The position numbers and the translations under genes are program-made. Shown here piece by piece: positions 1 to 33,649 of a stretch of DNA of 33,649 nucleotides. Source of the stretch: a virus; IMG/VR virus record IMGVR_UViG_3300044641_000883, positions 1-33,649 of that record, one strand, 5' to 3'. The notes under the pieces are model-generated. The model was not told the origin of the DNA. It searched no databases and was given only the letters and a program-made list of their open reading frames with translations. How positions within the stretch are numbered: the first letter of the stretch is position 1; each line of letters begins with the position of its first letter.

Positions 1-127
1 TTTGGAAGCTAGATTGAATACGCATGAAGAAGTATGCGCTGAAAGATACAACGGTATTTGGGCGCGTCTTAAAAAGATAGAGACTATCCTTATCGGTAGT
101 GCTGGTGCAATCATCATGCTGCTTTTG
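1..127. repeat. Terminal direct repeat, left copy (circular closure)
   Basis: Bases 1-127 are identical to 33523-33649, ending at the same base of the holin-like gene. The repeat length of exactly 127 equals a common maximum k-mer of de Bruijn assemblers, so it most likely marks a circular contig rather than a physical terminal repeat. It lies inside coding sequence, and reading across it restores a complete gene. A real direct terminal repeat is not excluded by sequence alone. Confidence 0.95.
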
Positions 128-148
128 TCACTTGTATTGAAGGGATAA
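2..148 (+). CDS. Holin-like small membrane protein (3' part; gene spans the circular join)
   Basis: This is the 3' part of a 51-aa protein whose start lies at 33515 at the other end of the window. The N-terminal half is charged and helical (coiled-coil-like, with HEEVCAERY and WARLKKIE). Residues about 32-49 form one hydrophobic segment (ILIGSAGAIIMLLLSLVL) followed by KG. This layout, a soluble amphipathic helix then a single transmembrane helix, is that of XhlA/holin-like phage proteins. It heads a lysis-type cassette directly upstream of a tail-anchored protein and the GH19 endolysin. The stop TAA at 146-148 lies just before the next gene. A holin role is inferred from size, topology and place; a membrane accessory to lysis is the main alternative. 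Confidence 0.75.
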   Translation: MEARLNTHEEVCAERYNGIWARLKKIETILIGSAGAIIMLLLSLVLKG

Positions 149-151
149 GAA

Positions 152-835
152 ATTGATCCTCTCACTTTACTTGCGTTAGCTAATGCTGCTGTAGCTGCAG
201 TTAAGAAAGGCTGTCAGTTATACAAAGATATTAAAGGCGCGGCTGGTGATGTAAAGGAAGTGCTTGATGATTTAAAGGTTCAGTTCAATAAGATACCGAA
301 TCCTACTCCAGCACAGAAGATTCAGTACAACGAGGAAGTAGCAAGGGTTCAGGAGATAGCTAAAGCTGATCCTAACGACACGTTTACCGAGATTGGTAAT
401 CAGTTGGGTGCTTTGTTAGATGCGCAAGATCAGTTGGGTAAAGCACTGCTTGCAGAAGAACTGGCTATCAATACTGTCTACAAAGGATCAGAGTCTATTG
501 GTCGCAGGGCATTGCGTAAGATTATTATCGAGTCTAGGCTTGATGCAATGATGGCAGAGCTGCGTGAGACAATGGTGTACCAAGCACCCCAGGAGCTTGG
601 GTCATTGTGGTCTAAATATGAAAAGACAGTTGAAGTCATCAACAAGAAACAAGAAGCAGCAAGGATAGAAGAGCTCAGGATTGCACAAATTGCCGTATCT
701 AAACGCAGGAGAATAATTCGCAAGTTTAGGGAGAATGTAACTTGGTTTGGCGCGGTACTGTTCGTAACGATATGGCTAATAAGCGTCCTGATAATGATAA
801 AGACGAGCAAGACAATGTCCCATGGATTTTATTAA
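152..835 (+). CDS. Tail-anchored membrane protein, probable AUU start
   Basis: The reading frame is open from the stop at 146 to 835. The first ATG/GTG/TTG-type codon in frame is GTG 260, but 152-259 encodes a well-formed N-terminus (IDPLTLLALANAAVAAVKK). Phage proteins of this kind typically begin with such a DPLT-like sequence (recalled, not searched). An AAGGGA Shine-Dalgarno lies about 8 nt before ATT 152, so I place the start at AUU, giving 227 aa; from GTG 260 it would be 191 aa. The middle is helical and charged. Residues about 197-216 form one transmembrane helix (WFGAVLFVTIWLISVLIMI), then a short tail. It sits between the holin-like gene and another membrane protein, so a role at the membrane or in lysis timing is likely. 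Its function is unknown. Confidence 0.7.
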   Translation: MDPLTLLALANAAVAAVKKGCQLYKDIKGAAGDVKEVLDDLKVQFNKIPNPTPAQKIQYNEEVARVQEIAKADPNDTFTEIGNQLGALLDAQDQLGKALLAEELAINTVYKGSESIGRRALRKIIIESRLDAMMAELRETMVYQAPQELGSLWSKYEKTVEVINKKQEAARIEELRIAQIAVSKRRRIIRKFRENVTWFGAVLFVTIWLISVLIMIKTSKTMSHGFY

Positions 836-1038
836 TATGTCTGCTTGCAATGGTTCTGACGTTGGCCATAGCCTTGCCTTTGGTTGGCCTGGCAATCATG
901 GACGCAAACAACGCAACCAATGCAGCCATAGTTGAAGTTGATCGTATGCGCAGAATACGCAAGTTAATGATGCGTGAGTTAGAGGAAAAAAAGAATGCTG
1001 ACACTGAACCAACTGAAGCAACTGCTGCCGGGCAATAA
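772..1038 (+). CDS. Small single-pass membrane protein
   Basis: From ATG 772 this is 88 aa: a charged N-terminus (RPDNDKDEQDN), one hydrophobic helix (about residues 17-40, ILLICLLAMVLTLAIALPLV), then a charged helix with MRRIRKLMMRELEEKK. It overlaps the end of the upstream gene by 64 nt. TTG 742 is an alternative start with a better Shine-Dalgarno (AGGGAG at 728-733) and would add 10 residues that overlap the upstream membrane helix codons. The gene overlaps the endolysin start (995) by 44 nt, so the pair is probably translationally coupled. It could be an antiholin or pinholin-type partner, but there is no motif to prove it. Confidence 0.65.
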   Translation: MANKRPDNDKDEQDNVPWILLICLLAMVLTLAIALPLVGLAIMDANNATNAAIVEVDRMRRIRKLMMRELEEKKNADTEPTEATAAGQ

Positions 1039-1636
1039 GTATGTTGAGCACTGGCATCATGCATTAGAGCAGCTGCTACCTGAATACGAAATCAATACTA
1101 ACAAGCGCATTGCATCATTCATTGCTCAGTGTGCGCATGAGTCTGGCAACTTCACCGCATTAAAAGAAAATCTAAACTACAAGCCAGCAACCCTAAGAAA
1201 ACTTTTTGCTAAGTATTTTGAAACAGATGAAATTGCTCAAGCGTATTGTGCCAAGCCTAATAAGCAAGCTGCCATTGCAAATCGTATTTATAGTAATCGT
1301 ATGGGTAATGGTGATGAAGCTAGTGGCGATGCTGCTCGTTGGATTGGCCGAGGTCTTATCCAGCTGACTGGCCGTGCAAACTATCAAGAGTTTGCAGACA
1401 GTATTGAAGTTGATGGCCGACCATTAAAGATTGATGAGGTGCCAGAATACCTAGAGACATTCGAGGGGGCAACTCAGAGTGCTTGCTGGTACTGGGAGAG
1501 TCGGGGCTTAAATAAATTCGCGGATACTGATGACATCCTCGGTATGACGAAGCGAATAAATGGGGGGACAATCGGCTTGAACGACCGCATCAAACATTAC
1601 AAACACGCGCTGGCTGTGATGCAAGGTGGGCATTGA
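995..1636 (+). CDS. GH19 family endolysin (chitinase-like muramidase)
   Basis: This 213-aa protein has the hallmarks of phage GH19 lysozyme-like enzymes, which cut the glycan strands of peptidoglycan. The catalytic-glutamate motif AHESGNF places Glu at residue 49, followed by LNY. The GNGDEASGDAARWIGRG block leads into IQLTGRANYQ, the substrate-cleft signature. It ends with a helical region around WYWESRGLN and TKRINGGTIGL. There is no signal peptide, so export should depend on the holin. ATG 995 has a GAGG Shine-Dalgarno. The stop overlaps the next gene's start (TGATG), so the lysis genes are coupled. The family call is confident; the exact bond cut is not shown by sequence. Confidence 0.93.
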   Translation: MLTLNQLKQLLPGNKYVEHWHHALEQLLPEYEINTNKRIASFIAQCAHESGNFTALKENLNYKPATLRKLFAKYFETDEIAQAYCAKPNKQAAIANRIYSNRMGNGDEASGDAARWIGRGLIQLTGRANYQEFADSIEVDGRPLKIDEVPEYLETFEGATQSACWYWESRGLNKFADTDDILGMTKRINGGTIGLNDRIKHYKHALAVMQGGH

Positions 1637-1827
1637 TGAAACCATTTTTTTTTATAGCGATTGCGGTTATGTGTATTGCATCCTGCGAAGATACATTTAG
1701 GTATCCATGCCAGGACAATAAGAACTGGAATAAACCTGAATGCCAGCGGCCAACCTGTGCTGTAACAGGCACCTGCCCTGATCAATTAGTGCCAGCTGCA
1801 GACTATAAGCCAGAGGAACAAAAATGA
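1636..1827 (+). CDS. Small cysteine-rich lipoprotein
   Basis: The start is ATG 1636, overlapping the endolysin stop; a TTG directly before it is a poorer option. The 63-aa product opens with a lysine and a hydrophobic stretch ending in the lipobox IASC, giving a mature lipoprotein beginning CEDTFRYPC. The mature part is rich in Cys and Pro (YPCQD, PECQRPTC, GTCPD), suggesting disulfide-linked folding in the periplasm. In a lysis cassette an outer-membrane lipoprotein is the expected partner of an Rz-like inner-membrane spanin (gene at 2409), although it is not the typical proline-rich Rz1. A run of nine T in the signal-peptide codons is a possible slippage point. The next gene overlaps by ATGA. 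Confidence 0.82.
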   Translation: MKPFFFIAIAVMCIASCEDTFRYPCQDNKNWNKPECQRPTCAVTGTCPDQLVPAADYKPEEQK

Positions 1828-2246
1828 AATTGAATTCAGATTTAATTGATTCATACATCAAGTTAATTATTGGCGCTACATTTTGCCTGGTGCTCTTAAT
1901 GATGAGTAGCCTAGCTATGTACTCAGTCGTGTTTGTCCAGCAACCGATGACCGGCATTGCGCCAGCTGACAAACAATTCTTTATGCTTCTCAGCGATATG
2001 AGCAAGTACATCCTCGGTGCGCTGGCAACTTTGCTGGCGATCAAAGGCAAGGATGGCGTGGCCAAGCTAATCGACCCACCGCCTGGTGTATCTAAGGCAA
2101 GTGATTGGACTGATCCACCACCCAAAGCACAAGCACCAGCTCAACGCACTGAGCCCACGCTTGAGCCAATATCAACAGCTGCACCAATAGTCGCAGGCTT
2201 TAATGGTAAACCTGCCCCACCACCAGCAGCACAACCGGAGATCTAA
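1824..2246 (+). CDS. Two-helix membrane protein, holin candidate
   Basis: This 140-aa protein has two predicted transmembrane segments, about residues 13-37 (IIGATFCLVLLMMSSLAMYS) and 62-76 (YILGALATLLAIKG), separated by a short polar loop. A proline/alanine-rich tail follows (DPPPGVSKASDW, PPPAAQP). The start overlaps the lipoprotein stop (ATGA) with GAGG upstream. Two helices plus a polar C-terminus is the class II holin layout, so this competes with the 51-aa protein at the circular join as the pore former. The Pro-rich tail is unusual for a holin and may reach into the periplasm or cytoplasm to bind a partner. Confidence 0.75.
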   Translation: MKLNSDLIDSYIKLIIGATFCLVLLMMSSLAMYSVVFVQQPMTGIAPADKQFFMLLSDMSKYILGALATLLAIKGKDGVAKLIDPPPGVSKASDWTDPPPKAQAPAQRTEPTLEPISTAAPIVAGFNGKPAPPPAAQPEI

Positions 2247-2247
2247 C

Positions 2248-2412
2248 ATGCGATTTAATGCCAGTATACTTGTACTATTAGCTGCGTTTAGTGCCAATAG
2301 CTATGCAGGTGGGGAACTAAAGAAGGTCTGCCATGAAGAGAAGGGCAAGCAGGTTTGCAAGACAGTAAAGGTGCATAAGAAATTAGAAGGCACGAAGGTT
2401 CCTCCTAAGTGA
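2248..2412 (+). CDS. Small secreted basic peptide
   Basis: From ATG 2248 the product is 54 aa. It has an N-terminal signal peptide (hydrophobic ILVLLAAFSANSYAG, cleavage likely after SYA). The short mature part is rich in Lys and carries two cysteines (KKVCHEEKGKQVCKTVKV), which could form a disulfide in the periplasm. It lies between the two-helix membrane protein and the spanin-like gene, with a GTGA overlap to the latter. The frame extends upstream to 2203, but that part is read from the previous gene in another frame and lacks a signal peptide. The function is unknown; a lysis or envelope role is inferred from place only. Confidence 0.72.
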   Translation: MRFNASILVLLAAFSANSYAGGELKKVCHEEKGKQVCKTVKVHKKLEGTKVPPK

Positions 2413-2876
2413 ATCCATACTTTATTGTTGGTGCTGTGCTTGCTGTAGCCATTGCTGGTGGTGCTGGCTACATGAAAGGCGCGTCGCATGGTCGCGCTGA
2501 AGTGCAGTCAGCCTGGGATAAAGAAAGAATTAAGCTGGCAGAGGAGCATGCCAAGGCAATCACAGCTGCGCGTGAGAAAGAACAGCTGCTGCAATCTAAT
2601 GCTGATCAATTAAGAGAGGAAGCCAATGCAAAGAATCAAGAGCTTGGTGCTCGCGTTGCCAGTATTGCTGACAGCCTGCGCAAGCGCCCCGACCGCGCCG
2701 CCCAGGCAGGTGCCATGTCCGGTGCCGCCGGCGCTGCCGGCTCCTCCTGCATCTGTACTGCAAGAGAACTTGCTAGAGAAGATGCAGAAGCTCTTATTGC
2801 CATAGGTAAGCAGGCAGAAGAGCTTCGCATCGCACTCAATCAGTGTATTACTCAGTACCAGTCTCTGCGTCAGTAG
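2409..2876 (+). CDS. Rz-like inner-membrane spanin
   Basis: GTG 2409 overlaps the preceding stop. The 155-aa protein begins with one transmembrane helix (about residues 4-23, FIVGAVLAVAIAGGAGYMKG). A long charged coiled coil follows (AWDKERIKLAEEHAKAITAAREKEQ), then a Gly/Ala-rich turn with SSCICTARELA and a second helix. This N-in, periplasmic coiled-coil plan is that of i-spanins, which bridge to an outer-membrane lipoprotein and fuse the membranes at the last step of lysis. The probable partner is the lipoprotein at 1636. Its 3' end overlaps that of the opposing recT gene by 29 bp, and no terminator is seen between them. Confidence 0.82.
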   Translation: MNPYFIVGAVLAVAIAGGAGYMKGASHGRAEVQSAWDKERIKLAEEHAKAITAAREKEQLLQSNADQLREEANAKNQELGARVASIADSLRKRPDRAAQAGAMSGAAGAAGSSCICTARELAREDAEALIAIGKQAEELRIALNQCITQYQSLRQ

Positions 2877-3876
2877 CATCCTTTAGCTGTGCGCCAAGAG
2901 CTCGTATGCGTCTGCCGTACATGCTAACTATTTCAGACTTCTTACCCAGGTCAACCTTCTGGATAATTGGCTCGTTAAGATCTCTGAATTTTTTGAGCAC
3001 TGACATACGCTGGCGTGGTGGTACCTTGCCTGCTCTGGCTGTCTTATCCATGAGCTCAATAAACTGGTCAGCCCATTCATTAAGGTCCTGGTGAATGGTA
3101 TGTACTTTTGGCGGCTCATCATCCTTGCCAGGCGTAAGCAATGGGATGCCATCGATAGGCGCTGTGGCCGGCTTTGGTGGCTCTTCTGGAGCCTCATTTA
3201 TGTCAGGTACATACTCGTCTACCAAGATGGGTTCAAGATTCTCTGGCACTTCTGGTGCTGGTGGTGGCGTTGTTGCTGCAGGTGGTGCGATCATGTCCAG
3301 AGGGTTTGCAGGCACTGGTGTTACATCCTTAATTGGCCGTGGTGCAGCATCCTCTGGATAATCTTGAGCCTCTTCTGCGCTGATCAAACCTTTGAGTACA
3401 TCAGGAAAAGCATCGCGCAAGGCAAAGCCACGCGCACGCATCTGCAACATCCGTTTAGGGTAAGCCTGCCAAGGTCCTTGTTTGCCCCATAACCCAGCTC
3501 GTTTGGCATCCTCAACACTAAAGGTAGCAGTGACAGGCTTGCGTCCTTTCCGGTGCGCTATGCAAACAGCAACAGGATTAGCTGTACCTTCATTCTCGAT
3601 GCGCTCTTCAATCCCTTCGCATACTGGACTAGCTTGTACCAGGGCAGCCATTGCATCACCATAAACACTAGGTTTGCCATTGATTACAGCGATATTCTGA
3701 AGCGCCTGCATGGGTGCCAGGCCCAGCTCATAACCCCATTGCACGCATACCATGATGTCCTGCGGCTTGCCCTGGTAAGCCTTGGGTACCATGCTGGAAT
3801 CAGATAGCATTTTTGAAAACTCGATTGCCTCGCCCATTGTGGCCGGGGCAAATCCTTTAGTTGTAGTTAATTGCAT
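2848..3876 (-). CDS. recT: RecT-family single-strand annealing recombinase
   Basis: This 342-aa protein matches the RecT family in its N-terminal half (about residues 1-185): MVPKAYQGKPQDIMVCVQWG, ELGLAPMQALQNIAVINGKP, the WGKQGPWQAYPKRMLQMRAR segment and GFALRDAFPD. RecT binds ssDNA made by a 5'-3' exonuclease and anneals it to its complement; here the exonuclease is encoded two genes upstream. Residues about 185-275 are a Pro-rich linker (PPAATTPPPAPEVPEN). A charged C-terminal domain follows, longer than in a minimal RecT. The start has a strong GGAGGAT Shine-Dalgarno and overlaps the 59-aa gene by 20 nt. The gene is last in the leftward operon and converges on the spanin gene. Confidence 0.93.
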   Translation of the reverse strand: MQLTTTKGFAPATMGEAIEFSKMLSDSSMVPKAYQGKPQDIMVCVQWGYELGLAPMQALQNIAVINGKPSVYGDAMAALVQASPVCEGIEERIENEGTANPVAVCIAHRKGRKPVTATFSVEDAKRAGLWGKQGPWQAYPKRMLQMRARGFALRDAFPDVLKGLISAEEAQDYPEDAAPRPIKDVTPVPANPLDMIAPPAATTPPPAPEVPENLEPILVDEYVPDINEAPEEPPKPATAPIDGIPLLTPGKDDEPPKVHTIHQDLNEWADQFIELMDKTARAGKVPPRQRMSVLKKFRDLNEPIIQKVDLGKKSEIVSMYGRRIRALGAQLKDATDAETGTE

Positions 3877-4036
3877 TTTGATCCTCCAATAACTGATCTT
3901 TAATTGTTATGAGCATTAAGGTAACGATGGACTCAACTATTTCGCAGGCCTCTTCTCTGCGTAACTTCGGAATATTGCCTAGCAAACTGTTGACTGCCCT
4001 AGCGTGCGCTGTTTCAAGCTCGTTTAAATCAATCAT
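3857..4036 (-). CDS. 59-aa helical protein between exonuclease and RecT
   Basis: This short gene starts at ATG 4036, overlapping the exonuclease stop by ATGA, and ends at 3857, overlapping the recT start by 20 nt. The product is 59 aa, acidic and almost wholly helical in appearance (MIDLNELETAHARAVNSLLG, then NIPKLRREEACEIVESIV and TLMLITIKDQLLED). No transmembrane segment or metal site is clear. The double overlap within a recombination operon makes chance unlikely and suggests coupled translation with both neighbours. It may be an accessory or regulator of the exonuclease-annealase pair. I do not recognise the family. Confidence 0.78.
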   Translation of the reverse strand: MIDLNELETAHARAVNSLLGNIPKLRREEACEIVESIVTLMLITIKDQLLEDQNAINYN

Positions 4037-4989
4037 TTTTTAAATTCCTTTATTGCAAGGGTTGATTGTCTAATGCTGTATGCATCCTTGGCTTTCACAA
4101 TTTTCTGTGCTTGTGCTGCATAGTTGCGCATTGGCCAGCTGATCTCATACTTGCCTGCGATTCCCTTTGGCGCTGTCTTGAGCATTGTTTTAAGATCTTT
4201 TTCAGCATCGGATCTGTCTTTCTCAGCTGCGGTGATCCTGTTCTTAGCATCAACAATTTTATCTGCAAGTAATTCAGCCTCAACATCCAAGACAATTGAT
4301 TCACCAGCTGCGCTTGGATACATACGATCTGCATCATCACTGGTTGCTGGCGGGTAGAAATCAACAGCTCCGGTGGCTTTGTACTTTTCTAGTTTGTCTT
4401 GGAAATCAAGCACTGCCTGTTTAATTGTGGCCAGGGTTTGCTGATGCGGCTCAAACAAAAATATACGCAACTCAGTACCGCGATAGAGCACAGACACTGC
4501 ACCCCATTTAGCCTGCATGATGTCCATTTGCGCTTGCAGCTGGACTGGACCACGGTACAGCGCTGGGATCTCTTCTGCCTGGACAGACGTTAGCTTTGCC
4601 TCAAGCACTCCAAAACCATCGAGCACTATTTGCTCTGCGCCAATAACATAAATGCCAGCATTATGATCATTCTTAATTACTTGGCCGCGGCCATCGGCAT
4701 AACCATCCAAGCTGCAGGCCAGCGGTAATGTCGCGTGATAGAAAGCGCTGCTGAACTCAGTTTGTAAGTCTGTCAGCTGCAGTCTTTTGCTAGTCTCCAG
4801 CAAAATAATCTCTTCGAGGCGATCACCCCAAGCCATCGCTTCATTCTGTTCAAAGTTATTGAGCTCGCCTTTCAATGCAGAGATAGACAAATGCAACTCA
4901 TCATTGGGTGTCATGTACTTGGATAAGCCCAGCAGCGATGGCAGTCTGCTTGCCGACATCATGGTCGTTGGTGTTTTTTTGCCTGACAT
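4033..4989 (-). CDS. YqaJ-type viral recombinase exonuclease
   Basis: This 318-aa protein is a PD-(D/E)xK nuclease of the YqaJ/lambda-exonuclease type, which resects dsDNA ends 5'-3' to feed RecT. Visible signatures are an N-terminal SRLPSLLGLSKY segment, WGDRLEEII (Glu about 59-60), LDGYADG (Asp 95), the core GVLEAKLT with Glu 130 and Lys 132, and GPVQLQAQMDIMQ near 148-159, the conserved Gln motif of the family. The C-terminal 100 residues form a charged helix pair (AEKDRSDAEKDLKTML) and a small domain with GIAGKYEISWPMR. AAAGGAG precedes ATG 4989. Position next to recT supports an exonuclease-annealase pair. Confidence 0.92.
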   Translation of the reverse strand: MSGKKTPTTMMSASRLPSLLGLSKYMTPNDELHLSISALKGELNNFEQNEAMAWGDRLEEIILLETSKRLQLTDLQTEFSSAFYHATLPLACSLDGYADGRGQVIKNDHNAGIYVIGAEQIVLDGFGVLEAKLTSVQAEEIPALYRGPVQLQAQMDIMQAKWGAVSVLYRGTELRIFLFEPHQQTLATIKQAVLDFQDKLEKYKATGAVDFYPPATSDDADRMYPSAAGESIVLDVEAELLADKIVDAKNRITAAEKDRSDAEKDLKTMLKTAPKGIAGKYEISWPMRNYAAQAQKIVKAKDAYSIRQSTLAIKEFKK

Positions 4990-5277
4990 TTAGTTCTCCT
5001 TTAGTTTGTAGATCCGCACTACGCGAGCGTGAGCGGCCTTGTGTGTGGCTTCAGTAAAGCCAATTGCTGTGAATTTTTTGCATCTAAAAACAGCACCGAG
5101 TACAGATGGGTGCAGCTCTGCCGGCAGCTGAATTGCAGCCCGAACATCATTGATTGATACCTGGCCATCCCTTTTTGCGATGTCGGTGGCTATCTGCCTG
5201 CATTGGCTCAAGAAGTCTGCATCTCTGCGCTCAAACAGTGCAAGCTGGGCATCACGTAGTACCTGGCCGGTAATCAT
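4990..5277 (-). CDS. Hypothetical 95-aa protein of recombination operon
   Basis: ATG 5277 is chosen because it overlaps the stop of the 26-aa gene (ATGA) and has GGGG upstream; the frame extends to a TTG at 5292. The protein begins MITGQVLRDAQLALFERRDA and has helical segments with CRQIATDIAKRDGQVSINDV and RAAIQLPAELHPSVLGAVF. It ends with a small beta-rich basic part (FRCKKFTAIG, HARVVRIYKLKEN). The pattern suggests a small winged-helix-like or nuclease-associated protein of a kind often found beside phage recombination genes. No catalytic motif is visible. It ends immediately before the exonuclease start. Confidence 0.8.
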   Translation of the reverse strand: MITGQVLRDAQLALFERRDADFLSQCRQIATDIAKRDGQVSINDVRAAIQLPAELHPSVLGAVFRCKKFTAIGFTEATHKAAHARVVRIYKLKEN

Positions 5278-5354
5278 ATGATCCCCGCCCAAACTAAAAG
5301 AATAATCATGATGGCCATAGCCACCATAAAGCCTGTGAAAAAGTCGTCATTCAT
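5274..5354 (-). CDS. 26-aa transmembrane microprotein
   Basis: ATG 5354 lies 6 nt after a strong AAGGAG and overlaps the serine recombinase stop by ATGA. The stop TGA at 5274-5276 overlaps the next start (5277), again by ATGA. The 26 residues are MNDDFF, then a single hydrophobic helix (FMVAMAIMIILLVWAGII). Both overlaps and the ribosome site argue for a real gene. A lone membrane helix in a DNA recombination operon is unexpected; it could inhibit a host membrane enzyme or act in superinfection exclusion. Nothing in the sequence decides this. Confidence 0.75.
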   Translation of the reverse strand: MNDDFFTGFMVAMAIMIILLVWAGII

Positions 5355-6001
5355 GCTGCACTCCTTGAGATTAAGTTAGCTACTTGGCTGGCACCCCAGG
5401 TGCGGCCACCGCGTGATGTCTGCACACCGCGAGCTGTCAGCGCAGCTGCAATTGAGCGCAGGCTGGTTGAGCCAGTCTTGGCAATGATGTCGTCAATGAT
5501 GGGTTTAACGCGCTGTGCAAACTGATCTGCGCTTGCCTGGATGCTGGCAATGCCGGCAGCAGAGCCTGCTGATGGGTTTGGGCTACCTAGTTTGATGCCG
5601 CGAGCTTTAGCTGCCTGCAATGCTGCCTTAGTACGACGGCTAATCTCTTCGCGCTCATGCTGTGCAACCACTGCACGAATACCAAACTCAAGAGTGCCGG
5701 CGTGAGGCATGTCAGCTGCAACGATCTGAACACCAGAGTCGCGCAGCGTGAGCAGGAAAGCAGCCTGGCGTGATAAGCGGTCGATCTTGGCGATCAATAA
5801 AGCAGCGCCTGTGGCTTTGCACATAGCGATTGCAGCCTGCAGCTGTGGCCTGTCGTCGTGCTTGCCTGATTCGATCTCTGTAAATGAATGGATGATGCCG
5901 TCGGCGTACTGAATAACGGCTGCTTGCTGGGCTTCTAAGCCAAGGCCAGATGCGCCCTGGCGATCTGTTGATACACGAAAGTAAGCTACATATTTAGACA
6001 T
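5351..6001 (-). CDS. Small serine recombinase (resolvase/invertase type)
   Basis: This 216-aa protein has the serine recombinase catalytic domain: YFRVSTDRQ with nucleophile Ser 11 and Arg 9, GLEAQQAAV, ESGKHDDRPQL, IAKIDRLSR (Asp 74, Arg 75, Arg 78) and EREEISRRTKAALQAAKARG on the long E helix. The C-terminal 60 residues (TSLRSIAAALTARGVQTSRG, TWGASQVANLISR) form a helix-turn-helix DNA-binding region. At 216 aa it is far shorter than large serine integrases. It is first in the leftward operon, with a consensus-like promoter behind it. Roles to consider are resolution of multimers, inversion of a DNA segment, or a simplified integrase. No paired inverted crossover sites were recognised. Confidence 0.92.
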   Translation of the reverse strand: MSKYVAYFRVSTDRQGASGLGLEAQQAAVIQYADGIIHSFTEIESGKHDDRPQLQAAIAMCKATGAALLIAKIDRLSRQAAFLLTLRDSGVQIVAADMPHAGTLEFGIRAVVAQHEREEISRRTKAALQAAKARGIKLGSPNPSAGSAAGIASIQASADQFAQRVKPIIDDIIAKTGSTSLRSIAAALTARGVQTSRGGRTWGASQVANLISRSAA

Positions 6002-6055
6002 TTTGCGCTCCTGTTTCTCGGTGGCGTGGCGATCTTTATTGACCGTGAAGCAGAG

Positions 6056-6082
6056 ATTATATTGCTGCGATCAATACGTCAA
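6056..6082 (-). promoter_or_regulatory. Promoter of leftward recombination operon
   Basis: On the minus strand TTGACG (6082-6077) is followed after 15 nt by a perfect TATAAT (6061-6056). The hexamers are excellent for sigma70; the spacer is 2 nt short of ideal, which may make the promoter dependent on a regulator. Transcription would run into the serine recombinase about 55 nt downstream. It lies back to back with the rightward promoter. Confidence 0.65.
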
Positions 6083-6095
6083 GCACTTTTATTAG

Positions 6096-6123
6096 TTGAC
6101 TAGCTATGATGTTTGAATATATC
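6096..6123 (+). promoter_or_regulatory. Promoter of rightward early operon
   Basis: TTGACT (6096-6101), a 16-nt spacer and TATATC (6118-6123) resemble a sigma70 promoter 29 nt before the ribbon-helix-helix gene. The -10 element overlaps the left arm of a perfect palindrome (6113-6139), so a bound repressor would block RNA polymerase. Confidence 0.6.
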
Positions 6124-6139
6124 GTTCAGCAATATTCAA
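6113..6139. promoter_or_regulatory. Operator palindrome upstream of RHH gene
   Basis: TTGAATAT (6113-6120) and its exact reverse complement ATATTCAA (6132-6139) are separated by 11 nt. The arms overlap the -10 box and end 12 nt before the start of the ribbon-helix-helix gene. This geometry, two half-sites about two helix turns across, suits two RHH dimers and suggests autorepression. Confidence 0.65.
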
Positions 6140-6151
6140 CGAGAGGTGTAA

Positions 6152-6340
6152 ATGCAAAATAAGCAACAGACATTTATGATGAAGATGCGCCCGGAGATCC
6201 GCGAACTGTTAGACCTGGCTAGCAAGGAGCAAAGGCGCACCAGGGTTTCGCTGATTGAGGAGCTCATTGTTGAGGCTTATGGCAGGCGCTATGCAAGCAC
6301 CAATGCCAGGCTAAAGCAGTTGCTTAATGGTGCTGCATGA
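6152..6340 (+). CDS. Ribbon-helix-helix DNA-binding protein
   Basis: The 62-aa protein has the Arc/CopG/MetJ-type fold pattern: a short strand (QTFMMKM), helix A (RPEIRELLDLASKEQ) and helix B (TRVSLIEELIVEAYGRRY). Such proteins bind operators as dimers through the strand. The start has GAGAGGTG upstream. The stop overlaps the acetyltransferase start (ATGA), giving a two-gene unit typical of antitoxin-toxin pairs, although the protein is shorter than classic DUF1778 antitoxins (about 90 aa). The palindrome over its promoter is the likely target. It may be the early-gene regulator of this phage, as no CI/Cro-sized repressor is seen nearby. Confidence 0.85.
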   Translation: MQNKQQTFMMKMRPEIRELLDLASKEQRRTRVSLIEELIVEAYGRRYASTNARLKQLLNGAA

Positions 6341-6885
6341 TTCGCGAAGCAAAACTTTCTGATTTGCCATATATCGTTTCTTTGGCAAATACAGAGAGTC
6401 TTGCTTTGGGCTTTATTCCCAAGCCTGCTTATGAGGCGGCTATTACCAGCTTCAAAGGGGGGAAGCGATGGAGTACAACTTGTAATGACAAAATTTTTAT
6501 ATGTGAAGAGAACGGCGATCCTGTTGGTTTTGTAATGTTTTCTTATGGGCGTATATCTAAATGCAATCAAATAGCTATACAGGCAGATGCTAGGTTAATT
6601 GAGCGTGGCAAAGCATTGTTATCGGCTGCAATCAGTCATGGAAATTTAGTCGGCAGGGAAGATTTTGCTTGTGGTTGTGCCGACGATCTAGCGAGCAACT
6701 TTTTTTGGAGACAAATGGGGTGGATTAAAGTTGGTGATAGGCGAGGGATAAGCCACAAAAATACTTGGAAAGAAAGCAGTAAACGCAAAATTAATATTTA
6801 TCGTTATCAAACAAACAGTTTATTTGTAAATAACTTTGGTCTTATTTTGCCTAAAGATGAAACAACTATTGCTCTGCCTTCTTAA
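6337..6885 (+). CDS. GNAT-family N-acetyltransferase-like protein
   Basis: The 182-aa protein has GNAT features: IREAKLSDLPYIVSLAN (strand 1/helix 1), DPVGFVMFSYGR (strands 3-4), NQIAIQADARLIERGKALLS (strand 4 into the acetyl-CoA loop, where the usual R/Q-x-x-G-x-G/A is partly kept as ERGKAL) and the DLASNFFWRQMGW block near 127-139, typical of the last GNAT helix and strand. It is co-translated with the RHH protein. Possible roles are a tRNA-acetylating toxin of the TacT/AtaT kind, modification of a host protein, or a DNA-modifying GNAT like Mu Mom. The roughly 45-residue C-terminal tail (KESSKRKINIYRYQ onward) is extra. The substrate cannot be read from sequence. Confidence 0.8.
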   Translation: MIREAKLSDLPYIVSLANTESLALGFIPKPAYEAAITSFKGGKRWSTTCNDKIFICEENGDPVGFVMFSYGRISKCNQIAIQADARLIERGKALLSAAISHGNLVGREDFACGCADDLASNFFWRQMGWIKVGDRRGISHKNTWKESSKRKINIYRYQTNSLFVNNFGLILPKDETTIALPS

Positions 6886-6907
6886 TTTTAAATCACATGG
6901 AGTTTTT

Positions 6908-7228
6908 ATGAATGGCCGAGGAGCTCGAAACAAGGGTGCAGCTGGTGAGCGCGAGCTTGCTGCCCTGCTACAAGATCAGCTGGGGTTTGTGGTTAAGCGC
7001 AACCTGGGTCAAGCGCGTGACGGTGAGGACGACATCACTATCGCGCAATTTAGGATTGAAGTTAAACGCAGGGAACGAATCGAGGTGGACAAATGGAGCG
7101 AGCAAGTAGAAGCCTGCACACAGCCAGGCGAGGTGGGAGTGGTGGCGTACAGGCGCAATGGCCAGCCTTGGCGGGTAGTTTTGAAGCTGCACGATTTCCT
7201 GCCGCTAATGAGGGATGCGTTGAAGTGA
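6908..7228 (+). CDS. Holliday-junction-resolvase-like PD-(D/E)xK nuclease
   Basis: From ATG 6908 (TGGAG upstream) this is 106 aa. It carries the restriction-like nuclease core: GARNKGAAGERELAALL with Glu 14, RNLGQARDGEDDI with Asp 41-42, and FRIEVKRRE with Glu 51 and Lys 53. The compact size and the leading RNKG-GERE helix resemble archaeal Hjc and phage Holliday-junction resolvases, which cut branched DNA before packaging. The open frame extends upstream to 6836, but those codons overlap the acetyltransferase and look non-coding. The start of the next gene overlaps the stop (GTGA). Confidence 0.85.
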   Translation: MNGRGARNKGAAGERELAALLQDQLGFVVKRNLGQARDGEDDITIAQFRIEVKRRERIEVDKWSEQVEACTQPGEVGVVAYRRNGQPWRVVLKLHDFLPLMRDALK

Positions 7229-7557
7229 GCGACTGGCTGCTGCGTCAACTGATGGGTGAGAAGTATATTTTGCCTGATCAGGAAGGGCGGCAGATAGTCA
7301 AAATGGGGATTGGTCGTTACCAGGCTAAACGCACTGCAGGTACCGACATCAGGGAAGCCATCATTGAAATACTTACAGATTTTGGTGAGCTCAGTACCGG
7401 CCAACTGTTTGATGAGCTGCAGCTGCAGGGTTGGCAGGCAGACTATTCATCGGCTTACAGCATTTTAAAGAAGATGGAAAAGCACCAGGTAATCATCAAA
7501 CGTATTCAGGCATCAGCGCATGGCGGGAAGGGAGTAGCGATTTGGCAGATGAAGTAA
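7225..7557 (+). CDS. Small winged-helix-like protein
   Basis: GTG 7225 overlaps the preceding stop, giving 110 aa. The frame is open upstream to 7093 only as a shadow of the nuclease gene. The N-terminal part (SDWLLRQLMGEKYILPDQEG) is followed by a helical region. A probable winged helix covers residues about 50-105: TDIREAIIEILTDFGELSTG, QLFDELQLQGW, SSAYSILKKMEKHQVIIKR and a beta wing GGKGVAIWQMK. This is the arrangement seen in small phage DNA-binding regulators. It is the fourth gene of the early operon. Its target is unknown. Confidence 0.78.
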   Translation: MSDWLLRQLMGEKYILPDQEGRQIVKMGIGRYQAKRTAGTDIREAIIEILTDFGELSTGQLFDELQLQGWQADYSSAYSILKKMEKHQVIIKRIQASAHGGKGVAIWQMK

Positions 7558-7724
7558 GCATTAATGCGAGCACCAGGTTTTGTACCAATTGCCAGCAACA
7601 CAATCCGATAACCGGCGGTGATTGGCATGTATTTAACAATAAAAAGAACAGGAGATGGCTTTGTAATGGATGTTTAAAAAGGAGGAATAAGGATGCAACA
7701 ACCCAAACTATCGTTAGCAAGTGA
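7542..7724 (+). CDS. Small zinc-ribbon protein
   Basis: TTG 7542, with GGGAG about 9 nt upstream, gives 60 aa; the start overlaps the previous gene by 16 nt. Two CxxC pairs (FCTNCQQHN and WLCNGCLKRR) about 25 residues apart form a probable zinc ribbon, flanked by a basic tail (KRRNKDATTQ). Such small proteins are frequent in phage early operons and may bind nucleic acid or a host protein. The next gene starts inside this one at 7693, with its ribosome site in the coding sequence. Confidence 0.75.
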   Translation: MADEVSINASTRFCTNCQQHNPITGGDWHVFNNKKNRRWLCNGCLKRRNKDATTQTIVSK

Positions 7725-7893
7725 GCCGACATTGGTTAAACGCAAGGACAAGGACACAACACCATCAGTGTGGAACCGAGACTGGAAATACCAGACAGCT
7801 GGTAGCGCCTTAGATCTTGCTGAGAAGTTCAAGCGCATCAGGAAGCAGCAGGAGCTGGAAGCCAAGGAAAAGAAGATGCGGAGGATCAAATGA
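7693..7893 (+). CDS. Small basic coiled-coil protein
   Basis: ATG 7693 has a very strong AAAAGGAGGAATAAGG leader. The 66-aa product has a polar N-terminal half with TPSVWNRDWKYQTAGSALD, then a long basic helix (AEKFKRIRKQQELEAKEKKM). There is no transmembrane helix or metal site. The strong ribosome site suggests high expression early in infection. The start overlaps the zinc-ribbon gene by 32 nt, and the stop overlaps the next short frame by ATGA. The function is unknown. Confidence 0.78.
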   Translation: MQQPKLSLASEPTLVKRKDKDTTPSVWNRDWKYQTAGSALDLAEKFKRIRKQQELEAKEKKMRRIK

Positions 7894-7994
7894 TCCGAGC
7901 TTGGAGGTCATTTCGGATGTGGCGCATGGCTGGTCTTGGCGTGGTGGCTGCAGTTAAGGCGACCAGGCGATACCACCGGAGATACCTTGGCTAA
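7890..7994 (+). CDS. 34-aa basic microprotein
   Basis: ATG 7890 overlaps the preceding stop by ATGA, and the frame ends at 7994 after the next gene's probable TTG start (7987). The product is highly basic, rich in Arg and Trp at its start (RAWRSFRMWRMAG), with a short hydrophobic stretch (AGLGVVAAV) and a basic end (KATRRYHRRYLG). It could bind membrane or nucleic acid. Support comes only from the tight overlaps; it could also be a leader whose translation couples the flanking genes. Confidence 0.5.
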   Translation: MIRAWRSFRMWRMAGLGVVAAVKATRRYHRRYLG

Positions 7995-8244
7995 TCGGTT
8001 TTGTGAGCAGTGTGGCCGAGTGCATTGGGAACCGCGCATAGTAGTAGTTGATGGGAAAGAGCTTTGCACACATAGCAAAGCCTGGCAGGCAGAGTGCGAG
8101 ATTAGATACGCAATGCTGCTGCCAGACAAGGCCAGGAAGCCACGAATAACCAAGCGTGACTACCTGAATACAGTGGAAGAGAAGCGAGGCACAGAGGCTA
8201 GATTACAGCTGCGAGCCGAGATGATAAGGAGATACAAAAAATGA
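7987..8244 (+). CDS. Cys-containing phage protein, 85 aa
   Basis: TTG 7987 is preferred: CGGAGA lies about 6 nt upstream and the product starts LANRFCEQCGRVHWEP, as expected for a small phage family with an N-terminal CxxC. The frame opens at 7936, but the extra residues overlap the microprotein. After FCEQCG there is a conserved-looking block VVVDGKELCTHSKAWQAECE. A charged helical tail follows (KRDYLNTVEEKRGTEARLQ). Four cysteines could bind one zinc ion. The function is unknown. Confidence 0.78.
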   Translation: MANRFCEQCGRVHWEPRIVVVDGKELCTHSKAWQAECEIRYAMLLPDKARKPRITKRDYLNTVEEKRGTEARLQLRAEMIRRYKK

Positions 8245-8441
8245 AAAACCATAAATTACTTGATGCAATTAAAGCTGAGTTTGGTCTTAAAAATGATTCT
8301 GCCCTGGTCAAGTTTCTAAGTAGCCGGCCACCGACAATATCTAAAATCAGGGCAGGCAAGTTGCCTATTACGCCAGACTTTATCTTGTTGGTGCATGACA
8401 TGACTGATTGGGAAATCAAGCGCATCAAATCATTGCTGTGA
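8241..8441 (+). CDS. Small HTH (Cro-like) DNA-binding protein
   Basis: The 66-aa protein has a Cro/CI-type helix-turn-helix: LLDAIKAEFGLKNDSALVKF, then LSSRPPTISKIRAGKLPITP, where PPTISKIRAGK is the recognition helix, then a last helix (LLVHDMTDWEIKRIKSL). ATG 8241 follows AAGGAGATACAAAAA. This family is common in phages of Proteobacteria. It may control the early operon or the switch to late genes, possibly at the antisense promoter near 9928-9956 or the divergent control region. No operator is assigned. Confidence 0.85.
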   Translation: MKNHKLLDAIKAEFGLKNDSALVKFLSSRPPTISKIRAGKLPITPDFILLVHDMTDWEIKRIKSLL

Positions 8442-8448
8442 GGTAAGT

Positions 8449-8709
8449 ATGACTAAAGAAGACATTATCCGCATGGCGCGGGAGGCGTGGAGTCATGATT
8501 GTTTTAGCCTTTGGCACAAACACCAGTTAGCAAGCCTAATAAATTTTACCAACTTAGTCGCAGCAGCAGAGCGCGAAGAGTGTGCGAAGGTATGTGATAA
8601 GGAAACAAACCCAAATGCTGACAAGCACGAACCGGTTAGTCAGTATCAATCGGGTTGTTACATTACCGCAGAATTCTTAGCCGCAACTATACGCGCAAGG
8701 GGGCAGTAA
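8449..8709 (+). CDS. Hypothetical phage protein with AEREECAKVC motif
   Basis: The 86-aa protein starts MTKEDIIRMAREAW and has the block FTNLVAAAEREECAKVCDKE, then EFLAATIRARGQ at the end. This sequence pattern is widely seen in small phage proteins of unknown role (from general familiarity, not a search). GAGGTAAGT precedes the ATG. Three cysteines and a histidine (KVCDKE, KHEP, SGCY) are present but do not form a recognised zinc site. The stop overlaps the next start (TAATG). Confidence 0.8.
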   Translation: MTKEDIIRMAREAWSHDCFSLWHKHQLASLINFTNLVAAAEREECAKVCDKETNPNADKHEPVSQYQSGCYITAEFLAATIRARGQ

Positions 8710-8786
8710 TGTTGCCATTTGATCCAATAGCAATAATTTGTTTATTTCGATGGGTTAAAGCCAAGTTGCGCGACAAGAACTCATGA
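8709..8786 (+). CDS. 25-aa microprotein
   Basis: The frame starts at ATG 8709 within TAATG, the stop of the previous gene, and ends at TGA 8784-8786, overlapping the ATG of the replication gene at 8783. The product has a hydrophobic start (LPFDPIAIICLFRW) and a basic tail (VKAKLRDKNS), so it may be peripheral on the membrane. Alternatively it only carries ribosomes to the replication gene, which lacks a strong Shine-Dalgarno (translational coupling). Confidence 0.55.
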   Translation: MLPFDPIAIICLFRWVKAKLRDKNS

Positions 8787-9715
8787 ATGCACTGCCCTCA
8801 AACGTCGTGGACTTCAAGCTACCCAAGAAGCCCAAGGTAAAAGAGAAGGAAGCCCTGCCAGACCAGCGCAGGATGACGATCATGCCCATCAGAGCCATCA
8901 CAGACAAGCGCATTACTGATGGGATGTTTAGGACATTAGCCTTGGTCTGCAGTTACGTCAACAGAGCTGGGATTACCTGGGTAAGCCAAGCCAGGTTAGC
9001 CAAGGACACAGGAACCAGTCGCCAAGCCATCAGCAAGCAGCTGGTTAAGCTCAGAGCTCTAGGCTACATCGAGACAGTATCCAAGGCATTCAAAGGCGTT
9101 AAGCCAGACACAGTGCGAGTTATCTTTGACCCAACTATTGACGTAGAGACAGCCATTGCAGTGACCAGCTCAATCGAAGACACCAGGCCACCAGAGATGA
9201 AAAGACAACAACAGAAAGAACTAGACAACACCATCGACACCGAAGGGTTGAAGCGAATCAACGACATGATCAAAGGGGTTGTCAAACCCATTAATCCACC
9301 AGCAAAGGAATATCAAATGCCTAACAATAGAGACACCATCACAGTCGCCAAGATGAAGAAAGAGATAGCAAAGCACAAACAAAAGACAGCATCAGGTGCA
9401 ACCCTAGAAGTTGCACCTACTGCTCAAATAATAGGCAGCCATACGCAACCTTATACGCAACCTCCAGAGGTTGCACATAACGAGGAAGAACGTAGTATTA
9501 GGTTAACCTTAAGTATTATTAATAAAGAATTAAATATAAGTTTAAATAATATTGAGGTTAACCTTATAGGCAACCTTGAGTTGACAGATGCAGAGTTGAC
9601 AACAGCATGCAGGATGTTAATAGAACGCTATCAATCCGAAGGACTTAACATTCCGACAAGCTCTGAGCAGGTAGCACATGATCTGCTGGTGATTGCGGTT
9701 GATGTCATGAAGTGA
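8783..9715 (+). CDS. O-like replication initiator with winged helix
   Basis: The 310-aa protein has an N-terminal DNA-binding domain (about residues 30-120): TDGMFRTLALVCSYVNRAGI, TWVSQARLAKDTGTSRQAIS, KQLVKLRALGYIETVSKAF, VRVIFDP. This is a helix-turn-helix with wing like those of phage replication proteins that recognise origin repeats. The middle (about 130-240) is polar and poorly conserved-looking. The C-terminal 70 residues (LTDAELTTACRMLIERYQSE) could bind a host helicase loader. As in lambda O, the polar linker region of the gene holds inverted and direct repeats next to a very AT-rich stretch (9394-9601). No phage helicase or polymerase is present, so host enzymes must be recruited. 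Confidence 0.8.
   Translation: MNALPSNVVDFKLPKKPKVKEKEALPDQRRMTIMPIRAITDKRITDGMFRTLALVCSYVNRAGITWVSQARLAKDTGTSRQAISKQLVKLRALGYIETVSKAFKGVKPDTVRVIFDPTIDVETAIAVTSSIEDTRPPEMKRQQQKELDNTIDTEGLKRINDMIKGVVKPINPPAKEYQMPNNRDTITVAKMKKEIAKHKQKTASGATLEVAPTAQIIGSHTQPYTQPPEVAHNEEERSIRLTLSIINKELNISLNNIEVNLIGNLELTDAELTTACRMLIERYQSEGLNIPTSSEQVAHDLLVIAVDVMK
9394..9418. repeat. Perfect inverted repeat inside initiator gene
   Basis: AGGTGCAAC (9394-9402) and GTTGCACCT (9410-9418) are exact reverse complements separated by 7 nt. The core GCAAC recurs in further repeats downstream (9441-9474 and 9570-9576). It is the first element of the candidate origin and a likely initiator dimer site. Confidence 0.75.
9441..9601. 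other. Candidate replication origin (iterons and AT-rich unwinding element)
   Basis: Direct repeats ATACGCAACC stand at 9441-9450 and 9453-9462, 12 bp apart. AGGTTGC (9468-9474) is their inverted core. AGGTTAACCTTA occurs twice (9500-9511 and 9555-9566) and flanks a 47-nt stretch (9509-9555) with only four G and no C, about 91% AT. GCAACCT returns at 9570-9576, and AGTTGACA is repeated at 9579-9586 and 9594-9601. This order of iterons and an unwinding element within an initiator gene matches the lambda-type origin. Its function is inferred. Confidence 0.65.
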
Positions 9716-9789
9716 TGATGCTGTTTAGACGCGATCTAAGGCATCTACAAGGCGACAACAGGTGGCAGGTAATAGGCAGGCATGGGTAA
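9715..9789 (+). CDS. 24-aa basic microprotein
   Basis: The frame starts at ATG 9715 inside TGATG, the stop of the initiator gene, with a second ATG following, and ends at 9789. The product is MMLFRRDLRHLQGDNRWQVI plus four residues, basic and amphipathic. The sequence looks protein-like, and the overlap suggests reinitiation. Confidence is limited by length. Confidence 0.45.
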   Translation: MMLFRRDLRHLQGDNRWQVIGRHG

Positions 9790-9927
9790 GGGTAGATCGT
9801 GGCTTGTAGAGCGTTTAAATCGGTGTGTACAAATCCCAATCGAACGTATGGGTTTTGGACAGGGGGGGTGGCTTGACGTGTCTAGGTTCGAGCGGGTCAG
9901 AGCAGACCTATGCGGGAGTGCGTCTTT

Positions 9928-9956
9928 ATTATCAATCCGATATTATCCGTTGTCAA
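9928..9956 (-). promoter_or_regulatory. Leftward (antisense) promoter candidate
   Basis: On the minus strand a perfect TTGACA (9956-9951) is followed after exactly 17 nt by GATAAT (9933-9928), one base from the sigma70 consensus. Transcription would start near 9921 and run leftward against the 24-aa frame and the initiator gene. There is no leftward gene downstream for 3.7 kb, so an antisense RNA is the natural reading. Confidence 0.55.
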
Positions 9957-10018
9957 AAAGGCACCCCTTGCCCCTCCCCCCGTCGGTAGCGCTTGGGGGG
10001 CTCCCTCGCAATTTTTCC

Positions 10019-10043
10019 TCACCTTTTTGGGTGATGGGTTTTT
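10019..10043 (+). terminator. Weak rho-independent terminator candidate
   Basis: TCACC (10019-10023) pairs with GGTGA (10030-10034) across a 6-nt loop, followed by TGGG and TTTTT (10039-10043). The stem is only 5 bp and the T-run is displaced, so it may only attenuate readthrough from the early operon. The C6/G6 hairpin just upstream (9976-10000) could add to it. Confidence 0.35.
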
Positions 10044-10066
10044 AACTTTACTTAAAGGAAAGCAAC

Positions 10067-10336
10067 ATGGCGTATGAACATAAGCCTGGCAATGGTAGTG
10101 CGTTTGCCAACAAAGAAAAGAAAGAGGATTGGCATGCTGATTTCCGTGGTGATGTGATGTTGCCTGATGGCAGCATTCATTACTTGGATGTTAAGCCTGC
10201 TGTGACTCAGGCTGGTGAGACGTACTACCGGGTCAAGATTGGTGGGGTTAAGGTTGCCAAGGGTGCTGCGCCGATGTCTGGCCATAACCAGGCGAAGGCT
10301 AATGGCTACCAGAACGATTCGGATATACCCTTCTGA
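10067..10336 (+). CDS. Small protein with SSB-type acidic C-terminal tip
   Basis: The 89-aa protein begins MAYEHKPGNGSAFANKEKKE, with a beta-rich core (WHADFRGDVMLPDG, IHYLDVKPAVTQAGETYYRV, KIGGVKVAK), and ends NDSDIPF. The last residues match the D-D-x-I/P-P-F tip through which single-stranded DNA binding proteins dock their partners. Short phage proteins with this start and tip are often placed next to replication or packaging genes. It may bind ssDNA or compete for host SSB partners. AAAGGAAAGC lies before the ATG. Its stop overlaps the small terminase start (TGATG). Confidence 0.75.
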   Translation: MAYEHKPGNGSAFANKEKKEDWHADFRGDVMLPDGSIHYLDVKPAVTQAGETYYRVKIGGVKVAKGAAPMSGHNQAKANGYQNDSDIPF

Positions 10337-10752
10337 TGGCACGTCCTAAGCAAACCAATGTAATCCCTCCAATGACCAATTGGGGTGGTGTCAGGAGCGT
10401 GCAGAGGCGGCTGGAGAGGTCTGCGACGATTCTGGATAACCGTGAGGCGGTGGCGTATGCTTTGCTGTGCATGGCCAATACCAAGCTCACTGACATCATG
10501 GAGTGGGATGAGGCTGGGAATGTAACGGTAAAGCCGTCGAGTAAGATCCCTGAGCATGCGTTGCAGTCAATCAAGAAGGTATCGGTGAAGACTGACAAGG
10601 ACGGCAACAACATGTTGGAGATTGAGCTCTACGACAAGGTGGGTGTGTTGCGCTTGCTGGCTAAGGCAAGTGGATTACTTGATAACCCGGACGACAACTC
10701 TGACAGGCCATCTGTGATTGATGTCAATGTGATGGCACCACCAGCCGAATAA
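10336..10752 (+). CDS. terS: Terminase small subunit
   Basis: The 138-aa protein starts inside the stop of the previous gene. It shows the pattern of small terminases of podovirus-like phages: a basic N-terminus (MARPKQTNVIPPMTNWGGVR), a helical region with NREAVAYALLCMANTKLTDI, then MEWDEAGNVTVKPSSKIPEH, ALQSIKKVSVKTDKDG and LYDKVGVLRLLAKASGLLD. TerS recognises the viral DNA and regulates the large subunit directly downstream. The assignment rests on these motifs and on adjacency to terL. Confidence 0.87.
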   Translation: MARPKQTNVIPPMTNWGGVRSVQRRLERSATILDNREAVAYALLCMANTKLTDIMEWDEAGNVTVKPSSKIPEHALQSIKKVSVKTDKDGNNMLEIELYDKVGVLRLLAKASGLLDNPDDNSDRPSVIDVNVMAPPAE

Positions 10753-10770
10753 TGAGTCTTTGGAGGAAAC

Positions 10771-12321
10771 GTGGCAAAAACAAAAGAGCAATCAGACAAA
10801 GTGCTGGTGGGTGGGTTGAATCTGGACTTCAGCAAGAGCCCGGTAATTTACGACTTCATCAGGAGCAACGCGTTTGTGCAGGGGATTATGGGGCCGGTGG
10901 GGTCGGGCAAGTCGTATGGCTGCGCAAGCAAGATCTTTATCAAGGCAGTGCAGCAGAAACCCTCCCCGATAGACAACATCAGGTACAGCAGGTTTGCGGT
11001 AGTGCGAAACAGCTACCCAATGCTAAAGACAACGACGATCAAAACCTGGATTGATCTCTTCCCTGAGTCTACATTCGGCCCTTTACTTTGGACTCCACCG
11101 ATTACGCATCACATACGACTGCCTGCAAGGGGTGATGCTGCAGGCATTGATTGTGAGGTTATCTTTCTAGCCCTAGACCAGCCAAAAGACGTTAGAAAGC
11201 TGCTCTCTTTGGAGCTAACAGGTGCCTGGGTGAATGAGGCTAGAGAGCTCCCAAAAGCAGTGATTGATGGGCTGACACATAGGGTTGGCCGTTATCCAAC
11301 TAAGCGCGATGGAGGCCCCACCTGGCACGGTATCTGGATGGATACCAACCCAATGGATGACGATCACTGGTGGCACCGCATGGCAGAGAAGGAGAAAATG
11401 ACAGGTGTTTATGCCTGGAAGTTCTTTAAGCAGCCAGGCGGCATTATGGAAGTCGCTGCTGACGATCTGCCAGAAAATCCCGAAGCCAACGATCATATTT
11501 TTTCTGCAAGCAAGTGGTGGAAGGTCAATCCCAAAGCCGAGAACATCAACAATCTACCCCCCGGCTACTACCAGCAAATGCTGCTAGGTAAGAATCTGGA
11601 CTGGATCAAATGCTATGCAGGCGGTCTGTACACCTATGTCCAGGAAGGTAGGTCAGTATGGCCAGAATATGAGGATGGCACCATGTCTGGCGACACAGAC
11701 ATCGACCCTACCGTACCAATCCAAGTCGGCCTAGACTTCGGTTTGACACCAGCTGCCACCATCGGACAACGCCTAGCCAATGGTCGCTGGGTAATCCACC
11801 ATGAGATCGTCACCTTTGACATGGGTCTGGAGCGCTTTGGCCACCAACTACTAGCCGAGCTTAACCAACTCTACCCAAACCACCAAGTCATGATATGGGG
11901 CGACCCAGCCGGTATGGCACGCGATGCTATCTACGAGGTGACTGCCTTTGATTATTTAAAAACCCTCGGCCTGCGAGCTCAACCCACTGCCAGCAATGAT
12001 TTTAAAGTGCGAAGAGAAGCAGCAGCGGCACCTATGCAGCGCTTAATTAACGGCAAGCCAGGCTTGATCGTCAACCGATCCTGCAAGCTATTGCGCAAAT
12101 CATTAGCCGGTGGCTATCACTTTAAACGCATTGCCGTCGGTGCCGGCCAAGAACGCTTCAGAGACGCACCCAATAAAAATGAACACTCACACATCGGTGA
12201 CTCGTTTGGCTATCTCATGCTGGGCGGTGGCGAATACAACCGCATGACCAGGACTCACCAGCTCGGCGGCAGACCATCACCACAAACTAGTGCCAATACA
12301 GACTTTGATGTGTTTGCTTAA
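10771..12321 (+). CDS. terL: Terminase large subunit
   Basis: The 516-aa packaging motor starts at GTG 10771 after TTTGGAGGAAAC. The ATPase domain carries Walker A GPVGSGKS (residues 41-48), an adenine/linker segment FAVVRNSYPMLKTTTIKTW, and Walker B with the catalytic acid in AWVNEARELP, then IWMDTNPMDDDHWW. The C-terminal RNase H-like nuclease shows VGLDFGLTPAA (first Asp), WGDPAG (second) and SHIGDSFGY (third). TerL cuts concatemeric DNA and pumps it into the prohead through the portal at 13998. Length and motif order are normal. Base use drifts from G-rich to C-rich along the gene. Confidence 0.96.
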   Translation: MAKTKEQSDKVLVGGLNLDFSKSPVIYDFIRSNAFVQGIMGPVGSGKSYGCASKIFIKAVQQKPSPIDNIRYSRFAVVRNSYPMLKTTTIKTWIDLFPESTFGPLLWTPPITHHIRLPARGDAAGIDCEVIFLALDQPKDVRKLLSLELTGAWVNEARELPKAVIDGLTHRVGRYPTKRDGGPTWHGIWMDTNPMDDDHWWHRMAEKEKMTGVYAWKFFKQPGGIMEVAADDLPENPEANDHIFSASKWWKVNPKAENINNLPPGYYQQMLLGKNLDWIKCYAGGLYTYVQEGRSVWPEYEDGTMSGDTDIDPTVPIQVGLDFGLTPAATIGQRLANGRWVIHHEIVTFDMGLERFGHQLLAELNQLYPNHQVMIWGDPAGMARDAIYEVTAFDYLKTLGLRAQPTASNDFKVRREAAAAPMQRLINGKPGLIVNRSCKLLRKSLAGGYHFKRIAVGAGQERFRDAPNKNEHSHIGDSFGYLMLGGGEYNRMTRTHQLGGRPSPQTSANTDFDVFA

Positions 12322-12345
12322 TGTAGATGCTAGCAATATGATTGA

Positions 12346-12373
12346 TTGATGTGTCTTTTAAACTCAATAGAAT
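12346..12373 (+). promoter_or_regulatory. Promoter for head gene block
   Basis: TTGATG (12346-12351), a 16-nt spacer and TAGAAT (12368-12373) lie in the gap after the large terminase. The -10 hexamer and spacer match those of the capsid-gene promoter at 17044-17071. The gap is AT-rich, with no hairpin. Confidence 0.55.
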
Positions 12374-12406
12374 GCAATTTAACAATAAATTTAAGTGGAG
12401 GTCAAA

Positions 12407-12862
12407 ATGCCTATACCTGCATTAGCTTTAGCAATTATGGCTGGGGCAAGTGTTTATTCTGCATACGAAGGAAGTAAAGCTCGCCGCGATGCAGAAAGAG
12501 CGCAACAGAAAGCATTGCAACAACAAAAGGTTGACGCAGAGGCTATGCGCACAGAAGTAGCAAAACAAACCGCAGAATACGCAAAGCAATCTACATCACT
12601 GCAACAGCAATCAGATATTGCTCGTCAACAGTTTGACGCTGCACAGCTGCAGTACAAAGAAAACAAAATGGCAATGGAGCAGAAAGCCCAGGAAGTGCAA
12701 TCTGCTGTGGATGAAGAGCGCCGTAAAGCAGCTGCCTCAGAAGCATCTGCACTAAAAGCTCGCACTCGCGGTGGCCGACGCTCACTGCTCTCACAAGAGC
12801 GTATGACACCAGAGCTCGGCATTGAGAGCGTAGCGTTAAGCCCAGGCATGAGGCTGCAGTAA
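12407..12862 (+). CDS. Small virion-associated coiled-coil protein
   Basis: ATG 12407 follows GTGGAGGTC; a GTG at 12395 is part of that ribosome site. The 151-aa protein begins with a short hydrophobic Ala-rich helix (MPIPALALAIMAGASVYSAY). A long Gln/Ala/Lys-rich coiled coil follows (about residues 20-115), then a basic tail TRGGRRSLLSQERMTPELGI. The layout resembles small membrane-active or internal virion proteins found between terminase and portal in this phage group. The basic RRSLL element recurs, in altered form, at the end of the next protein. Confidence 0.7.
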   Translation: MPIPALALAIMAGASVYSAYEGSKARRDAERAQQKALQQQKVDAEAMRTEVAKQTAEYAKQSTSLQQQSDIARQQFDAAQLQYKENKMAMEQKAQEVQSAVDEERRKAAASEASALKARTRGGRRSLLSQERMTPELGIESVALSPGMRLQ

Positions 12863-13497
12863 TGGCTACCCAATACCAAAAGCGCATGATGATGCGCAAG
12901 AGCTCAGACCTGACTAGACTAGCAGAGCAATTCAAAAAGAATATTGAAGCGTCTACTGGCGAATATGAATCTTCTTTTGCTGACTATCAAAAAAATGTAG
13001 CAGCACAAATGGCTCCGTATGAAGCGGCTAGTAAGCAATATAAAGAAATACAAATGCCAGCATATGAAACAGCAGCCGAAGCCTATAAGCAACGCTTAGA
13101 ACAATACAATCAAGCTATTGCCGATTATGAAGCTAATCCAATAGAGCGCATACAAGACCAAAAGTTTACTGGTAGTCGAGGCCAGTTTATTACTATTGAA
13201 GGAAAAACATATAGCGCAAATGCTTTTAAAGGCCCAGCAGATATTTCTCTTAGAAAAGAGGATGGTCAATATGTTGCTTATCGTGACCGTCCAATGCCAA
13301 AAAAGCCAGGAGGCGCTCCAAAAGCTCCATCAGCACCACAAGCTCCGCAAGTAGCTACATTTGATGAAGGTCAGTTTGAACAAAAGCGCGGTCAACTTCA
13401 ACAAGAATTTCAACGCGAAGTCGGTGAACGTAAAGGAGCGCGGCTGGCAGTCGTCGGTCGCAGAGGATCAAGACCACTCTTAGAAGGACAAAAATAA
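12862..13497 (+). CDS. Coiled-coil structural protein
   Basis: The 211-aa protein starts at the last base of the previous stop. The N-terminal 90 residues are helical and rich in Tyr, Gln and Lys with a repeating YE/YK pattern (YESSFADYQKN, YEAASKQYKEIQ, YETAAEAYKQRLEQYNQAI). A small beta domain follows (GQFITIEGKTYSANAFKGPA), then a Pro/Ala linker (APKAPSAPQAPQ). The basic end is AVVGRRGSRPLLEG, similar to the end of the protein before it. A virion role is inferred from position; no enzyme motif is seen. Confidence 0.7.
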   Translation: MATQYQKRMMMRKSSDLTRLAEQFKKNIEASTGEYESSFADYQKNVAAQMAPYEAASKQYKEIQMPAYETAAEAYKQRLEQYNQAIADYEANPIERIQDQKFTGSRGQFITIEGKTYSANAFKGPADISLRKEDGQYVAYRDRPMPKKPGGAPKAPSAPQAPQVATFDEGQFEQKRGQLQQEFQREVGERKGARLAVVGRRGSRPLLEGQK

Positions 13498-13673
13498 TGC
13501 CAGGCCATTACGATAAAAAAGAAGTATGGGATAAACCGCGGCCAAAAGATTTAGGCAAATCAAAAGAGTTGAGCGGATCTGAAAAGCGTAGCGCTATGCG
13601 CAGAGCTCAAAAGGCAGGCAGGCCCTATCCTAATTTGATCGACAACATGGCAGCAGCTAGAGATAAAAAGTGA
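13497..13673 (+). CDS. 58-aa basic protein of head block
   Basis: ATG 13497 overlaps the previous stop (TAATG), and the TGA at 13671-13673 overlaps the next GTG start at 13670. The 58-aa product is basic: MPGHYDKKEVWDKPRPKDLG, then ELSGSEKRSAMRRAQKAGRP and YPNLIDNMAAARDKK. The KAGRPYPNLIDNM block is a pattern often found in tiny phage head-region proteins. It may bind DNA or the prohead. Both overlaps support it as a real gene despite its size. Confidence 0.82.
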   Translation: MPGHYDKKEVWDKPRPKDLGKSKELSGSEKRSAMRRAQKAGRPYPNLIDNMAAARDKK

Positions 13674-13996
13674 GCAAGTACAAAGATCCAGAAGGTGGGC
13701 TGACCGAAGCTGGCAGGCGCAAGTTTGAGCAGTCTGGAGAAAGCAATAACCTGCAGCCAGGCGTTAAAGAGTCGTCACCATCTGGCGACAAAGCCCGGCG
13801 CAAAGGATCTTTCTTGACTAGGTTTTATACCAACCCAAGTGGGCCACTGGTAAATGAAGACGGTGAACCAACCAGGTTGGCATTGGCTGCAAATGCATGG
13901 GGTGAGCCAGTACCGCGCACAGCAAGTTCAGCGCGTAGGTTGGCTGCCAAAGGTCGCAACTTGTTAGAAAAGTACAAACTACAAAAAGGCGAATGA
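13670..13996 (+). CDS. Small phage protein before portal
   Basis: GTG 13670 gives 108 aa: KDPEGGLTEAGRRKFEQSGE, then NLQPGVKESSPSGDKARRKG, FLTRFYTNPSGPLVNEDGEP and TRLALAANAWGEPVPRT, with a basic helical end (ARRLAAKGRNLLEKYK). The GLTEAGR, KGSFLTRFY and RLALAANAWGEP blocks match a common phage family of unknown function found in both phage genomes and metagenomes. It is basic and Gly-rich, compatible with contact to DNA or to the portal. Its stop lies just before the portal start. Confidence 0.8.
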   Translation: MSKYKDPEGGLTEAGRRKFEQSGESNNLQPGVKESSPSGDKARRKGSFLTRFYTNPSGPLVNEDGEPTRLALAANAWGEPVPRTASSARRLAAKGRNLLEKYKLQKGE

Positions 13997-13997
13997 A

Positions 13998-15587
13998 ATG
14001 GAATACAAGGTGCCAGTAGGTGGTAAACGATTAAAGCCAGAGGAGATCCTTAAACGGCAGGATATTGCACAGCGTAAGAAAGATGAATTTCAAACGCTGT
14101 ATCAGGACGCTTATGAATTTGCTTTGCCCCAGCGCCAACTGTATGGCGTATGGGAAGGTGGCGCTACAGGCACCAAGAAGATGGCAAGGGTATTTGATTC
14201 GACAGCTATCAATAGCACCCAACGGTTTGCTAATAGACTGCAATCGGTAGTCTTCCCTCCGCAGCGCAAGTGGTCGCGCTTAGAGCCAGGCGTACAAATA
14301 CCTGATGATCAAAAACCTGATGCCCAAGAAGTGCTCGATGCTTACAGTGAGAAAATGTTTGCTGTATTGCGTCAGTCTAATTTCGACATTGCTATCGGTG
14401 AGTTCTTACTAGACCTAGCAGTCGGTACTGCCTGCATGATGGTGCAGCCAGGGGACGATGTGTCCCCAATTAACTTCGTGCCAGTGCCATTGTTTTTGGT
14501 GGCGTATGAAGAAGGTGCAAACGGCCAAGTAGATAACGTCTACCGTCGTATGCGCTTAAAAGGCGAATCAATTATTCGTCAATGGCCAGACGCGAAAATA
14601 CCTCCAAACCTGCAAAGCAAGATCGACCAAAAGCCAACAGACGACATTGAGCTGGTTGAGGCAACAATCTATGACCATAAGCGTGGTGATTACTGCTATC
14701 ACGTTATTTGGAAAGAAGGCAAAGACGAGCTGGTATACAGGCGCAAACCGTATTCACCTTGGGTGATCAGTCGTTACATGAAGGTAGCCGGCGAGATCTA
14801 TGGTCGTGGCCCATTGCTGACTGCTTTGCCAGACATTAAGACATTAAACAAAACCATTGAACTGCTATTAAAGAATGCTTCGTTAGCAGTGGCAGGCGTT
14901 TACACAGCGGCAGATGATGGTGTATTGAATCCAAACACAGTAAAGATTGTGCCTGGTGCCATTATCCCGGTTGCACGCAACGGTGGCCCACAAGGCCCAG
15001 CACTGCAGCCACTGCCACGCGCTGGTGACTTCAACGTATCGCAGCTGGTCATCAATGATCTGCGCAGTAATATCAAGCGCATATTGCTGGATGAGTCTTT
15101 GCCACCAGACAACATGTCTGCTAGGTCTGCAACTGAGATTGTCGAGCGCATGAAGGAGCTCGCACAAAATCTTGGCTCGGCGTTTGGTCGCTTGATCAAC
15201 GAAACAATGATCCCGCTGGTCACAAAGATCCTCGAAGTAATGGATGAGCGCGGCTTGATCATTATGCCGCTGCGCGTTAATGGCTTAGAAATCAAGGTCA
15301 CCCCTGTTGCCCCGCTGGCTATGGCGCAGAATATGGAAGAGGTTAATGCCATTCTGCAATATGCCCAGCTGATGCAGACATTTGGCGCTGATGGCCAACT
15401 CGCCCTAAAGAATGATGCCGTGGTTGATTACATTGGAGACAAGCTAGGTGTACCAGCTATTGTGCGCAATGATGCAACCGAGCGTGCTGTACTAATGGAG
15501 GAAGCCCAAGCTCAACAGCAGCAGGCAATGGCTATGCAAATGGCAGCTATGCAGCAAGGACAACCAGCGCCCGAAGGGATGGCTTAA
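13998..15587 (+). CDS. Portal (head-tail connector) protein
   Basis: The 529-aa protein belongs to the podovirus head-tail connector family. It has the N-terminal EEILKRQDIAQRKKDEFQTL and YQDAYEFALPQRQLYGVW, a TAINSTQRFANRLQSVVFPP block, WVISRYMKVAGEIYGRGPLL, TALPDIKTLNKTIELLLKNA, and a C-terminal SARSATEIVERMKELAQNLG. Twelve copies form the ring at the capsid vertex through which terminase packs DNA. The extreme C-terminus is Gln/Met-rich (QAQQQQAMAMQMAAMQQGQ), probably a flexible barrel extension. Length is typical. Confidence 0.93.
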   Translation: MEYKVPVGGKRLKPEEILKRQDIAQRKKDEFQTLYQDAYEFALPQRQLYGVWEGGATGTKKMARVFDSTAINSTQRFANRLQSVVFPPQRKWSRLEPGVQIPDDQKPDAQEVLDAYSEKMFAVLRQSNFDIAIGEFLLDLAVGTACMMVQPGDDVSPINFVPVPLFLVAYEEGANGQVDNVYRRMRLKGESIIRQWPDAKIPPNLQSKIDQKPTDDIELVEATIYDHKRGDYCYHVIWKEGKDELVYRRKPYSPWVISRYMKVAGEIYGRGPLLTALPDIKTLNKTIELLLKNASLAVAGVYTAADDGVLNPNTVKIVPGAIIPVARNGGPQGPALQPLPRAGDFNVSQLVINDLRSNIKRILLDESLPPDNMSARSATEIVERMKELAQNLGSAFGRLINETMIPLVTKILEVMDERGLIIMPLRVNGLEIKVTPVAPLAMAQNMEEVNAILQYAQLMQTFGADGQLALKNDAVVDYIGDKLGVPAIVRNDATERAVLMEEAQAQQQQAMAMQMAAMQQGQPAPEGMA

Positions 15588-15913
15588 TGGACTACGGGAA
15601 AAGAGCAGATAACACTCAAAAAGGATCTGGTTTCTTTGGTGAGATTAAGCGACCAGACGGTAATGTTATGACTGAGGTGAGTATTGGCGTAGGATTAAAC
15701 GGCAAGGAAACGCAGGTGCCATTAATTGTGCCGACATTAACCAAGCAAGAATTTGATTATTTGTTAAAAAATGATCCAAAGGCAAAAACCTTTATGAGCA
15801 AAATGCCGCCAACAATTATTGATAAAGCTGTTGATCACGCTGTTGGCCGAATGAAACAAGGCAAATCACCATTTGCTGACCCTAATGATCAACCAGCGGA
15901 GTTGCCTAAATGA
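15587..15913 (+). CDS. Conserved small virion-block protein
   Basis: The 108-aa protein starts at the last base of the portal stop. It reads KGSGFFGEIKRPDGNVMTEV, SIGVGLNGKETQVPLIVPTL and TKQEFDYLLKN, then TIIDKAVDHAVGRMKQGKSP at the end. The GFxGEIKRPDG-xxxTEVSIGV and VDHAVGRMKQGKSPF blocks are typical of a phage protein of unknown role found near portal and scaffold genes, sometimes fused to larger virion proteins. The function is not known. The stop is followed by an overlapping start (ATGA) for the next gene. Confidence 0.8.
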   Translation: MDYGKRADNTQKGSGFFGEIKRPDGNVMTEVSIGVGLNGKETQVPLIVPTLTKQEFDYLLKNDPKAKTFMSKMPPTIIDKAVDHAVGRMKQGKSPFADPNDQPAELPK

Positions 15914-16173
15914 GCTGGGATGAATTAGATAACATAGATCAAACCAGCGATATTCGCGCAGTAACACAGCAGCGCGAAGACATTGCCAAACTATGCTTGC
16001 GTGTATTTACGTCAGAAGATGGGCTGGCAATAATGAAATGGTTAGATCAAATGTATGTGGACGTACCTGTCGCCGTGCCAGGTAACGACCCCTCGTATGC
16101 TTTCTTTGCTGAAGGGCAGAGGACGGTTATACGGGATTTGAAAGCACGGATCTTACAAGCTAGGAATTTATGA
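15910..16173 (+). CDS. Bbp19-like small protein
   Basis: The 87-aa protein has the block AKLCLRVFTSEDGLAIMKWL, DQMYVDVPVAVPGNDPSYAF and FAEGQRTVIRDLKARI, which resembles the Bbp19 family named from Bordetella phage BPP-1 (a phage with a similar head gene order). In that family a short helix pair with F-x-S/T-x-D/E-G is followed by E-G-x-R. Its role is unknown; it sits between portal and scaffold. It overlaps both neighbours by 4 nt. Confidence 0.75.
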   Translation: MSWDELDNIDQTSDIRAVTQQREDIAKLCLRVFTSEDGLAIMKWLDQMYVDVPVAVPGNDPSYAFFAEGQRTVIRDLKARILQARNL

Positions 16174-16958
16174 CTACCGACACAGCAACCGTCGAGCCCG
16201 GCACCGGCTTACTTGACAGTGTGACGCTCGAAGATACAACTAAGCCTGAATCTAAAGAAGCAGTATCAATAGATCATAAGACAGTAGAAACACCAACAGG
16301 TTCAGCATCAGACACTGGTGCGCCTAAAGTAAAGCCTGAATTTCTTCCCGATAACTTTTGGGATAATGACAAAGGTGAAGCTAACCTGGAAGCTATGAGC
16401 AAAAGCTGGTCTGATTTGCGCAAGCAGATTAGCCAGGGCAAGCACAAAGCACCAACCGATGGCAACTATGACACCAGCAGCTGGGGTGATGATGCAGCCG
16501 ATAACCCAATGGCCAGCACATTGGTTAATTGGGCAAAAGAGAACGGCTTATCGCAAGCTCAGTTTGACGACTTGGTAGGCACACTCAAGGAAAAATCACA
16601 AGAATTAGTCGGTGATGTGGGTGTGGACGCAGCCCAAGAAATGAAAATGCTAGGTCCTAATGGCCAGGCTTTGGTCAATGGCATGGCAGATTGGGCTCGC
16701 GGCTTAATCCAAAAAGGCATTTGGGGTTCCGAGGATTGGGATGAATTTAAAATCATGGCAGGCACAGCTCGCGGCATAAACATGCTGGCTAAGTTGCGCG
16801 AAGGTTATGAAGGTAGATTGCCCATCGAGACAGAACCAATGGACGGCTTACCAAGTAAAGATGAGCTGTATCAAATGGTGGCAGACAAGCGCTACAATAC
16901 AGACGCATCCTACCGGCAGAAGGTAGAAAAAATGTTTGCCCAGGTAGTAAAGGATTAA
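16170..16958 (+). CDS. Capsid assembly scaffolding protein
   Basis: The 262-aa acidic protein comes directly before the major capsid gene, the normal place for the scaffold. The N-terminal 60 residues are disordered and Thr/Glu-rich. A conserved-looking LPDNFWDNDKGEANLEAMSK and SWSDLRKQISQGKHKAPTDG follow, then a helical middle and a C-terminal KDELYQMVADKRYNTDASYR. FWD-x-x-x-GE-x-x-x-E-x-L/M-x-x-S-x-x-x-L-R is the T7 gp9-like scaffold pattern. It directs prohead assembly and leaves before or during packaging. A strong terminator follows the gene. Confidence 0.88.
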   Translation: MTTDTATVEPGTGLLDSVTLEDTTKPESKEAVSIDHKTVETPTGSASDTGAPKVKPEFLPDNFWDNDKGEANLEAMSKSWSDLRKQISQGKHKAPTDGNYDTSSWGDDAADNPMASTLVNWAKENGLSQAQFDDLVGTLKEKSQELVGDVGVDAAQEMKMLGPNGQALVNGMADWARGLIQKGIWGSEDWDEFKIMAGTARGINMLAKLREGYEGRLPIETEPMDGLPSKDELYQMVADKRYNTDASYRQKVEKMFAQVVKD

Positions 16959-16965
16959 ATATCGC

Positions 16966-17027
16966 AGCTGTGTCTTCTTGGCGGTCGCCACAGCTTTTAG
17001 CCCCGGTCTGTGTACCGGGGTTTTTTT
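16966..17027 (+). terminator. Strong rho-independent terminator after scaffold gene
   Basis: CCCCGGT (17001-17007) pairs with ACCGGGG (17014-17020) across a 6-nt loop, followed by seven T (17021-17027). A second hairpin lies just upstream, with AGCTGTG (16966-16972) opposite CACAGCT (16989-16995). It sets the capsid gene apart from the upstream block. Confidence 0.9.
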
Positions 17028-17043
17028 ATATCAATCGCATGTA

Positions 17044-17071
17044 TTGCAAAATGTTAAATGGATAATAGAAT
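17044..17071 (+). promoter_or_regulatory. Promoter of major capsid gene
   Basis: TTGCAA (17044-17049), a 16-nt spacer and TAGAAT (17066-17071) follow directly after the terminator. The -10 hexamer and spacer equal those of the promoter at 12346-12373. The start point would be near 17078, giving an untranslated leader of about 135 nt. Confidence 0.6.
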
Positions 17072-17077
17072 TGCCGG

Positions 17078-17213
17078 CATGGCATACCGGTAACACGGCC
17101 CAAACCTGTGGTGAGATACCACCGAGTGGCTGACGTAAACAGCAAGCACAGGCCCGTACTGCACGGCTCACCGACGCGAAAACCCATGATCACTTAACCG
17201 AACGAGGTAAATA
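17078..17213 (+). ncRNA. Structured 5' leader of capsid gene
   Basis: The leader has several pairing elements: ACGG (17095-17098) with CCGT (17154-17157), CCTGTG (17105-17110) with CACAGG (17147-17152), and GCTG (17129-17132) with CAGC (17140-17143). Together these suggest an outer stem closing a multi-branched loop. GTGGT (17108-17112) with ACCAC (17118-17122) is an alternative hairpin that competes with the outer stem. No gene is present. I recognise no known riboswitch or ribozyme core. It may stabilise the most abundant late mRNA or control its translation. GAGGT stands before the ATG. Confidence 0.45.
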
Positions 17214-18068
17214 ATGGCTATTAGTCTATCTAATGCTTTCGTTACACTCTTCGACGCAGAGGTCAAACAGGCTTACCAGGGCAAAGCAATGCTGGTGGGT
17301 GCTGTGCGTCAGCGTCGTGGTGTAGAAGGCTCTTCTGTAAAATTTCCTAAAGTTGGCAAAGGCGTTGCTACTGCACGCGTAACCCAAACTGATGTAACTC
17401 CGATGAATGTTGGCTTCTCCAATGTAACTTGCACACTGCAAGATTGGAACGCAGCTGAATATTCGGATATATTTTCGCAAGCTAAAGTTAACTTTGACGA
17501 GCGCTCAGAGCTATCCCAGGTTGTTGGCGCTGCTATTGGTCGTCGTCAAGATCAGTTAATCTTGGATGCTTTATCTGCTGCAACTAGCACAGGCACTGTG
17601 GCTAATTCAATTGGTGGCTCTAATACCAATATGAATATTTCCAAACTGCGTGAAGCTGCAAAAATATTGAACGCTAAGAACGTGCCTTCGGATGGTCGTC
17701 ACATCATCATCCACGCAAATTCTTTGGCCTCAATGCTTGAGCAGACTTCGGTAACGTCGTCTGACTTTAACTCTGTGAAGGCTTTAGTGCAGGGCGAGAT
17801 CTCGACATTTATGGGCTTCCAATTCCACATCCTGGGCGACCGCACAGAAGGTGGCTTGCCTATTGATGGTTCGTCAGATCGTACGCTGTACGCTTTCCAT
17901 TCGCAGGCGATTGGTTACGCTGAAGGCATAGCACCTAAAACTGAGATCAACTACATTCCTGAGAAGACCAGCTGGCTAGTAAATGCACTGTTCTCAGCAG
18001 GCTCTGTTGCGATTGACAGTGAAGGTATCGTTAAAATCACAGCCCGCGATACTGCGGCTGCGGCTTAA
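17214..18068 (+). CDS. Major capsid protein
   Basis: The 284-aa protein follows the scaffold gene and has its own promoter and leader. The sequence fits the HK97-fold capsid proteins of T7-like and BPP-1-like podoviruses: a helical N-arm (LFDAEVKQAYQGKAMLVGAV), RQRRGVEGSSVKFPKVGKG, a TPMNVGFSNVTCTLQDWNAA strand region, AEYSDIFSQAKVNFDERSEL, the spine helix ISKLREAAKILNAKNVPSDG and RHIIIHANSLASMLEQ, and a C-terminal IDSEGIVKIT. No proteolytic maturation site is evident, and it is shorter than most T7-type capsid proteins. The decoration-type gene follows after 14 nt. Confidence 0.92.
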   Translation: MAISLSNAFVTLFDAEVKQAYQGKAMLVGAVRQRRGVEGSSVKFPKVGKGVATARVTQTDVTPMNVGFSNVTCTLQDWNAAEYSDIFSQAKVNFDERSELSQVVGAAIGRRQDQLILDALSAATSTGTVANSIGGSNTNMNISKLREAAKILNAKNVPSDGRHIIIHANSLASMLEQTSVTSSDFNSVKALVQGEISTFMGFQFHILGDRTEGGLPIDGSSDRTLYAFHSQAIGYAEGIAPKTEINYIPEKTSWLVNALFSAGSVAIDSEGIVKITARDTAAAA

Positions 18069-18082
18069 AGGAGGGCTGACTA

Positions 18083-18361
18083 ATGGCTTACTCTGCAGAT
18101 GGCTTTACCACATACCACGCAGCCAAGCGCGGCAATGCTCCGTCGATGTATGCCTATAAAACGGCTGACAGCATTGCTGATGTAAACACCAGCGGTTATT
18201 TCAATTCGTTGGCAAATACGCTTGAAGTTGGTGACGTTATTCACTGCGTGACTTCGACTGGCACAACAGCCGTCGTCACTCTGGTGTATGTCGTATCCAA
18301 TGCAAGTGGTGTTGTGGATGTGACTGATGGCACGACTCTGTCGGCCACCGACGGCGACTAA
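18083..18361 (+). CDS. Capsid decoration-type protein
   Basis: The 92-aa protein begins MAYSADGFTTYHAAKRGNAP and has ADVNTSGYFNSLANTLEVGD followed by beta strands (VIHCVTSTGTTAVVTLVYVV) and GVVDVTDGT. A TIA-x-VN-x-x-GYFN ... L-x-VGD pattern is common to small head-decoration or head-fibre proteins placed right after the capsid gene. AAGGAGG precedes the start. A strong terminator follows, so capsid and decoration genes form one short high-level transcript. Confidence 0.8.
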   Translation: MAYSADGFTTYHAAKRGNAPSMYAYKTADSIADVNTSGYFNSLANTLEVGDVIHCVTSTGTTAVVTLVYVVSNASGVVDVTDGTTLSATDGD

Positions 18362-18382
18362 CCTGTCGGTACTGTAGTGTTG

Positions 18383-18416
18383 AGGGCTGGTCTTTTATAA
18401 GGCCGGCCCTTTCTTA
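18383..18416 (+). terminator. Rho-independent terminator after decoration gene
   Basis: AGGGCTGGTC (18383-18392) pairs over 10 positions (two G-U) with GGCCGGCCCT (18401-18410) around an 8-nt loop, followed by TTTCTT with the run starting in the stem (18410-18415). It closes the capsid transcript before the tail genes. Confidence 0.85.
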
Positions 18417-18431
18417 CGTTAAGGGGTTCTA

Positions 18432-19046
18432 ATGGCTGCAGGTGATACTGGTGTTTCAATTTGCGCTGACGCTCTAATATTGCTTGGAGCAGAGCCTATT
18501 TCATCTTTCAATGATGGAACAGATGAATCAAATTCGTGTGATCGTTTATATCCTGACACGCGTGACTCGACATTGGTAATGTATCCTTGGTCGTTTAATA
18601 CCAAAAAAATACAGCTGGCAAGATTGCTGACAACTCCAAACTCTGTTTGGAAATATGCCTACCAGTTACCTGGTGATCGGTTAGCCAGTCCACGCGCTGT
18701 GTACGAAAGCGCCAACCCAGGCGCATCAGTACAAAAGGATTGGGAGATCCAAGGCGATCAATTGCTGGCAAACTTGGAATCTGTTTTTATAGATTATCAA
18801 TATTCTGCCGGTGAGTTTGCTTGGCCACAGTATTTTGTGCAGCTAATGAAGTACATGATGGCTTGGCACTTGGCCGAGCCTGTTACTGAGCAGCAAGATA
18901 AATCATTGCGCTGGGAGCGTAAAGCTGTGGGTGATCCATCCGAAAATGGCCGAGGTGGATTTTTCCGTACAGCTACGCAGATTGATGCGCAAGGTCAACC
19001 CACAAGAGCGATTGAAGACTACACACTAATAGCAGTGAGGAACTGA
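18432..19046 (+). CDS. Tail tubular protein A-like adaptor
   Basis: The 204-aa protein matches the T7 gp11-like adaptor pattern: ISICADAL-type start (VSICADALILLGAEPISSFN), DGTDESNSCDRLYPDTRDST, WSFNTKKIQLARLL, and a central WKYAYQLPGDRLASPRAVYE. A helical end includes FVQLMKYMMAWHLAEPVTEQ. Such proteins form the ring below the portal and join head to tail. AAGGGG stands before ATG 18432. The stop overlaps the tail tubular B start by one base. Confidence 0.9.
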   Translation: MAAGDTGVSICADALILLGAEPISSFNDGTDESNSCDRLYPDTRDSTLVMYPWSFNTKKIQLARLLTTPNSVWKYAYQLPGDRLASPRAVYESANPGASVQKDWEIQGDQLLANLESVFIDYQYSAGEFAWPQYFVQLMKYMMAWHLAEPVTEQQDKSLRWERKAVGDPSENGRGGFFRTATQIDAQGQPTRAIEDYTLIAVRN

Positions 19047-21262
19047 TGCCGCGCTTTGTAGACTTCACCACAAACTTTAGCACTGGCGAATTAGATCCGC
19101 TGTTGCGTGCTCGCGTGGATCTGCAGGCATATGCTAACGCTTTGTCTAAAGCTACAAATGTATTGATCCAGCCGCAAGGTGGATTACGTCGTCGCCCTGG
19201 CTTGAAGCATATTTATGAATTACCAAATACAAGCACGGAATCCACAGGTAATGGCGTGCGCATGGTTTCATTCCAGTTTTCAGTGGATGATTCCTATATG
19301 CTTGTGTTTACGCACAACCGAATGTATGTGGTTAAGAATGGCGCAGTACAAACAAATATTAACGGCAGTGGAAATCCATATCTGACAACTACCATTGGCA
19401 GCAGCATCGTTGACGATATGTGCTGGACGCAGAGCGCCGATACGCTGATCGTAGTGCATCCTGACCTGCAACCTGTGCGCATAACGCGCACCAGCGACAC
19501 AGCCTGGACGGCCACCACGATTACTTTTGATAGCGTCCCAAAGTATGCATTCAATATTGATTTCCACACAAACAATGGGTCAACGCTAACGCCGTCTGCT
19601 GTGTCAGGTAATGTGACCTTGACTGCATCGACGACGCACCATGACTCTGGCACATTGCAAGCAGGCACCAGCACAACGGTAACCTTAAAATCAACAGCAA
19701 GTGCGGTTGATGATATTTATAATGGCATGTACGTCAATATCACAGGCGGCACGGGCTCTGGCCAAACTCGACTCATTGAGGACTACAACGGCACTACCAA
19801 GGTGGCCACAGTTGGCGAGGCATTCACCGTCACGCCAAATGGCACCAGCACCTACACCACAACCACTTTTTCAGCTTTGTCTGTTAACCAGTACATCAAT
19901 GCGCAGCCGCAGGGTCGCGCACGGATTGTGCGTTATGTGTCAGCCACAGTGGTTGAGGCGGTGACAGAGTACCCATTCTTTAATACTACCGCCATTGATG
20001 CAGGCCGCTGGGAACTTGAGCACGGCTATGTGGATGTGTGGTCAAGCACTAATGGCTGGCCACGCACTGTGACTTTCCACGAAGGACGATTATATTTTGG
20101 TGGTAGTAAGTCTAGGCCGTCTACGGTATGGGGTAGTAAGATCGGACTATTCTTTGACTTTGTGCCGAGCGAGTCTCTGGACGACGACGCAGTGGAAGCT
20201 ACGCTAGATACTAACGATCTAAACGTCATTATTGATATTGTTAGTTCGCGTGACTTCCAGGTGTTTACTACTGGCGGTGAATTTTATGTACCGCAGCAAG
20301 GCACTGACCCGATAACACCACTGACGTTTACATTTAAAAATGTAAGCAGAAATGGATCTAAGCCTGGCACGCGAGTGCAGTCGGTTGAGTCTGGATCAGT
20401 TTATATCCAGCGCCAAGGCAAATCTCTTAATGAGTTTGTCTTCTCTGATACACAGCTTACCTATATTACGCAGCGTATATCTTTGCTGGCTGGGCATTTA
20501 CTTAAAAGCCCACAGCGCATTGCATTGCGTAAATCATCAAGCACAGATGAATCAGATCTTTTGCTGATGACAAACACCAGCGATGGCAGCATGGCTGTAT
20601 TTTCAATTATGCGTAGCCAGCAAATTACATCGCCAAGTGAGTTCACGACAGATGGTGAGTTTATTGATGTTGGCGTAGATGTGACACAAATTTATGCAGT
20701 TACTAAACGCATATTCAATGGAACAACAAGATACTTTATTGAGCAGTTTAAAGATGACTTGTACACAGACTGTGCATTTATTGGCGCATCAGCTGGTGGC
20801 GTTGGCAGCGGCTTGCCGCACATTGGCAAATCTCTTAATGTGATTACTGATGGCGTGCCGCAATCAAATGAAACAGTTAGCGCTGGTGGCGCTGTGACGT
20901 TTGATCGTGAATCAACAACCAGCTATGAGGTTGGTTTGCCAATTACTGTGTACGTCAAAACCATGCCAGTTGAGATTAAATTGCAGACAGGTAGTAGGGT
21001 GTCGTTTAAAAAGCGTATTGTGGAAATTAGTGCAGTGCTTAAAGATACGCAACACATGCTAATGAATGACCAACCGGTTATTACTAGAACGCTTGATAAT
21101 CCTTTGCTTGATCTGGCGGTGCCTACGTTTACAGGAATTAAGCGCGTTAATGGAGTGCTTGGCTATCGTAATGAGCAAGCAATTGAGGTGGCACAAAACC
21201 TACCATTAAAAATGAATTTGCTTGGACTCGATTACAGAGTCGCCGTTTATTCAGGAACATAA
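19046..21262 (+). CDS. Tail tubular protein B-like tail nozzle
   Basis: The 738-aa protein opens with PRFVDFTTNFSTGELDPLLR, ARVDLQAYANALSKATNVLI and QPQGGLRRRPGLKHIYEL, the signature N-terminus of T7 gp12-like nozzle and stabiliser proteins. It continues with beta-propeller-like strands (MLVFTHNRMYVVKN, GWPRTVTFHEGRLYFGGSKS, FQVFTTGGEFYVPQQG, TYITQRISLLAGHLL). An inserted Thr/Ser-rich beta domain lies at about residues 185-290 (VTLTASTTHHDSGTLQAGTS), possibly an Ig-like or fibre-docking element. The length is close to T7 gp12 (about 794). It forms the central tail tube. Confidence 0.92.
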   Translation: MPRFVDFTTNFSTGELDPLLRARVDLQAYANALSKATNVLIQPQGGLRRRPGLKHIYELPNTSTESTGNGVRMVSFQFSVDDSYMLVFTHNRMYVVKNGAVQTNINGSGNPYLTTTIGSSIVDDMCWTQSADTLIVVHPDLQPVRITRTSDTAWTATTITFDSVPKYAFNIDFHTNNGSTLTPSAVSGNVTLTASTTHHDSGTLQAGTSTTVTLKSTASAVDDIYNGMYVNITGGTGSGQTRLIEDYNGTTKVATVGEAFTVTPNGTSTYTTTTFSALSVNQYINAQPQGRARIVRYVSATVVEAVTEYPFFNTTAIDAGRWELEHGYVDVWSSTNGWPRTVTFHEGRLYFGGSKSRPSTVWGSKIGLFFDFVPSESLDDDAVEATLDTNDLNVIIDIVSSRDFQVFTTGGEFYVPQQGTDPITPLTFTFKNVSRNGSKPGTRVQSVESGSVYIQRQGKSLNEFVFSDTQLTYITQRISLLAGHLLKSPQRIALRKSSSTDESDLLLMTNTSDGSMAVFSIMRSQQITSPSEFTTDGEFIDVGVDVTQIYAVTKRIFNGTTRYFIEQFKDDLYTDCAFIGASAGGVGSGLPHIGKSLNVITDGVPQSNETVSAGGAVTFDRESTTSYEVGLPITVYVKTMPVEIKLQTGSRVSFKKRIVEISAVLKDTQHMLMNDQPVITRTLDNPLLDLAVPTFTGIKRVNGVLGYRNEQAIEVAQNLPLKMNLLGLDYRVAVYSGT

Positions 21263-21263
21263 T

Positions 21264-21893
21264 ATGGCAGATCCAATTTTAGCTGGTACAAATTTTATTG
21301 CTGCCTATGGCCAAGCCCAGGCACAGCAAGCTGCTGCCATTCAACAGCAGACAGGTTACTTACTACAGGCAAGAAATACGCTGGCTGTGTCAGAAGTTAA
21401 TGCTACATTTTCTCAGCAGCATGCAAACATTCAAGCAGGCCGTACATTAAAGCGAGCAGAAATTGATGCTATGAATTACCAGATTGCTGGTAATACATTG
21501 TTGAAAAACATGCGCTCAGTAAATGCTTCTGTTCGGGCTAGAGCTGCGGCATCTGGTGTTTCATTTGGTGAAGGTTCTGCTGCTGCTATCCAGCAACAAA
21601 ATATAGCAAACACAATGTTTGATGTTGGTATTACTGATCTAAGCGCATTGACTGCAAGGGTGATGGGTTTTGAAGATGCGTCTGCAATGATTCAATCAAC
21701 AGAAATGCAAAACATTATTAATAAGTTTTCTGCTGAACAACAAACAGGTCAGTACAATTTGGCGGCAACTTCTGCGCGTAGCATTGGTGGTTTAATGGCT
21801 ACGCAAACGCTTATTAGGGGCGCTATTGATGCTTACAAAGTAGGCAGCGGTGACGCTCCTAAAACCGCAAAAGCTCCTTCTACTTTAGGTTAA
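21264..21893 (+). CDS. Small internal virion protein
   Basis: ATG 21264 lies 1 nt after the tail gene stop with CAGGAAC upstream; the frame is open to 21222 only within the tail gene. The 209-aa protein is helical and rich in Ala and Gln: FIAAYGQAQAQQAAAIQQQT, EVNATFSQQHANIQAGRTLK, RAAASGVSFGEGSAAAIQQQ and a central MFDVGITDLSALTARVMGFE. The RAAASGV-x-FG-x-G-S block is typical of T7 gp14-like and related ejection proteins that sit in the head core and pass into the cell first to form the channel. Confidence 0.82.
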   Translation: MADPILAGTNFIAAYGQAQAQQAAAIQQQTGYLLQARNTLAVSEVNATFSQQHANIQAGRTLKRAEIDAMNYQIAGNTLLKNMRSVNASVRARAAASGVSFGEGSAAAIQQQNIANTMFDVGITDLSALTARVMGFEDASAMIQSTEMQNIINKFSAEQQTGQYNLAATSARSIGGLMATQTLIRGAIDAYKVGSGDAPKTAKAPSTLG

Positions 21894-21895
21894 AT

Positions 21896-23650
21896 ATGGC
21901 TACTAGACCAATAATAGAATCAGGTAGTGTGCAAGCTAGGCAAGTCGGTAATGTGCCGATGCAACAGATTAGCCAACAGCAAACCAATTTTATGGTTGCG
22001 GCTAATGTTCAGTCACGAGCGTCTGACACGTTTGCGCAAATCTTAAATGACATGAGGTCTACTGTTTTAGAATTTAGCGGCAAGAAACGCATGGAAGAAG
22101 GTTTGCAATATGTTGCGGCAAATCCAGTAACAAAAGAGCAGTTAGATTTGGCAGCTGGTGGAACTATTCCACTAGATCTTGGTGGTGGAATTGGTAAAGA
22201 GCCTGGCTATCTGCCCAGTGTTTTTAATCAAGCTGTTCGAGAAGCAAGAAGCGCAGAGCTTACTAGCCATTTTTTAATTGAAGGCAAATCAGTTCTTTCT
22301 AGATTGTTAAACAATCTTGAAAACAATCGTCCTGGTGTAACACCGGAATCAATTAAAACAGAAATTACTTCTGTAACTAAAGGTCTTTCAAAAGCATTGT
22401 CAGCTGTAGACCCAACGGCTGCAATAAAGCTCCAAGCATCTATGGCTGCACATGGCAATACAGTTTTAAGTGCGGCGTATGAATTCCAACTTAAAAAAAA
22501 TAAAGAGTTAAATGAAATAAAATTTTATGGAAGTATTGAAGATGACAAAAAACGAATTGATCAAGTAATTAAAAATGGAGACACTGTTGACCCACAAACT
22601 AATTTACCAATAACAGTTGATAATCGTCTAAATCAAATACGCGAAGAAACTCTTAGCGCGGCGATGACTCTTGGCGACGCAAACATATACAAAGAACATC
22701 TTGCAAAAATTGATGGTTTTATACTTGAATCAAAAATAAATGTAATAACTAAGTCTCTAATTGACGACCAAGCAATGACGTTGGAAAAAATTAGAACAGC
22801 AAATATCGGTACGCATAGCAATTTATTGAAAGCACTTGACCAAAATTCTATTTCAAAAATTACGGCTAATTATATGACTGCCGTTAATTATAGAAATTCC
22901 GAGGCTAAAGATTTATTGCAGCAACAAAAGACTGTTGAACAAAAAAAGTTTGTAAGTTTGTATAACGACGTATTGAAACTTCCAGAAAATAGCAAAGAGC
23001 GAAAAAATTTAATTGATAGCATAGCTGTTATAGCAATAAATAATCCTGATGTGGTTCCGCTTACTGTGATTAAAGATTTGCGTGATCCACCAAAGGGTGA
23101 AGGTAATGGCCAAGTATATTTTAATTTGCGCAATATGATTTATAAAAATCAGATTACCAGCCCTGACCAAATTTGGGCTATGACTAAGCAAGGGTTGTCT
23201 ACAACTCACGCTGTTGCTGCTCTTGATCTTTTTAATAGAACTGATAAACAAGAACAAAATAAACTTGATACAGGTTTGGCGAGATTATCTAACATACCTA
23301 TTATTCAAGGGCAGGCATATTTTGACAAAGAAGGAACCGCATTAAAAAGATATAACGAATTAAGTATTCAAGCAGATGAAATTAAAACGCGATACCTTAA
23401 TGAAAAAAAAGTTGAGCCAACAGCAGATGTAATCCTTTCTGAGCTTAGAAAAAATATTGAAACCCAGCGCAACAGTGAAGCTGCAAAAGCTGCACGCAAA
23501 TCTCTTGAGTCACTTGAAAAGCTGCCTTGGATCAATGGGAAGATTACACGGGATAATTTAAAATCTTTGCAAGCAAAAACTAATCTAACAGAATCACAAA
23601 AACAAGTATTAAGACGTGCTGACTCTTTATTAACGCAGGCCGGAGAGTGA
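21896..23650 (+). CDS. Internal virion (ejection) protein, AT-rich gene
   Basis: The 584-aa protein lies between two other internal proteins and is almost entirely helical and polar. Its start is ATRPIIESGSVQARQVGNVP and QQISQQQTNFMVAANVQ; the middle has NRLNQIREETLSAAMTLGDA and a repeated ADEIKTR/LDTGLARLSNI pattern. No catalytic motif is visible. By place it corresponds to T7 gp15-like core proteins, which form the periplasmic part of the ejection conduit. The gene is markedly AT-rich (sampled 60-base lines of 22-35% GC around 22500-23000) compared with neighbours. Confidence 0.78.
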   Translation: MATRPIIESGSVQARQVGNVPMQQISQQQTNFMVAANVQSRASDTFAQILNDMRSTVLEFSGKKRMEEGLQYVAANPVTKEQLDLAAGGTIPLDLGGGIGKEPGYLPSVFNQAVREARSAELTSHFLIEGKSVLSRLLNNLENNRPGVTPESIKTEITSVTKGLSKALSAVDPTAAIKLQASMAAHGNTVLSAAYEFQLKKNKELNEIKFYGSIEDDKKRIDQVIKNGDTVDPQTNLPITVDNRLNQIREETLSAAMTLGDANIYKEHLAKIDGFILESKINVITKSLIDDQAMTLEKIRTANIGTHSNLLKALDQNSISKITANYMTAVNYRNSEAKDLLQQQKTVEQKKFVSLYNDVLKLPENSKERKNLIDSIAVIAINNPDVVPLTVIKDLRDPPKGEGNGQVYFNLRNMIYKNQITSPDQIWAMTKQGLSTTHAVAALDLFNRTDKQEQNKLDTGLARLSNIPIIQGQAYFDKEGTALKRYNELSIQADEIKTRYLNEKKVEPTADVILSELRKNIETQRNSEAAKAARKSLESLEKLPWINGKITRDNLKSLQAKTNLTESQKQVLRRADSLLTQAGE

Positions 23651-23651
23651 C

Positions 23652-25502
23652 ATGGCATACAGTCAAATAGAGAATAAATATCTAAATGCTTTGGTGGAAC
23701 TAGAGTTTCCTACGGCAACAGAAGAAGAACCAAGCCTGGAAGGTATGCAGCTGGCTGCAGGCCCGAGTGATACGCGCACTGATGCCGGCCCACGTTTTGG
23801 TCGTGGCGGTGTAACTAAAGCACAATCACAAGCGGCTGGTGGATTAGAAAAACCTTTAACTGCTTTGGCTGATACTGGTGCTGGTTTTGCTAGAGAGGCA
23901 ACGGCAACTGGTTTGGGTATATTGGGTGATATTGAATCAATCAAAAATGCTGCGGTTAATGTTTTTAGTGGCCCTAATGATAAGCCTTTGTTAGATAGAT
24001 TTCTTGAGGGTTTAGAACAAAAAACAAAAATGGCTACTAGTGAGCAAATTAGCAAAGAGGGATTTAGAGTCCCCTTTACTGATACGCAAGTAAAGTTACC
24101 ACCAGCAATTCCTCCTGGTGTCCAAGATCAAAAAGATAGAGAAATTAGTGCTGGCGTTGGCGGTGCGTTTGGAAAAATAGCTCCGCTTCCTACTATATTG
24201 GAAGGTGGTATAGCGGCCAGTGTGGCTGCGGCAAAAGGCGCAAAAGCAGTAGGTACAGCATTGGCACCAGCAACTGCAGATGTAATTGAAATGGGATTGC
24301 GTAAAGCTGGGATGATTATGGACATCACTCCAGAAGGCCCTGCTCAAGTTGTAATACCTGTAAAGGTTGGTGAGCGTGAGGTAAAGATCCCAGCAAATCA
24401 AGCGGCAACTTTACAAAAAGCTCTTAAAAATTTAACCCCAGAAGAGCAAGCAAAATTTAGATCTGATACTGCGTCTAAATTTGTAAGTATCTTAAAGCAG
24501 TTACCAAGCAAAGAAGAGTTTGGAGCTGCTTCTATTGCAGGTAAAGCAAAGAAGGGATGGTACGAGGGAAGCACTCAGGCAATCGTGCAAGTGTTTGGTC
24601 CTGACTCCTCTCGCTTTGCGGCATTGCTCTCTGCTACCAGCCCACAAACTAGCGTTGAATCAAATCTATTTAACGCGCTACAAGTTTGGAAAAACTGGAC
24701 TGCAGCAGGTAGACCAACTGATCGTGAATCAATTGTGCGGGTAATGGGTCAAAGCGTGCAAGGCAGCAAGGGCGAAGAGTCTGTGCTTGATGCTTGGATC
24801 AATAATAGCGTGCGAGCTCTATCTGCAGAAGACCCATCAACAGTTGTGCTATCTGGCCCCAAAGTAAATAGTTTTATGCTGAACTTGCAGGGCAATGTTA
24901 ATGAAGTGACAAATGATGCATGGATGGCGGCATTTACTTATGTTGACCAGAACTTGTTTAGTGGCTCATTGACGAAGGGTGGAGATCCAGGTAAAGGCCC
25001 AGGCTACATTGCAATGAATGCAAGGGTGCGCGAAACTGCAACATATCTTACAAAAATTACTGGTGAAACATGGACACCAGCCGAGGTTCAAGAGACAATT
25101 TGGTCATGGGCAAAAACCCTATATGAGACAGCTGGCGCAAAAGGTGAGAAGCGGTCAGCTGTTCAGCTTATCCAGGACAATGCAATTACTGATGAACTAA
25201 TTGCGGCTACTCCAGACTTTAGGACACTTTTTTATGATGAACGATTCGCCCCAATCCTTGAACAAGCAGGATACTCAGACCAGCTCTCTCAACTCAGAGC
25301 AGCTACTTCAGGATCTGATGCTACAGCAGGAGCAAAAAAACCCGGATCTAGCGGCCAAGCAAGCTCGGTTGATGCAGATTCTCAAAGGAAATACCTCGAA
25401 CGAAATGCCAAGCGCTTAGATAAGCTGCGAGCTGATCGAGAGAAGGAGGCTGCTGCAAAAGCAAAAGCCAAAACACAAACCCCAACTGGAGGTGTTGAGT
25501 AA
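23652..25502 (+). CDS. Ejection protein with embedded DNA-glycosylase-like domain
   Basis: The 616-aa protein has a low-complexity N-terminus with SLEGMQLAAGPSD (residues 28-40), an Ala/Gly-rich possibly membrane-active part (LEGGIAASVAAAKGAKAVG, about 183-201) and a compact domain at about 300-495. That domain reads WYEGSTQAIVQVFGPDSSRF, ALLSATSPQTSVESNLFNAL, VLSGPKVNSFMLNLQGN, VTNDAWMAAF (Asp 422). SGPKV followed about 17 residues later by a D-x-W-M strand/helix resembles the hairpin and catalytic aspartate of helix-hairpin-helix DNA glycosylases and a phage family with the same order. The tail is charged and helical (LRADREKEAAAKAKAK). It is probably ejected with the genome; the enzyme activity is inferred. 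Confidence 0.75.
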   Translation: MAYSQIENKYLNALVELEFPTATEEEPSLEGMQLAAGPSDTRTDAGPRFGRGGVTKAQSQAAGGLEKPLTALADTGAGFAREATATGLGILGDIESIKNAAVNVFSGPNDKPLLDRFLEGLEQKTKMATSEQISKEGFRVPFTDTQVKLPPAIPPGVQDQKDREISAGVGGAFGKIAPLPTILEGGIAASVAAAKGAKAVGTALAPATADVIEMGLRKAGMIMDITPEGPAQVVIPVKVGEREVKIPANQAATLQKALKNLTPEEQAKFRSDTASKFVSILKQLPSKEEFGAASIAGKAKKGWYEGSTQAIVQVFGPDSSRFAALLSATSPQTSVESNLFNALQVWKNWTAAGRPTDRESIVRVMGQSVQGSKGEESVLDAWINNSVRALSAEDPSTVVLSGPKVNSFMLNLQGNVNEVTNDAWMAAFTYVDQNLFSGSLTKGGDPGKGPGYIAMNARVRETATYLTKITGETWTPAEVQETIWSWAKTLYETAGAKGEKRSAVQLIQDNAITDELIAATPDFRTLFYDERFAPILEQAGYSDQLSQLRAATSGSDATAGAKKPGSSGQASSVDADSQRKYLERNAKRLDKLRADREKEAAAKAKAKTQTPTGGVE

Positions 25503-28369
25503 TGGCCTCACTTGAACAGCGCCTAGCATCTATACTGCCCGAACAATTGCCAGTCGCCCAGGCTGGTGAGTTAGAGCTTGAGCCGATGCCTGCAGAAATG
25601 CGGGATACTGAAGCACAGATTACAGATACGTCTGAGCCAGGCACACCCAACATGGATGGCGTGCAGCTTGCTGGCTTGCGCGATATTGTCAAAGGTGGTG
25701 CCAAGGTATTGCGTGATGTAGTTACGGATACCAAGCCACGCACTAGAGCAGCAATGCAAGAGGAAGCGGCTGCAACCGCAGCTGCTGAAGATGCAGCCAA
25801 GGCAATGCCAGAAGTTAAGCCTGCAACTGAAGTAAAACCTGCGCCTGCTTTTGTTACTCCAACACCATCAAAAATTAGATCATCCGCAAGAGCCGCACCA
25901 GGCACAGGGAAACCTAGCACTGGTGAAGTAATTAACTATGATCTATTTGACGACAAGAGTGTTGCTAAGTACGTTCAAAGTATCGCTAAAGATACAGCAG
26001 TTGATTACACGCGCATAACAAAAGATCAGGTTTTAAAACAGGTTGAAGCGCTTGGCTTTGATGATGCTTATTTGCGCGGGATGGACGGCCAAACAAAGGA
26101 AATAAAAGATATACCTTCCACGGTATTGCGTGCTGCGTTTGCGGTGCCTGCTCAAGTAGATCGTTTGCAATCAGTTATGAAGCGCATCAAAACTGAGGGC
26201 GAAACACCAGAGCTTATGCAAATGTTGATAGAGCAATACGCACTATCAGCGCATGTAATTAAAGAGGCAAAAGGTATTACATCAACACCAGCCCAGGCTT
26301 TGGCTATATTAAACCAAGGCCGGCCAGTAATGAATGTTGATGAAATTAAAAAACTTGCAGCTGATCCAAACATTTCATCTGGTATGACTGAAGTTGTAAA
26401 TGCAATTTTGCAATTAACTGATGACGCAGCAAAAGCAAAATTAGTTGATAAGGTAACAAAGGTAGGTTTACTAAAAGACGTTTGGTTTTCTACTTACATC
26501 AATGGGCTATTGTCTAGCCCTGTTTCGCACGCAAAAAATATTTCTTCAAATACAGCATTTGGTTTGTATCAAATACCAGAGCGTTTGGTTGCGGCAATGT
26601 ATTCCAATGTTTTGCCTGATAAGGTGCGCAGCTGGAGATCATTAGTACCTGGTAGCGCTAATGAAAAGATTGGATTAGATGAAGCATTAACAATGATCCA
26701 ATCACTTCGCAATGGAGTGCGCGAAGGTCTTGAGGTTTCGTCTATTGCGTTTCGTAAAAACGAACCAGTAATGGATGTAGCAAATAAACTAGAGCTACCC
26801 GACTCTACGCGCATGACTCTTCCAGAGCAATTGCGTGAATTGACTGGAGCAAAACAAGATAGTTTATTTGGTAAGGGTCTTGATTATTATGGCACCGCAG
26901 TTGGGATGTCTGGTCGCGCTTTGCTAAGTGAAGATGAGTTTTTTAAAGCTGTGCTGTATCGCATGGAGCTTAATGCCCAGGTTACTAGGCGAGGCAAAAC
27001 CGTATATAGGGATGCCATTGATTCTGGTATGAGTGAGGCAGATGCTTTAACAAAAGCAGAGGCAGAAACAATTAGCTTGATGAAAAACCCGCCTGATGAT
27101 TTGGATGAGGCGGCAATGGAATTTGCAAGGATTGGTACATTTACAGCTGATTTGCCACCAGCATTAGAAAAGCTGCAGCAAGTATTTAATCACCCAGCAC
27201 TAAAGATTGTTGTGCCATTTTTTAAGACTCCAGCAAACATTGGTCTTAATGTAATTGAGCGCACACCGTTTGCCCCTTTGTCGTCAAGATGGACAACAGA
27301 GATGGCAAAGGGCGGCGTTTACAGAGATATGGCTTTAGCTAAAGTTACTTTGGGCTCTACTGTTCTGGCCGCATTTGCGACGATGGCCGCTGAAGGTTTA
27401 TGCACTGGCCGTGGGCCAGAGCGCAAGGCAGACAGAGAAGCATTGATCCGCGATGGCTGGCAACCGTACAGCTGTAAAGTTGGTGACACTTATTTCAGTT
27501 ATAGCGGCATGGAGCCTGTATCTGCATTGTTAGCTATTGCGTCAGATTATGCCGAATATGCCAGACATGAGCCAGATGCCAGCAAAGTTGAAGAGGTATT
27601 CCTTGGTGGTGTTTATGGCATGTATGAGTATTTAAAAGAGCAGCCTTATTTGCAGGGCATTGCAGATATTGCAAAGCTCATTGGCGCTGGCCAGCAAGGC
27701 GGCGCAGTTGATGGCAAGAAAATAGTTGATGGTTTGGCTAAACAGTTTGGCGGGTTTGTCATTGGCGGTAGCCCAGCGCCTGGCACAAGCTCATTAGTGG
27801 CTGGCATTGAGCGCATTTTAGATCCATCTGCTAAAGACACCAGGGCTAGTCCTGATTTGCCAATGGCATTGAGAGGGTTTGTTGAAGCATTTAACAAGTA
27901 CCGCAGCCGATTGCCTTACTTTAATACCGACCTTCCTGACAATTTGAATTTATGGGGTGATCCAATTCAACAGGGTCGCGGTATGTGGTACGAGATTGTG
28001 CTGCCGACCAAAGTCAGCCCACAGCAGTTTAGTGAAGTAGACGACGCATTGCAGCGGATAGGCTCGCCTGTTGGGATGCCAGAGCGAAAGATTGATGGGG
28101 TGGAGATGACGGGGCAGCAATACAACCGGCTGCTAACCATTTATGGGAAAGAGCTCCCATCCAAAGAAAAGATACTTGAAACAATCCAAATGCCTGGTTT
28201 TGATCTGCTATCACTTGATGATCAGCAAAAGCAAATCCAGCATGTTCATTCTCAATACATGGATTTTGCCAAGAAACAATTAAAGGCAGAAGACCCTGAG
28301 CTGATGATTAAAATTGAGGATATTAAAGAACTTAGGAAAGCAAACGGACTGTATTACAAACCCGATTGA
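25502..28369 (+). CDS. Large internal virion (ejection) protein
   Basis: The 955-aa protein is the largest in the genome and lies where T7-like phages encode gp16. The N-terminus holds NMDGVQLAGLRDI (about 50-62), similar to the motif in the protein before it, and an Ala/Pro-rich linker. The central and C-terminal parts contain WFSTYINGLLSSPVSHAKNI, SEDEFFKAVLYRMELNAQV, and ALKIVVPFFKTPANIGLNVI plus ERTPFAP. These are the FxxTPxNI-x-x-ERTP-type blocks of large phage ejection proteins. There is no lytic transglycosylase motif, unlike T7 gp16. It probably crosses the inner membrane and helps pull in DNA. A promoter for the fibre genes overlaps its last codons. Confidence 0.85.
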   Translation: MASLEQRLASILPEQLPVAQAGELELEPMPAEMRDTEAQITDTSEPGTPNMDGVQLAGLRDIVKGGAKVLRDVVTDTKPRTRAAMQEEAAATAAAEDAAKAMPEVKPATEVKPAPAFVTPTPSKIRSSARAAPGTGKPSTGEVINYDLFDDKSVAKYVQSIAKDTAVDYTRITKDQVLKQVEALGFDDAYLRGMDGQTKEIKDIPSTVLRAAFAVPAQVDRLQSVMKRIKTEGETPELMQMLIEQYALSAHVIKEAKGITSTPAQALAILNQGRPVMNVDEIKKLAADPNISSGMTEVVNAILQLTDDAAKAKLVDKVTKVGLLKDVWFSTYINGLLSSPVSHAKNISSNTAFGLYQIPERLVAAMYSNVLPDKVRSWRSLVPGSANEKIGLDEALTMIQSLRNGVREGLEVSSIAFRKNEPVMDVANKLELPDSTRMTLPEQLRELTGAKQDSLFGKGLDYYGTAVGMSGRALLSEDEFFKAVLYRMELNAQVTRRGKTVYRDAIDSGMSEADALTKAEAETISLMKNPPDDLDEAAMEFARIGTFTADLPPALEKLQQVFNHPALKIVVPFFKTPANIGLNVIERTPFAPLSSRWTTEMAKGGVYRDMALAKVTLGSTVLAAFATMAAEGLCTGRGPERKADREALIRDGWQPYSCKVGDTYFSYSGMEPVSALLAIASDYAEYARHEPDASKVEEVFLGGVYGMYEYLKEQPYLQGIADIAKLIGAGQQGGAVDGKKIVDGLAKQFGGFVIGGSPAPGTSSLVAGIERILDPSAKDTRASPDLPMALRGFVEAFNKYRSRLPYFNTDLPDNLNLWGDPIQQGRGMWYEIVLPTKVSPQQFSEVDDALQRIGSPVGMPERKIDGVEMTGQQYNRLLTIYGKELPSKEKILETIQMPGFDLLSLDDQQKQIQHVHSQYMDFAKKQLKAEDPELMIKIEDIKELRKANGLYYKPD

Positions 28370-28381
28370 GAATTATATAAT
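28354..28381 (+). promoter_or_regulatory. Promoter of tail-fibre block
   Basis: TTACAA (28354-28359), a 16-nt spacer and a perfect TATAAT (28376-28381) span the end of the large ejection gene, 23 nt before the fibre ATG. The spacer length equals that of the other two late promoters. Confidence 0.65.
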
Positions 28382-28403
28382 TTCCAACAGGAAGGATTAA
28401 ATT

Positions 28404-30071
28404 ATGCCAGTGCCAATTAGTAATGTGACCAGACGCGCAGTCTATGCGCCCAGCGGTGCTGGAGGCGCTGGGCCATATGCATTCACATTTGAGATCCTGG
28501 CAGCTGGTGACATCGCCGTCTATAAAGATGATGTCCTGTTAACGCTGACAACTCATTACACTGTAACGATTGCATCCAATGGTACTGGCTCAGTAACCAT
28601 AACTTCTGCCGGCCTGGCATTGGCTCCTGTGTCGCCGACTCAGTATGCAATTGTAGGCAACCGCACTATATCGCGCACTACCGATTTTGTGACTGGTGGA
28701 GATTTCTTTGCCAACACGTTAAATGATGAGCTAGATCAACAGACCATCTTCAACCAGCAAAATTCAGAAGGCTTAAACCGGGCATTACAAGCTCCGCAAA
28801 CAGATCCAACTAGCATCAATATGATATTGCCTAGAGCCTCGCTAAGAGCGAATAAGGCGCTAGGATTTGATGCCAATGGTAATCCAGCAATTGCTGACAC
28901 GCTTGGTACCAACCGAGGAAATTGGGCAAGTGGCTCTTTATATTATGTCCGAGACATCGTCAAAGACACGACGAACAATAACATCTGGCAATGTATCGTT
29001 CAGCATACCTCCGCTGGTTCGCAGCCGATCAACACCAATGCTGATAGCGCCAAGTGGACGCTGCTGGTAGATGCTGCTTCTGCCTCAACATCGGCAACCA
29101 ATGCTGCCAGCAGCGCAACAGCTGCTGCTGCTAGTGAGTCAGCTGCATCGACAAGCGCAACAAATGCAGCAAGCTCTGCTAGTGCGGCATCAACTAGTGC
29201 GACCAACGCAGCAAGCTCGGCAAGCACGGCATCTGCCGCTGCATCAAGTGTCAATGATGGTGTAACACTATCCAGTGAATGGGCAACCAAAACGACTGGC
29301 CAGGTTGCATCAACTGACTACTCTTCCAAAGCATGGTCTATTGGCGGCACTGGAGTTACCAATGGCGCTGGTGCTGCGAAAGAGTGGGCTACTAAGACAA
29401 GCACAACAGTAGATGGCACTGATTACTCTGCAAAATATTATGCATTGCAAACAGTTAGTAGCGCATCTGCTGCTGCATCAAGCGCAAGCTCTGCAAGTAC
29501 AAGTGCTTCTGCAGCTAGCACAAGCGCAAGCAATGCTTCGTCGAGCGCATCATCTGCCAGCACATCAGCTAGCAACGCATCGACCAGTGCTACAAACGCA
29601 TCGAACAGCGCAACCACAGCAACCACGCAGGCAACGAATGCCAGCAACAGCGCGTCTTCTGCGTCAACCAGCGCATCGAATGCAGCGACATCTGCTAGCA
29701 ATGCAGCTAGTTCAGCCAGCACAGCTAGCACGGCAGCGACCAATGCTGCTGCCAGCTATGATGCCTTTGATGATCGATACCTTGGTGCTAAGTCTTCGGC
29801 ACCTAGCGTTGACAATGATGGCAACGCGCTGCTGACCGGTGCAATTTATTGGAACACTACAACTAGCCTGCTTTACATCTGGACAGGATCAGGTTGGGAC
29901 CAGGCTGCATTTTCTGTTAGTGGTGCTGTCACAAGTTTTAATACTAGAACAGGTGCAGTTACATTAAGCAGCACTGACGTTACAAATGCACTTACATTTA
30001 CGCCCGCTACTGCGGCTTCAGTTTCTGCTATCCCCGATCCTGTGGCGATGGCTCTGGTTTTTGGGAGTTAA
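28404..30071 (+). CDS. Tail fibre with T7-like N-terminus and Ala/Ser repeats
   Basis: The 555-aa fibre begins with a virion-anchoring domain (about 1-150: NVTRRAVYAPSGAGGAGPYA, FTFEILAAGDIAVYKDDVLL, TDFVTGGDFFANTLNDELDQ) like the T7 gp17 N-terminus. A WASGSLYYVRDIVKDTTNNN-type domain follows. Two long Ala/Ser/Thr/Asn-rich stretches (about 225-285 and 350-450, units such as SASTSATNAASS) should form a trimeric coiled shaft. They are split by two EWATKT...DYSxK modules. The C-terminal part has GAIYWNTTTSLLYIWTGSGW and TSFNTRTGAVTLSSTDVTN, typical of fibre tips. AGGAAGG precedes the start. Confidence 0.9.
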   Translation: MPVPISNVTRRAVYAPSGAGGAGPYAFTFEILAAGDIAVYKDDVLLTLTTHYTVTIASNGTGSVTITSAGLALAPVSPTQYAIVGNRTISRTTDFVTGGDFFANTLNDELDQQTIFNQQNSEGLNRALQAPQTDPTSINMILPRASLRANKALGFDANGNPAIADTLGTNRGNWASGSLYYVRDIVKDTTNNNIWQCIVQHTSAGSQPINTNADSAKWTLLVDAASASTSATNAASSATAAAASESAASTSATNAASSASAASTSATNAASSASTASAAASSVNDGVTLSSEWATKTTGQVASTDYSSKAWSIGGTGVTNGAGAAKEWATKTSTTVDGTDYSAKYYALQTVSSASAAASSASSASTSASAASTSASNASSSASSASTSASNASTSATNASNSATTATTQATNASNSASSASTSASNAATSASNAASSASTASTAATNAAASYDAFDDRYLGAKSSAPSVDNDGNALLTGAIYWNTTTSLLYIWTGSGWDQAAFSVSGAVTSFNTRTGAVTLSSTDVTNALTFTPATAASVSAIPDPVAMALVFGS

Positions 30072-30073
30072 TC

Positions 30074-31111
30074 ATGGCACTAAAAGGCAAGCCAATTGCG
30101 ATTGGCACAAGCGACACAACAATCTATACCTGCCCATCTACCATTGAAGCATCGGTGCATGGTCTAGTGTTTGCAAACAATACTGGCAGTGCTGTAACTA
30201 TTACTCTGAAAATTTATATACAGAGCTTAGGCACAACCACTACTGTGGCTACTGGCATATCTGTTGGTGCTAACACTACCTACACTTGGCCAAAACCAAT
30301 TAATGTAAATGCTGGTGATTACATCCAGGCGGCTGCATCTACTGGATCAGCGCTTGTTTGCTTCTACTCTGTTTATGAAGGATCGGCTGCTGCGGCTGCA
30401 GTTGGATTTACTCCGCGAGGTGCGTGGGGTTCGGGTTCAACGTATGCTGTTAATGATGTGGTTAGTTATAACGGCTCTAGCTACTTAGCTATTCAGGCAA
30501 GCACTAATCAACAACCAGATACACAGACTGCTTACTGGTTAGTGCTGGCAGCTAAAGGTGACACAGGCTCTGGTGATGTATCAGGCCCAGCATCATCGGT
30601 TGATTCTGAGATTGCATTGTTTGACAGTACGACAGGCAAGCTGATTAAACGTGCGTCACTGACAGGCTTGGTTAAGGCTACATCAGGCGTGGCATCTGCA
30701 GCTACTGCAGGCACAGATTACGTTGCTCCTTCCGGCGCTCTTGGTACGCCAAGCAGCGGCACACTAACCAACTGTACGGTTGATGGTACTAACCCTATTG
30801 GCTATCGTGATCTCCCTGCTGTTGGTACTAAGACGGGTTCGTATACGTTGGCTGTAGGTGATGTAGGTAAGTATGTGCAAGTAGGCTCAGGCGGCTCTAT
30901 AACGATTCCTGATGCTACGTTTGCTGAAGGTGACGCTATCTCTATTTTTAACAATACGAGTGGCAATATAACGATTACTTGCTCGATTACTACTGCTTAT
31001 ATTGCTGGTACTGATACTGACAAAGCTACGGTAACTCTAGCTACTAGAGGTATTGCTACTGTGTTGTTTATTAGTGGGACGGTTTGCGCCATCACAGGAA
31101 ACGTGTCATGA
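30074..31111 (+). CDS. Fibre-associated protein with CBM5/12-like domain
   Basis: The 345-aa protein starts with a beta-sandwich-like domain (about 1-105: IAIGTSDTTIYTCPSTIEAS, VHGLVFANNTGSAVTITLKI) common in fibre-attached proteins. Residues about 115-160 (GAWGSGSTYAVNDVVSYNGS, YLAIQASTNQQPDTQTAYW) match the aromatic pattern of carbohydrate-binding modules 5/12. A GDTGSGDVSGPASSVDSEIA linker and a C-terminal beta domain (TLAVGDVGKYVQVGSGGSIT, IPDATFAEGDAISIFNN) follow. It probably binds host surface glycan. It starts 2 nt after the fibre stop and overlaps the LamG gene by ATGA. Confidence 0.82.
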   Translation: MALKGKPIAIGTSDTTIYTCPSTIEASVHGLVFANNTGSAVTITLKIYIQSLGTTTTVATGISVGANTTYTWPKPINVNAGDYIQAAASTGSALVCFYSVYEGSAAAAAVGFTPRGAWGSGSTYAVNDVVSYNGSSYLAIQASTNQQPDTQTAYWLVLAAKGDTGSGDVSGPASSVDSEIALFDSTTGKLIKRASLTGLVKATSGVASAATAGTDYVAPSGALGTPSSGTLTNCTVDGTNPIGYRDLPAVGTKTGSYTLAVGDVGKYVQVGSGGSITIPDATFAEGDAISIFNNTSGNITITCSITTAYIAGTDTDKATVTLATRGIATVLFISGTVCAITGNVS

Positions 31112-33177
31112 GTGGCATTATGAATATGCTGGTAGCTGCTAAGACTACAGTAGCGGCTGCTGTTGACGAGTTCTTTAACCGTGTTACGTTGCTATTAAAC
31201 ACTAGCAGCACTAACGGAGCGCAGAATAATACGTTCTTAGATTCGTCTAGCAATAATTTTACGATTACTCGTAACGGTAATACTACGCAGGGAACATTTA
31301 CGCCGTTTAGTCAGACGGGGTGGGGCACATATTTTGATGGTAGCGGGGATTCATTTTCTGTTTCTACAAGTACCGTGTTAGATTTAAATGGCGCAATTGA
31401 TTTTACAATTGAAGCATGGGTATACCTGACTGGGTATGGAAGCACTGCAGATATGTCGTTAAATATTGCCAACAAGTTTAGTGGCGCTGGTGGGCTTGGT
31501 TATTCTTACGGAATTTTGGGTGGTGGCGCAAATCAAGGAAAGATTCAGTTTTATGGCGCTGCTGGATCAGTTAGCATACTTTCGACAAATGTTATCCCGC
31601 TTAATAGTTGGAATCATGTAGCCATAGTAAAAAATGGAACAACTTATACGCATTATTTGAATGGCGTTGCAAATAATTCACAAACAACCGCAACAACATT
31701 AAGTGCATCTACTAATGCTTTGGTTATTGGAGACTACGGGTATTCAGATGACTTTTTGGGGTATATGTCTAACCTAAGAATAACAAAGAGCGGCGCTCTA
31801 TATACCGGTACATTCACACCATCGACATCCCCGCTTACAACAACTGTAAGTGCAGGAACAGTCTCACTACTAACCTTTCAAAGCAACAGATTTGTCGATA
31901 ACAGCAGCAACGGATTTACGCTAACCCCAACCGGCACACCATCCGTCCAAGCCTTCTCTCCATTTGCTCCTACTGCTGCATACGATGCTGCTGTAGTAGG
32001 TGGTAGTGGGTATTTTGATGGTACGGGGGATTATTTAACGCTTCCTTATTCCTCGCAGCTTCAGTTTACAGGTGACTTTACGATTGAATTTTGGGCGTAT
32101 CCTTTGACTCAGGTGCAATCTGCTGCTGGAGTCATAAATAACTATAGTTCTTGGCCTTCATCTACAGGATTTGCAATCTTCTGTGGGCATTCATCAGCAA
32201 GCTCTACAAAATGGTGCGTTGCTTTGTTTGGCACGTTTCCGGCAATCACTAGCACTAACGACTTCATCAAAAATGCTTGGTCACATATTGCTTTAGTCCG
32301 CAATGGCACTGGCACAAATAACATAACCCTATATGTAAATGGTGTCGCATCAGGAACGACAACGAGCAATAACACTGTTACTGGAACCGCAAATAATTGG
32401 TGGATTGGCACTACTGGAGACACCGTAACTCAAACATTTACTGGTTATTTAGCAGGATTAAGAGCAATTAATTCCGCAGCGTACACAAGTGCGTTTACTC
32501 CTCCTACTGCTCCTCTTGCGGCTGGTAGTAATAAGCTCCTGCTCAATTACACCAACGCCGGCATCTTCGACTCTACTGCTAAGAATGTATTAGAGACAGT
32601 AGGCAATGCACAGGTAAGCACGACACAGGCTAAGTTTGGTACTACGTCGATGTATTTTGATGGTACTGGCGATTATTTAACATTGCCAGTATCTAAATCT
32701 TTTGAATTTGGTTCGGCAAATTGGACAATAGAATTCTGGTTATATGTTCCTTCTTTGCCAAGCACTAGGAAAGAATTATTATATTTAAACGCTAATAGTT
32801 CTGGATACGCAGCAGTAGCTTTACATATTTGCACTAATAATAAGTTAGGTTTGTCATTTTCTGAATCTGGTGGTTCATGGAGAGCTGACGATACTACTGG
32901 AGTTGGTTCTGCTTTAACTGCTGCAACTTGGCAATATGTGGCTGTAACAAGAAGCGGTCAAAACATTCAAATATATCTTGATGGAACTGCTCAAGGTTCT
33001 GCATATACAACTACTGCTGCTACAACTTCATTAATGACAACATATACTTTGAATCAAATAGCAACCTATAACACTGCGTCTTACCAGTTTAACGGGTATA
33101 TGGACGAATTAAGAATTACTATTGGTCAAGCTAGAACTGTAACTTCTGTTCCAACCGCAGCCTTCCCCATCCAATAG
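31108..33177 (+). CDS. Receptor-binding protein with three LamG-like domains
   Basis: ATG 31108 (ATGA overlap) is preferred over an upstream ATG at 31084, giving 689 aa. After a short helix (MSGIMNMLVAAKTTVAAAVD) there are three concanavalin/LamG-like sandwiches, each opened by YFDGSGDSFSVS, YFDGTGDYLTLP or YFDGTGDYLTLP and followed by DFTIEAWVYL, DFTIEFWAYP or NWTIEFWLYV, with later WxHVAIV/WSHIALV/WQYVAVT strands. RFVDNSSNGFTLTPTGTPSV links the first two. Such domains bind sugars or proteins on the cell surface. The second and third units are the most alike, suggesting duplication. No reverse transcriptase is present for diversification. Confidence 0.87.
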   Translation: MSGIMNMLVAAKTTVAAAVDEFFNRVTLLLNTSSTNGAQNNTFLDSSSNNFTITRNGNTTQGTFTPFSQTGWGTYFDGSGDSFSVSTSTVLDLNGAIDFTIEAWVYLTGYGSTADMSLNIANKFSGAGGLGYSYGILGGGANQGKIQFYGAAGSVSILSTNVIPLNSWNHVAIVKNGTTYTHYLNGVANNSQTTATTLSASTNALVIGDYGYSDDFLGYMSNLRITKSGALYTGTFTPSTSPLTTTVSAGTVSLLTFQSNRFVDNSSNGFTLTPTGTPSVQAFSPFAPTAAYDAAVVGGSGYFDGTGDYLTLPYSSQLQFTGDFTIEFWAYPLTQVQSAAGVINNYSSWPSSTGFAIFCGHSSASSTKWCVALFGTFPAITSTNDFIKNAWSHIALVRNGTGTNNITLYVNGVASGTTTSNNTVTGTANNWWIGTTGDTVTQTFTGYLAGLRAINSAAYTSAFTPPTAPLAAGSNKLLLNYTNAGIFDSTAKNVLETVGNAQVSTTQAKFGTTSMYFDGTGDYLTLPVSKSFEFGSANWTIEFWLYVPSLPSTRKELLYLNANSSGYAAVALHICTNNKLGLSFSESGGSWRADDTTGVGSALTAATWQYVAVTRSGQNIQIYLDGTAQGSAYTTTAATTSLMTTYTLNQIATYNTASYQFNGYMDELRITIGQARTVTSVPTAAFPIQ

Positions 33178-33184
33178 GTGACAC

Positions 33185-33502
33185 ATGTACTCTAAAAACG
33201 GATCGATTCCAAAACCTGAGACGGATGGCACAGAGGGCTGGATTGAGGTTCCTGATGCTCCTGAAGCTCCTGAAGGTAAAGAAGTAATCTGGTGGTATCC
33301 ACCGGGATGGGTTATTCGTGATCCTAAGCCAGAGGGTAATTGGTCATGGAGTCAATCGCAAGAGCAATGGGTTGAGATAGTAACTGAGCAAGTTCAGACG
33401 ATTACTAGCGAGTCTATCTCTAGCTTAGATTCGTCAGATATATCTAGCTTAACCAGTGCAAATATAAATACATTGTCATCTACTGACATTAGCGCATTGT
33501 GA
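33185..33502 (+). CDS. Small fibre-associated protein with C-terminal octad repeats
   Basis: The 105-aa protein has a Trp/Pro-rich N-terminal half (MYSKNGSIPKPETDGTEGWI, VIWWYPPGWVIRDPKP, WSWSQSQEQWVEI) that could fit onto fibre trimers or act as a chaperone. The C-terminal part carries four eight-residue units: ESISSLDS, SDISSLTS, ANINTLSS and TDISAL. The I-x-x-L spacing suggests a beta-helix-like or coiled stack. AGGTGAC precedes the start. It is the last gene of the fibre block, followed after 12 nt by the holin-like gene. Confidence 0.75.
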   Translation: MYSKNGSIPKPETDGTEGWIEVPDAPEAPEGKEVIWWYPPGWVIRDPKPEGNWSWSQSQEQWVEIVTEQVQTITSESISSLDSSDISSLTSANINTLSSTDISAL

Positions 33503-33514
33503 TAGGGGATAGAG

Positions 33515-33649
33515 GTGGACGATTTGGAAGCTAGATTGAATACGCATGAAGAAGTATGCGCTGAAAGATACAACGGTATTTGGGCGCGTCTTAAAAAGAT
33601 AGAGACTATCCTTATCGGTAGTGCTGGTGCAATCATCATGCTGCTTTTG
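33515..33649 (+). CDS. Holin-like small membrane protein (5' part; gene spans the circular join)
   Basis: The start is GTG 33515 with AGGGGA about 7 nt upstream, overlapping nothing. The frame is GTG GAC GAT TTG, and the window ends inside the transmembrane helix codons. Joined to bases 128-148 the product is 51 aa: MDDLEARLNTHEEVCAERYN, then IWARLKKIE, the membrane helix and KG. The description of the whole protein is under the 3' part at 2-148. Confidence 0.75.
   Translation, partial: MDDLEARLNTHEEVCAERYNGIWARLKKIETILIGSAGAIIMLLL
33523..33649. repeat. Terminal direct repeat, right copy
   Basis: This segment is identical to bases 1-127. Removing one copy gives a 33,522-bp circle and restores the holin-like gene. 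Confidence 0.95.

Follow-up and report, generated by a model that had tools for sequence, protein, structure and literature searches.

Lambda and the staphylococcal plasmids already provide cases of replication origins placed inside initiator genes, but few examples show how such initiators change their DNA specificity. The lambda ori is the published parallel among phages, its origin lying within the O gene (PMC7466680, PMC6022878). Among plasmids, the Rep protein of pSK41 (RepA_N, 319 aa) has a winged-helix N-domain and an origin located centrally in rep, while the Rep of pPR9 carries a phage-like N-domain of the PF13730 family, and the rep region of this plasmid can sustain autonomous replication (PMC5703833). 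A further published parallel is the RepA/ori pair of the PLE satellites (PMC8263062).

The locus described here belongs to an uncultivated virus, whose complete record of 33,649 nucleotides (33.6 kb) was analysed as a whole and is referred to as the window. Judging from sequence analysis, positions 9394-9575 are very probably a theta-type replication origin lying within its initiator gene. The origin is of the known origin-in-initiator kind, both lambda-like and plasmid-like, with a PF13730 initiator outside the Pfam family of lambda O. As in ori-lambda (also in phi80, 82 and Stx phages), the origin is placed centrally within the initiator gene, with iterons followed by an AT-rich tract, and the protein shares with lambda O a DNA-binding N-domain, a flexible linker over the origin and a C-terminal partner domain. 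However, the initiator showed no BLASTP similarity to lambda O and no match to PF04492 (Phage_rep_O) up to an E-value of 1, lambda O itself scoring 123 bits; moreover, the half-sites are a mixture of direct and convergent ones, in contrast to the four 18-bp inverted repeats of lambda, and no P-like gene was found. Thus, the label of lambda-type origin given by the sequence-only reading holds as an analogy, with iterons in the initiator's own gene beside an AT tract, but does not extend to the lambda O family or to a P-like partner. On the plasmid side, the N-domain family (PF13730) is that of the Rep of the staphylococcal pPR9 and pUSA03, and the initiator may resemble pSK41-type Rep in the fold of its N-domain (Foldseek, weak E-values), while RepA_N (PF06970) was not matched at E-values up to 1; these systems are plasmids, whereas the present one is a phage. 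The PLE ori is unlike it in being intergenic, with semi-palindromic iterons of about 30 bp and a RepA_N domain. The novelty lies in how large the family is, in the predicted two-residue code for recognition and in the naturally occurring swaps of a cassette.

Initiator gene, iterons and AT-rich segment

The initiator gene (8783..9715, plus strand) encodes 310 aa and was recognized by profile matches to HTH_36 and PHROG_678. The HTH_36 winged helix (PF13730) covered residues 43-96 with an E-value of 3.8e-8 and 33.4 bits, the curated cut-off being 25. Replication-initiator PHROGs were the top matches, the best being phrog_678 ('replication initiation O-like', E-value of 1.9e-9), which lambda O also matches (E-value of 1.7e-35). 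A first AlphaFold2 (AF2) model from ten sequences was poor (mean pLDDT of 60) and was replaced by one from 37 sequences (mean pLDDT of 70.9). In the latter, a winged-helix DNA-binding domain (residues 46-113; 8918..9121, plus strand; pLDDT 76-92) leads into helices that extend to about residue 200; a disordered linker (202-232) then connects these to a helical domain at the C-terminus (234-309; 9482..9709, plus strand) with helices at 234-250, 256-263, 269-285 and 294-309, which is presumed to recruit the replisome. R80 to K85, whose codons occupy 9020..9037 (plus strand), are the first residues of the predicted recognition helix (80-93). Foldseek placed the N-domains of pSK41-type Rep (4pt7, 4pql and 5kbj) among the best PDB matches, with weak E-values (0.01-0.05), probabilities of 0.97-0.99 and a TM-score that was low with the full-length query, while a PDB search with the family profile returned only generic winged-helix regulators. 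No promoter driving the gene rose above chance in a simple sigma-70 scan.

The iterons are five GCAACC-type half-sites in the 3′ part of the initiator gene, arranged as palindromes and 12-bp direct repeats. The first pair is a perfect 9-bp inverted repeat, AGGTGCAAC/GTTGCACCT (9394..9418), with half-sites at 9398-9403 (plus strand, GCAACC) and 9409-9414 (minus strand, GCAACT). The second array (9441..9475) has half-sites at 9445-9450 and 9457-9462 on the plus strand and at 9469-9474 on the minus strand, so ordered that a 12-bp direct repeat is followed by the convergent pair GCAACCTCCAGAGGTTGC. In particular, ATACGCAACC appears at 9441 and 9453, 12 bp apart, these being its sole two plus-strand copies in the genome. 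Exact GCAACC words start at 9398, 9445, 9457 and 9570, and GGTTGC at 9469; the lone half-site 3′ of the AT-rich segment (9570..9575, plus strand) has a CAACC counterpart in several relatives. The 12-bp spacing and the convergent pairs were also seen again in relatives.

The AT-rich segment, presumed to be the DNA unwinding element, spans 9509..9555 and is 91% AT (24 A, 19 T, 4 G and no C), being the 47-mer of lowest G+C content in the 33.6-kb genome. It is flanked by two copies of AGGTTAACCTTA, on the left at 9500..9511 and on the right at 9555..9566. The inverted repeat, the direct repeats, the GCAACC/GGTTGC cores, the AGGTTAACCTTA flanks and the C-free segment were all confirmed at the positions previously proposed. 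The minimum of G+C content was located 90-230 nt 3′ of the first iteron in 78 out of 79 relatives, at 21% GC within genes of 54% GC. On the other hand, the AGGTTAACCTTA pair is clade-specific, being confined to the closest relatives, with the second copy already mutated in two of them (L005 and L020), and only six of the 79 relatives had a C-free segment; since relatives lack them, both the pair and the absence of C were discarded as defining features.

Co-variation of the iterons with the recognition helix

A total of 161 distinct initiator genes were compared for co-variation between protein and iterons. Glutamine at position 80 was accompanied by ACAACC in 81 out of 81 genes, arginine by GCAACC in 34 of the 36 R80 genes having a CAACC core, and lysine by TCAACC or a T/A mixture in 13 of 14. 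At position 85, asparagine was found with a GGACAC core in all 27 cases, a core present in none of the 134 genes having lysine or arginine there; in this N85 subgroup (L084, L089, L103, L109, L115, L123, L126, L146 and their kin), ATAGGACAC/GTGTCC replaces GCAACC. An unbiased scan over 294 alignment columns for predictors of iteron type gave the same two positions, as column 80 ranked first among the non-iteron columns for the base preceding CAACC (0.77, the next column reaching 0.29) and column 85 for the iteron core (0.61, the next 0.26). This ranking controls for relatedness, because a single phylogeny is common to all columns. Columns 206, 211, 221, 225, 226 and 231 likewise followed the type of iteron, and were rejected as evidence of recognition because they are encoded by or within the iteron array itself.

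A tree was constructed with the helix columns left out, and on it at least eight changes occurred at residue 80. Among the supported independent phylogenetic pairs, the four available for N85 all agreed (P-value of 0.125) and the two for Q80 agreed in nearly all pairings, numbers that are too few for formal significance. Moreover, three genes with Q80, K85 and ACAACC iterons (L105, L112 and L114) were nested within the R80 N85 GGACAC clade. Exceptions were found as well: a mixed A/T base in the GVTKQ clade, the GGCAACA variant in L024, L026 and L125 and, as the clearest breach of the residue-80 rule, the R80 genes L077 and L078 with GACAACC/GTCAACC iterons, for which another residue of the helix or the wing must contribute.

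Involvement of positions 1 and 6 of a recognition helix, and contacts of arginine with G and of glutamine with A, are what would be expected of helix-turn-helix proteins. The winged-helix N-domain would bind the GCAACC half-sites; residue 80 would read the base 5′ of CAACC (R for G, Q for A and K for T), and residue 85 would select the core (K or R for CAACC, N for GGACAC). This putative two-residue code would be the first to be proposed from sequence for an initiator of this kind; no earlier account of such a code was found in the open-access literature.

The co-variation speaks for recognition and not for its purpose, and the repeats might be read as operators from which the winged-helix protein, being a transcription regulator and no initiator, represses its own gene from inside, as HTH_36 and MarR-like folds are also found in regulators. 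However, this is improbable. The array lies 0.6 kb into the gene, and no half-site exists just 5′ of it, since neither GCAACC nor GGTTGC occurs between 7005 and the array; further points against it are the AT-rich segment, kept at its distance in 78 out of 79 relatives, the replication-initiator PHROGs as best matches, and the C-terminal domain that comes after the array, an arrangement also seen in lambda O and pSK41 Rep. Furthermore, no second replication initiator, helicase or polymerase was recognized in the genome by profile searches.

Apparent cassette exchange and conservation of the DNA in the probable origin

Several initiator genes were chimeric. In the pairs formed by L033/L030, L063 and L069/L047, and L027/L028, identity was 65-68% over the first 390 nt and 91-99% from the AT-rich segment to the stop codon. 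The switch fell at nucleotide 720 of the gene or slightly beyond, which corresponds to 9503 in the window, i.e. the junction between iterons and AT-rich segment, and 19 of the 20 chimeric pairs differed in iteron type. The reverse combination, with DNA-binding domains more than 90% identical and C-terminal domains less than 55% identical, was found in 31 pairs. As the chimeric types were recovered from several independent samples, single assembly errors are unlikely. Because the parent changes at the iteron/AT junction, the DNA-binding domain and the iterons appear to move as a cassette. A like exchange has been published for pPR9 and pSK41, where the block of N-domain and origin is swapped and the C-domain stays (PMC5703833), and for the RepA of PLE (PMC8263062), and lambdoid phages have known hybrid O proteins with another specificity (Furth and Yates 1978, as cited in PMC6022878).

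The array might instead be a packaging (pac) site or a site for some other protein, such as the terminase, whose genes begin about 0.7 kb further downstream (10336); the related contigs open at varied points, as circularly permuted genomes would. This is very improbable, as the base and core of the iterons are best predicted by two positions in the initiator's own recognition helix, and as its DNA-binding domain and the iterons travel together in the chimeras.

Returning to the origin, its DNA was conserved where the protein drifts. Against the four closest relatives, synonymous differences over codons 204-264 numbered 0/61, 0/61, 0/61 and 2/59, compared with 7-21 out of 94-95 over codons 1-100. 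The iterons encode the linker (residues 204-233) and the AT-rich segment the start of the C-terminal domain, and these residues are the least conserved in the protein: the mean pairwise amino-acid identity among 80 representatives was 0.60 for the DNA-binding domain, 0.31 for the iterons and 0.25 for the AT-rich segment. Array and segment are nevertheless kept in the relatives, with a median of five iteron sites. In all 11 genomes considered (the window and ten relatives), the densest cluster of each genome's own iteron word lay in the initiator gene. Loss of the repeats with retention of the protein was looked for among the relatives and did not occur.

The repeats were also compared with a null model of 5000 synonymous-codon shuffles, which kept protein and codon usage. 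A total of 14 matching 9-mer pairs were observed, compared to a mean of 0.74 in the shuffles, none of which had as many. The count of CAACC cores gave weaker evidence (5 vs. 2.3 expected, reached in 123 out of 5000 shuffles), and the repeat pairs were thus taken as the test. The minimum G+C count per 47 nucleotides was 4 (mean of 11.6 in the shuffles), and none of the 5000 went as low. None of the other 24 genes of the window was significant for repeats or AT minimum, while lambda O, as positive control, showed the same repeat signature (13 pairs vs. 1.4 expected, 0 out of 200 shuffles), its AT tract being merely borderline (P-value of 0.06). Together with the retention of array and AT-rich segment and the co-variation with the helix, this control gives strong support to the earlier proposal of an initiator gene containing its own iterons and an unwinding segment. 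That the repeats are a mere by-product of a low-complexity linker (HTQP-type repeats) without function in the DNA is hardly credible, for although the linker is disordered in the model and repetitive in several relatives (HSQPHSQP), amino-acid repeats cannot yield inverted copies, the signal is lost in the codon shuffles, the encoded residues vary with iteron type while the DNA pattern is constant, and synonymous sites are almost frozen.

For the origin, a mechanism can be proposed in which binding of the initiator to the array would distort the duplex, so that the adjacent AT-rich segment opens, and the C-terminal helical domain would itself recruit the replicative helicase or primase of the host. 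Direct recruitment is favoured, by analogy with known systems, because searches of the window and ten relatives gave no gene for lambda P (PF06992), DnaB (PF03796) or a DnaC/IstB-type loader (PF01695); this absence rests on family profiles, by which a divergent loader could be missed, and the PF06992 search detected its control in E. coli. A contact with DnaG has been described for pSK41 Rep (PMC5703833). The iteron-encoded linker would be disordered and free to drift, and therefore DNA sites and protein could share one sequence; as the origin lies between two domains, recombination could swap the DNA-binding domain and its iterons as a matched cassette. A broader proposal is put forward only tentatively: the clade may use a single-protein, loader-free initiator whose specificity comes mainly from two helix residues, repeatedly changed by point changes at 80 and 85 and by cassette swaps at the iteron/AT junction, as a diversifying incompatibility or anti-parasite system comparable to that of ICP1 against PLE.

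One family offers dozens of natural variants, a simple and testable two-residue code and chimeras with a defined breakpoint. Origins in uncultivated phages may become predictable with no more than the sequence of the initiator, and it becomes directly testable how origin specificity, incompatibility and the recruitment of a host helicase without a phage loader evolve.

Genome context and GC skew

The first and last 127 bp of the window (1-127 and 33523-33649) are identical. Among ten related contigs, end repeats of 127 bp were found in four, the others having 100, 70, 48 or none, and the contigs start at differing genes. Most likely, the 127-bp ends are an assembler overlap rather than true terminal repeats, and the genome is therefore probably circular and closed, with a length of about 33.5 kb. 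The variable end repeats and contig openings suggest circular or circularly permuted genomes. The gene set is podovirus-like (terminase, head-tail connector, major head protein, tail and internal virion proteins, endolysin and spanin). Genes for recombination are also present, RecE/RecT-like and RusA-like ones as well as one for a serine recombinase. Protein and DNA searches of 50,697 phage records gave no isolate relative, and the bacterial genomes searched with the initiator gave one weak match (31%), while members of the initiator family are encoded on at least 437 contigs from viral metagenomes.

In genomes that are short and mosaic, a skew marking the origin is often missing. The sequence-only reading had noted a change in the sign of the skew between about 9.2 and 10.15 kb and had expected the cumulative GC skew to turn near 9.5 kb. 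A local dip was indeed present, the 1-kb skew being -0.03 at 8.5-9.5 kb and positive on either side, but it was no turning point: the detrended cumulative skew was lowest at 5691, where a block of minus-strand genes ends, and so coincided with gene orientation. In ten circular relatives the minimum was never at the array, falling 22 to 32 kb beyond the gene start. GC skew was consequently rejected as a mark of the origin.

Beside the RecE/RecT-like minus-strand genes, a small serine recombinase (5351-6001, minus strand) was identified by a Resolvase domain and a DNA-invertase PHROG. Between the initiator gene and the next ORF, about 350 bp without a clear gene (9716-10066) hold two terminator-like hairpins and a G-run, and the minus strand there has a strong sigma-70-like match (9956-9928, 11/12). 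That ORF (10067-10336, 89 aa) showed a very weak match (E-value of 0.08) to a family of phage proteins that bind single-stranded DNA and could be a replication accessory. Finally, a 697-aa protein (31084-33177) had three stretches matching virion structural and baseplate families, and is apparently a tandem-domain tail adhesin.
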